NCBI RefSeq assembly: GCF_964204645.1
Contig: NC_134035.1
Span: forward strand, 11,258,951-11,322,950
DNA length: 64,000 nt
DNA from: Tubulanus polymorphus
Taxonomy: Eukaryota > Nemertea > Palaeonemertea > Tubulaniformes > Tubulanidae
Direction of reading: 5' to 3'
The notes under the pieces were generated by a model. The model did no database searches. It saw nothing but the letters and a program-made list of their open reading frames with translations, and was not told where the DNA came from. Numbering within the stretch: position 1 is the first letter of the stretch; each line of letters opens with the position of its first letter. The position numbers and the translations under genes were made by a program. Shown piece after piece: positions 1 to 64,000 of this stretch.

Positions 1-270
1 ACAAATCTAGCGAATCTCGGTGTACATATCAAACGAGATGTGAACGGGAAGAGCACAACTGCCGTACGTTCTAGAGATATTGCTACTATTAACCACGAAC
101 TTGTGCCGACAGCAATCCCCATTACACATTCATATATTTGACAACTGATCACTGAATTCATCAAGAATATAGGACCACCTTTAACGCGCAAGAGAACAAA
201 CTGTAAAACAGGCATCAGTGTAAAATTGAAACAGAACGTGAAATCACTGACTGACAAAATGATAAGATAG
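1..270 (+). pseudogene. Edge-truncated open frame with one internal stop
   Basis: Frame 1 stays open from the window edge to a TAG at 268-270, interrupted only by a TGA at 139-141. Ninety codons with a single internal stop is longer than expected in AT-rich noncoding DNA, and the residues on both sides look protein-like, with a Lys/Arg/Thr-rich stretch after the TGA. I do not recognise the family. It may be the decayed 3' end of a transposon protein or the end of an exon outside the window. It may also be chance. Confidence 0.2.
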
Positions 271-1043
271 TTAGCGTAAGATAAACTGCGGAATCTGCGA
301 CTTATCATTATCAGGAAAGTAGCTGAATTTCCAAACCCTCCAAACACGAAGAAGAAAGGCAGCATGACCAGTGACACAGTACGGTAGATTCCAGACCTGT
401 TAGCGACAGACATAAGAACAATATAACTGCTATAAGTTCGACCGATTTGCATTCGAGTAGAATTCATGATTCATCAGCATTAATTGAGAGTGTACCAACT
501 GTCGTGAATGTCAGATAGTACTGGACTGACTGACAGTGAGATTGTACTCATCCACTGATCGAGAGTGCACTACTGGCTGTTTGAGAATGTACTGGAACTG
601 ACCATGACATCTTTTGTATTAGAAAAATCGAACTAACTTTAATATAAACATAAAAAAATCATTAAAGACCTTATTACAGCTACAATTCATTTGTGATATC
701 TATTGTTAAAAGTGAATAGAAAATCAATGCTCAGATATCAAACACAATTTACTCAGATTTTGCGAATTTTTCATTGTGTAATAAATCTAACTAAATTGAA
801 TATCAATATTCGTTACCTACAAGAATTCGTTGTAAATGGTGAAGTTATAGTAAAACGGGTTGGAAAATATCTACGGTATCAGTTCTATACAGGAAAACGC
901 ATGGTAGAAGGAGAGTAGTAAATCAGTGCATGACCTTGAACCTTGAAAATCTAAGTGCCCAGTGAGTTCGCCTCACGTAAAACATATTTTGATATTTTGG
1001 GCAAAGATACACATTTAATTTTCTTCCTCAAATTTTTAGGGAC
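271..1043. other. Gene-free stretch
   Basis: No exon or inverted repeat could be supported here. Around 480-600 there are loosely repeated phrases of the kind 'gagagtgtac' and 'actgactgac' that resemble a decayed tandem repeat. The reading frame at 703-918 has no recognisable domain and AT-driven composition. Confidence 0.4.
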
Positions 1044-1048
1044 ACCAA

Positions 1049-2443
1049 CAGGGGCATAGCCACCTGTGCGACAACTGCGACATAATGTCGCACCAATAAT
1101 TGAAAACCCCGTTATGCTAAAACGTCAAGTTGTTGAAGTTGTCAGTGGTGCAAAAGTATTTCATTCGGAGGCGTTTCCGCCCGACTCCAGCGAGTTTTGT
1201 GATTTCAACAGTATCACATCTGGACCATGCACCTGATCTCACAGTATCAAAGTTGCCGAATTCAGCAAACCTTTTTCATATTACTTTAGAGCAACTTCTG
1301 GTTACATTTCAATGATTCTGTAGGTGTTTTATACATTTTAAAAATTGACCAAAATAAAGGATTTGACCAAGAAAATTCTGCTGAAATGCCGTAAGATGGA
1401 AACCGAGAAAATCGAGAGAGTATTGATTGTACAATAAGCTAACATCAGTTCTGCTATTTCTTTATCAATAAGTCAGTGGCCAGTGGCAGATCCGGCCTAC
1501 CACTAGTGTATTGAGGGGTACTCAGTTTTGCCTTATATTTTTCTAGTTCGTGATTTTGACAGGCTCTTGTAGTAACATGAATGTTTTATTCCGGGCAAGA
1601 ATTCTGGAAGTAGTATAAAATTGGTAAATTTGAATCTAAGCGAAAATAGTTATCTTCTAGGGGATAGACGGTCATGTTTTGACTAATGGTTTTTCGATGT
1701 CTATTTGCTATTGTTCAGTAGGAATTCACAAACGGGCACGTATTGGCTTAATGATTATGTAATGTTTATTTGCTTTTGTTACTGGTTCAGTTTTTGTCTC
1801 GGATTAATAAGAAATATTTTGGATTTAGTTTTCAAGACAATAGTAAAGATCCTAAGGGATTAGTCAAGTGTCAACGTCTACGTTTGGAAACCGAGACGAC
1901 TCCGGGCTTGTTTCTTAACCAGGTTGCTAAGAACATTAATTCTTGGGGGCCTGGTGGGCGAATCAGGTCCCGAGGTTGGTCGTCGGCCCTCCCCAAATGT
2001 GGTGGCGTTGGTCACGAGAATAGTTCCTTGGAAACCAAATTTTGAAGGTATAAAAATAAGATACATAGCTGAACTAGTCGGAGAGTACCCGGGAGAGCAG
2101 CCGGGAGAACAACGGGGAAGAACACACTCAAGAAATTAGGAAACACAGATTTGTAAAAGGTGTCGATATACGCACGAGTCTAATAGAATAGATGTGAGTA
2201 TCTAGATTTCGGAATATATATACATGAGTTGTTTATTTATTTTTGGTCTCGGGTCAAAATTCAATTTGTGTCGTCGTGCGGAGTTGAGGAAGGACACGCT
2301 CTCCCACGATATTTCGGTTTTTCTTCGGGTCACATAACAATACCTACGAGCAATTATATAACAGATAAGTGCTCGTATGATATACGCGCCTTCGGCGCTC
2401 CGGGTTGTCGCACCGATGAATTTTAGGTGGCTATACGCCCCTG
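1049..2443. mobile_element. Non-autonomous DNA transposon, 1.4 kb, with 5-bp target duplication
   Basis: The ends are inverted copies of each other. The left end reads CAGGGGCATAGCCACC and the reverse complement of the right end reads CAGGGGCGTATAGCCACC. A second shared block, GTGCGACAAC, lies a little further in on each side. The element is flanked on both sides by ACCAA (1044-1048 and 2444-2448), which fits a 5-bp target-site duplication. The interior carries only short frames with no recognisable transposase, so it was probably mobilised in trans. The superfamily cannot be assigned: 5 bp is not the usual hAT length (8 bp), although such CAGGGGC-type ends occur in several cut-and-paste groups. 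Confidence 0.7.
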
Positions 2444-2448
2444 ACCAA

Positions 2449-3189
2449 TTACTGTGAAAATAGAGGGTTCCACTTGTGGCAGTGAGGATCCACCGTGTGT
2501 CGCTAGTGTGCAGTAGGACATCAACTACTGCGGCAATCGATTCTTGTTGCTCATAAATTAATACTCATATAGATCGCCGAGTGTTGATTAATTGCAGAAG
2601 TTTTTATCTTAAAATGATTTGAGCAATAATTGATATGTCAGTGAAAGTGCTTACGTTGCACAGTTGATAATTTGACGAAAAAAGTTTTTTTAAACACCTT
2701 TTTTAAAGCGTTGTGGATGACCGACAAACAATTTTCGATGTCATGAAATAGGTCATAACCCCATTAGGACCGGGCGCTACATGACATAGATAGATTTGGA
2801 AGTCTATTAGAAGCCTTGTTTATGGAAGCCTTGTTTATGTTTTAAGTAAATTGGTTTTGCCGTAACCTTTGGAATTGCTAGCATCACCATCGGGCCCGCA
2901 TCCGGTCACCTGTTTAAACCACCTATTTTACATCGTCACGGGCCCCTGGGACCCTGTAGTGCCTAAAAACCCCAAAATACGATTTCGTCAATTTCGTCAA
3001 TTCGTCACTCGTCAATCGAACTTCACGAACTTTTCGTGTCGACCCTCTATGTAAATATTTATAACTGGCGTATTTTGCATATATATATAAATAAATCTGC
3101 AAGCGACAGAAAAATTTAAGTTCCACGTTTTGATTAAAATCACGCATTAAGCATATTCTAAATCCGTCACTAATATCCAACAATATTCA
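2449..3189. other. Gene-free stretch
   Basis: No exon, tRNA or clear repeat is supported. A short phrase near 3161 (aaatccgtcactaata) recurs near 4862, next to the LINE remnant, so both may belong to the same decayed repeat. Confidence 0.35.
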
Positions 3190-3295
3190 CCAAGTTCCAC
3201 AGTTGTGAGTTAGAGTTAACTCTTTTGAGTTGAAGTTAGTTCATTTTCAATGAGTTAACTCAGAGTTAAATCTTAACTCGGAACTGTGGAACTGG
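3190..3295. mobile_element. Palindromic MITE, GTTCCACAGT family, copy 1
   Basis: The segment folds on itself. It starts CCAAGTTCCACAGTT and the reverse complement of its end starts CCAGTTCCACAGTTCC; GAGTTAACTC appears on both arms around a short spacer. A diverged relative lies at 31176-31259. No target duplication was evident. Confidence 0.6.
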
Positions 3296-3332
3296 ACCAT
3301 GGTGCATAATCTATAAATCCGATAGAAGCGGT

Positions 3333-3803
3333 TGGATGACTGGGCAACTGGATGACTGGGCGACTGCATGACTGGGTGACTGGGCGACTGGGCGACTGGA
3401 TGACTGTATGACTGGACCACTGGGTGACTGGGCCACTGGGTGACTGGGTGACTGGATGACTGGGTGACTGGGCCACTGGATGCCTGGGCGACTAGATGAC
3501 TGGATGACTGGGTGACTGGGCCACTGGATGCCTGGACGACTAGATGACTGGATGACTGGGTGACTGGGCCACTGGATGCCTGGGCGACTAGATGACTGGA
3601 TGACTGGGTGACTGGGCCACTGGATGCCTGGACGACTAGATGACTGGATGACTAGATGACTGGGCCACTGGATGCCTGGACGACTAGATGACTGGATGAC
3701 TGGGTGACTGGGCCACTGGATGCCTGGGCGACTAGATGACTGGGCCACTGGATGCCTGGGCGACTAGATGACTGGGCCACTGGATGCCTGGACGACTAGA
3801 TGA
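3333..3803. repeat. Minisatellite with 8-bp units in a 48-bp higher-order repeat
   Basis: The tract is built from 8-bp words of the form ATGACTGG, GTGACTGG, GCCACTGG, ATGCCTGG and ACGACTAG. Six words in fixed order make a 48-bp higher-order unit repeated several times, with shorter copies near the right end. Because 48 is a multiple of 3, the minus strand stays open for 145 codons (3311-3748) and spells a 16-residue Ser/Pro/Gln-rich repeat. That frame is best explained by repeat arithmetic: it shows no domain and no flanking exon signals. Confidence 0.85.
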
Positions 3804-3976
3804 TATAATCCGGTCTGGTGCTGGATATAATCCAGAATTTGGAAGATCCATTGTTAAAGAAATAAAGCGTCGAGCAAAATATTCAAGTTACATTTAAACA
3901 TTTTAACATTTAAATCATCTTAATTCCTGAATGAATTGAAATTCAATATTACAGAAATAAACTAAGCGAGAGTACG

Positions 3977-4640
3977 TTAAACAATGTTCGCCATTCGTGT
4001 AATATATAATTTTGATACAACACCGACGTTACCAACAAAAGTCGGAGCTTGGATACTGAACGCAATCTCGAGAGAAGTAGTTGTGGATATGTTAGCGTTT
4101 AGATTATTCCAGAAAGAAGGCCCAGCTATCATAATAGCTTTGAACATGGCTGTGGACTTAGACACCTTACTAAACATTCGCTAGCTTTCGATGTACAATT
4201 TACTGTGTGGCGATTGTGTACGTTTTTTCTTAAGTCAGATTTTATAAGTCGGAAATTCGCTTATTTCGTAGAAATTTTCTTGGTCCCAAAATGATAAAAT
4301 CACTCACCGAACGTCGGAGGGCTATTTTCTCCCCATTGCAGTTTGATTTCTCCCCTCTTCCGAATTCTGTTACTGGCTTGAAATCGACGGACGATACAAG
4401 CGGTTTGTGTATTAGAATAGAAAAATGAATCCGAAAGGGATTGCACTCCCGAGGCATAATCTATTTAATTCAAGGTTGACCAAATTTTGTTTTTTGCAAC
4501 ATTCTTGGGCATAGTCATCTGCAAGCAAAAGTGATTTGATTAAGGGAATTACATCAACACAGTCGTGAATAAAAATATAAAACCGTAGAGGGCCCAATAT
4601 TGAGCCTTGTGGTATACATTGCAATGTATTTGTACTAAAA
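3977..4640 (-). pseudogene. Decayed non-LTR retrotransposon reverse-transcriptase fragment
   Basis: The minus-strand frame at 4412-4624 contains PQGSILGPLRFYIFIHD and then LLLADDYA, matching two core reverse-transcriptase motifs: the PQGS.LGPLLF block and the catalytic (Y/F)ADD box, with Leu in the first position here. Further 3' the signal continues in other frames, with FIILGPRK near 4280 and GPSFWNNLNANI near 4060. The latter resembles the C-terminal GP.LWNSLP motif of CR1/jockey/L2-like elements. The frame changes and the missing 5' end show a dead, 5'-truncated fragment. The clade call within non-LTR elements is inference. Confidence 0.7.
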
Positions 4641-5136
4641 TAATACGATTTGTATTTGAAGATTTGAGCACCCCTAAATTATGGAAGACCTCAGACGACA
4701 TACGTATGAGATATAAGATATACAACATACAACTGCCTCTAAATCTATCTTTTCTATCTGAAAAAGATCGATTTACATTATAGTCTTTATCGCCTGCTGG
4801 CACATACTCAAAACTTGGAATTATCATTTTTTTACATATTATCATTTATATTGCAAGGTTTAAATCCGTCACTAATAACCGACCATATGTTGCTTTAAAA
4901 ATAATCGGCGAGCTCTGCGAAACTGCATTCTCGTGTAGCATCGCAGATACGTAGGTAGGTTTCGACTGGTCAATAACGACCGATTCGGGAATTCTCATCT
5001 GCTGCTTTATCTCTTCACCTGATAAAGAAGCGGCCGGTAGATAGTTTGTAATCCGTAATTGCTATTACTAAACGGGAATAGATCAAATGAAAACCTGTCT
5101 CAGATCGCGCACGTTAATATCTAACTATTTCCTTTT

Positions 5137-5138
5137 AG
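5137..5138 (+). other. Likely 5'-UTR splice acceptor
   Basis: A pyrimidine-rich run (ctatttccttttag) ends in AG 23 bases before the methyltransferase start codon. This is the usual form of a 3' splice site, so the mRNA probably has an upstream noncoding exon. The donor was not identified. Confidence 0.45.
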
Positions 5139-5161
5139 CAGACGATACTTGAAGCTCGAAG

Positions 5162-6058
5162 ATGGACGAATCAAAATACAGCGACAGTTTCCGAACATTT
5201 CGTCTAAATCACAGCGAAGAAAATAATTTCGGACCGAAGAGATTAGGTGAAGCAGTTCGTGCTGTCCGTCAGGCTGTTAGCGGCAAACTGACGACACCGG
5301 ACGGCAGGCGTAGAGGTTTGAGATTGTTAGTAGTCGGTCCGGCTCACGGATATTTGTTAGAAGACACGTTGTCTGAAGTCGGTAATGAAGTGAGTTTCGA
5401 ACGCATGGACTGCGTTGAGCCAAACGAAGTTTTGGCGCGGGAGCTGGAAACTCGAATGAATACACTCGCCAGTAAGTACGGCTTCGAGTCCAATGTGCAC
5501 ACACGTAAATTCACTTACGAGGAGGCGCCTACTTTCTTACCAAACGACTTCTACGATTTGATCATTTTTTCGCACGTGCTCTATTTCTTGGACGATCCAG
5601 CAGAATGTTTGGAAGTGTCGCTCTGTAAGTTAGCGAATGAGTGTGGACGAGTGTTCCTGAGTTCAACGAAGAATGAACAGTGTTTCAAGATGTGTCAAGA
5701 AATTCAAGCTCTCGCTGGTTTTTCATCCACTCCCTACGTCCATATTGACATAGATGAAATCCTTCGCGCGAGAGCGGCTAAGATAACTTTGGTTTCGCGC
5801 TCCACCGATGAAGCCGCAATTCTGATGCACCTAGCCCTGAAACCGGCCCGATTGTGTATCAACGAACAGGACGCGGCGATTCGTAAAATGAGCGACGAAG
5901 TACCGACGTTTATAGCGGGTCGAGATTTAGATACTTTACTGGAAACATCGCGCGCACAAGTTCAGGATATCATCCGTAAATATGTCGTCTACAGTTACGG
6001 GTTTCCGATGTTGCCTATGACACTGGAAAAGTTCATACTGGCCAGAAACGTCAGATGA
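5162..6058 (+). CDS. HNMT: Histamine N-methyltransferase-like protein
   Basis: This complete 298-residue frame is close to the vertebrate HNMT length of 292. The N-terminus, YSDSFRTFRLNHSEEN (residues 6-21), matches the HNMT SFRRFLNHSTE block, whose Glu contacts histamine. Residues 55-67 (LLVVGPAHGYLLE) occupy the place of the SAM-binding glycine motif, with G-P-A-H-G instead of the usual G-G-G. CVEPNEVLARELE (84-96) fits the acidic SAM-ribose strand, and DLIIFSHVLYFLDDP (132-146) matches the DF.HM.QMLYYV.D segment. HNMT transfers methyl from SAM to the histamine ring nitrogen in the cytosol. The substrate of this protein is not proven, since invertebrate relatives form large HNMT-like families. 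The coding region has no intron. The first ATG fits the family N-terminus and follows a likely acceptor. No functional neighbour is visible. Confidence 0.85.
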   Translation: MDESKYSDSFRTFRLNHSEENNFGPKRLGEAVRAVRQAVSGKLTTPDGRRRGLRLLVVGPAHGYLLEDTLSEVGNEVSFERMDCVEPNEVLARELETRMNTLASKYGFESNVHTRKFTYEEAPTFLPNDFYDLIIFSHVLYFLDDPAECLEVSLCKLANECGRVFLSSTKNEQCFKMCQEIQALAGFSSTPYVHIDIDEILRARAAKITLVSRSTDEAAILMHLALKPARLCINEQDAAIRKMSDEVPTFIAGRDLDTLLETSRAQVQDIIRKYVVYSYGFPMLPMTLEKFILARNVR

Positions 6059-6127
6059 CCATGATATGACTATAAGTGAATTCCCAAGATTCGGAGCCGA
6101 GTAAAACCATCATAGAACTTTATATCA

Positions 6128-6133
6128 AATAAA
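6128..6133 (+). terminator. Polyadenylation signal AATAAA
   Basis: A canonical AATAAA lies 70 bases after the methyltransferase stop codon. Another AATAAA-type hexamer occurs near 6350 and could serve as a distal site. Confidence 0.55.
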
Positions 6134-6139
6134 AGCAGA

Positions 6140-8225
6140 TCTCATGTAATCCCAGTGAAACTCGCTGCTGAAGTCACGATACGGTAGTTGGTATGATTAT
6201 CATGTTTATTTTTGTTCAATTTATTCTATTTCATCCTATTCAACAATCTATTACATATATTATACTAGTTTTACTCCTCAGTAGAAAAGGGAAACTGTTT
6301 AGGTGGTGGCTTCTATACAAATAATATACAATACAAATATGTTACGTGGCAATAAAAAGATGGCTAGAATAGAACATGGGGGTCTTGTTTTTTATTTAAA
6401 ATATTGTTTATCTCTCTTCTAATTCTATTGTTGAAATAAATGTATTGATTTGAAGTAGGAAACGTTCCTATAAACGCCCGAGCGACGCGATTCGGAATAA
6501 CGCATCTGTTCCCCATAACATCCGTTTACTAATATTAATTTTTAAGCGAATGCAAAACCGGGTTTATATAAATTCAGATCCGTTGATGCGACGCGTATCT
6601 GAGTTTCATAAAATGTTAATCTTCTTTTCAGCTGTTTTCAGTTACACGTACAGTAACGATTTACAACTCAACTGTTACATTATTCAGCGTATGCAAAACC
6701 TATTGCGTTCTACTAAACTCATCCTCCCCCGGCAGGGATTCGAACCTGATGGCATCGAGATTGCCACGGCTGAGTGTAGCGATGCCATCAGGTTCGAGTC
6801 CCTGCAGAGGGAAGATGTACTAAACTATAAACTGTCGATATCAGATTTTCAAAGTGGGTCGGAATTGATACGAGTGGAACTATACGCCATACTTTGCACC
6901 GTATCTGCCGAAACGAGCATTTCTGAATTCTCGAAATCGCGTGAATGCTTGAGACAAGGGGCGTTTTCTGGACCTGGAGAAATATTTATGAAATTTCCGG
7001 AATATGTACAAAACAAAATTTTGAATTAAAAATGCGGAACTTGAATTTAAAAGGCGATTCTTCGCCCCCCTCTGGTATTTAACAATGTGTCACTTTAATC
7101 TCGTTCCTGTCCTTGCTGGATCGATATTTTCGGTTCCATTTTTTGGAAGATTACGATTAAACTCTCCCCGAACAACCGCTTTTAAAGAGCGTCCTACCGT
7201 TGAATCAACATCATCATCATCCGCGGAGGCGACATGCAAAACGTAAACGGTCGTTGATAACGCTTACAGGAATATAACGACGGCTCGGTCTCATGCAGCA
7301 CTCACCAACAACGACTGTATCATCGTTTGTTCTGAAAAATGGGGTGCCTCGTGGTAGGAAACGCTCCTCCCGACGGGAAATGATTCCTCGCTACTTGCGA
7401 ATTGAATATGCGGAAGAAAAGATTTAGAAAAAAAGTAAATGCAATATAATGAAACAAAAACTCATCGCTTCGACTGATAGAAATCGTTAGGCGTTTTGAT
7501 GCTCAGTTTTTCCACATCTATCAAATAGATTCCGAAATTCGAAACCAGAAACACTTTTTCCATCAACGTTTTGGGACTTAATGCGAACGAAAAACTTCGT
7601 AGCGAACTTCGTGTTATTCAAAACGAAAATCCCCAATTTCTTATTTTTTAAGATCGTAGATGGTCGAGAATTGAAATCATCCATGTGTACCGGGTCAGTC
7701 TTCAATCCACCTACTGGAAATCAGGTTCGAATTCGGTATTTAGATTCGGCCCTGGAAATGTGGACCCGCAACTTAGAATTAGTTGCGATCGTGAGATCAG
7801 TTCTTGTATTTTTATATTCCCCATATTAGCGGCTCCTTCGAATCATTGTGTTCAGGCTTGGAGGTTCAGGTAAACAGGGATAGACTGAGTAGTGCTGCCA
7901 CAAACGAAACAAATAAGATAAAATAATCGATTTTGTAAAAAAATAATAATCATTATCATTCATTTTATTAATATCAATTCTTTAATAATTGATTTCGTTC
8001 ATTAGAATTTTCGAAATCCAATGAAACTGAAAGCAAAAAAACACATGTATCCCCACTAGATTTCTAATGCCTGGTTTAAACATCATTTCGCGAACACAAA
8101 ATATATACACAACTAATAGTCCACAACTAATCGATGTACTTACATCATTTACATCATTAGCGTCTAATCTGTGAAATATTCAAAATTTTAGTCCAACTGT
8201 TCATATACAAATATATAATTCATTT
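6140..8225. other. Intergenic stretch downstream of the methyltransferase gene
   Basis: Apart from the fold-back element at 6720-6817 I see no exon, tRNA or tandem repeat. The frames at 7487-7873 overlap one another on both strands and show no domain. Confidence 0.4.
6720..6817. mobile_element. Short fold-back element with tRNA-like arms
   Basis: The two arms are inverted copies. The left arm contains GGCAGGGATTCGAACCTGAT and the right arm reads the reverse, with GGTTCGAGTCCCTGC. GGTTCGARTCC is the RNA polymerase III B-box/T-arm consensus, so the arms look tRNA-derived. The same arms bound a longer element at 59572-59915, and this copy appears to be its internal-deletion form. The 159-codon frame at 6550-7029 reads through the element and is not accepted as a gene. 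Confidence 0.65.
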
Positions 8226-8532
8226 GGCCGATTTTTATTATTAGTCGGATTACGGATTGAAATAATTAAACGAGGGAGGGGGAATTTAAAAAAAAAATTT
8301 TCTGAAAATATTGAATCCATTCTAATCGGGGATTTTATCCAAAAAATTGCTTTATTTTAGAGGTCATTTTGGAAAATTATACCCAAATATTGTCTACACC
8401 CATATTACTGACACATTTCCATATCTGTGTTTAGAAATGAAGGGGCGCCAGGAAAAAATGAAAAACTTTTTTTATCCCTAGAAATTGAATAGTTCATCGG
8501 CGGATCCGTAATCCGACTGATAAAAAACGGCC
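8226..8532. mobile_element. MITE with GGCCG...GTCGGATTACGGAT ends
   Basis: The left end is GGCCGATTTTTATTATTAGT followed by CGGATTACGGAT. The reverse complement of the right end is GGCCGTTTTTTATCAGT followed by CGGATTACGGAT. The terminal inverted repeats are about 30 bp, around a noncoding AT-rich core. No second copy was noticed in the window, and the target duplication is ambiguous (possibly TT). Confidence 0.7.
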
Positions 8533-9988
8533 TTAGCAGCTTTTTTGCCGTTTTGAAAAGATTCCGTGGAGTCTCAAGAGCACGTGCTTACTTGAAACCA
8601 GCTCCTCCCTCTTCCAGTTCTATTGAGTGAGAATAACAGCCTACCTGTTACCGTTGAAAACGATGTTTAGGTAATGAATTTTCTGTTCATTAAATTCGGA
8701 AAAAAATATTTTCTTTTTTGAAAACGCTACCTAACCGAACTGTAAAGAGAGCGAGGAGGAACTATATGTCAAGAAGCAAACTGCTCATTCATAAGCTAGA
8801 AAGCTAGAAATTCCAGACAACATACAGAGACAACAGAATCGATTTCAAAAACTTGGCAAATATCACTGAATTAGAACACGATTAGAAGTAGTTATATTAT
8901 TGACTTTTATGAAGTATATCGACAACCATTTCCACAGGCCTAATTTACAAACCATCATCAGTAAATATACATACACACAGTTCAAGCATTTGCTTTAAAA
9001 CATATATGAATCTTAACTTAGGGGCTATTAGAATTTTTACATTCGATTATTTACATTACCAACATTTCTGTTACTTACACATAAATGCACAGTGGTCACA
9101 ATTTCAAAGCCGAAGTTTGCACAAGTTTTTTTTTTCAGAAAAATCATAGACAGTAGTCGTATCAGTTAACCGAATAAATCTTAACTCACGAAAACTTTGA
9201 CGACTACACAAGTTTTGTGTGAAATGAAGTTTGGAATTCAAACATTCTCCTAAACGCAAAAGACTGCTGCACACTTTCTGGTTCTGCAAAGTTTGCTGGG
9301 TTGATGATAGCCATGGAATGCTTACAGCTTTCAGGCAAACCATGGCCGGCTGAACAGGGCCAGCAAAATATATCAAACGCATTCAATTTCATCCAGCCAT
9401 AAGCATCGAAATTGGCCTGATTTTTCAATTAAAATTCTTTCCTTGACCCCGACAAATCAGCAAATCCGAGTTAGTACGAGGCTGTCAAAAATAAAATATA
9501 ACCCTATCCATGCACTTGGTTGTTGCAATAATTGAAAATTGGACGTATGGGTAGAGAAAGGAATGACTTAAATAAATCAGGGAACAAATCAGGGCTTTTT
9601 GGCCTTCAAAATACTACCCGGTATATCACAATATACACAACGAAATTTTTATGCCGACTTGTACCTGTTGTACGTAGGAAAAAATGTTCAACAAAATCCA
9701 TACAAATCCATTTTATGGATGGGGATGGTCTATAAAATTTGAATTCCAAAGACAAGTAGTTGAGGGCAAATAATACACAAATTACTGAACATGCTTGCAA
9801 TTTATCTAAAAACGTTTAAAACATTTGGTTAACCAAAAGTTAAAAGGTATGTACCCATGCCAACTCGGCCCGAAAAGTCTAACACCCAACATGCAAAATT
9901 TCTGAAGAAACTGAAGATCAGAACCTAAGAATTCGAGAATAGCTAGAAATCGAAAGACCAAAAAGGACTGAATTTAGTCACTTCACCA
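8533..9988. other. Gene-free stretch
   Basis: AT-rich sequence with several shadow frames (9104-9428 on minus, 9532-9735 on plus), none with a recognisable domain or paired splice sites. Confidence 0.35.
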
Positions 9989-10133
9989 GGGGCCAGTTGC
10001 ACAGTCGTGACTTAAGTCCAAAAGTGGTCTCAAATTTTAAGACTGGTCTTAAGTTGTTAGATTGGTTATAGAACTAAGATGGTCTTAAATTATTCTTAAG
10101 TCTAAGCCATGAATGAATACAGAACTGGGCCCT
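9989..10133. mobile_element. MITE, GGGGCCAGTTGCA family, copy 1
   Basis: The element begins GGGGCCAGTTGCACAGTC and ends in the inverse form, GAACTGGGCCC. Inside, phrases such as AAGACTGGTCTTAAG are themselves palindromic. The same order of blocks is found at 24255-24510 and 28952-29091, with weaker traces near 49500, 54890 and 58250. Confidence 0.65.
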
Positions 10134-10978
10134 GGGGACAGTTAGTCAAAAGTTTATTTATGTGAACTGGTAGATAGATGACATAGTGGCAGTGAAGATT
10201 TCACTGTTTGGTTACCAGTTAACTGTTACAAACCTGAAGCAACTGCCCCGGATCAAAATTTAAACTAGTCCCTGGATATAACGTTATCAAATAAATGTTT
10301 TTGTCAGTTTCCATTTGGGAACCCTTCATCACTACCTTCATAATAGATTAATGAGAAAGGCGAGCAGCCAAGATGAACAAGGGCAGATCTACCTTTTCCT
10401 AATGACTGTCCGTAAAACATAGAAAACCTACATGAACTTGAGGATCACGTATCATTAACAACTGCTTCAGCTTTTCATAGAAAACAAATGATGAATTTCA
10501 CGAACATCTTTTAGAATAGATTTTCATTTTATCTTACAAAAATGTACACACACGCGCATATAAGTCCACAATAATATCTCCTAGATTTGGATGGACTACC
10601 GTCATGGAAAACATTTACATACAATACCTATATACATTGAAACATATCGTTACACAGCACCACATTTTACTTTTAGCACAAAGAGAAATGATTATCTTTT
10701 ATCATCATTGTTAAACATCGATTCGCTTTTTAGCGCAGAAATGTCTTCAGTTTTCACGTTGATCGATAACATTAGAGTCTAGTTAAACTAGGCGTCATCA
10801 TCGTTGTTGAAAATTTGGTATCAAAAACGTATCGTACCATCACAGACTAACTGTTCATTGCACTAACTAAACGATGCAACTCGAGGGATCTAGTGTCACA
10901 GTCGTCGGCATCACGAGTTAAAATACTACCCTACTCAATAGTCAGTAAAATCCACGTAATTCAGATTATTTGAAACTG

Positions 10979-11105
10979 GGGATCATTCATTTATTACGTA
11001 CGCATGAAATTCGGCCATTTTTTCATATACATTAAGCATTACGGTACGCAATTGCACTGACCCCCTCCCCCTCCCCTAATACGTACATAATAAATGAATG
11101 ATCCC
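10979..11105. mobile_element. MITE, GGGATCATTCATTTATTACG family, copy 1
   Basis: The element is 127 bp with near-perfect terminal inverted repeats starting GGGATCATTCATTTATTACG. It is flanked by CTG on both sides (10976-10978 and 11106-11108), which fits a 3-bp target duplication. The core shares GGCCATTTTTTCATATACAT with the reverse-oriented copy at 17645-17809. Three-base duplications are known for PIF/Harbinger, CACTA and Zator elements; the superfamily is not settled. Confidence 0.8.
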
Positions 11106-11933
11106 CTGATGAAATTATAATCTGGTTTACGAAAAATCTGAATTAAACATATTTCACATACATTTACACGTGAGAGTAGACCATTGATGATATCCAGATT
11201 AGATTAAACCGATCTGAATTAAGCGTATTTGACTATACACCCGATGGACTGGATCTAGAATTTTCGATGATCCCCCAAACAAAATTCATCTCAATTTGAC
11301 AACATACAAAGCTCGATTGCTAGAAAATTTTCGCTAGGATTTATTTTATGTAGTTATCGTAAACTTCCGATGCAGAGAGGTTTTCACCAGCTGCCCGTCC
11401 TTTGAGAATATGGTGTTCGCAGCTCTTTATGATCTTGCGCGTCGAATATTGGAAATTCCACCCCGAAATAGACGAACAGCACTTGTAGTCATCGGCGCCA
11501 AAGCAGATTCGCAACGCGGCAATTTTTGCTCAGCTCCTCGAGGGCTTTGCATTCGAGTACAATTATTCACATCAAATTGCCTTTTAGTGAACGCGATTTC
11601 TCGATCTCTGACGCCTAAACAGTTCAAAACTTGCGTCCGTACAGAATACATGTTTGACGTTCATATGGCTAGCATCTTATAATAATTGCATATCGCTGAT
11701 CAAACGTTTGAGCATGTTTGGTATTGTTTCACCACAACTTCGTGCCTTCAAAGATCGCGCGAGTCATTTTATCTTCTTTACCATTTTGCGAAGCGCATCG
11801 CCATCATCGACATTCTTATAAGGTATGCGTCTGATTATAATGTGGCCTTCTGAATAATAATCGACATTATTATCATTTTAAACAGCACCATTTAATGATA
11901 TTTTCGCGCGACGTCACGACTACCGCGCCCGGC

Positions 11934-11939
11934 TTTATT
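11934..11939 (-). terminator. Candidate polyadenylation signal of the ephrin gene
   Basis: AATAAA on the minus strand, about 225 bases beyond the ephrin stop codon. If it is used, the 3' UTR includes the AT microsatellite at 12002-12092. Confidence 0.35.
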
Positions 11940-12000
11940 TCACCACCGCACGCGATCATTTCTCGCGAACTCTGTATCTCGCGTGTATATATACGTTCAC

Positions 12001-12001
<1 letters not shown>

Positions 12002-12092
<91 letters not shown>
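12002..12092. repeat. (AT)n microsatellite
   Basis: About 45 uninterrupted AT dinucleotides. By position it would fall in the 3' UTR or immediate 3' flank of the ephrin gene. The Ile/Tyr-repeat frames on both strands here are artefacts of the repeat. Confidence 0.95.
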
Positions 12093-12097
<5 letters not shown>

Positions 12098-12163
12098 AAT
12101 AATGATCGAAAACAATAATCACCGCTCACATCATCAACACACGGATTACTAGATAAAAACGTC

Positions 12164-12345
12164 CTATCTGTTTGTCACCAGATGGCGTTGAATTATCATT
12201 TGCGTCGTCGTTATTAAAGTCACCGACGCGCAAATTACAGTCGTTACGATCGAAGACGAAATCGTCGCCGCTCCCTGCGACACGCGTTTCGCGTCGCTCG
12301 GATTGTTCGTTAAAACCTCGTTCGTATTTTTGTCTTTTATTATGT
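12164..12345 (-). CDS. EFN: Ephrin exon E: hydrophobic C-terminus and stop
   Basis: A minus-strand acceptor (tttctattttcag) precedes this exon. The incoming phase (one base, G, from exon D) joins AC to give Asp, then 59 codons run to TAG at 12164-12166. The peptide is hydrophilic first ([19 protein letters not shown]), then small residues (SQGAAT), then a moderately hydrophobic run ([14 protein letters not shown]), then a short basic tail. This fits either a GPI-attachment signal, as in A-type and nematode ephrins, or a membrane span with a tiny cytoplasmic tail. No B-type tyrosine-rich tail or PDZ-binding end is present. A second minus-strand frame here is also open, but its phase does not match exon D. 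Codon use in the chosen frame, rich in NCG, resembles the other exons. Confidence 0.6.
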
Positions 12346-12419
12346 CTGAAAATAGAAAATAAAAAATGCGCGATGTATTAAAATCAGGTCGGAAGAACTT
12401 GATTATAAAGGGGCCTAAA

Positions 12420-12612
12420 CCCTTTCAGTGTGGTATATAAATCGGTGAAGGACTTCGCTTATACACCGCACCACATTGTATCGATTTGATTATCAATTAG
12501 TTTTAATTTCTATTGAAAGATGGCAGCACCCATCAAACATTGTGAAATATTGGTTTACAAAATGCACTGGGGCGGATTCCCAAAATTTTCAAATTATCCC
12601 CAGCATTTTAAG
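12420..12612. mobile_element. MITE, CCCTTTCAGTG family, copy 1, in ephrin intron D-E
   Basis: The element starts CCCTTTCAGTGTGG and shares GAAAGATGGCAGCACC, TCAAACAT.GTGAAATAT and other blocks with the copies at 20429-20700 and 27147-27396. The right end is diverged. In the family, TTAA or near-TTAA flanks suggest piggyBac-type insertion. Confidence 0.6.
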
Positions 12613-12964
12613 GTACGTAAGAAGACACTTGGGGGCACTGAAATAGCTAACATGGTATGCATTTTGTACCAATTGACCTCCTAATCTACATGCCCTAATG
12701 GCACCTTCAGCGAACAATAGAAAAGCAAATTTCATCCATGGCAAAAAATTAGCATTCAAAACACGTAACTAAGTATCGTTTTCACAAGTAAGGCTTATAG
12801 AAGTTTGCTATTCAATTAGTTTCAAGGTGAACCTCCTTCAAATATATCCTAACATTGCACCTGGTTCACAAAACAAATGCAATGTTAGTTTTCATGATAT
12901 ATTCGACGTCCTTTCATTTTCTCAGTGACTATGATGTGAATATACGGACAGCCAGCATTCTTAC

Positions 12965-13111
12965 CTTTTTCCTTCGTTTTAGGAGGTATATACTTTTTGG
13001 TTGTTATTTGCTGCCTACGTGTAGTAGTGGTGGTTGATTGCGTAGAAGTCGATGACACCGGACGCGGTCGAGTGACCGGCTTCACTTGACCTCCGCCGTC
13101 ATATCCTCCTT
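12965..13111 (-). CDS. EFN: Ephrin exon D: Thr/Pro-rich stalk
   Basis: This 147-bp exon sits between an acceptor (gattttctag) and a donor (AAAG|GTAAGAAT) and is phase 1 on both sides. Its first codon is completed by C from exon C to give Gln, then GGYDGGGQVKPVTRPRP, then a Ser/Thr run (SSTSTQSTTTTT), then a basic segment (RRQQITTKKYIPPKTKEK). It has no cysteine and no fold, as expected for the flexible, probably O-glycosylated linker between an ephrin receptor-binding domain and the membrane. The assignment to this gene rests on strand, order and matching phase. Stalks are poorly conserved, so sequence similarity cannot confirm it. Confidence 0.65.
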
Positions 13112-14438
13112 CTAGAAAATCATAAATGAATCCGAATTTCAGAATTAGGCGCCTGGAAGTTTCGTTCACAGATAACTGGCATCGGTCCCCCAGAAATAAA
13201 TCCGAGCGATCTGAATAAATTTTCTAGTTTTTACCAAGTCCGCACAAGACACCTTCTTGTACAGGGCCCAGAGTATTCTATTGTTGTATCTATATCTATT
13301 ATTATTATTATCATGATTATCATTAGTTTATTTCTTTACTAAGAAGTACAATACAAATATTGAGTCATCACTAACTATGCAGTACTCCCAAAACTATGAA
13401 GACTAACGCGCAAAAAATATATCAGACCAACTGAATTAACGACAGTAGCGAAAATGACCTGACCGAAGTCTCTGTACTTATTCTTATCATTTTCCAATTC
13501 TATCCTATATGACGACGACGGCAGACATCGCTAATTGGCCGGGGAGAGTTATTTTTCAGTTGCGTCGTAATATTATTGATCGATACTGTCTGTTGCTATG
13601 TCGCTGATTTGACAGATGATATTCAGTCTGTTGTGCGAACGCTCTCACAATCTATGACAACGCCGCTGAACAAATGCGTAAGAACTATTAAAAGACGTGA
13701 CGTTCGAGTCTCGCGGAACGAGACCGATTACTGATCTAACTTTCTCGATGAAATTTCCCAAACTTTTTCAGTGAATCTTTTCTTTTTTCATGTTTGTTAC
13801 CCGTGGCATCTGGGAATATTGTCAAATGAAAACTTAAATGAAAAATCCCTTTTTAATGAGACGTTGCACAAAATTGACTTAAATGGACAATAAAACTTTA
13901 TAATATCCAAAGGCCTTTATGTTAGGTGTTCACGTTTACAAGGGGCTTTTATGTATTGATATGAAGTAAAGACCCAGAAATGTCTCCAAATACCAACTTA
14001 TAGATTATTATCTAAAATATGAATATTTTGTCCGATGAGGGGTCCTAGAACCCGTCCAATCATTAGCCCAGTTATTGAGTAATCAGTTGTTGGTCATTAA
14101 TGAATATTATTCGCATTTTCATGTTAAAGTTTTATTTTGGTACCTATAAAACTGTTCTCATCTCAGGCTTAGGTCAGGACCGAGTAATTTAGATCCGAGT
14201 TAAGCTTGACTCAAGAGGTAAAGATTTCCAAACATTGAAACCTGTCAAATCTTAACCATGTGTGACTGGAGCAAGTTTGATGAAAATTCTAAGCTTAAAG
14301 TGACCCAAATTGTTGCACTTAAGAACGAGTATATCAAAAATCTGAATTTAAACTTATGCCTGAAAACTGGATAAAGCGCACCATCATGAAGTAAAATGAA
14401 CCAGCCAATGATATCGGGTTTGTTTTCCAAGTACTTAC
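13112..14438 (-). other. Ephrin intron C-D
   Basis: 1327 bp intron defined by donor GTAAGTAC at its 5' end and acceptor TTCTAG at its 3' end on the minus strand. It contains a short ATT/ATC-rich tract near 13290-13320 and no other repeat I could define. Confidence 0.6.
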
Positions 14439-14543
14439 GTGAATTCTCATCGCAGCACACTTTGAATATCATTTTCATGTTTAAATACTTGCACGCGCCA
14501 TGGTAAGTATTTTCGAGACCATCAAGATCACCTCTCGATGTAG
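14439..14543 (-). CDS. EFN: Ephrin exon C: C-terminal end of receptor-binding domain
   Basis: The 105-bp exon follows a strong acceptor (ttttgcttgtag) and ends before donor GTAAGT; both junctions are phase 1. Joined to either exon B or B', it reads YYYI-T-TSRGDLDGLENTYHGAC, matching the ephrin pattern YYYISTS.G...GL....GGVC. It then runs KYLNMKMIFKVC, matching the final strand T.AMK..MKVG. The Cys in HGAC is the fourth conserved ephrin cysteine. The additional CC just after the domain is unusual. The exact fit of the split Thr codon with both upstream exons strongly supports the model. Confidence 0.85.
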
Positions 14544-17500
14544 CTACAAGCAAAACGTTCGAAAAAACCATAAATAATGTTAGATTTGCGACAAGACTGA
14601 GATAAAAGCTTTCACTGATTTCATTATTAATGATAGATATTGATAATTATTGTTTAAGACAAATTCTGATATTTTTTCTTCAAATCAATTTTGAATTTCA
14701 GTATTTAGAGTTTTAAACGACGTAATTTCTGTTCATCCATATAAATAGAGCGAATAGATAGATTTGAGAAAGATGACAGAAAAAGTAGATAGATATGTAA
14801 TTTAGATGTCTGGCAGATCCAGTTTACAATTAGTTTACATTGACAAACTTCTCATTTTCAACGACTTCTACACAGTTAGATTTCACAAAACAACCTCCAC
14901 ATCTTCAATTTGAATTAGACTCGATAAGCTTCGTGAAAACTGGACTGAGAAAGTTTCAATTGTTGTTTTCTCAATTTGATCGAGAAGTTTGTCGTATTTC
15001 GAGCGAACTGGATTCACCTTATACAGTTTCAGTACAATCGGAATCATTTAAAAACATGCGATTTTTAAAATTAACATTTTCATAATGTAGACAAACTGCT
15101 TAATCCAGAACACGCATTCTATCCAATCGTGTTTAGATATTCTAATTTGAATAATGCTTGAACAAATATGCCAAACAAAAACGATGGGTAATGTTTTGTT
15201 TCAATCAGTATCTCTTCAATGAGAGAAGAGAATTTGTGCATGAATTCATGCATCAAAAATCTGTCAAAATGTCTTATTTCAATTTGGATCAGTTTATTTG
15301 AAATACGTCGATCTGGATTTCACAGTGACACTGTATCGACGATCGCTGAAATTAAATTATGTCATCATAAAACGATTAGATGAAAATGAAAAAATTAAGA
15401 CATTTCTGCCATTTTGCCCGTAAGCTGATATGTACGCTGGATTTTTAGCAAACATATTTCAAGCTGGATTGATAGGAAATTAAACCCAGCTACAGTCTAT
15501 TTCTCGTAAAGCATCTGCAACCCAGAACTATTATGTGACATTGTAGAAAAGCTGAATAAACATTTGGGTTCTTACACGCGTGCATATGAGTTGAGCCTAT
15601 CCTTCAGGAATGCTTACAACCATCAACTATAAAGCTTTATACAAATCCCTACACATCACTTCACGGGCAAAATGTTGAAATTCATTCATTCATTCATTTA
15701 TTAGAGGGTTGTGTATAAAATCACACATTTTTTTCTCATTTTTGGAGGTCAGAAATATCAAATATTCAAACAGCAATTCGTCCTAGGTGCTTATTATTGA
15801 AATTCGACCAGAAAATGGACTGGACCACTAGTGTATATCAGAAGGGAAATCCATCAGTTCTTGTTTGTGAATTCTTTTCAATTGTTAGATTTAGAATTAG
15901 TTCGTTTCCAATCACAGTCAAAAATGAACTTGGAATTGAGGAGAAACTTTGCAGGGTATTTATATCACTATCTAAGTTTGATAGGGCTTATAGACATAGT
16001 TGGGCATAACGCTGGTTTCAACATTGATATTTCAATCTGAATCTAATAAGAACTGAAAACGTTCGGAATTGAAGAGTTAAAGGTGGACATGTCTCGTCTA
16101 ATACTGGCCATGAAAGAAAACAAAATGATAGAGTTTTCAGTTATGTTGATCAAACCATTTTGATTTTAACCATCCAAATTTTCAAAGTTTGCAAAACACG
16201 TCAAATCCGGTTGTGGCTTATATTTGACCAGATCCGAACCAACTTCATTTAGACCAGTATACTGTCCTGTTCACCTTTCACTCTTCACGAAGCTTTATGA
16301 ATATTTCGTAGGAAAAATACCGCATAAAGCTGTATTAAAAAACACTATTGTCCGGATATAAAACGAATTTATATTCAAGCAAAAACTCGCAATGTTAGAA
16401 AAATGGCATGCGATTGAATAAATGATGTTACATGTAAAACACGTATACATATTGTGTTTTATATTTTCACTGTAGCAATGCAGTAGGTATTAACAGCAAG
16501 GCAATTAATGAATGGAGGGAGACCATGAGGTATGTACTGAATTTCGTTCGGTAAATATTGGTACATCAAACACTGAACATATTCGCTATTAAGTGTCTCA
16601 TGTGGAAAAATGCTGTGCACTTTTTTTCTGTGGAGTGAAATTAATCAAGAAAGATATACGTTTTTGTCAACTAAATCGTTTTTTGGTAAACTTTTGAAGG
16701 TGGGAAGATCGACGCATATCAATTGTCATTCAGATCGAACTTCAATTTTTATAGTTTGTCGACTATTAGCGAAATGTCAGTCTGAACCACAGTCCAAAAA
16801 TAACCAACCAAGATTGAGCATGGTTGCCGAGTTGAGAAAATGGCACGTTAAGTGGAACTACAACTGTCAAAAATGTTTGGTATATTTTCCAAGATACCAG
16901 TCCAAACAAGTAATAGAATGAAAACCTAGTCCGTACCAGTTTTCTAATATTTTCATTTTTAATCATTAGTTGACAAAATTGAAACCTTTTTTTCATTGAT
17001 TATTTCATTGAACTGGGGGTGAATCAATATGATGTTACAGTACATTTGAAATTTAATAACACGCGGCCAGCGTTTTTCAATGCGTTATTTGTCTATTCCC
17101 GTATATTCAAATACCAGTATACATAACAGTGCTATACTTTTGAATTTTTTTGTGTTCTGAATAACAAAATTATTGTCATTAACCAATATGAATACGATTA
17201 TCGCTGACTATTATTTTTGGGGAATACTCAGGTATTACAGCGGCGCAGATCCAGGGGCCTTTTTGATGGCATTGCAGCAAATTTAGGGCAAGGAAAGGAA
17301 TTTTCAAGTGACCCAGGATTAGGAAGTACAGAGCTCGGGGACACTCAGAACTAAAACATGCCCAGAATTGTTTAACCATTATCAGAATTTGTTTCGATAT
17401 TCCGTGATAAACTCAGGAGTAGCTCTAAAAATGGAATATTGCCATCTGGAACGCTCGGTACCCTGGATCCACTGGTGTATTCACACTGATGAACACCGCT

Positions 17501-17548
17501 TTGAAAAACGCTGTTGTGGTTCTTGATCGTGAAGTATATGTATATAGT
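14544..17548 (-). other. Ephrin intron B'-C, distal part
   Basis: Intronic on the minus strand. It contains a short TTCA tetranucleotide run near 15682 and several shadow frames (14840-15085, 15797-16040, 16610-16996) without domains. No extra receptor-binding-domain exon was recognised here. Confidence 0.45.
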
Positions 17549-17893
17549 AAAGCCCAACGCAGAAAACATAGGGAAACAAGGAAACACAGAAATAAACATG
17601 TCTGATATTGGAAACATCGTTTCCCGAACCATGTTTATTGTTTCGGGGTCATTCATTTATTACGTACGCATCAAGGGAGGGGGGAGGAGTCAATGCAATT
17701 GCGTACTGTAATGCTTAATGTATATGAAAAAATGGCCGATTTTGCGTACAGAGGGGGAGGGGGGATGAAAATTTCAAATTTTATGCGTACGTAATAAATG
17801 AATGATCCCTTCTCGTAAATGCAAACAGGGAATTGGTCAGAAACATATTTCTGTCTCCTTTTCTCCGGTTTCCCAATGTCGTGTGCGTTGGGC
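17549..17893. mobile_element. GGGAAACA/GTTTCC-family element, interrupted by a nested MITE
   Basis: The left part reads AGCCCAACGCAGAAAACATA followed by GGGAAACAAGGAAACACAG. The right part ends GTTTCCCAATGTCGTGTGCGTTGGGCT, an approximate inverse of the start. Related sequence is at 51930-52290 and a partial copy at 28181-28310. The unit is split by the MITE at 17645-17809. Confidence 0.6.
17645..17809. mobile_element. MITE, GGGATCATTCATTTATTACG family, copy 2, nested
   Basis: 165 bp, with terminal inverted repeats starting GGGGTCATTCATTTATTACG (left) and GGGATCATTCATTTATTACG (right end, reverse complement). It is flanked by TTC on both sides (17642-17644 and 17810-17812). Its core is the reverse of the copy at 10979-11105. 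Removing it and one TTC restores gtttctcgtaaatg, which aligns with gtttcttgtaatgg in the related host element near 52012. Confidence 0.8.
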
Positions 17894-19758
17894 TTTCACG
17901 TACAAAGGGCTCAAGGGGCATGCACATAGCACATTCCTCAGGAATTCGTGAATATATTTTCACGGTGGTGAGGGGTACGAGTGTCAGTGATGTTACTATA
18001 CGAAGCGCCGAAATGATGAATCGATCTTCGCGTTTATTTTTCCAAATGATTTTCGATGGTTTTTGTTTTAGTTCATGATCACGCGTACAGATGGCGCAAA
18101 AACAGCGAATATTAAAACGTAACAAGATGCATAATGTGGACGAAAATGATAAACTATGAAAAAAGAACACCGTACCATCGTCGTCGCACTGTTCTGGGGG
18201 CTTCGGGCGTAAATTACCGCAAATGCATTTTCATTTCATTCTATAGCATATACTAAACATAGTATTGTTTAGTTTTTACACTCGAGGCATCGTAAAAACG
18301 TTTTCAGAATTGCCTGTGACTGTCGAACAGCAGTATTTTACATATCGATATTGCCTTTTAAGATGAGATTTTTCGAGGCATTGTTTAACGTAGCTGATGG
18401 GTTTCTGTACCGAAATAGCTGTTCTCCACATTCGTCAGACAATCATCTGTTTCGAATTTCTTCGTGGTGAAATAGATTTTCCGTTTGAGATATCAACTCG
18501 CGGCTTTTTGAAACGTAATTCCGTTCGCGAACGCACTGCGAGGCAAATAATTTTGTGACGAGGAGGAGTGGGAAAATTTGTCAACCCCCGCTAACCCCCT
18601 AAAGAGGTGTTATAGCGGAATTCAAGGTCGTGCAGAGAGAAGGGATGAATTTTGATCTTAAACAAATTGGTGAACGATTTTTTCTCTCCATTTACCAGAA
18701 AATGCATAAAATTTGAACGATTTGAAGATTTTTCGATGGAAGAAAATTTGTCGGACATGTTTACTGCTGATGAAAAAGGATAAACTCAGCCCAATACACT
18801 CTGTTCACCAACAACATTAGTGATTGATATTACCACTGGTTGATACTAGGATTGGAAACAACCACTTCCAGGACTGAGTGACCATCACTGATGCTACAAT
18901 TGAAGTTTTCATCTTCATCAAGATGAGTCAATTACTTCAAAAATTTTCTATATTAGGGTTTGGATAGAGGTTAAATCAATGCCCAGGACCCAGTTTCACA
19001 GGTATTGAACACATTGGTGAAGATGAAACATTTATCTTTCAAATGAGTTATTGTTTGTAGGATTCTCTGCATGGATAGTTGAGTGTCATGGCCGTTAAGA
19101 AAATCAACTGATTTCCACTTGCCACACATTTCAATTCAGCCATTCATACCCATTGGAGGTCAACAAGGCATGAAAGACTGGTCACAGCTGCTTGATTTCG
19201 TATTGGGAATACTAAACCAGACTGTTAGCTGAATTTAAGCCGCTATTCGTGACTTGTTGGCTTCCAATAGGTTGGAATGGCAAAATTGAAAAGTGAGACG
19301 AGTGGAAATCAGAGGCCTTACTTTAGAAGCCATGATATTCAGCAATCCACGAGGGAAATCTAACAAACAATAGCTCATTCCCAAGATAAAGGTCTTACCT
19401 TCAATCCGGAATGAATTAGTCTAATAAGAGATAATCATTCATGAAAACAAGTTCAGTATACTTAATGTGGGACAGGCTGTACATAATGATCCAAACATTC
19501 ACTGATTGCAGATACAAGGCAATTTTTGTCATTGTGTTTTAAGTCACGATCCGGTTCGTTCCTGGTCCAGGCCCGATTAACCCTGGCCAAATTGTCTCCC
19601 AGTGATCTGGGCTTAAGTCACAACTGCGACCTGGGCTCTTCCTTCTTTATCATCATCAGTAAACATGTCTTAACAAAGCAGATAAAATCTCGACCGCACG
19701 GCGTCGCACGGCCCCCAGAACAGTATCTCCTTCAACCAATATACAGGCAGGAACTTAC
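17894..19758 (-). other. Ephrin intron B'-C, proximal part
   Basis: Intronic on the minus strand. A minus frame spans 17781-18170 but matches no part of an ephrin domain. A CpG-retaining patch lies at about 18440-18620. No repeat family was recognised. Confidence 0.4.
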
Positions 19759-19930
19759 TGATATAATAATACGATTGTCCAGGCCTGAACTCGGGCGTAT
19801 TTGGAATAGCGGTATACCGACTGAAGATTATCGTATACCGTCGTCTGAACTGTGGACGACTGCAGTTGATTATGCGCATCATTTTGATCGGAGTAAAAAT
19901 ATTACAATCGTCGTAATTTTGTTTTGGCAC
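19759..19930 (-). CDS. EFN: Ephrin exon B': alternative second half of receptor-binding domain
   Basis: This 172-bp exon (57 codons plus one base) follows acceptor gcgatttcag and ends at donor GTAAGTTC. It begins VPKQNYDDCNIF, has the third cysteine in IINCSRPQ, and ends IPNTPEFRPGQSYYYI, matching the ephrin F.PG..YYYIS motif. Its start (phase 0) and end (phase 1) are the same as exon B, and the aligned framework residues (KQ.YDDCN.F, IPNT.EF..GQ.YYYI) are shared. The segment expected to be the G-H loop reads TIIFSRYTAIPN here and TMLVTPFASIPN in B. It lies 968 bp downstream of B in the transcript direction. It appears intact: no stop, and good splice sites. A relic exon is possible but less likely. 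Confidence 0.85.
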
Positions 19931-20007
19931 CTGAAATCGCATGGAAAAACGGAAAAATATGGATGAAGCAGAAATAAAGATATTACACGTTCGTAGAGGA
20001 AAATTTA

Positions 20008-20038
20008 AAAAAAAAAAAAAAGAAAAAAAAAAAAAAAG
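20008..20038. repeat. A-rich tract
   Basis: Two runs of A separated by a single G. On the minus strand this is a T-rich tract about 80 bases upstream of exon B' and could contribute to its acceptor region. Confidence 0.8.
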
Positions 20039-20039
20039 T

Positions 20040-20340
20040 TGTGAGACGCCGATGAGGAGGGTACGTGAGGCGAGTCCGTCTGCTACTGACGGTTGGAGCA
20101 TCGGACGCGCCTCACGGTTGAGGAGCGCGCGTAGTTATGAGACCGATAGATCTAACGGTTTCACGACGACGCGCGCTCCCAGGGGGCGCCAACTTCGGAT
20201 TCGCGCTTTCATTCGTTTCGGCGAAAACTCGATCCGAATTCTCTCCTCGCGGCTACGCGCGACAGTATACATACGTGTTCGTGCGCGAGGCCATGCCGAA
20301 TTCAGAAATAGAAAACTCCGCGTCGTGCGGTATTCATAAA
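20040..20340. other. CpG-rich block in the B-B' intron
   Basis: This block is clearly richer in CG dinucleotides than its surroundings (for example ggacgcgcctcacggttg and agcgcgcgtagt) and has no repeat structure. It lies between the two alternative exons. It could be a splicing or transcriptional control element, but no motif proves this. The long plus frame at 19941-20339 is not supported as a gene. Confidence 0.3.
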
Positions 20341-20428
20341 AAGCAGAACGGTGTTTGATATATTATTACTACATAGTAATAGTGCTGCGATAATGATTTC
20401 AAAGCGAATAGAGAAGAAAATGATTTAA

Positions 20429-20700
20429 CCCTTTCAGTGCTGACTACTCAATACTCGAAAGTGCCGGAGATAATTTGAAAAGTTCACCCCAGTGAGTTGA
20501 ATAACGAGCATACTGCTCTGATGTGCCTACACTGTGGTGCGGTGTATTGTTGTTAGTAATACGGCACTATGTTTGACAGGTGCTGCCATCTCTCCAAAGA
20601 GAAAAAACTAATTCATAACTAATTACATCAATACACCGCGGTGCGATGTACAAGCACTATAGTTTATACACCGCACTGCCATGTAGACGAACTGAAAGGG
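20429..20700. mobile_element. MITE, CCCTTTCAGTG family, copy 2, in the B-B' intron
   Basis: 272 bp beginning CCCTTTCAGTGC and ending ACTGAAAGGG, flanked by TTAA (20425-20428) and TTAG (20701-20704). The interior has CACCGC-rich palindromic blocks shared with the copies at 12420 and 27147. TTAA duplication with CCC ends is the piggyBac-type signature. Confidence 0.75.
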
Positions 20701-20898
20701 TTAGAATTTCAAACGTTCGCACCAAAGAGTTTTTTCTATATTCTTCACCGGACCGGACCATGCACGTAAACTAATGCAGATTGTCACGCGCCTCACACAC
20801 TACCCATTCAATGCATCAGCAACAGGAGCTAGGAACAGGAGGAAGCAGCAGCAGCGTCAGGATTGAGGCTCCTAAACGCGCGCGCGTACACAACTTAC

Positions 20899-21067
20899 TT
20901 ATGTAGTAATAGGCCTGGCCGGCCTTAAATTCGGCGGTGTTAGGGATCGATGCGAAAGGGGTAACGAGCATCGTGATTCGGCGTTGGCGTTTTTTGTTAT
21001 CGCACGTGAGAACGCGATTGACCCGGTTGGAAAATACGTTACAATCGTCGTAGCCTTGTTTCGTCAC
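20899..21067 (-). CDS. EFN: Ephrin exon B: second half of receptor-binding domain
   Basis: This 169-bp exon (56 codons plus one base) follows acceptor gtctctag and ends at donor GTAAGTTG. It begins VTKQGYDDCNVFSNRV, has the third cysteine in VLTCDNKK, and ends IPNTAEFKAGQAYYYI, the ephrin F..G..YYYIS signature. TPFAS in the middle matches the TPF.L core of the canonical G-H loop (FTPFSLGFEF), the main Eph-binding loop. Exon A ends in phase 0 at EYYVIYQ, so the join reads YYVIYQVTKQGYDDC. The trailing A is completed by CT of exon C. Four-cysteine spacing across A, B and C agrees with ephrins. B is the first of two alternatives, with B' downstream. Confidence 0.9.
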
Positions 21068-23350
21068 CTAGAGACACGTGTATCAGACAGAGCAAAAACA
21101 TATCAAACAAACATGCACGCACGAAATTTTTCGAGGAAAAAGAAAAAAGATTTTACGACGGACTCCGCGTCTAACTCGAATGACAATCGGGGCCGGTGAT
21201 TTCCGGTTGTGACTCGGAATAGAAATTCATCTTCGTCAAAATGTTACATAATTGTATCTGATACGGTAGAATCTATTCAATTCGGTCCAGATTTTAATCT
21301 AAACCTGATATCATTTAAGATCCATCTGTGCATAATTTATGAATTTCAAATACGATTTTTGATCTGGATTTTTCATAAACTTCTTTGTTTCCAAATGATC
21401 CGCATTAAGCGGGTTCTACTTGTAATTAGAGTCGGACCATGGAATTTACGCGATATTCTATTGCAATATTTCTTTAAGATTTGTGTGCGAATTAAAATGC
21501 TTATTCGGCTTGAAAGTATTCGAGTTAGGAGGGGTCTGTACGGATTTTTTCCAATGAATATCTGTTGTATAGATGGCGCTATAAGCCTGCCGCTACGTTA
21601 ACAATCCACCAGATGCCGTCACTTACATCGGGTTTCATTCAGTCGAAATTGATTCATTCTAAATAGACTTCAGACTTCAAATCTCCCGAATACAAACCAC
21701 TAAATTAACGAACAATTTATTTTTCTACTCGTCATTGTTTGGTATAGTTTTCATGAAGGAAAGTTGGTTTTGATTTCAACGTAGAAAAAATTGAAGCGCA
21801 CAAGACTGAATAACTGACAGTGATAATTGCGGACCCTCACTTGCCAGAAATAATCTGCAGTCAAATGTTATATTATGTTAGACATAAGGATTCAGAAAAT
21901 CAAACCATTTTTTTAGTGAATGTAAATACATATCGGATTCCCAGCTCCACAAATCTCCCTACTGAAAATTTTATCAAATCATAGTTTCGTAGCGACAGGC
22001 TTCGTATAGCAAAACACAGATAATCTAGATCTAGACAGATATTTAAAAGTAGGCCGACAAAAAACCATCCATACATTATTTCCAAGTCGTTTTTTTTTAC
22101 TAGTAGTCAATAAGTATCGAAACAAAAACGATATCGAATAACTTTACATGAGAATCAAGTGCTTTATGGAAACTGAATAAGCAATGATAAGACTTTAAGG
22201 AAATGCAGGGATAGTTCAAGTTTGCATGAAGTGTTTACGCTGGCTGGCTGGCGATATATACATATACAACAAGGACGGGTTTCGTGGCCCGTAATAATAT
22301 AAGTGTCACTTTTAAACGGGACAAAACTTACATAAGATCTGAAGAGGAGCTAATCCCTATAAGCATATCGGGGTCATAAAAACCACAGCGGACACGCCCG
22401 GGACAATCCCAGTTCATGATATAGGGCATGAAATCTACCACAATCATATTTCAATGAATGAAATGATTATTCACTATCTTAAGGATAGGCATATGTTTTC
22501 ATAGTCATGTTTATGGCGTATGTTTGCCAGATATTTCTGTATCAATCTATGACTTTGACAGTTTAGTATCTTAACGACGCTAACATTGATATACATTTGT
22601 GCTACATTTGAAAATGCTATCTTGATCTCAGAGATTTTTCGAATTTTGCCAACATCCTTAAAATTGCAATATGATATTCTGAATTTGGCCGCTGACTTAA
22701 GTCATTTGTTCGCGAGGTTTAGAAAAAGATTTTTCAGCGGTTGGTGCACGAAACTAAAACTGTATTCAGTTTTGACGCCTACTTGATGGAGCGCAATCAA
22801 TCAATTATAGGCATTTCTAATAGTAGGTTTATAGTTTCGTTAGCAGAGGGAATGGAATTGATCAGAATTTGCCTCCTGGTACAAAAAGGAAGTAGAATTG
22901 ATTCTGGCAGAACGTGATGGGTGTGTCATACATTGATAATGACCGGTTATGCGGTTGTCCTCTTAGCAAACGATACGTTTTATTCTATATCCGAGATCTT
23001 GTTCGGGAATTTTTAAAATTGTGGGGAAAAACACGCCCGATAATAAGTAGCCAGATATAATTGAGGAAAAAGACAATATATTACATTGTAATCAGTATCG
23101 AGTGAGGTTCGATTAAGTTGGAACCACTTGACATTTGACAAATAAACTTCGAGAAGAATCTGCCCCACTCTTCTCTATATAACTGTTTAAGATATGTTTA
23201 GGTCGGCCTACGTGCCATGAAAGACTCAATGAATGGTAAAGCAATCAATATCAGCTCCTTGGATTTCGATGCGTTTCGCCAGCGAAGGATAACTGTATCT
23301 TAGATCAGTCATTAGCATCCCATGAAATAGTGTTGATGACATATACACCT
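21068..23350 (-). other. Ephrin intron A-B, part
   Basis: Intronic on the minus strand. Several AT-rich shadow frames on both strands (21209-21601, 21900-22085, 22586-22786) have no domains. No third receptor-binding-domain exon was recognised. Confidence 0.45.
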
Positions 23351-23594
23351 AAGCCGCGATCACATGAGCATTTTTGGCCCGGGCCAAATTTGGCCCAATT
23401 TTAGCACCAGGCAAATGATTACGTTTGAATTGCAACTGGCATCGGAAATGATACACCTCGCTTTGTTTGAGCATTGTTGAGTATCGAGTGAATGGTTTGC
23501 GTGTGAACTCTTCTCAGACACGGGCCAAATTTGGCCAGAGTCTGATCGGTGCCAATTTGGTCCAGGCCAAATCTTCTCCGTGTGATCGCGGCTA
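23351..23594. mobile_element. MITE, AGCCGCGATCACA family, copy 1
   Basis: Begins AAGCCGCGATCACATGAGC and ends TGTGATCGCGGCT. The interior carries palindromic GGCCAAATTTGGCC words. A longer relative is at 62391-62781, with fragments near 42318 and 44436-44655. The flanks are TA-rich (taa/tat), so a 3-bp TWA duplication is possible but not certain. Confidence 0.7.
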
Positions 23595-24254
23595 TAGTCT
23601 CCAAATGACTGGATAGTGGCAGCATTTGTGTGAAAAACCAGGGGAACATTCATAAGGATCTTATCTGAGCAGCTAATACTGGGTGGCTACTTTCCGCCAG
23701 TTTAGAAATGCCCCTTGAGTTTTCCCAAAGTTGAATCCAGAAATACTGAACCTCAGATGGGACAAAGAGACTGAAATGTAATGCTGCACATGAGAAACCG
23801 ATGAACAACTGAGTAATTTGGAGTATCCTGACAAGGCCAACCCAATCATACCTATAATCTGGGTTTACACATTCGATTTTCAGAATTAAAATATCGCTCC
23901 CGTTATCACAGGTAATAACTTTTCATGAAATGGTTTCAGATATGGACGTAGCGAAAAGATGATTAGTTTAAAACCCACTATATACAAAATTTCAAAAGAT
24001 TAGAATGACGATGGTCCTTAAAGAAGGTCCGAAATATCATATCTTCTTTTTTATTTTATTTTTGAGGAATGAATTTTGCTTTGAATCTTTGTTATTGTTA
24101 ACAGTAGATTTTAAAGTTTATGTGGACCGTCTTTCCCTGTTTGAATAAAGAATGATACTTAAAATCACAGTTTGCACTAGTATAATTTCACTGAATTAAA
24201 CTTTCACTTATTTTACTTTCGAAAATCGACAGCGCAAACCCAACAAAAAACCCA

Positions 24255-24510
24255 GGGGCCGGTTCCATAGTTATCGCTTAGACTATAGACAAGTCTAAGA
24301 CCAATTTCTGGCATGGCATAGACTGAAGACCAGTTTTAGAGCATCTTGTCATGGCTTAGAATTAAGACCAGTCTAACACCATCTTGTCATGGCTTATACT
24401 TATGACCATTTTAAGACCGCCTTGGTTCTATAACCAATCTAGAAATTAATGACAAGCCTTTAGATTTAAGATCACTTTTGGACTCAAGTCTCGACTATGG
24501 GACCAGCCCC
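24255..24510. mobile_element. MITE, GGGGCCAGTTGCA family, copy 2
   Basis: 256 bp starting GGGGCCGGTTCCATAG and ending CTATGGGACCAGCCCC. The block 'tggcttagaattaagaccagtct' type sequence is repeated twice inside, so this copy has an internal duplication compared with 9989-10133. It sits 80 bp 3' of ephrin exon A, inside intron A-B. Confidence 0.65.
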
Positions 24511-24590
24511 AGCATAGCATACATTATATACCGGTAATATGGATTTGAATAGAGTTTAGATTTTATTTCATACAGGATTCTCATATATAC

Positions 24591-24714
24591 CTGGTATATC
24601 ACATAGTATTCCATGTTATTGGCGTTGTAGCCCGGATAATAAGAAGGACAGATTAGATCTATTTTATCCCCCATATTCACATGTATCACATGATCGGTGT
24701 TGTTGGACTCGAAC
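24591..24714 (-). CDS. EFN: Ephrin exon A: first half of receptor-binding domain
   Basis: This 124-bp exon follows acceptor tgtatttttcag and ends at donor CAG|GTATAT. The first G completes a split codon. In ephrins this position is the Trp of the conserved (V/I)YW, so TG|G is expected. The peptide runs FESNNTDHVIHVNMGDKIDL then ICPSYYPGYNANNMEYYVIYQ. This matches N.SNP...I.V...D.LDIICP and the YEYY.VY block, including the first conserved cysteine. NNT is a possible N-glycosylation site. Ephrins are membrane-attached ligands of Eph receptor tyrosine kinases used in cell-contact signalling and guidance. The preceding exon with the signal peptide and the YW residues was not located on the minus strand above 24714. 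Confidence 0.88.
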
Positions 24715-27146
24715 CTGAAAAATACAAGCGACAAATTCGATAAGATAATACGCAAGCAAAGAAACAAAGAAACTAGTCGTTTTCATCTTTTGGCAAATTT
24801 TAGGAGATTTGTTGTCTGTGCTTCAATTTCATGACAAAAAAATGAAATCAATATCCTTGCATCGGTTGCTTAAAGTCTGTTCTGGGAAAATAGCAACTTC
24901 AGCGACTGAACATGATGAAGTCATTTGTTTTTGAATACTCTGTAATATCTGATCAAAATTTCAGTGAAATACTAGCCAACCACAGGGATATATATTAGCT
25001 TAGCATGTTACCAGTACATTCAGTCACTGCGCTATATCAAGTTTTTTTTGAAAAAGGCACAAACTTTCCATTCCTGATATTGCCTCATTCGATGAGCTTA
25101 AAATGCAATCCCCTGGCCCTGATCCGGTAAAGGTCAATGCATATTTTACATTCTCAATCGATCGGGAAAAATGAGAATAAAACTGTCTGACAAGAATATC
25201 GTAGAATCAGTGAAGATAACATAGAAACAGAAGGTAATAAGGAAGCGTTAAACCTGCGTGTTTTGTAAACTGGAGAGGAAGGATTGCCCTAACTAACAGA
25301 GAATTGATGGGCACGCTGCCATTAACTCTGAGTGGCCTTTGCTACACTGAAATAGATTCCCACCGGGAGTATAAGACAAGCCATCGTAATTAGCAGACAT
25401 GTAGAATTTGATATCATCACCTGCAGCAATTAATGCTTGAATTGAGCTGGTGCGGTGTGGCGGCCGAGTATTAGACAGATGCATCGGTTTGAGTTTAATC
25501 AAAATGAAGATAGTCAGAGATGAGTTTCCTCAGTGAATTGGTCTGTAGTTTATTGTGACCTATAATCATAGAGGCCCATGCTAAAATCTACCGACAACTA
25601 AGTCCCCACCTGGGGTTAATCCCATTTTAATCCCAATTTAGAGAGAAACCCAACTGACATCTTGTTGTAGATGAAAAAAAACTTGGAAACAATTTCTCTC
25701 AATTCTTTATCCAGAAATTCGCCAAGCCCTTCACTAAAACAACAATTTTCTAAGATTTAGACATCTGCAATATGCAACAACTGTACCAATTTATTAGGCA
25801 TATAGATTTGCTAGACAAACTAGACAAAAATTGAATAATTGCTTATATCTCAAAATTGATGGAGTTTTAAAGGAGTTTCAGGCATTCTGCTCGGAATTAA
25901 AGGAGTTTCGAGCACCTTTAAAAACATTTTCCGTATAGACGGCGTTTTGAAAGAATAGGGAAGTTGTAAGGACCCCGTAAAAGTGCATAGCTAATGAGGC
26001 TGATAATACATGCGAAAGAGTTTTTACGGTCAGTGTCCATGTAAAGTTCATACGTGCTTCCGACACATTTTCCCAACGACGATAAAAACATTCGGCCATA
26101 AAAGAACTAGTATTCATTTCGTATCGAATGAAACGCCGAGCGTGATTTTTGCGCGATTCGACCACCTGAAATGTGACGCTCCGCCGAGCCGTACTAATGA
26201 ATACCGAACTGCGCGGAAAAACGCCACATTTTCGATCAATAAAACTCGATTCCGAGCAAAAATAGGTGCGAAAATACAAAGCCCGCGCATCAAAGAAGAC
26301 GCGATGCGAACAAAGATAACGAGATGTATTCGAGGAGTTGTTTTGTTCGAATGTCTTATTACTTCATTGCTCGCGAAAGAAACTCTTGACTCATTTTGTC
26401 TCAGTCCGATACCCCCGGTTCATCGAAACGACGCGCCTAGAAATGGAGACGTAATTAACTTTTTCGGCCGCGGGCGAATCGCTGGAATTCACCTCCGTAT
26501 TCGCGATCGACGACGTGACCGTCCCTTAACCGCTTGAGATCGTAAACTAAGTACTATATAATCTATAGAAAGCTCGCGTCCAGTCGACTGACCGTTGAGA
26601 ATGTCGTGAACACGGGTCAGTTGAAGTCACTGCTGAAAGCGTGCGATTTGTTTGTCACTGCAAACTTTGTTTTCTATACATTGCGAAGGTGTCAAACGAA
26701 CGTGTCAACAGTACAATAGCAACTATAACAAACAGTTGGAGATTTCTGTACGGTTTTTTCTAATACAATTAGACAGGAGAGTATTTCACACTGTCTGTCG
26801 CTTTATAAGAATATGTATATTTTGACGATTGGCGCTCGGGTCACGTTCTTTATTTAAACTTTATACATGAAGACATATATGAAGGCCGTATGAAGGCCTT
26901 TCACGAGCATAAAACAACCAGTAGGGAGCAACTTCAGACAGTATAACCAGTAATTTCTAAAATAAATCTCCTGCAGATTGTTGATTTGCTTAGGAATAAT
27001 TTTGTCAAATTCTATCTATATATTTTAATTGGTTTTGTAATTAAAACATCCAAAAAATAATGATGACCATAGGGAACTGCTTTTTTCAGTCAGTCAGCCC
27101 ACCAGATGGTGGTGTTGGTCAAGACTAGGAGTCTATTCCTTCTAAA
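24715..27146. other. Upstream region or first intron of the ephrin gene
   Basis: No confident exon. A CpG-rich block spans about 25980-26580 and produces long overlapping frames on both strands (25878-26279 minus, 26010-26537 plus). No signal peptide followed by a VYW-like end with a phase-2 donor was found in it. It may be a regulatory region. Confidence 0.35.
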
Positions 27147-27396
27147 CCTTTTCAGCGCATCTACATCCCAGGGCGGTGTATCAATCAGTGATGGACTTTG
27201 CAAGTACACTGCATCTGGCGTATCGATGTTATAACTAATTAGTTTTTATCTCTATTGAAAGATGGCAGCACCTGTCAAACATAGTGAAATATCAGTAACT
27301 AACGATACACCCGCCGTGTAGACGCACTATAGTGGTATGCCCATTATTGGAGCTTTCAAAAATATTCAAATTTGAAAAATATTCAGCAATGAAGGG
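27147..27396. mobile_element. MITE, CCCTTTCAGTG family, copy 3
   Basis: Starts CCTTTTCAGCGC and ends AATGAAGGG, followed directly by TTAA (27397-27400). It contains GAAAGATGGCAGCACCTGTC, also present in the copy at 12420. The left flank is TAAA, a likely mutated TTAA. Confidence 0.65.
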
Positions 27397-28180
27397 TTAA
27401 TTAATACACTCCAACGCTGCTGCGTTGTCACCAAATCTCGAGTGCTTCATAAACAGCATGCATGTTCGATAGAATTGACTGAGATGAACTACAAATTAAT
27501 CGAAATATAGCGAAAGAACTTCGACGAACAACGACTCCTCGATCTAAAACGCTTTCATATATCGCAGCACGCCCGAGCCAATCGACCATCCCCCGCGCGA
27601 TAGGCAGAACACGCCGGCGATAGTTTCATCGCTGGTTCTAATTACGAGGGAATTTTACCGGGTTTCACCATCGGCGCTAAAAACTGACGAACACGCGAAG
27701 AGCGAAAACATCTCTACGGCTGCGTTCGTTTCGGTGTTAAAACGATAAAAACAAACGGCAGGTATAAAACAAGCAGCATCGTTCCGATGCGATGTAAAAC
27801 GCTCTATCTATCGCCGGTGTATTACTACATCGCAGAACACGATCAATCCGCAGAACACGATCACCGACTAGAACCAAAATCATCATCAAATCGCTGTAAA
27901 ATGCTAAACTAAAACTGCCCCACTTTTGAACTTCAATCACGAGGCCTATAAAACATTATGGCTCATTCGAGATACGATAATCAACTCAATTCCCATAAAG
28001 AGGAGGTCTTGTTTTTAATACAAATATCGCGGTAAAAAATTGCCGCTACAATCTCAGATGAGATGCCACATCATGAAATCAAGGTTAAGGGTACGATTTG
28101 AGAAGAATCAGCTACTTTCGGGGCTAAATCATCGCTTTTGATAGCAAACCAGTTTTCCTAATAATGGCCGCTCATCGCTA
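27397..28180. other. Gene-free CpG-retaining stretch
   Basis: About 27440-27900 is richer in CG than its surroundings and non-repetitive, with no supportable exon. The minus frame at 27737-27940 has no domain. Confidence 0.35.
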
Positions 28181-28310
28181 AAGCCCAACATACATGATGC
28201 AAGTAAAGATTGAAATAGGAGAAACTTTCAGAAACAAGAAACTTTCAGAACAACGTTTCCAAGATCAAACAAGTTTGTTTTTTTGTGTTTCCCTAAGTCT
28301 TGTCCCGATA
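28181..28310. mobile_element. Partial GGGAAACA/GTTTCC-family element
   Basis: AGCCCAACATACATGATGCA at the left and GTTTGTTTTTTTGTGTTTCC at the right match the edges of the family member at 51930-52290. The middle has a short duplicated phrase (agaaactttcag twice). Confidence 0.4.
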
Positions 28311-28951
28311 AGGCCACTTGATATCTACATTCTTAGAGACCGATAAAATTAAAGCTTACACATTCTTAAGAGTCCTTCTATCCATAGATAATGTGCTCTT
28401 ATTATAAACGCTTAATTCGTAATTCGATATAACCCGTTCGGTGTCTCTGAGCCCGAAACTTTTCCAAGCAGCGAATCGCGTTTTTAATTAACTATCCCCC
28501 CAACAACGACTATGGCGACAACAACGATGATACTCGCTATAATGGCACTTGTCTGAAGCGTATGTCGAGTGCGCCACCGTGTATGTTTCGGGCAATTTCA
28601 TAACACCCGAATTATATCAGAAAAAATAACTACATAGCAATAGCAGTGGTTTATGATGACACTACAGTGCCCTATATTTGGTCCTAGTATTAAATATATG
28701 TTTACAATTATGCAATATAAGTGTATATGAACAGGCAGTTGATGATGGGCTCGATGATATGTCGCTTCATATACACTCAGGCGGCTAGTTAGAATGATTA
28801 TTCTTTTTTAAGGAATTTGACAGATGTGTAATTAGGTTTCATGTGAGAGAATGAAAAGAAATATAGTATGAACTTTATGACCCGTGCTGGGAAAATCCCG
28901 ATCTAATGAAATCAGGGACAAGTGGTTTTAAGACATCAGCCTTCCACTACT

Positions 28952-29091
28952 GGGGCCAGTTGCAAAGTCTTGACTTAAGTCCAAAAGTGGTCTTATATCT
29001 TAAGACTGGTCTTAAGTTGTTAGATTGGCTATAGAACAAAGTTGGTGTTAGACTGGTCTTAAGTCTAAGCCATGACTATGCAACCGGCCCC
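28952..29091. mobile_element. MITE, GGGGCCAGTTGCA family, copy 3
   Basis: Begins GGGGCCAGTTGCAAAGTC and ends ATGCAACCGGCCCC. The interior AAAAGTGGTCTTA, AAGACTGGTCTTAAGTTG and TAGATTGGCTATAGAAC blocks match copy 1 at 9989 in the same order. It is 140 bp long with no clear target duplication. Confidence 0.7.
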
Positions 29092-31175
29092 AGGTCTCAC
29101 CAATCCAATAGGCCTATATATGCATAAGTGGCATGTCTAAAGTTCTTCTGTAGCTTCTTCCCATTTATCGCAACGAAGCAACCAACCTCGAACTATCTGA
29201 TTGCAAAAAACCTCCAGCCTTTTGTTCTTCACAATTTTTTGCCCGTTAATCAGAATTCTGACGAATTGATTTGACAAACCGGTGTCGCGCGCACGAGCGG
29301 GAAAGGTGCAAAACAGAGACCAGACAACAAAAAGTTTTCGTGTCCCGGGAGACTGAGTCAGGGGTAGGTGAAACGTAAAGTTCGCTGGTAGCCGACGGGT
29401 GTAAACACAGTCAATAATCTCATCATCTCAGTATCGATTGTCTATTGTCTTTAGAGTGTTTCCATTTATGACAATCTGCTGTTATCATCGGCTCCAATTT
29501 CAGCGCGACGAATATTTTTACCTGAAAATATATCGCGTGCTATCGACCATCTATCCGCTAGAGAGGAGTGTACGTCATGTCTGCAGCTTGAAGCAGTAAC
29601 TTGATAGGTGAACATGGAAAAGTTTCATCGCCTGCAGTGATATGTTCAGAGAGGCATTTCACAGGGATGCATACTGCACCCCTTTTTTGTGACAAGTTCA
29701 CCACCCAGTCAGATATCTTCTTGTGAAAATGATAAAAGGCACCCATTTAAGTTTCAGTTGCGCAGCATAGGTTTAGATTTCAGACAGGTCTAAATCCATC
29801 TTGATTCTAGCCGGTCAAATGTCTATTTCAACTTGACTTGAGAGCATATCAGGTGGCCTAGCTCAGTAATTTTTGTTGGTACATACCTCATAAAAGTCTT
29901 ATTAGGACCAGAAAGGACTGGCAGCTGACCTTAACCATTGATTTTTAATCCATTTTAAACTGTATTAACTTGATACCAGTCTTACAACTTACTATCCCTG
30001 TTGGGCCCTAACGACTTTGCAATTCAGTTATATACCAGCTTCAACATTAATCAGAGGGTTAAATCCAAATGTAGGTTTAATTTTTCTTGAAAACCTCTTC
30101 TTCGTACTAAAAACTTGATCTCAATACTGACACATGCGCTGCCAGTATATTAACAGAATTTTACTTGCGAAAACATCAGTCACAGTGATGCTCGTAAATA
30201 GTTGAGACTATTTTCCAGTCTTGAATATCAATGAGCGAAACCCCGCAACAAAATAAATCTAAACAACTCTTCCTTCTCAACTATCTTCATTTATTCATCT
30301 TCTTCATTCTATTTGAAAAATCTTTCAAACTCCAAAGAAAAAAACAATAGCAGTTGTTTAGATTGATATTGTCGGTTTCCTCTCAATCGCCAGTGCTGCC
30401 TTTTTCTAAGCCACGGTTCTCATTTTCTACTAAAAACTATCTCTAACACAATGTTATTGAAATAATTATATCCGCGATATGAAAGGAAACCAGAGACTTA
30501 AACTGAAAAAACTACAAAGGCTAATTCGATTTCAGCCAATTACGGCTGGAGACGCGCTCTCATATCCTTTACCGCCGATAAATGACGATCAAAGCAAATT
30601 TCCTACCAAAAAGTCTTCGACGACGTACCTCGCCATAATCACCCGGTTTTTGTCTCTATTCTCGTCCCTGTTTTATCTGCGTGGATGAGATGAAAGCGGT
30701 CCCTGGGAACGAGCGAACTGATCATTCTTTCCGAGAATCACGGATGAGATAATGCGTCCCCCTCAGTCGATAAATATGAACCGCGTTCGCGCGCCGAGGA
30801 GCTGCGATGATGGCCGCGCCGACGAAGTCTCCTCCGTAGAGACGGCGTTAACGCGAACGTTAACAGATTACTTATTACGCTAATTATTCCGGGAATTATT
30901 CGGTATTTGTTCGCGGAATAATACGTTGATAACTGCAGTCATTTCGAGCAATACTTATCATAGCTATATAGATATAGAAACATTAAACAGTAGCATCATT
31001 GGCTTCGAATGATAATTCATTTTTGATCTAATAAAGGCATGCCAGGACACGCCTCGCAGAGGAATTCTATGACTGATTGCCGACATTAGGAAAAATGTTG
31101 AATTTGTTATTTCGCTCGAATTCAAGTCGAATGAATAACTGGCATTCATTTTAGATCAGAATAACCACAGTTTCT
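29092..31175. other. Gene-free stretch
   Basis: No exon supported. CpG-retaining patches occur at about 29280-29420 and 30540-30920. A tRNA A-box-like phrase (ggcctagctcagtaa) at about 29856 has no matching B box at the right distance. Confidence 0.35.
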
Positions 31176-31259
31176 GGACCCAGTTCAACTATTCCGAGTT
31201 CAGATTAGCTCATTGAAAATGAGACAGAGTTGACTATAACTCACTGAGGAACTGGATCC
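31176..31259. mobile_element. Palindromic MITE, GTTCCACAGT family, copy 2
   Basis: Starts GGACCCAGTTCAACTATTCC and ends GAGGAACTGGATCC. CTCATTGAAAATGAG in the centre corresponds to TTCATTTTCAATGAG of the copy at 3190-3295. It is more diverged and shorter. Confidence 0.5.
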
Positions 31260-32974
31260 TGTCCTTTAGGTTGCCCCCGAGTGCAATGTGCAGTAAAACT
31301 GCTTCCAATAACTGCTTAGGGTATACACCTGTTTAGAACCTGTTTAATACAAATCTAAAGGTTAAAAGCAAATTTCATTGATCAGAAATTTCAACCAAAT
31401 TTCAACACGACATTTCGGACTCTCTCTAGAGTCTATCACCAGGTGTATTACTGTATGATCCATCTCCACATCTGAGTGTGGCTATTCTACAACTACTGTA
31501 CTTAAAATAATTTCATCAAATTCCTTCAATCAAATATTTCTCATTCACTATGCAGGCTAACTTCGAACGGTTTTAGAGTTTAGTTGTTTGCGCGGCGTAA
31601 GAAGACAGCGATGATGCCTAGTTCATTCGACTCAACCGTATTACGATGACGAACATATGATACCTGAGACAGCGGGAATAAAAAGATGCGTTCTCATATT
31701 TAAACCAATGACTCACAGAGATTCGCGAACGAGATCGATATCGCATTCTCTTCTCCGTCTTTCGATCGAAATTGAACGTCTGATTGAGGCTTTTAACGCT
31801 TGCTCTCGTCTCGTTCGGCAATCCGAGTCCGGCGAACGAGAAGAACAAGAAGAAATCACGCATGCATCCATTAAAAGATTTCTTTTTGTCGTCGCTCGAG
31901 ATCCGAGATGTGATAATCTGTAATGATTTTCTGCTATATCGATAAAGCATAGAACTACATCGGCGGTGTATGCGTCGACCGCTGGTTTGAATAAATTGTT
32001 TGACAGGCCGAAATGGATGTCCTGATTAAATAAAAAGACGATGATAAGATACATCAGTATCACGAATTTGATCAGGCATTACAGGACAAATTCAGATACA
32101 AAGAGTTGGACATCGATATCGGTAATCTCAGTATCACTAAGACGGTCTACGCTCAATATGCTTTTATAGACATTTTCACGACTAGGTCCTGTATTATCAT
32201 TCCCCTAAGTCCATATATGGGCAAGAATCTTCAGACAAGCATAAACTATTCAAACAAAAAATTATCAGCCCTGAAATGTAAAGGGACTGATCAACAAATT
32301 TGCTTTAAACTATTTCAGTGTCTAAGGTATTTTTGGTGTCTATGGTGTCTGAGGCAGGTAAACCGTGATTTTACGGTTACAAATTATCTCATTTTCAAAT
32401 CAAATTCACAGAACGAACTGAGTAAGTGCAACCTAGGTTTCTATCAACGATCCATTTAGATAAACCCATCCAGTTTTCTAAGATTCGCCCAATTACCTTG
32501 GGATGTTTATCAGTATCTGGCCATCTGCGACATCTCTGATGTAATTGAGTAAACTGTTTGGTTCAGATTTGAATCTCAAATTGATGTAGTAGATTCAATC
32601 TTCAATCCACCAGTGAATGATCTACGAATCAGATTCTATTTAATCGAGATATCATCGTCACAACTCGACATCATCATGCGCGGCTGCGGTAGCGAGCGCG
32701 AAGGAGACGTCTGGGACCGCCGTTTACCGCGCGAATCACCCGAGCTATTAGACGGCTGTTAACGATGACAGCGCGGGTCGTATCAAGTGAGATCAACGAC
32801 TTTACAACCGGTTAGAAAACATCATAGTACGTTCATCTAGTGGCTGTAAGTGGCACGAAGAATGAAGCCCAGGATTTTTATATCCTTAAATGAACATCTA
32901 CTCGATCAAACAACATAACTTACCCACTAGTTATGTTTCATCTATTAACACTATCTACGGTATTGGAAATCAAG
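31260..32974. other. Gene-free stretch with CpG-rich blocks
   Basis: CG-rich, non-repetitive sequence at about 31560-31960 and 32650-32830 yields overlapping frames on both strands (31618-32063), none with a recognised domain or compatible splice sites. Confidence 0.35.
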
Positions 32975-33112
32975 GAAAATGGGCAAAACACGAAGTTAAA
33001 TGGGCAAACATGAAAATGGGCAAAACATGAAGTTTAATGGGCAAACATGAAAATGGGCAAAACATGAAGTTTATTGGGCAAAGATGAAAATGGGCAAAAC
33101 ATAAAGTTTTAT
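32975..33112. repeat. 37-bp tandem repeat
   Basis: Three full units and a partial fourth of gaaaatgggcaaaacatgaa followed by gtttaatgggcaaacat, each 37 bp, with few substitutions. Each unit holds two copies of the word tgggcaaa. Confidence 0.9.
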
Positions 33113-36100
33113 TGCACCACCGTTTCTCTTTGGTTTACTGAAAAAGGAGTGGTATTTAAGAAGGGTGGAAAATGTGCAGACACGAAGTATTTCTTCTCCG
33201 AAATAAGGATAGAAAAAACCAGTAAGGTTGGAGGTCCTAGATGATATGACGATCGGGATAGTGATAGGCTGCATCCGTTCTCGACCTCATAGAGAGTTCA
33301 TATGGGCAATAGAGAGTGAAGTAGGTCTACGCTGCGCGCGCATCAAATTATCAGTTCATTTATTCCCAACACCCTGAAAATTCCATCAGCAACAAACTCG
33401 ACGAAATGAATTACATACGTGTCAATGTTGTAATAGAAGATTGGACGAAATTGCTAACAATTTACAATTATTTGTGACCTTGGAACGATTATTCGACGGT
33501 GTAAACTGTTGGGAGGGCTACGGCCAACATCGAGTACCGTAAGTAATAACATAACAACGTATAGCTATTTGTGTATACCGGCGTATGTGGATGACATCGG
33601 CCATGTTTAAACACGAGAGTTAATGAACAACTTCAGAAGGGACATCTAATTATGAATGAGAGGAGAGTATAATACCAGCGGCCACATCATTAGTTGACCA
33701 TTATATGCGCGAGTAAATAAAGCCAATGACAGGAAAGCAATCAGGAGATTATTAGTGTATACCTTCCTGGCATCGTTCAAAGCTTCCCGATCATCACATC
33801 CCACCCGGTGATGCCTGCTCTATGTAGAAGAGACAACGTAATTCAATCGTCCACAACTGGATTTTTTAGGGCTGTTGCCTGGTTTATCGTAAATCTAGTT
33901 GCTCAGGCATTTCAGCAGTCTTGTGATGAACTAAGTTTTAATCCTTGCAAAAGGTGAACATGAGCAACTCATGTTACGATCTAATCACCTATCGTTCCAT
34001 GCAGTTAACCTAGCCTATCTTACGAGTTTTCTTGGGCCAATCTGTTATTCTAATCACCACAGATGAGCTCAGGTAAATCCAATTTAATGTGGCTTCATTT
34101 AATTGGAACTCAACTGTAATAGTGGGGGGAGAGGTGTATGGACCTATTTCGTAAGAATAAAATCCACCTACATATGACCAGGAGATGATGAAGACTCATA
34201 AAGGCCGTAACTCGACTCGACTCGGTGAACTAAAGAAAAACATTGCAACTGATGTAAACATGTTTTTATGGTGTACAGCACACCACCAGACTCTTGGGAC
34301 TCCATCATTTTCTATTTTAGGACTAAAGCGTCATCGCGTAATCGACTTTTTAGACGAAATATTTCCAGGAAGTCGTTGTTCGTGTCATCATTTGTTTTTC
34401 GTTAGTAGCACCAGCGCAGACGGAGCAAAACACAAAACAATCTACAACAGACGCACCAACAACCATTACACACATTACAAGCAGATCAATCGGCGTTCGC
34501 TGAGTCCCCGTAGAAAATCTATTTTGCCACTGGAGACGCGCTTGAACTACTACACGACGAGTCGATCGAACGTTAGACAAATGCGATTATGCAAACGCCT
34601 GCCAGGCCCGGTGGGAGCGCGTCCTTCACCGTGAAATTGACCGACGATGCCATGCCCTCAAAGCGTGCGTGAACATCCATTCACACGCGTCTTTGATGAA
34701 GCAGAACGGTGTAGGCTTCTGATCAAACATATCTGATCTTCTTACGGCCGCGTTTTTATTGTTAACGCGGTTCATCGGAAGGTTTCGGCAACTTGAACTA
34801 CATCACCCTACGGGTGAACCGTACATCACAGGACATCACGCCCATTGATCCAGCATCTCCCAGGAGCAGCGAAGAAATCAATTTGTGAAAATCCTAAGAA
34901 AGAACCATTATCATAATGCAGTTCAGTCTACACCACTTGAACGGTACTCGAGGATGAACACAGCTCAAATATCGAATACCCTTCGGATATGCGGAAAATC
35001 AAATCTAACCTTCTCACAAATGCTCGTATTGCTTGTAGAGGTAGTAACACTTCAAAATTCCCGACAAGGACCTCCATACTGTGGTACCCCCTTACAATAT
35101 TGGACTGTAGCATAATGCGCTGTACTAAGGAACTCTGGACCTTCCCCTGTCTGCACTTTCTACGCAACCATTTTGTGCCCAAGGTGGAGTTTCCAGAGAT
35201 TGGCAAAGACAGTACTGATATTGCATTTCACTTAGCCTTGGCTCCGTCCAAGAGGCCTCTCTCACTTAGAACTGTCTAGACCGCAAAGTTTATTAAACAG
35301 ACTCCGTGTGCGATAACGCTATTTGTGAGTGGATCATTACTTTATTTATCAGTTTCGCTAATTGAGAATTAGACTAATCGACTTTTATCTTTAACCTCTG
35401 GTCACCGATGACTCGTACCAGTCACAGGACCTCACACGTTCAGCCGGCAGAATCCCTTCGCCACTCTGACAAACATAATCATCGCGGGCTAAACAACTTG
35501 GTGGTTTTTGTGTACATGTAATCATAACGATTGTACAAATCAGCAACAACTCCAGGCTGTACTTCATCTATTACACCTACATGTATTCAGTTGCCGTCAT
35601 CGTCATCATCATCCGAAAGAACTTTAAACTTAGTAACTGAAGAGCAAAGTCAATAGACCCAGGCATCCGTCCTCAGGCATACACATCTTACACAATCTAG
35701 AAACGATGGAATGCCAGTAAATACAGTAAAGACCCACCAGCTGTAGAGAGCAACAATTTTACATATGTGTAAATTAATTCAGAGAATTCATTAAATGTTT
35801 GGTATGTCTGGTGATGATATATTGTCTGTTGGCAATTGCTTCGTCAACAAGTGGTTCTTTTTTCAGTCGATTCTTCACTGATTGTAGCCGCATATTTGCC
35901 ATGTCAGATATAGGAAGCGCGGAGAGGAATGACAGTGTATCGGGTGTATCAGTGTATCGGTATCGCCGCGGAGCAAATATTTATCAAGAACAACGATGAC
36001 TATTGCAAAAATTTTATGAATGACGCTATGCCGGGTACGCGCGCGTGCCTCGACCATGTTTGGGCTTTCTACGGCGTAAACAGAAAGTAAACAGAAAATG

Positions 36101-36936
36101 CCTCTGTTTACTAAATATCTGAATGGAAAAAAAATTGAAGCGCGCAATCATATTTTGAACGGGCACAGTGCTGATATAGATGTACATCAGCACTGCGCAT
36201 TCCTGAGATATGCAAAACGTGGGCCATTGCCCGACCTGAAACATATACCGGTACACTACACATATATATGAACATTTTAAAAAGAGCAACAACACCGAAT
36301 ACGTATTCGAAAAACACTCGTTCGAAGTGAAGTACGCAGCAAAATATTCATCACGTTTCAATTATTAGGCACAAAGATCCTTATGAATAACTAAGTCAAT
36401 ACATGTTCCGATATATGGTAGAAAATACATAATACAATATATATATATATATACATGGCCGGCCTATATATGTATGTGGTATGGTCTTCCGGTGATTAGA
36501 TTCTTTTTTGAAAATAACATCATAGCTCGGAGTAATTGTCAAGAAAAATAACTCTCCAAGATCCGAGGTAAAGGAGAAACCGAGGATAAAAGGCTCTCTG
36601 CTAAAGAAGACAATTTTTTCAACTGATAACGCGAAGGCATTTCTCTCGTCGTCCGCTCAGCAGCGGAGATTGAGCTTTTTTCCGATCGTGTATCTTGCCC
36701 GTCGTCGTGGCAGCCGACGGCTAATTCCCGATCTCGAGTTATATCCGTAAAACAAGTTTACATTGATGAAAAGCTGTTGTTAATGCAATTTCATTTTTCC
36801 AAAACTTCGCCGACAATTAGATTATTGACATCATTTCATTCCCCGAGGGTCGAACCACGAGTAGACAACGCGTTAATCAACGAAGCCACAACCCCCGAAA
36901 TAAATCCAGTTATAAACCAACAACCACTATATATAC
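33113..36936. other. Gene-free stretch
   Basis: The plus frame at 34185-34634 (149 codons) overlaps an opposite-strand frame and shows no domain. CpG-retaining patches lie at about 34340-34690 and 36540-36740. A fragment near 36055-36110 (gggctttctacggcgtaaac) may be a remnant of the GGGAAACA family. Confidence 0.35.
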
Positions 36937-36938
36937 AT

Positions 36939-36991
<53 letters not shown>
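36937..36991. repeat. (AC/AT)n microsatellite
   Basis: A short tacacacac segment leads into a pure AT run of about 20 dinucleotides. Confidence 0.9.
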
Positions 36992-36994
<3 letters not shown>

Positions 36995-38599
36995 GCTAAA
37001 TATACATGTATATAGTTGTTTACTACAATTTTATGGTTATGTAATTAAAAAGATTAACCGAGGGCTAAAGAGAGACATCTGTAAACTGATAGCATTCTTC
37101 AAAGGTAGTAAATACTTAGATCCCCTCCTTGAAATGCTTTAATCGGCCGGACGAACATTTAAAAATTGAAAAAATGAAATGGCACAGGAAGGCAAAAAAC
37201 TGCCATAGTCTAGTATTAGTTTTTTCCAAAATAAATATTCACACTGTACGCAAGAGCTAGAGATAAGTCAACTCTCATAGAAACCTACAGTTTGTTTGGA
37301 TTTGAGATGTAACTGATCTCATATTGATAGCTTAGATAGAGATAAGTAGCTCGTAGCTTGTCTTTATAAAATATATGGCTAAAAATTCTCACCATCTACA
37401 TTTTGATCAAAAAGCTTGCGCTGGGCTTAAAGATGACATTTTCCGGTCGACCTCGACAGGCAAAAAGGTAGAAGTCTCACTTAAAACACCTTTGATGTGA
37501 TACACATTCAGAAGCTCGGTTTTCAGCATGAGCCTCATCACGTCCAAATAAAGGAATCTTTGGGGAAAGATTTCAGAAAAGAGCATTCAGGCCAAAAAAG
37601 TTAGTTATGGGACTGAAATTTCCCGTTTATGTTCATCGATTTAAACGATAAAATTCCGTCAATGCATCCGTCGATCACGCGACTATATCTGTACTTCGAT
37701 TTCCGATTTCAAAATAAAATCCCGTTTCGCTCCCGGCAGGTGCGGTGGGTTTGTAAGAGACACCAAATCATAACAAATCAAACCGAATCTACCGATCAAA
37801 AAAATTACGGGGACAATCCCTATTTCAAGATCAAAAGTGATGTTAAGAAGATTTTTAATTGTGAAACAGTTCCGGATAGAATGCGATTATGAAAGACTTC
37901 TTCGCGATTGTTTACGAACAGTAGTGGAGTGTACCAACGACAGACAGCTTCCGGCGGCACAGATCACCTGACTCATAGTTGAAAAATCACTCAATATCAC
38001 TATAGTAACCATTTGAAATATCTGATTACAGTCGAGTAATTGTCGGCGAAATGATTCCAACGTATATTGTTACAAGAGTCACCTTTATATACTAAACTCT
38101 TCATTCGGATCTTGCGCTTGAAGCAGATTTAACATCTTCAAAAATTTTCAATATCTTCTTCGCTTTATAAAATGCACCTTAACACTCAAACAAGATCTAC
38201 AACTTTTTTCATACAAGGCATAGAATCAACTGTAACTAAGGAACTGCTTAATCAGCGTCGAGTTTCAATTCGGAACTTTCCTTTGATTCTATTGAGGTAC
38301 ACTGTGGCAAGTGAGGATTGTGTGAAGATCCACCAGGTATCCTAGTGGTTATTCGCGCTTCAATTTCTACTACATTTTGAATCAAGTTTGTAAATTTTTC
38401 ACTACAAAAACTTAAAATAACTTGACTTGATTTATCAATTCTCAGTGAAATAAATACTGTACACTGAGCGGGGAAAATCTATTCGACTTGTGAGATAATA
38501 TTCGCATTTGGGAGCCTGAAAATTCAGTTCAAATGTGAACTTGAACTTTTTGAATGAAATAATTTGCAATATGCAAAGAAACTTTGTATAGATGGGTTT
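36992..38599. other. Gene-free stretch
   Basis: Only short frames without domains (for example 37629-37892). No inverted or tandem repeat recognised. Confidence 0.35.
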
Positions 38600-38660
38600 C
38601 AGTCTGATGGCTTAAGAGTCAAGGGCACTAACCACTAGTCCATAGCGACGGTCAACTGAG
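38596..38660 (-). mobile_element. tRNA-like fragment, possible SINE head
   Basis: On the minus strand the sequence reads GGACTAGTGGTTAGTGC followed by CTTGACTCTTAAGCC, similar to a tRNA D-arm/A box and anticodon arm. The T-arm/B box is degenerate (gactgaaacc). Probably a decayed tRNA-derived element and not a functional tRNA. Confidence 0.3.
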
Positions 38661-41600
38661 TGTATAGTTGCGCCATCTAGTGTGAGCCGGTGCCTAATTG
38701 CTCAACTCTTTACCATTGACCAGATTTTCATGTCCAGATTTCTTAGAACTCGGAAAGAAATTTGGCGACTTTTTAGTTGAAATAGCCTGTATCTCGTCAG
38801 TATTAATGTATAAATTTCATGTCTAGCGTTACTGTCTGTATATATACGACTACGGAATACGGGAAATAACTGATAGATATGAAATAAGATCGACTCGAAT
38901 CAGTGAATCATTACGCGAGAGAGATTGAAATTTCAGATCACATCAGGGATGTCGTGCCGTCGTTTATAAACCTCGTAGGACGGTACATACACGAGTAAAC
39001 CCGGTCGAAATCATTAGCCCTTAAGGCATGGTCAATAATTTTCTATTACGGAAACCATGCAGCGGCGCAGTATTTTTTTCGAACAGCCCTGCAGATTACA
39101 TTCTTAAGAGTTCTTGCTAGTTATCAATATGTGGCTAAAATAAGCCGTTTCGGGATTTCTGTTTCAGGCTTTGGTAATCCAATCGTCAAGTGCGATATTC
39201 ATTCTTGTTCTTGATTATAATTTGTTGGCATAATTGGCTGAAAGATATTTTTGCCTGTAGCCATTATGTGGTTAGATAGGGTTTTGGTTTCCAGAGGTTT
39301 AGACTCATAATTTGATACATATCCCCTTGGAAATCTAATCTTTTCTAAAAAATTACTAATGCCAAAAGGGAACAGAACTTGCTTTATCCAAGGAATACCA
39401 TTCCGTTTCTTCTAAACCCCCTTTCAATTTTCCTAGATTCGCTCCAGCTTACAAATGCGCATTGAAGATTAAGAGATTCTTGCAAGTCAAAAAGTGCCAC
39501 CAAATGTATCAAAATGCGCATAAACTCGAGTTTAGAGATACTGTTGGTGGTGATTGCGGTAAACAGGCGGACATCTTGATTACTCAAAGCTGACAGGCCC
39601 AACATTAATGCATTTACCGCTATATCAAATGTAGAATCTATAACAAAGAGATAACCTAAATGAATAGTGAGCCTTTTATGAGTGACTATAAAGTTAATCT
39701 CGATCGGATCAAAACGTTCGCTTAACTTCTCGAATCTACAAGTATCAACCGATCCGCCGCCAACGTTCTGCAGCTAAAAGGCCCCATAAGTCTTCTTTAT
39801 GTTGATGGTAGAATCCTTACGCCTTCCGAAACATCAAACGCATCCGTCGCTAGTTTAATGTTTGCTTCGGGAAGCTTATTAGATGGCGTACGGGGATCTG
39901 CTAGCGTTTCAGGGATTTCAATAGGGTCGTAAGCAATAAATTCGGATTCTCCGTTCGTCGTCGTTCGGCGGCGACATCAAAAACGCCACCGACTTCAAAA
40001 CAACGAAAAAAGTTTCCCCGTTCACTTTCGAACGGACTGAATGAACGTTTTTTATCGGTTCGTTCGTAATTCCGACTAAGCTCGAACGCTATATACGAAA
40101 GCCTGGGAAATCTGGGAAAATGACATTTCATTCGCACTTAAAACTGATTGCGTATATTTACGCATCTCAATAAATCAGATAGAAGCTTCAGCTAGACAAA
40201 TACCTTCGGGTCAAAGCGATTTGGCGATAATTACGGCCGAATAAAATATATACATATTACGCCATTTGAATGACACGACGGGTACCCCGTACATCAGTCA
40301 CTATCGCTCGCATTTATTGTTACGATAAATAGCGTAAATGTAAACTTTTGCGGGATTGTTTTAATTCGGTGGTTCGCCGCGAGCTTGGGAAAATAATTAC
40401 GATCGTCGTAAACCACAACTGAACACACACACACAGAAACACAAACAAAACATGCATTTGTTATAGTTCTGTTTTTTCATAACTCCACGCAGGAAAGATA
40501 GATGTTCTCGATGTTGGACAAAGTTTGAAGTTCGTAGGAAACAATTTGTTGATAACTTTAGAACACTGAGACAATTTTGGTCCGGATCGGGCCCTAGTCA
40601 CATTTGGCCTATGCCTAAACAGAGAGCATGTTCATTTGAAATCACTCAGTAAGTCATTTTAGAACCAGTTTTAGCATTTACACAATAATTCAATCTATGC
40701 TAAGATTTGGGTCAGGCCTAGATGGCACCTGGTCTGGTGATTTTGGTTGAAACATTTGACCCCTGTGAACAGAATCAGAACCATCTAGCATCAGCGTAAC
40801 CAATCGGCCTGGGCCTAGCCAAACATAAATTTGACTTAAGTCAAATTTGCTCGAATGTGATCCGGTTTTAGGACTTATCCAGGGTAACCTTTATCTGGTC
40901 ACTGGAAGTTTGCTGAACTGAAATTCTCATGCATGTTAGAATTTTGAATTGAGATGTAATGCTTTCACTGAAATCATGGAGTAGCATCAAAATAGAATCG
41001 CAAAAGATGGCAATGAATGAGAAACATGAGAGTAAAGTATGATAGCATTCAGTTCTCCGAGACCCTAAACACCTTATCTATCTGAATAAATGAAAAAATC
41101 TAATCGTAGTAAGTTATCCGACATTCATTCATGTTTAGAAGTGAATCCAGCTTTTGAATATCTAATTCCAATTGAGAATTCTCACGAGCGTCGGCGACGA
41201 TGAAATCACATCGCGCCCGTCACAAATCGAATCAAATCCGATCAGAAAAACGAATCAACAAATTGGATAAACACCGAATCTGCACTCGGGGATTCAGTCT
41301 CTGAAGAGACGCCATCGTCGTTGGTATAAGCTGCTTACGATGATGATTAATAGAAAGAATTCAAGGTTCAACAAAAAATTGAATTTGCCAAAAGAAACAG
41401 TGAAAATTCTTTGAAAGGAATTGCGATATACTACAGTTTACGTTCCTCGAATGGTTCTTTGAACATTAAAATAAGTGAAATTTTTTATTGAAAAATCAAA
41501 ATCCGAATCAAGCAAGTTCTACTGTAGTCAAGTGGTCGGAGCTAATAATTGAAGGCACTATAATTCTGGCCATCTTGGAACTAGATTTGTACCATCTACA

Positions 41601-43316
41601 ACTATTTTCAGACTACAGTTGCAATTAACTGATACTTGGTTTTGTTTAGTTTGCAAACAGTCGCCTCACTACGGAAAAGAGTTAAACGCAACCGACAATT
41701 GTAGAACTCAGGTCCTAATTTTTATCTAATCTAGACGCTATTCACCGGTCGTCACATACTCAAGTACGATGATTCTTGATTCGGGTTTCTGCGCACTGTA
41801 TAATCCAGATTCCATAGGTTTCGCCATACGTAAGCTAAATCTCATCACGAGAGCGAGGAGGAGGATGTGTGAATGAATAAAAATACAGCAGTGATGAATA
41901 AATAATTACAGCCAGTAGTATGGCGCTCTCTCTCCTCTCTCTCTCTCCTCTCAGTCTCTCTCTCTCCTCTCTCCCTCTCTCTCTCTATCTCCCCGAAACA
42001 ACACTACGTCTTTTTTCTTCATCATTTCATCCCGAGGAAAAATCATCTTTTCCGCCACGCCAATTACCATACGGGCGAAAATAAGACGAGGCCGCGTGCC
42101 ACTTTACCATTAGCGAGATTACAGACCAGTGGTTAATTGGCGCCGCATAACATCTAAAAAAAACCATGTCATCATATCTCGTGGTACGGCGTTGTGATGA
42201 ACTGCAGAATGGGCTTATTACGCGACAACGTCGTGCATCCATCTACTCACGAGCATCAAAGATTGCGCGCATCGAAATCGAGATGTTACGATTCATAAGC
42301 CGCGATTGTATAAACGTTTTGACCAAAATTGACCCAAGCCAGATTGGTCCATGCTAAATGGGTACGACGTGTATGTTTGACATGGGCCAAATTTGCACCA
42401 GGTCCATGACAAAATTTTAGTGTGGGTCAAATCATTCCATGCGGAGCCTAAAACTGGTTCTCGAAGTTACTCACATCATTTACCACAACATTGTTTTAAT
42501 AGTATTTTAAAATCTAGTGTGTTGGTTTCCATAGACATTTTCAAAAAACTGATTTGTTTTTTGAAAATGAGGTTTCCTAAATACATTCCTGAATATATAC
42601 ATTATTCTTAAAATGCTACTGAAACACTTTATTAACCAACCCCTGTGTAGGTTTTAAAAAGTCAATTGATTTTCCTTTCTATTTTGAATCCTCAAGCTCA
42701 TTGACCACTCAGGCAGGCGCAATAAACACTCGATCACATCCTAAGTACGAAGCAGTGATCTTCGAGTGTACTCAGTAGCTGAACCTGCAGCTGCACTCAA
42801 TGACCACCACGACGATCATCAATTCATTCTTGATTCACCGTGGATTACGGATTCATCCAGGAATTCCTCCTCCGCGCACACGGCGCGATAAAACAAACGT
42901 AAAATTGACGACTTAATTTCTGAGAACGCGCGTGACAATGTACGACTGTGGAGACAGCTGAGAGTACGGAGCTGTTCGGGGCAGATGTGACCACGCTGCT
43001 CCGACGCCTGCAGGGAAGGGTGATCCGTACATTATGGTTTAATCATCATACACCGATAGATAATTCAGCTGCGGTTTAAACCTTAAAAGGTATGAATCCA
43101 TCGCGGCATGCAAACATCGTGTCATTATGACCATACAACAGCTTCAACCAATCGGTTTAATACCTTCCTGTGTGAAGATCAAAGCATCCGCATTAGTAGT
43201 TGAATAAAACACTCTGACCGTGTTAACTGTAGATGAATACATAAGTCCCACAATAGAATTTTATGTGATGAAATTTATCAAAATGAAACTAGAACTAGAA
43301 CTCAGCTGTTGACTAA
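38661..43316. other. Gene-free stretch
   Basis: CpG-rich blocks lie at about 39730-40400 and 41180-41340. A minus-strand segment near 40280-40413 vaguely resembles ephrin exon B but carries a stop. Fragments of the AGCCGCGATCACA MITE family (gggccaaatttgcacc) lie around 42318-42440. Confidence 0.35.
41926..41994. repeat. CT-rich simple repeat
   Basis: Imperfect (CT)n/(CTC)n tract with interruptions. Confidence 0.85.
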
Positions 43317-43643
43317 AGCCTAGCGCACATCGACAGTGCGATTGGAGACAACTAGTTGCAAGGCAGTTTTCGGCGCATGAGAGGAACTGGCTGGATACGA
43401 TCAGTTGCTTGAACGTGTCGATCTATCTCCAGTTCTAGCCAGTTGCCCATGTTCTACTTTTGAGCAACTGGTTGTACTCAATCGCAGTCATATCCGCTGA
43501 TGTGCGCGCTCTGGATCTTGACGATCGACACGCGCCATGTAGTTGCTGCAACTGACCGGTTGTAACTAGATTTCGATGTGCGCGGGGTAATCGTTCGGTA
43601 GCAACTAGTTGTCTCCAATCGGAGTGTCGATGTGCGCTAGGCT
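43317..43643. mobile_element. MITE with AGCCTAGCGCACATCGACA ends and TAA duplication
   Basis: 327 bp. Left end AGCCTAGCGCACATCGACA; the reverse complement of the right end starts with the same 19 bases. Both continue into ATTGGAGACAACTAGTTGC, giving inverted repeats of about 45 bp with few differences. TAA flanks both ends (43314-43316 and 43644-43646). A 3-bp TWA duplication is typical of PIF/Harbinger. The interior is noncoding with further GCAACTGGTTG-type palindromic words. Confidence 0.8.
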
Positions 43644-44435
43644 TAACAGCTACCATCGGGTGGAATGACCAGAAACAGTAGTATCAAAGCATATAAAGTT
43701 ACAGGACATTAACAGAAGCTATGCGTGTCAGAACTAAAATTTACAGAACTAGCAATAAAAACAAAGTGAAATGTTGTGGTTTCATCTTGATAAATTCTAT
43801 CACATAATTTCTATTGTAGGACTCCTTCATTCCGCATCCACACTTTTGTTGTCTCGAATCCGCTATAACAACTCTGAAGGTTTAGACCAGTGAATGAATG
43901 AAGATGTGTTTCAGTGCATGTCACCCGAGTGATGTAACAAGGTCATCATTGATTGAGGGGCTAGTGACGCACTACTCAGTTTGGAGTACGATACCCCACA
44001 CGAGGAATCTTCAACGAGAATCTTAAAGAAACTGCTAATTATCATAATACTCAATTAATTGGAGATGAATAGTTATAGGTATTCAATCGATAACATCGAT
44101 ACTGAGTTTGATGATTGTCTCGCGCATTCACTTGTGATATATAAGACCCCCTGAGAATGAATAACGTTCATTTACTCTCGTTTTGTGAAACTGTGAGGGA
44201 TTGAGTTGAATGAAGAATTGACGGTCACTGCAACCAGCAGACAATACAGTTTACACCAATCAAGGTTGGGGTGACCAACAGCCCAAGGACAGATTCCAAT
44301 GCAGCTTTCACACAGGATTTGAGGAGGATATATGGGTGTCTTCGAAGCCAGTTCAAAGAATGTGCATTTTTATAATAAACCAGGGGACTTTGCCCCAGAG
44401 CCCTACAAAACTCTGAGCTTAAGGTCTTTGCCCCA

Positions 44436-44655
44436 AGTGCCCCAGAAGACTAGTCCGTGCCAAATTTTGCCTGGAACAACTGTTCACACAGGTGCCAAGC
44501 CCATGCTGACCAAAAACGTCGGACCAAGCCCATCGTTTAGTATTGGGTGGTTTACACGTGAACGCGCTCTCTAAATAGGCACGGGCCAAATTTGACTCAG
44601 GGCCTGATCCGTGCCAATTTAGTCATTTCCGAAATCGTGTGATCGCGCCATTAGA
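44436..44655. mobile_element. Diverged AGCCGCGATCACA-family MITE fragment
   Basis: Contains GCACGGGCCAAATTTGACTC, CCTGATCCGTGCCAATTTAG and GTGTGATCGCGCCA, the right-hand blocks of the family. The left end is not clear, so the boundary is approximate. Confidence 0.45.
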
Positions 44656-44903
44656 TTAGTTGTACTAGTAAATTCAGAAGGCTTCCTGAGCTTTGCCAAG
44701 AAAAACCGAATTATGTTCTTCAGTATGATAGACGTACAGAGCACCCTTCGCGACAACTGCACCTTTCTGATTATAAATATGCATGATTCGAGATTACGAA
44801 CGACAAAGACTTCGCTTCTCGAAGTCACGTGTGGTGAAGTACGGGGGACACCAACGGGGATTCAATGTACAACGCTTTTCTATGAAATTAAACTAATCCC
44901 TTA

Positions 44904-45075
<172 letters not shown>

Positions 45076-45108
<33 letters not shown>

Positions 45109-45194
45109 GGTGCGACTTTACTTACGATGAGAAATTGACGATTGTCATTTTCTCAGTATCAGTTATAACACATATATAGATATATACAGATATT

Positions 45195-45241
<47 letters not shown>
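45076..45241. repeat. Further (AT)n tracts beside the palindrome
   Basis: AT runs at about 45076-45105 and 45197-45241, separated by roughly 90 bp of unique sequence. With the palindrome they make an AT-microsatellite cluster of about 340 bp. Confidence 0.9.
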
Positions 45242-45244
<3 letters not shown>

Positions 45245-47676
45245 ATGAGGTGTCATTAGTAATTCGTATTTCGACCCCGAAGTCTACCACCGATCATCGT
45301 AATAGTGCTCATACATTACAGCCTCTATACAGCGACATGATATAATTATGATGAATAGCGTTGTTTCATTATATCAGTTCGTCTTTTTTCGAAAACAAAA
45401 AAAATTTCAGTCCCGATTCTAAGTAGCGTTGCGTATAGCGGTCTGCGCTATGACTGTCGTGTTTTTTACCACATCGTCGCGTCGAATAAATCATCGCCCT
45501 CGAAAAAAAAACCTAATGCGTTTGAATCGCGAATGAAACTCGGGCGAGGCTTTCACAGTCAGCGTGATTGAAATTTTCCAGAAATAATGAACAAAAACTC
45601 TATTCACTGCATTCACGACCAAATAAGGCGCGCGATAACTCGCAATCTGTGACCATTAATGATGAAATTATGTTTTCACGTTCGCCATTGATTTAAATAC
45701 GAATCACGCATAAATTGATGATGACAAAAACCGATGAGTTTTTCTCTTTCAAAAGGTAAAACCGCGTTTGCGTCATGCATGTTATTTTCCCTGACTTGAT
45801 CTGCTAAGAATCCAATTGATTAACAGTGTCACATATGTAAGACATAGACGTTTGATATTATGCGTGATCTAGCAATCTCTAGCAACTCATTTCCCTGACA
45901 ATTAGCTTTCTCACAAAAATTCTGACTTTTCCCTTACTTTTTCTTAAAAAAGAAAATTCCGTGACCTGTCTCTGTTTCCAGGTATATGGCCGCCCTGTCA
46001 TAGTTAACGAGCGGTTTTTGAATCGGACTCGTGACTCGAATTCCTGAAAATTATCTCTCATTTATCAACGCCGATAGAGTTTAAAAATACGTCAGAAAAA
46101 AAAAACAACAGCCTCGGGGCCGAAAGAACGCGATCGTATTGAAGCATTGATCGTCGTACAAAATATCGCTGAATCAAAACAAAATGAAAAAGGAATGTTT
46201 TCTTTTATCGTCATCTGTCACGTTAATTCCCATCGAAATGAAAGCAAATCACCCGCTTTTATGGAGTACATTATACGAATACAACTCAAAAGTTTTGATC
46301 TTCAAACCGACAATGAGCGATATGGTTATAAAGAGTTCTAAATAGTCTTCTTCTAAAGACTAGGTAGCTGTAATTTATGGTCATAATATACGACAAATAT
46401 GTTATCTTTTGTTAGTGGTTCTTTCCTAAACGCTACAATGACAAAGTCGGTAAAAATACACTGGGTTTCATAATCAAGGAAATATGATGATTATGCCAAA
46501 TTTTGTCGTGGATTTTCATTAGCGTTTAAGGGTAGATAACTAAAAACGTTTGATTTGTTTAATTAAAACCTTTTTAAGTATTTTATTTGAGGTTTTTTGT
46601 CCGAGGGTTTTGAGGAACTGTAGGAACCCTTTTAGATAACCTCCTGTAGCTGATGTCGTTTAATGAATCCTTGTAAAGTATAAGAGTATTAAAGCAATAA
46701 AGCAGACACAAGTCCAGAGAGGTTATTCCCACCCTAAAGATAACTGTGTAAGTATTTTGTATATGTATTGATGAAGAGTCTCTGTGAAGTTATGATACTG
46801 AAAAGCCAAAATACACAACGACACATCGACTATACAAACTGAAATATGCTTGTAAACCGGTGCTGGTGCTCGATGTTGGTACCACGGTGTCTACTGTCAT
46901 TAGTCAAGTGTTCGTTGAAATACTCTCAAGTTCAACTTCAACACCGTTGACAAAGAACCATTGTCGAGAAATGTTTCATCGCCAGACCGACCGACCTGTT
47001 TGTCTATCTGCGCTCCTGTTTATAGTCAAGTATTAATTTCTAATGGTAGCGCCATCAATAAAGATCAACCAATCGTGAAAACCCGCGAATCATCAAAACC
47101 TCATAAAAACTCTAGTGATGATGATCGGTGAACCAATGTGTGAAGTGCCCCGCATTTTCCTGACATCTTCCCAGTTAGACAACGGACTCGAAACAAGGTC
47201 CTCTTTAGACAAAATGGCCTACCTCAATCAAAGATTATGAAACTTTAACATAGAGCAATAACGACATTTTAATTCAATCATACTTTCCAATTGAAAAGTA
47301 CTCAGATCTAAGTAAGACCCTATGTATCGCTAAGATATGCCTAATGAGAGCCTGCCTATGTTCTTAGCAGTTCGAATGACACATCAAAGAATATAGCCTA
47401 CCAATAGTTTGCCATTGTTCTACTCCCCCAGTGTAGTTCTTCAAAAAGACACTCTAGAAACCATGAACTTTCATGCAGCGGAGTGATTGGAAAAGTTGAA
47501 CGTACAAGATAAAGTATCACAATGTTCGAGGTGGAAGTGTATAATCAATCCTTTTCACATATCCCTAATATAAATTAGGATCAAACCATTCCCCGTAAAG
47601 CCATAAAGGATCAATGTTGATATGGGATACGAGCGGCTTCGAAGTCTTTATCATCGACCTCAAAGAGTCGACTCAC
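45242..47676. other. Gene-free stretch
   Basis: A CpG-retaining block lies at about 45430-45780. No exon or repeat family could be supported in the rest. Confidence 0.35.
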
Positions 47677-47895
47677 CAGGAAGTGAAGTATTACAAAGCA
47701 ACACATCGTCGAACTGCGTGCGGAGAGGATTTTCTGCAGGATCGACCGCAGACCTAACATCAGGGGGCTTGTAAAAATCTTTCACCTGGATTTTTGCGAG
47801 TCGATCGCGCGTGAAAGCGAATCGAGCTGCATCGACGCGGAGCATCGGGATTACACGCGGACCATAATGGATTTCTATTGTCGAGTCGGGTTGAG
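47677..47895 (-). CDS. Candidate internal exon of an unrecognised protein
   Basis: A minus-strand open segment of 219 bp lies between a plausible acceptor (cagcatcttctag) and a strong donor (CTG|GTGAGT). It is phase 1 at both ends, so it is a symmetric exon. The 72 codons include STIEIHYGPRVIPMLRVDA, KIQVKDFYKPPDVRSAVDP and TQFDDVLLCNTSLP, with balanced amino-acid content and many CG-ending codons as in the ephrin and methyltransferase genes. I do not recognise the family. No neighbouring exon was identified. Another GTGAGT lies only about 30 bases upstream of the proposed exon start, which complicates the model. It could also be a chance open frame in a CpG-rich block. Confidence 0.35.
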
Positions 47896-49984
47896 CTAGA
47901 AGATGCTGAACTCACCGATACCCGAGCTAGATATGGCTATAATGCGTCGGTGTATATAAAGTCACCTTGGTAGAATATCCCGATTTTAATGGAATTACTA
48001 TGTTACGAGTGAAAGTTCACTTACAAATCCGCCGGTGAAAGTATCGGAAATTCTAAATGATAATGTGATCTTGATTTCGCTTGATGAAAGTGTCGCCGAG
48101 TCAGACGCCCGTCGTCGACTTCAAAGATATCCGTTAAACCATTAATGCATCGCTGAAGTTTTCAATTAGTCGAAGTCAAAATATCGTCGTACTCAACTTT
48201 CAAAAAGTTGCCTTTACGAAATGAATTTTTGATGATCGTTTCGGAATTATCGACAAAAATATGTCATAACATTCCAGTTGATAGGATCGTGAGGGCAATT
48301 AATAGGAGTACTCGAGATATCAAGAAAATTTGTTGAAACTTCATGACATGTTTCCACGTCCGCGTGCAGTTCAATTCATGTTTTTTTTAAACTCTGAAAG
48401 CCGCGACATCATATTGATCTGCAGAAACTACAATGTACATACTCATACCTGCAAACTTAGACCCTGTATCAACTTAATAACAGTACTTAACAAAGGACTT
48501 TCAGCGTCATCAAATAACCGCAGGCTCTGGTCTATAAAACTGCCCATAACCTGCTTTTATTCAGTGACGGAATTCAAGGAAAAGAAATCCCTAAGACACC
48601 GGAGGCTCCTTTGACAATTACCTCGGAGAATGCTGACAAAGAAAAAGAATATATACAATGCTATATACTTCTTGCCATCGACTTTTGCCTCATTAGCAAT
48701 AAGAGAATCTATGGAATCCCTGCAGTGTCAATAGCAAATTGCTGATGGCGCAGTATCAGAGAATGCAATCTGAATACAACCAACAAAGTATTATACCTCG
48801 CTTAACATTTGGTCAGTGAGGACACAAATCCGACACATGATATATGCATATTTTGATGTTTATGATGAATCCCATATTTATAAAGAAACACACAGTCAAT
48901 AGCATTGTCCAAACTTTCTAGGTTTTGGTAAAATTTTGTAGATTTCTCTGATTTCTCCAGCTCTCCAGGTCAGTGGCTAACCTGACTTTTTACATCATCA
49001 TAAGCGTGGAATGTGGGACTTCTAACAGAATCTGGAAGTTCAATAGCATATCTCTCACACCTCGTGTACAAAATCATTCGGATTCCAGCGCGAGCTTACA
49101 AATTACATCTCCAGCTAACTATCGCCTTCTCCACGATATCAGAAATATCAAGCGTATATATCGAGAATAGAAATAACTGAATACCGCGTGATAACATTGT
49201 TTCATGGCGTGACGGTCTATCAAAGCGCGATCCCAGGAAAAAATTCCACAAAGCAACTCATACATCGGCGCTTTTTTCTGTTCATCAAAGCTCTTTTATT
49301 CTATTCCGCACACTCGATGTACTGAACACCAGTAAGATAAAGAAGGGCGGTAAAGATACCATTAACTGATCCAACGCTTTACATCTTTGATATTTTGTCA
49401 ACGCGTGTTCAATTCACTTCGTATATGTTTTCGTCATATAATTTTGTAAACGATGAAAATCAGGAATATCAACTTTAAGAAACTGTCACGATGTACTAGG
49501 TCCAATCGTAAAGGCTAAGATTTGAAGTCTAAAACAATGTTGGTTAAGTGTTGTTAGGACCTGTATTACGATTTAAGACCAATTTTCGACGTAAGACATG
49601 ACTGCGCAACTGGAGAATAGGAAATACAGGAATTTGATAAGAGATTGTCAGCGCAAAGAACTTATAAGGATTGGTACATAAGGATTGGCCAACCTCCTTG
49701 AGAAATAGTTATCCAGAGCTTTCCATACCTTTTCTACATTCTCTAACTCTGTACTGTTATGAAAACCTGTATCCTAAATAGATATGCTAGAATATGGCAA
49801 TTCAGAAGAAATGATCAGGGTTGTATTGGCAGTTGATGGTGGTAATATATAGTACATTAAGGATATTATCGGGATACTTTACATTATGTACCTGTAATGG
49901 AAACCTGAACCTTGCTACAATAGAATGAAGGAATGAGTAGATCTACAAGAGAGCCACTTCGCATTAAGAGTTGAAGGTGTGAGT
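47896..49984. other. Gene-free stretch
   Basis: No supportable exon. Shadow frames at 48330-48614 and 48973-49170 have no domains. A faint GGGGCCAGTTGCA-family trace lies near 49500-49615. Confidence 0.35.
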
Positions 49985-50260
49985 GATAATGACGCAATAT
50001 GTAACTGATACATATATACAAGATGTAACAACAAGGTTACAGTCTCCGTGTACACCGCTCAGCCCTACACGCCATGTCCGCCCTGCCGATCCAAAATTAA
50101 CCACTTCCAACATACTGAGTATCATACAGAAGGCACCAGTAACGGTATCGATGGGCGGAGAAGGACCTTTGACCGAGAAACTCTACCGCGACTGGGATTC
50201 AAACCGATGAAACATTGACGAGACCAGTACGGTGGCTTAAACCACTCGGCTTCTAACACC
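49985..50260 (-). mobile_element. tRNA-derived SINE
   Basis: On the minus strand the head (about 50180-50257) reads AGCCGAGTGGTTTAAGCCAC, a tRNA A box of Ser/Leu type, and later CGGTTTGAATCCCAGTCGCG, a B box/T arm. The acceptor arm does not pair, and the sequence runs on into an unrelated tail (ggtagagtttctcggtcaaa), as expected for a SINE and not a tRNA gene. The 3' boundary is approximate. Confidence 0.6.
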
Positions 50261-51929
50261 TAACACCGAAATTGGGATAAACCTACTGCTCTAAGGGTAG
50301 TACGCTATTTGCCAGTCGGTTTCTGGGAACCGAAGTTTCGAAGCCGAAACTAACAGCACCAAATTGTTACGACGATAATTATGAAAAATAGCGGAAATAC
50401 AAACACAACAGAGTCAATTAATAACCAATACGCATACATTGATTTCACGTGGTACTTATTTGAACCCGAAACGCACTCTTCTAACCCACCCTCCCCAATC
50501 ACGAGCGCAATAGTTTTACATTTCCCAGCAGCAGAAATATCGAACCCTATTTTCTTTCGCGGTCGAATAACAAACCTAACACTTCTTCGATTCCAATTAG
50601 TTTTTAATAATTTATTTATCCGTCCATCCGGGAGACGGATCGATGGTGCTAGCATGTGTCGCGCTCGCGCGTTGATTCATATTGTGTTTTATATTTCAGC
50701 CATATATTTATTATATAGAACAACACCTGTTCCATATACATATACACACACTGCCAGAATATAGGCAACATTTCGCCGTAAATGGCACCACGAGAATCGA
50801 ACGGATTTCCATCGATCTAATTCCAAATTCATCGAGGAGTCTCAAACGCTATCTACGAAATCTATTTGCTTGTAGGTTTAGTAATTGTTTGAATACGGAA
50901 TATTTCACTTAGCAGATCAAATAACGTTATCGTTTTCGATATGCAGTTATCCAGTTGATTATTGTTTTGCTCCTAGAGAGTCGCCGGCTTATCAGCGCAT
51001 TATTTATCAATTATTGCATGATTGACAGGGGTCAAACTAATTCTCACATATTATACCACTATTGGTATCACAATATACAGCGCAGTAGAATAGCATCAAA
51101 CAATGACGCATTCTTACGAACAGGTCCCAGACTTTCGTCAAACGCTTCATTTCTAAGACGTTAGGACTGAAAATCAAAATGACTTATCCCTTGATTTCTT
51201 CCTAGTACTTTTCCAATATGATGGTCATTTTGGATTAGAAATAATCAATAATAATTCATTTCCGTAATTCCATATGAAAATATATTCGTTGGCTTAAAAA
51301 CTAAGACGCGAGAATCAAAAGACAAAAATTAAATGTAAAGATTGTTGATTCAAAACTTTCTGATAACAAGCCTTTTGATTGATATACTTTATAAGTGCAA
51401 TAATCCTGTGTGAATCATCTAAAAAGTTGCCAATTTCATTGAAATATAATGTGTTACTTGTAACTAATGCTTTCTAAATAAGGAATGTTTTCCATTAGTC
51501 AAATATCATTAATTTCACTTAATATAAATATCAAACCATCAAAAAGACGCGACGAGTCAATATTTCTATTTTTGGAAACATTTAAGCAATCGATTTCTAG
51601 ACTAGCCACAATATATATATATCATTTTTCATCAATATAAAACTTCGTTCGTCAACTTCGAATCGAAGAATTAAAAATCCATATCATGAAAGCGTAAACT
51701 TGTCGCTTTACGTATGAAATGAAATCAATTTGTAATTGTTTTTAAACGGAAAGTTTCTCGTAAGCTTAATTCATATATACGCAATGAAACCAGATCTAAT
51801 GTTGATCAATCTATTTTGGGTGTGGCCATAAACATTTAAAATAATACAAACAATGTGAAGATTGACGTAGCGGCGTTGAGCATTTCTATTAAAAGAAAAA
51901 TTAACGATACCAAATACTGCATTTCCAGA
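50261..51929. other. Gene-free stretch
   Basis: Overlapping frames on both strands at 50350-50764 include a hydrophobic minus-strand end but no recognised domain. The rest is AT-rich without clear repeats. Confidence 0.35.
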
Positions 51930-52290
51930 GCCCAATGCACATAACGTAGGGAAACATGGAATTAAACATGTTCGGATCTCAGAAACATTTATCCTGAAAC
52001 TATGTTTCCTGTTTCTTGTAATGGACCAACGCACCCGACACAGGGAAACATAGGATCTGGAAACACACGAAACACAAAAATGGAATCAAACATATTCGAT
52101 CTCTGAAACATCCATGTTTTTTTTTTCTTGTTAAGCCCGATGCAGGGAAACAAGAGACAGAAACATGTTTCCATGTTTCCCTGCGCTGTGTACATTTACG
52201 AGAAATGAGAAACAATGCTTTCAGGAAAAAAGTTTCCGAGATCAAACACGTTTGTTTCCGAGTTTCCGCGTGTCGTGTGCGTTGGATTTA
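51930..52290. mobile_element. GGGAAACA/GTTTCC-family element, compound copy
   Basis: The left edge (GAGCCCAATGCACATAACGT then AGGGAAACATGG) and the right edge (GTTTCCGCGTGTCGTGTGCG then TTGGATTT) are approximate inverses. Between them the GGGAAACA word and its inverse recur several times (near 52045, 52145 and 52170), suggesting two or three joined or nested units. It is related to 17549-17893. Confidence 0.6.
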
Positions 52291-53029
52291 AAAACAAACT
52301 TCAACGTTTTTCGCGCGCGGGCTAAAACTACACAAATAACAACGATAAACGAATTACTCGAAGAATGTTAAAATACATATATAGTCGTTGGTTGGAACGA
52401 GCTGAGTAAATGAACACCGCCGGCTAGACAACATTATAGAAAACGAGACATTCGTCACGATTGTCTATATTTCGAAATACGTACGATTCAACGAATAATT
52501 GAGTTCAAAAATGCGTACAATTCCCTTTTCATAAACGTTAATTGGATTCATAGACACGCGTTATACGCCGTTTCAATATGGCCGCCGTTGAAACGTAACG
52601 AGATACCTTCGTCGTTGTCGTCGTGAATAAAAAACTAGTCATCCTCGAGGTTTGGTGTCAATTCAAAAAAATACTTGGCAACAAAATGAAACGAGTGGTA
52701 TTTCGATACCACCCGAGTAGCGGGCGTTTGAATACATGTATTTGTTTCATGGACAATAGGAACCGCATGCAAGACTTAATCGTTGAAATGTAGCACCGAC
52801 AATCATTATAAAACCCTCCTATAACAGTACTATTTTGAATCGGAATCACAAAGCGATTGCTTGTTGTCGAAATAACCACCAGCACTACTCATACCGGGGT
52901 TATTGTATCGCTAGAGGGGTACTTGAAAAGTGAAATAAAAGGAAATAAGAAGGGCCTAATCTTGCATCTCCCCATGCGGTCTTTACTTCTTTGATTAATT
53001 TCTTAAACGCAGGGTTCGGTCGGAAAAGA
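52291..53029. other. Gene-free CpG-retaining stretch
   Basis: Non-repetitive, CG-rich at about 52300-52640. No exon supported. Confidence 0.35.
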
Positions 53030-53075
53030 TCTTCTTATATCTCGATTTCTATTCTTGAGCTCGAGTATATAGTTT

Positions 53076-53110
53076 ACGTTTCGACTATATCCGAATAGTC
53101 ACCTTCACAG
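53076..53110 (-). repeat. GACTAT...ATAGTCGAAACGT hairpin motif
   Basis: On the minus strand GACTATTCGGATATAGTC forms a 6-bp hairpin followed directly by GAAACGT. The same arrangement occurs in both arms of the fold-back at 61476-61709, so this is probably a fragment of that repeat family. Confidence 0.5.
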
Positions 53111-53169
53111 AGTATTTCTGAAGATGAATATTAGAATTGTGGCATTTTTAAGTATACATTTAATGAAAT

Positions 53170-53330
53170 TACGCACATCAACTGGGGATCGAACCCGGGT
53201 CTCTACGTAGCCGGTAGATCAAAAGACTGAACCCTACTTGCGAGGGAGATGATAGCTCGTAGACTGCACCTTGGAGTATTCAGTCTGATTACTCCAAGAC
53301 TGAACTAATCCACTAAGCCAGTGGTTAACG
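53170..53330 (-). mobile_element. tRNA-derived SINE-like element, split
   Basis: On the minus strand ACTGGCTTAGTGGATTAGTT resembles a tRNA A box and GACCCGGGTTCGATCCCCAG is a strong B box/T arm. They are too far apart for a plain tRNA. Between them lies a hairpin, TTGGAGTAATCAGACTGAAT then ACTCCAA, and a second tRNA-like arm. It is read as a SINE or rearranged tRNA pseudogene. Confidence 0.5.
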
Positions 53331-55198
53331 TTTCAACACAGATAGTGTTTCATCAAGGTTTGCATGTAGTCATATATCAATTCTCAAGTAAAAAGTTTCA
53401 GCAAAACCGAAAGAACTTCATAAGGAACAGAATTTTTAACGAACTACGATATTATTGACTCATCGATTTCGACGACTGTCGACCAATGACTGTTTTTGTT
53501 ATAGACACCGTGTATTCGAAAGCGATCAATGCGTACGACTAGTGAATCTAACCGATTCAATCGTCTCAAATTACACAAAGATCTCATTCGAGAACCGATT
53601 CGTCGCCGCGTACCCGCTTATTAAAGTTACGCAATCGTTACTTCATACATCGGCGGGAGCGCCCACAAAGTTAATCATACCGCAAAGTCGATAATTATAA
53701 GGCACGCGTAGAATTAGGCCTCCAATACTGGTGTATAATACGTAACATGCTGAATACTAGTATTTAATACATAACTGAATCTAATACCAGGTGCGATTTA
53801 AAGCCGAACAACGTCATAGTTATTAATTCTAACATCAGCCACGGACGGACATGTCTGTATATCCCATGACAAGTCATTTAAAAACACAGCGGGCATGTGG
53901 CCTTATCAGTCAACAGAACTAGAACAAATCATATTCGCTAGCGAGAAATTAAAATTGCCCGAAGCTTCGACTGTGGGTCCGCTAGAACAGGGCCTCTTCC
54001 CCGTAAGGAATTTGGCAACGATCAAAAGTATAAGGCGGCATCGCCCGAGGATTCAATAGGTATTATACTCGCGTACATATTTAAAAGCGTATATTGTTGC
54101 ATTATGCTTTGTACATAAAGAACATAATCAAAGCGATCAAAAGTGTGACGCGATCCTTTTTCGTAAATTTAACGAGCTTTTCTAGCGCCGCGATTGCCGC
54201 GCCGATTTCAACATAATGCGAAACAAAATTGCGCTTATTATCCGTGCGTCACGGGCATCATCAAACGAGAATGAAGTCTTTCAAAAACGGTTTTCAACCT
54301 TTTCAGCAAGTAATTTGCGCGCGCTTTCGCCGTAACTTTACCCCGTCCGTCGTCGGTCTGTCTGTCAAAGGGGTTTTTCAGAAATGAATGAAAAGTTGTG
54401 AGCGTAAACAACGTTGATATTACAAGCGGAATCGTTGATTATCAGAGAGATAACCTTTTGAAAGTAGACAGTTACAATATGTCAATCAAATATTGAAGGT
54501 AATCTAGAACTAGTTGATTGCGACTCTACAGTTGTAACTATACATATCTTGTACCATGTCTTCAGAAAAGGAAGCCTCCTTGATTATAGGATTTAGAATA
54601 TAGAATTTAGCAATGCCAATCAAATTTTAACAAATTTATCCACTGTCTCCTACACCGCAAGAAATGAGGGTAGAATGATGATTTTGTATAAACACAGTAG
54701 GAGCCGATCAATCTTTTGATATTTGTAGCTACCACAAACTGTAAATGTTATCGATATCATGGGGTTCAATCAACAACACCAACTGTGGATCAACAAGGAC
54801 GACACATGTTACCACCATCAAACCATGCAATGATTTCCCTTCATAGAACTGATAATTATTTATACATAGACATGTAAAATCCGAACGCCCGGGGTCTGAG
54901 TTGCTCAGTTGTGACGTTAGTCCAAAAATGTTCAAGAACCTCGAAAATGGTTGGTATTGACAACAAAGTGTGTTTACACTGGTCTAAGAATTCTAATAAA
55001 AGTCTGCACTGTATGTACAACTGGTCTAGTCGATTTTGACAGGGTCAAAGCCCTATAAGCTGAAAATGCTTCAATAAATACAGTCTGTTTTAACACCATC
55101 CTTTTTAACGCCAACATTTTTCAGAGACATTTCCTAAATCATCAAGAGTATGTGAATGTTACTGATGTCTCTGGTTCACAAGCATCCGCTGCTACTGC
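53331..55198. other. Gene-free stretch
   Basis: CpG-retaining at about 53450-53690 and 54150-54360. A partial GGGGCCAGTTGCA-family trace lies near 54890-54960. No exon supported. Confidence 0.35.
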
Positions 55199-55238
<40 letters not shown>

Positions 55239-55242
55239 ACTG
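55199..55242. repeat. (CTG)n trinucleotide repeat
   Basis: About 14 tandem GCT/CTG triplets, beginning with an imperfect GCCGCT. No reading frame with coding support crosses it. Confidence 0.95.
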
Positions 55243-55302
55243 GTGGTCGATGAAATGAAATGTCTAGATTCTACTTGATCATTGATTACTGATGACATTT
55301 CT

Positions 55303-55306
55303 CATT

Positions 55307-55338
<32 letters not shown>

Positions 55339-55339
55339 T
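55303..55339. repeat. (ATC)n trinucleotide repeat
   Basis: About 12 tandem ATC/CAT triplets, 60 bp after the CTG repeat. Confidence 0.95.
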
Positions 55340-57260
55340 ATCAGTGAATTTTCATCACCAATATATGAAAAAGTCAATCCATATTTTATAGAGTGTAATA
55401 ACGAGTGATAAGAGTATTGGGGTAAATCAAGATCATTTCAGTTGTCGTGAAAACTCTTTATTTTATTACTTCATTCAGTGGCGAAATAACAGCGAATGAA
55501 TGGATATGACTCAATTAAGACAGTAACTACACCAGCACGCGTCTCTGTGAGCTACAGCAAGTCAATCTCCAACTTGGATTTATTAATAATCTTTATATCA
55601 CAGGTGAAGTAGCACCGGTAACACCGACTAACGGTCTCCGGATATACGTCAATGAATCAGGAAATAGGTTGCGTTTTATACAAAATATAGGTTCGCGTAT
55701 ACATATATATACTAATGAATTTAATATCAAAGCGATTGAGAGGGACCGAGAGCGAGAGCGTGTGCACTTATATGACCCTGTTGTTGACATGATCAAATTC
55801 ATGAACCGATTTTAATATTCCATTCAGCGAAATGAACGTATGCATTAGTACTAACGAGATACTAGGTATAATATACGTGATGAAGTCAATAAACTAGGAT
55901 TCATCGATACCGGCAAATGTTTGCAGCAGAAAGATGGCCGCCTCGGCTTAATCATTGTAAGACAATGATTGCATCAATTGCCAGTGATTTCACTTGTTAA
56001 CTAAGCAAGAAAATGAGAGTGAAATGGTAATAAAATATGTGGTAACGCAACTGAAGTGACAATGTTTTCAGGAATGTTTTGAGATGATATTCAAGGGTGT
56101 ATTTAGGGGCTGGATCGACTGGGCTAGTCAACCCCCTTCAAAGTTTGAATATGCCCTCCAAAAAGTCTGGGGAATTTTTTGCATAAAAACGTTTTAAAGG
56201 ACAAAGTGGGTGGTGATGAGGGCCATAAAGCCCTTTTTGTCCTAATTCTTCATTGGTAGGGCTGTCAGAAACCAACACCAATTTTCATCTTTGCAGCCCT
56301 TTGCCCTTTTCAAATTAAGTGCCCATTCCATTTCAGGTCAACCCCCCATCCAGGAATTCTAAATCCCCTTTGACATTAACTTAATATGCCTGCTTTGCAG
56401 CCATCTTTTCTTTCTTGACGACATAAGAATAAACCGAAAGGGACCCAGGCTAAAATTAACCTCGGTGATATCATTCGATTTTGGGGTTAAACACGCCGAT
56501 TGAAGTTGGTAAATCCCTAGGGGTAAACTTTGCCGCATGTCAATAATATCAACCTGAAAACTGCATTAGATTCGTATGATGTAATGATGTAACGAGCCTT
56601 AAGCTACATGAAAATACACTTCATAAAACAAAACGCAGTTAGGTTTTCTTTTAAACTGCTCTAAACTTCATACGGAAAACGTGCGCAATATCGAATTTTA
56701 GACAAGACTGTCTTTATGTATAACTATAACATATAGACAAAAGATGAATAAAAGGTGTGTCGTATTGAACTGCTTACCACCACAGCCATCCCGCGTCCCT
56801 TTATCAGAATTTCATACATAATTCAAAATATGTCCTTTGTTTGAAAATTGATTAAAGGCGATAGATGCAATATAAACGCACGTAAATTCGAACATAGAAA
56901 TGGTTGAAACTGTACATTGCGAGCGAAAGCAACGATCACCAATCGGTTTTCTTTCATTGTCAGTTTTGAAAGGTATCAATATTTATTAGCATCTGGATCG
57001 ATAAGATTAATAATACAATTTTTATTTTCATACAGACTTCATTGATCGCTATTTTCTAATATTGCTTATGAAATGAATTTTCCATTTACAGCTTTACGTA
57101 ATAGCATTATTCTATTAATACCAGTCATTGCTACAGCAAAACATACAACAATTTTATGACTTTTGTTTTGATTTTTATCTTAAATTAGGGTTCGTCCTCG
57201 TTATTTATTTGGTTGCAAGATTTTGTCCGATTCGATTTGAGTCGGTGTCCCTTACAAACC
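55340..57260. other. Gene-free stretch
   Basis: AT-rich, no exon or repeat family recognised. Confidence 0.35.
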
Positions 57261-57618
57261 CACCACTACTACAATACTCCCACCACTACTACAATACCCC
57301 CACCACTACTACAATACCCCCACCACTACTACAATACCCCCACCACTACTACAATACCCCCACCACTACTACAATACCCCCACCACAACTACAATACCCC
57401 CACCACTACTACAATACTCCCACCACTACTACAATACCCCCACCACTACTACAATACCCCCACCACTACTACAATACCCCCACCACTACTACAATACCCC
57501 CACCACTACTACAATACCCCCACCACTACTACAATACCCCCACCACTACTACAATACCCCCACCACTACTACAATACCCCCACCACTACTACAATACCCC
57601 CACCACTACTACAATACC
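57261..57618. repeat. 20-bp minisatellite, about 18 copies
   Basis: The unit is CACCACTACTACAATACCCC, repeated about 18 times almost without change; two copies end CTCC and one reads CACAACT. Because 20 is not a multiple of 3, every plus frame cycles through all three phases of the unit, and none contains a stop. This yields overlapping 184- and 138-codon frames with a 20-residue Pro/Tyr/Thr/His repeat. These are repeat artefacts until proven otherwise. Confidence 0.95.
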
Positions 57619-59571
57619 GGGGTTTCTGATTTCTAAAAGAGATAGAGTTGCGCGATTGGCGCAGGCAGAATTTTTTGTTTGAATGCAACTACCTGCACAT
57701 TTAAGTACATAATTTGAAATTTTGGTTCCGGTTCATTCAACCAATCTTCCGACCAACCTGAACAGGGGTGGATATACGAATGGTTGGATATTCGGTGTCA
57801 AACACCTGCCGAATCCGCTTCTGTTTCGGTGCCGTCGTAAGATTTCACTATCCTAATTCTCGTCATGTTTTCGTTGGGAAATTCGACTTCTGGATCAAGA
57901 ACCTGAAGCGCACTAGCACGAGTTTGAAGAGGGTACCAGACCGTGGCGTTGTCCTATAGAGTGCTGAACCCGTGGTATGAAGAATTTGTATTGGCGTATA
58001 ACCCAGTATCTTACGAAAAATAATCCCCGTCGAAAAGAAAACATTTAAACGTGGTTTAAAAACAGTCTTCTCTTAACATAGAAATTAAAAAAAAATTGTA
58101 GGTTAATTTTCTATGTTGTGAAAAAAAATAAAAATGTTTCATTAAAAAGAAATCGGTCACACAGTTCTCTACGACTTGTAGATCATAAACTTTATGTTAC
58201 TTAAAATAACCAAACCATCACTTAGAAAATGATTTCAAAGGAAATTCAAGCGGACTTCAGTGGATTGGCTATAGAACGACGATGGTCTCTGGCGGGTCTT
58301 AAGTTCAAGCCATGACAATGGGACCTGCCACTGATCCTAAATAGATCCAACATTTCAGCAATGAAACCGTTAATTCAAAGATTTCTTTCATATCAATAAC
58401 TTGAAACAATATATTCATTATTGATGACATTCATTGATTCGTTAAGCCTATATGAGCTCATCGACAAAAATCGCTATTTCATCCGATTGTTTTAAGTAAT
58501 ATCGCCGAAAATTGTCGATGACTTCATCATCAAAACAGACCACGACTGGAGTTTTTGCGCGCGTTGAAGATTGTGGTATATACCGTGTAGACATGATTAA
58601 TAGACAACTCTGATATAGTTACCGTGAACGCAGGCCGCGCGCGCTAGCTAGACTTGTATCTAAAGGGAACGATAGAGAGTTAAAGCTGTATAGATAAAAG
58701 TTTCGAGAGAGAAACGATCTTCACCTTTTTCCTCACTCGATTTCTCTTTAACACGAAACACGGGTGGATAATCTCTAAATTTATCGTTCGTTCATCGTTA
58801 CAAACGGGTTGTTCTGCGGAGGGCATGACTAGTAATCTACCACATCTGGGGCTTTTCTTCTAATGAATTTCTCCTACTAGAAATTTACAGTTAAAACGTA
58901 TAGGCAAACAGTTTTGACTATCTAAAATGACTGCAGAGCTGCCAACCTCTGAAAAGTGCTAGCAGTAACAAATTGAACTTTTTTCAGTATTATCTCATTG
59001 AAATATGAAAGAAAATGTTCAATTATTCAGTATTTATCAACAGTAAGACACTCAGTAACATCTTTCAATATCTCTGTACGCATCAAACAAATCAAATCAG
59101 TATTTCTCGTTATAAAATAGTAACAATTACTGAAAATCAGTAACAGTTGGCAGCTCTGGGACTGGTTTTCTATTGAATGTGAATTAGGAATTTGATGAAA
59201 ATGGCAAATGACTCAGTATTATTGGTTTTGATTTCGATTTCTTCTTTCTGGTTTGATCAAGAGAAATCGAGTGACAACCTTACCTTACCTTAGAATATTG
59301 GCTTTCTCGAATATCCGCAATGGATAGTGCGGAGAGGTTAAGCGCTTAGATCATGTTTATAAAGAAAATTGAAGGTGTTATTTTATCTCCTGATGTTTGT
59401 TTTCATACAGATGCTTGTGAAAACTCGCTACAGAGCCGGTGTGTATTACAAATAGATCCATTCGTTTTAGATTTCCTATCGAATCTTATGAATTAAACTG
59501 CACTAGATAATTGTTCAAATACAAAAAAATTTCTAGCAAACCGCAAATGAACCCCAGCGAGACTCAGTGGT
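57619..59571. other. Gene-free stretch
   Basis: A partial GGGGCCAGTTGCA-family trace (ggattggctatagaacgacg) lies near 58262. CpG-retaining patch at about 58530-58830. No exon supported. Confidence 0.35.
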
Positions 59572-59915
59572 CATCCTCCCCCCCCGGCAGGGATTCGAAC
59601 CCGATGGCATCAAGATTGCCGCGGTACAAAGCCCTGCCACACTAGACCGAGTGCGCAGCTACACGCGCATATTAGGTGATGTCATTATCAGCCAATCAGG
59701 TATCCCGTTTTATTCTAACCCTGGGTTTTCCCGTTTATGGTTCTTCCGTGAAATTTACCTCGGCGATTATACAACGAGCAATCTGATTGGTGCCGCAAGA
59801 TTTCGTGCGGCACAGCTGCGCATGTACCTGCGCACCCGGTCTACTGTGGCAGGGGTTCATGCCGAGGCCGAGTGAAGCGATGCCATCAGGTTCGAATCCC
59901 TGCTGAGGGAGGATG
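59572..59915. mobile_element. Long fold-back element with tRNA-like terminal arms
   Basis: 344 bp with nested inverted repeats. The outer arms carry GGCAGGGATTCGAACCCGAT (left) and ATCAGGTTCGAATCCCTGC (right). Inner arms GCCACACTAGACCGAGTGCG and CGCACCCGGTCTACTGTGGC are also inverse to each other, leaving a core of about 150 bp. The outer arms match the 98-bp element at 6720-6817. The 102-codon frame at 59567-59875 lies wholly inside and is not a supported gene. Confidence 0.75.
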
Positions 59916-61475
59916 CTAAAGGTATGAAAATATTTGTAACTGCTCTTCCAAGTCTACTTTCTATATGCATCTAAACGGAGGCAGACGCTCAGATAATATT
60001 CAATGATGGGTGTGATGGTGTGAAGGGTTTGATTGATGCCTTTATCTCATTCAGATTATAGATATTCGACTAGGGATGGGTGTGCAACTAAAATTATAAC
60101 TTCACTGCCACGCAAAGCGCTTTTTAAATGCCAATTATTACAGCGATTTGCACAAATTTGTTTAAAATGATAACAATCATAATGGCAGAGCTTGAAACAG
60201 ATTTCACAAAAATTTGCTAAAATCTTACACACCGTCCCTACAGATCAGTTATATCTGAATTTAGTCAGTTTTCGAGGAGTTTTAAAGGAGAAAATTTCAA
60301 ATATGTCTGCATCACTTTCTTATCTTAATTACTGTAGACTCCTTCTACGTAGGTACTGTTTATCTCAGTAAACTATTAATTCGGTGGTTTATTACTCTAT
60401 AATAGTCCGTCCATAAACTGTAGTTTTATCATGTAAGGATGGCTGGTCAGAAATCTCAATGAAATATATCGAGTGCCATATGGCTGATATCTTCTACCCC
60501 ACCCCCCCCCCCCGAAGGTACCAGCAGCAAAACTGCCATTACCACACGCTTGAGTCACTTTCTCTCAACGAAATGAGAATCAAAGAATCAGAGAATCTAC
60601 CGTCGCGTGGCGTTACAATATTTATCCTCGATTCCGAGGACGACGACGCCGCAAGGAAAAAACGAATAGAATCGATAACCGTCGCCGAGCTGCGAGTCGA
60701 AATTCAATTTGTTCTCACACGGCGCTGTTTTTCCGCGACCCGAAATACCGGCGACTCCTCGCTACGTCCTTTTCAGTAATCGGTATTTACATCTCGAGAG
60801 TGAACAAAAAAAATCGGAATAAAAATCTAGCTATTCATCGCGTGCATCGAACCAACTGAGTTTCAAACATAAAAACTGGAAGTGGTTGTTTGCGTAAGAT
60901 CCCGAGGAACGGATAGCCTACATGTGTAAATTCCAGTAACATACATTCAGCCCCGAACGCGAGGAATATTCTTCCGTCTCCTCAATGAAGTTAACGGGGT
61001 CTTCGCAAATATTAGTTTAGCATACTGAGGTTTATCGGAGACGTCGATCGGACGAGGTACCTGACTGACATTATTCTCGCCATCGAGGTTCGGTTTCCGG
61101 AACTTTTTCGTTTATTACAGCAAAACGACGGCGCTTCGTCTAGCGGTATCGCGCGGAACAGATTTTTGGCATTCAGTTTATGAATTTCTTTCAACAAGGG
61201 AATTTTTTGCGTATCAATTTTCGCGCTGTGTATGTATGTGCGTGTGTGAACCGGTACAAAGAGGAAATTTGATGACGCTTGCAGTAGTAAGCAATTCACT
61301 CAAAACAAATAAAAAAAGATTTGTATAAAAGAATCATTGTCTTGAACAACGCATTTTTCTAGTGCTTGGAAAAAGATGACTTAGTCAAAGATATTTAAAC
61401 AGATTCGAAGTTTGGACTTTTTGTTATGAAGACATAACCATTGATGAAACGCTATGTCCGTGTTGTGACGATATA
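59916..61475. other. Gene-free stretch
   Basis: Includes a C homopolymer of about 13 at about 60500. CpG-retaining frames (60459-60779 plus, 61012-61299 minus) look protein-like in places but have no recognised domain or convincing splice sites. Confidence 0.35.
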
Positions 61476-61709
61476 CAGAGAATCCCGTAATGATACAACA
61501 AAAAAGACGTAGTCGGAAAAGTTTCCTTTTTAGCTAATATTTTATTGATTCGACGTTTCGACTATAACCTGATAGTCATTTTCAGTTATGTTCATTCCTG
61601 ACGATGATTATTAAGATGTAGTCGAAACGTCGAATCAATAAATCATTAGCTGAAAGGAAACTTTTCGAAATTCAACTTTCTCGTTAAATATCAGTCTGAG
61701 ATTCTCTAT
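61476..61709. mobile_element. Fold-back element with GAAACGTCGAATCAATAAA arms
   Basis: The arms GAAAAGTTTCC...AGCTAAT...ATTGATTCGACGTTTCGACT and their inverse (AGTCGAAACGTCGAATCAAT ... AGCTGAAAGGAAACTTTTC) face each other across about 50 bp, with an outer AGAGAATC pair. Each arm contains a small hairpin followed by GAAAC. The family motif recurs at 53076-53110. Confidence 0.65.
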
Positions 61710-62390
61710 GTATTGATAAAAAATTACGGACAGGTAAATTTACAGGATATGGACTCTTCGTGCTTCTGCAACATATATCAAGACATGTTACAGCTACCTT
61801 GCCCCAGTCATTGACCCGGGAAGGTTAAGGATATAAGGATATAATCGAATTTGCTTGCGCGGAGGAGAAACGAAGGAAAGCAACGATGAATCGACCAACT
61901 ACAGCAGGTAAAGACCTCCCTCGGGTAACAGACAGTAACAGAGAGATGCACCTGTATAACGAATAGATCACCTGCGCGTCGGTTGCTTACTTTACAACAC
62001 GAAATAGATGGCCGGGCGTCTTTCTACTACGAAAACACGGCAATTATGTTCTTAACAACCTTCTCATTCCTAGCTATGTATCCCGTATCACAACTGTCTG
62101 TATTCTAACCGGTAAATCTGTCTTGCTCGAGAAGAAATCAAATACGATCACACTGCGATGTGCGCGCGAGCGAGAGGTAGTTCCAGGTAGTTCCTAAGCG
62201 TTTTGATAGTTCCCACCGGAATAGAAAACAACTACACGAAAAACACCCCGCTGTCTCATAGGCAGCTTGATATATACATACTTAAGAGATGAATTCGGAT
62301 GAAATGCCATAATTCGAAGGATGATATTGATTCAAGGATTATGTTACTTTTTTCTAGGATTCCAATGGGGTAAAAGCAGTAAAACACTAC
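61710..62390. other. Gene-free stretch
   Basis: CpG-retaining at about 61850-62250, no exon or repeat recognised. Confidence 0.35.
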
Positions 62391-62781
62391 AGCCGCCATA
62401 AGCAAGCATTTTTGGGCCTTCGCAAATTTTGCCCGGAACAACTGTTCGCACATTCAACTGTTAGGGTACTAATTGCGACTGAGCCTGTTTGGCCCTGGCC
62501 AAAAATTTTGGACCAGGCCCAAGCCAAATTTTGGCACGGGTAAAATGATTGCGTGTGAATTGCAACTGGTTCCGGATGTTACTCACTTCACTTTGGTTAG
62601 TATCGAGTGAGTGCTTGAAATGTAAATCATTATATAATTTCTCTTCTATTTTTAGCAATAAGACGGTTATTCCTTGTAATGTGTTTAATGTTGTATTTGT
62701 TGTGTATATTCAGTTGTATAAAAATAAAAAAATTTGACCCGGGTCTGATCCGTGCTAAATCATCTGCATATAATCGCGGCT
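62391..62781. mobile_element. AGCCGCGATCACA-family MITE, longer copy
   Basis: Left AGCCGCCATAAGCAAGCATT and right ATAATCGCGGCT match the ends of 23351-23594. Internal GTGTGAATTGCAACTGG, CACTTCACTTTGG and GTATCGAGTGAGTG also align. It carries about 140 bp of extra sequence compared with copy 1. Confidence 0.6.
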
Positions 62782-64000
62782 AAAGACTCATCCCTGAGTC
62801 TCAAAGTAGAAGATCTACAAGTGATACAATAAATGATTCAATGGTTGCTACCACTGCCCGAAATAACACACCGCACCGAGAGCAATTAATACACCGCACT
62901 ATCCAACAGCTATTACTTTAATAATGATCATCCAATTATTATGACAGCTATAAACAGCTGTAAATTATCACGTTTCTAATTACACTACTATTGTTCGAAT
63001 CCACAGCTTCAACTGTTCACTTCATAGCTGCATTCATCATTCAAATGCTAATGCGTCGTTCATTATTATGATTATTCGAATCCAATTAATACGTCATAAG
63101 GCAGCATTCGATATTCATAACATCGATGATGATAATATCAGTTGATATCTGTTGACCGCCGGCGATCACGTCGATCATGGCCACCGGGTGAAATTCGAAA
63201 CCGTCGTGTTGTGACATATTTCCTGGTATAAGGGTGGAGGTGACGTTGATGAACTGCTACGCGAACTTTCTAACGCCGGCGGCGATTAAACAAATCCGGC
63301 GAACACGCACAGAGGGGCAGTGCATTAAATCCCTTCGGCGTACGGCGCGCTTTTAGAATTTCGCGAAGTTCGTCCTCGTGAATATTTTGTAGCGCGTTCG
63401 CTTCATTTAACAAGTCTATACGACGCTGATTCGAGAATAAGAGATTCGCGTATTTCTATAGACGGACGTCGTGTTTTTATTGAAAGAATTCGGACGTTCG
63501 CGGAGCCGTTTTTTCTGCGCGAATGAAGAAATTCCCCGTTTTTATGATCTCCCGGAAGACGCTACATCGATTACCGTATTATAAAGCGCCGGCATCAATA
63601 ACGATTTTAAATAGAAAAGGTTTGTATTTAATGGAGTACGGTGGTTGCTGTCTGGCCGTATAGCCAACCATAGTAACCGACGCGTTGAATATGGAAATAT
63701 GGAGATGTTTAAAACGACGACGACGGAACCGCGTGCACAAACTAGACGCATTAATCTGTATTAAGGCGATAAATTATTAGAAAGCAAGTCGCAGACACTA
63801 ATCGATGACAAATTTCGAATAGAAATCTTATTATACCACACCATAGATTATCAACCTGTACCACGCAACCACAGATTCAGTTTATACAGCCGGGTTCTTC
63901 CTTTTCCATACTATACCCGGATTATAAATTGTCCATAAGTTACACATCATTAAAGGACTACTGAACAATTTTGTTTTTTCCCTTGAATCAATCCAGTAAG
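62782..64000. other. Gene-free right end
   Basis: CACCGCAC phrases near 62870-62900 recall the CCCTTTCAGTG MITE interior. The CpG-retaining block at about 63120-63530 is non-repetitive. The minus frame at 63542-63751 has no recognised domain. Confidence 0.35.

Follow-up and report, generated by a model that had tools for sequence, protein, structure and literature searches.

An ephrin gene with two versions of one exon

The window, the 64-kb stretch of Tubulanus polymorphus DNA analysed here, carries on its minus strand most of an ephrin gene in which two neighbouring exons, B and B', encode the same middle part of the receptor-binding domain. The coding exons, and the intron between this pair, are as follows, from the start of the gene to its end; apart from exon 1, coordinates are positions in the window.

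Exon 1 (first coding exon), L015:5756-5650, minus strand: outside the window, 5.6 kb past its end and 44.9 kb upstream of exon A.
Exon A, 24591..24714, minus strand: start of the receptor-binding domain (FESNNTDHV...YYVIYQ), with the first domain cysteine and a phase 0 end; assigned from splice context and translation.
Exon B, 20899..21067, minus strand: alternative version 1 of the mid receptor-binding domain, 169 nt; Ephrin match at E 3.8e-10.
B-B' intron, 19931..20898, minus strand: 968 nt.
Exon B', 19759..19930, minus strand: alternative version 2, same segment as B, 172 nt; Ephrin match at E 4e-10.
Exon C, 14439..14543, minus strand: end of the receptor-binding domain (TSRGDLDGLENTYHGACKYLNMKMIFKV), with the fourth domain cysteine; assigned from a genome match to the spliced domain.
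Exon D, 12965..13111, minus strand: Thr/Ser/Pro-rich stalk; assigned solely on its open frame, phase and splice sites.
Exon E, 12164..12345, minus strand: C-terminal hydrophobic segment and stop codon; assigned from open frame, phase and acceptor only.

A search of the 64-kb window for exon 1 found nothing, and the exon was located beyond the window end by scanning 40 kb upstream for a phase-2 donor accompanied either by a W close to the end or by a leader of hydrophobic residues. The exon selected begins MDMLPWLFLSLLVGYIG, has a hydrophobic leader both by inspection and in the scan, carries IYWNSTNK, and has a donor whose phase is compatible with exon A. Its addition gained the joined protein about 18 bits for Ephrin: the full isoforms score 132.6 bits with B and 132.5 bits with B' over profile positions 7-140 (cut-off 25), as compared with 114.1 and 114.0 bits for the same isoforms lacking exon 1. 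Exon A alone matches the Ephrin family in the genome profile search (E 3.7e-6), and A spliced straight to C, with neither B nor B', scores 43.8 bits. Alignment to ephrin-B2 places the four domain cysteines one each in A and C and two in whichever of B and B' is used. At the other end of the gene, exon E encodes a hydrophobic stretch followed by a short polar tail, a candidate GPI signal or membrane span.

B and B' are homologous exons

The peptide encoded by B is VTKQGYDDCNVFSNRVNRVLTCDNKKRQRRITMLVTPFASIPNTAEFKAGQAYYYI and that encoded by B' is VPKQNYDDCNIFTPIKMMRIINCSRPQFRRRYTIIFSRYTAIPNTPEFRPGQSYYYI. Both exons start in phase 0, end one base into a codon and are followed by a GTAAGTT donor, and both lengths are 1 mod 3. 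An earlier note on this DNA had described the coordinates, phases, lengths, donors and common motifs of the two exons correctly, and its central statement, that they encode the same ephrin domain segment, is borne out by their equal span on the Pfam Ephrin profile (positions 57-111, 55 positions), their adjacency and their identical phases. Identical residues occupy 26 of the 56 aligned positions, and the global peptide alignment scores 151, whereas 2000 shuffles averaged -11.7 and none exceeded 32.

Searches against solved structures returned nothing but ephrin chains for the spliced A-B-C and A-B'-C products (24 of 24 matches for each). Queried alone, B' matched ephrin chains weakly in 20 of 22 cases (best E 0.088), and B alone found no ephrin chain at E ≤10, its three matches being unrelated. 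The two isoforms also differ in their scores against ephrin-B2, at 75.2 bits for the B' isoform and 63.6 bits for the B isoform. Taken together, the observations support a tandem exon duplication within one ephrin gene.

The pair is old and both members are constrained

Comparison of B with B' gives a pS of 0.83 and a pN of 0.32, and codon positions 1, 2 and 3 are identical at 33, 41 and 20 of the 56 codons, an excess of agreement at second over third positions that is significant (Fisher P 1.3e-4). The intron sequence around the exons has no such likeness: some 300 bases on each side aligned no better between B and B' than did shuffled sequence (n=200), scoring 24 upstream (shuffle maximum 27) and 15 downstream (shuffle maximum 26); in the matching test the exons themselves scored 38 (shuffle maximum 24). 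Judged from these saturated synonymous sites and unrelated flanks, the pair is old. An assembly duplication as its source is ruled out by the 26 of 56 identical residues and by the same unrelated flanks.

A neutral simulation matched to the third-position identity retained a mean of 5.9 and a maximum of 16 identical residues of 56 in 2000 runs, well short of the 26 observed, and with the codon-position pattern this shows, by sequence comparison, that both B and B' are under constraint. An open frame is by itself weak evidence, since 179 of the 2000 neutral copies also remained open. As a yardstick, ephrin-B1 and ephrin-B2 are identical at 29 of 55 residues over the same segment, so B and B' have diverged about as far as two vertebrate ephrin genes, or slightly further. 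Relatives sought in viral and prokaryote contigs gave 75 and 22 pattern matches, respectively, of which none was confirmed.

Reading frame and splicing signals

The frame permits A-B-C or A-B'-C only, as the earlier note had argued, with double inclusion and double skipping both out of frame. The A-B-B'-C product meets a stop in B', at codon ten if the split codon is included in the count, exactly as claimed there, and A-C meets one at the 21st codon of C. Because both exons together, or neither, break the frame, each mRNA should carry exactly one of them. Premature stops upstream of an exon junction usually lead to transcript decay, and since the stops of A-B-B'-C and A-C both lie upstream of further junctions, decay is expected for these forms; an mRNA with both exons or with neither would be degraded or would yield a truncated protein. 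Such a break of frame on joint inclusion or skipping is common, though not universal, among tandem mutually exclusive exons. We thus infer mutual exclusivity in the RNA and decay of the misspliced forms.

The acceptors of the two exons stand out. Upstream of its acceptor, B' has an AG-free zone of 147 nt and B one of 93 nt, the longest among the six exons measured (A 56, C 51, D 39 and E 50 nt), and on the gene strand of the window only 5 of the 3192 AG-to-AG gaps are 130 nt or longer. The zone before B' includes a run of 32 pyrimidines. Passages of a study of such exons (PMC1431707) report that in human genes alternative splicing is commoner among exons whose AG-free zone reaches 100 nt, and trace such zones in part to distant branch points, with repeats as another possible source. 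B' lies above this 100-nt mark and B below it, and the polypyrimidine run before B' counts against reading its acceptor as regulated, given that long zones can come from repeats. From the lengths of the zones, regulated acceptor use at B and B' nevertheless seems likely.

How one exon would exclude the other can be narrowed in part. Steric exclusion by a short intron as the main mechanism is ruled out because the B-B' intron is 968 nt long. The computed fold of this intron is more stable than those of 20 shuffled versions (z -6.9), and inverted repeats are present (38 pairs); docking-selector RNA pairing may or may not be the exclusion mechanism. The hexamer TGCATG, which we take to be an Rbfox-type motif, occurs once 44 nt upstream and once 134 nt downstream of B and is absent from the 300-nt flanks of B'. 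There are 20 copies on the gene strand of the window, 0.19 would be expected per 600 nt, and as the motif was picked from six classes after the fact, its placement gives no more than a weak hint that B might be under Rbfox-type control.

A separate feature of this intron is a palindrome at 20122-20179, in its CpG-rich part, with 29-nt arms that are 83% complementary and have no spacer. A 486-nt DNA search there returned, apart from the sequence itself, the opposite strand of the palindrome and a single match of 34 nt at another site.

One ephrin locus and one Eph ligand-binding domain found

Genome searches covered 267.8 Mb in 77 contigs, in six frames. The Ephrin family profile found three matches, which are A, B and B', and a spliced-domain protein query found four, which are A, B, B' and C. 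As every genomic ephrin match falls within one locus, no other ephrin locus is apparent at the sensitivity of these searches. Second copies of A, C and B were also sought within the window by tblastn, where the next-best matches had E values of 0.23, 0.065 and 0.025, respectively, and were taken as chance. No further A or C was found in the window or the genome, and the idea that B' stems from another ephrin gene is therefore rejected.

The Eph ligand-binding family has one match in the genome, on a different contig, and the sequence of that domain, used as its own query, found one further match at an E value of only 1.2. For the Eph transmembrane-region family, a single match exceeds the cut-off, on the same contig and about 26 kb from the ligand-binding domain, and two fall below it (E 0.65 and 0.70). 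With a single Eph ligand-binding domain found, different receptors for the B and B' isoforms are unlikely; the suggestion of the earlier note that the two ligands might differ in receptor preference loses weight, as the genome search revealed no second receptor of this family.

The Eph ligand-binding domain (L004:1273-1983, G000:C7) lies nearly whole in one exon, covering profile positions 22-176. No alternative copy of this exon was detected, unlike the situation in the ephrin gene.

What the exon choice changes in the Eph-binding face

For comparison with ephrin-A1, the EF of B and B' was placed on E119-F120 in an ungapped register, as in the HMMER alignments. Under this numbering residues 108-120, the G-H loop, read VTPFASIPNTAEF in B and FSRYTAIPNTPEF in B'. 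Six of the 13 positions (114-117, 119 and 120) are identical and seven differ, with an aromatic residue at 111 in both. The loop tip, I-P-N-T, is thus common to the two exons along with E119/F120, and what differs in this register is the loop stem. A further difference lies in the stretch separating domain cysteines two and three, which reads NVFSNRVNRVLT in B and NIFTPIKMMRIIN in B' and is presumably near the C-D loop.

Published work on vertebrate ephrins bears on these positions. The relevant passages on ephrin-A1 include residues 89-90 and 102-120 in its interface regions and give its disulphides as C51-C92 and C80-C140 (PMC6485061); elsewhere F111, P113, F114, L116 and E119 are listed as its computed hot spots for EphA2 (PMC6331951), and the C-D loop is called functional, together with the G-H loop, in a section of PMC3274464. 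On this template, exon B or B' would supply C80 and C92, whose partner cysteines would lie in exons C and A. Since both exons supply these cysteines and retain the loop tip, either isoform would be expected to fold and to bind the same pocket of Eph; since the loop stem and the inter-cysteine stretch differ, the likeliest difference between the isoforms is in affinity or kinetics towards the single Eph found.

Two statements made earlier about this region need revision. The exons had been said to swap the Eph-binding loop, which is too broad a description when, in the ungapped register, the tip is identical in both and the stem is what changes. The TPF of B had also been set on the TPF of A-type ephrins, an alignment that needs about three inserted residues where HMMER aligned the loop free of gaps. 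The TPF-on-TPF register would make the B and B' loops differ more, and the affinity reading depends on the ungapped one.

Proposed role of the exon pair and alternatives

We consider it probable that B and B' are an ancient mutually exclusive exon pair that tunes how one ephrin engages one Eph. An ancient tandem duplication would have produced two versions of the mid receptor-binding-domain exon in the only ephrin locus found; each mRNA would carry one version, and the resulting isoforms would bind the same Eph pocket with different affinity or kinetics. Splicing factors that act on the long, pyrimidine-rich AG-free stretches preceding B' and B would probably decide between the two. This proposal starts from the homology of the exons, their frames, the constraint on both, the single locus and the one Eph ligand-binding domain found, and extends from there to expression of both isoforms, a difference in affinity and a splicing regulator. 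Counting against it, B on its own matched no ephrin chain among solved structures.

The pair could also be real and alternative with one isoform having no role with Eph, either because it serves another partner or because it is a non-binding or decoy form, in which case exon choice would be an on/off switch. This we regard as unlikely: seven of the 13 loop positions do differ and the B isoform falls below the B' isoform against ephrin-B2 (63.6 and 75.2 bits), but the loop tip, E119/F120 and an aromatic residue at 111 are retained in both exons, and the isoforms score equally against the Ephrin family as a whole. It is very improbable that B', or B, is vestigial or little used, its frame surviving by chance and the exon entering transcripts rarely if at all. 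Although 179 of 2000 neutral copies do stay open, the 26 of 56 identical residues against a neutral maximum of 16, the agreement at 41 second compared with 20 third codon positions (P 1.3e-4), and the intact splice sites, phase and pair of cysteines in B and B' all speak against this.

We attach only the slightest credence to B' being part of another transcript that overlaps this one and starts independently, for example in the CpG-rich part of the B-B' intron. CpG observed/expected does rise to 1.81 at 20001-20500, compared with 1.15 for the window, and the B' frame is open upstream through the pyrimidine run; yet four other bins of the 30 also reach at least 1.81, no second A or C is present in the window (tblastn E 0.23 and 0.065) or genome, and the product would lack exon A and what it provides, namely a cysteine and the beginning of the domain.

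Comparison with known systems

The gene resembles known ephrins (PF00812; ephrin-B2 and ephrin-A1) in its receptor-binding domain, its four cysteines, the YWNS of exon 1 and the position of its G-H loop. It departs from vertebrate ephrins in having two alternative receptor-binding-domain exons and in the loop tip, where IPNT replaces the vertebrate residues. The small form of ephrin-A5 reportedly arises by skipping of a stalk exon outside the receptor-binding domain, with no swap of homologous exons. It is nevertheless alike in that an ephrin gene gives rise to two isoforms, large and small, as described in part of PMC3408466.

A closer parallel in exon arrangement is U2AF1, whose exons Ab and 3 are tandem duplicates, one of them having an extended pyrimidine tract as B' does; transcripts with both exons or with neither carry stop codons and are degraded, according to the sections of PMC5224494 on this gene. 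The U2AF1 exons differ by seven amino-acid variants, as against 30 of 56 residues here, and in U2AF1 the decay and the regulators were demonstrated (same sections of PMC5224494), whereas at the ephrin locus they are predicted. Human tandem duplicated exon substitutions are also alike, an ancient homologous segment being swapped while the rest of the protein stays identical, and such pairs tend to retain binding residues and vary the rest, in the account given in portions of PMC9741552; the kept loop tip and changed remainder of B and B' fit this tendency. The terms ephrin, EFN and EPH are absent from the main text of that study. The exon, splicing and isoform passages listed for three papers on Eph/ephrin evolution (PMC6993872, PMC2405795 and PMC6485061) likewise mention no ephrin with alternative receptor-binding exons. 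Among the open-licence titles and abstract openings listed, none describes such an ephrin, and one may exist unremarked in gene models.

Possible significance

Vertebrates diversify Eph-ephrin signalling by means of many genes. Our more tentative suggestion, which we hold at somewhat less than even chances, is that in this animal, with its one ephrin and one Eph, the splice switch yields two ligands of different strength, deployed by tissue or stage. Retaining the loop tip and altering the stem would then do what vertebrates do with many ephrin genes. If true, this would be a second route to ligand diversity, by way of an ancient splice switch in the binding face of the ligand, and would allow one to explore whether tissues can be patterned by graded ephrin affinity alone when the receptors are not diverse. 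The prediction is that the two isoforms would show a measurable difference in binding to the one receptor.

Other features of the window

A 301-residue open frame at 5153-6055 on the plus strand is methyltransferase-like (Methyltransf_23, E 3.1e-5), and a 156-residue open frame at the window edge, at 3-470 on the minus strand, resembles a rhodopsin-type receptor (7tm_1, E 1.2e-5); both matches are below the curated cut-off. Tandem repeats open in more than one frame, with units like RPGIQWPSHPVIQSSS and PTTTTIPPPLLQYPHHYYNT, lie at 3250-3763 on the minus strand and at 57119-57679 on the plus strand. Inverted 30-nt arms at 17645-17674 and 17780-17809, 93% complementary, resemble a small mobile element, and words similar to this 17645-17809 segment can be seen by eye near 10980-11105.
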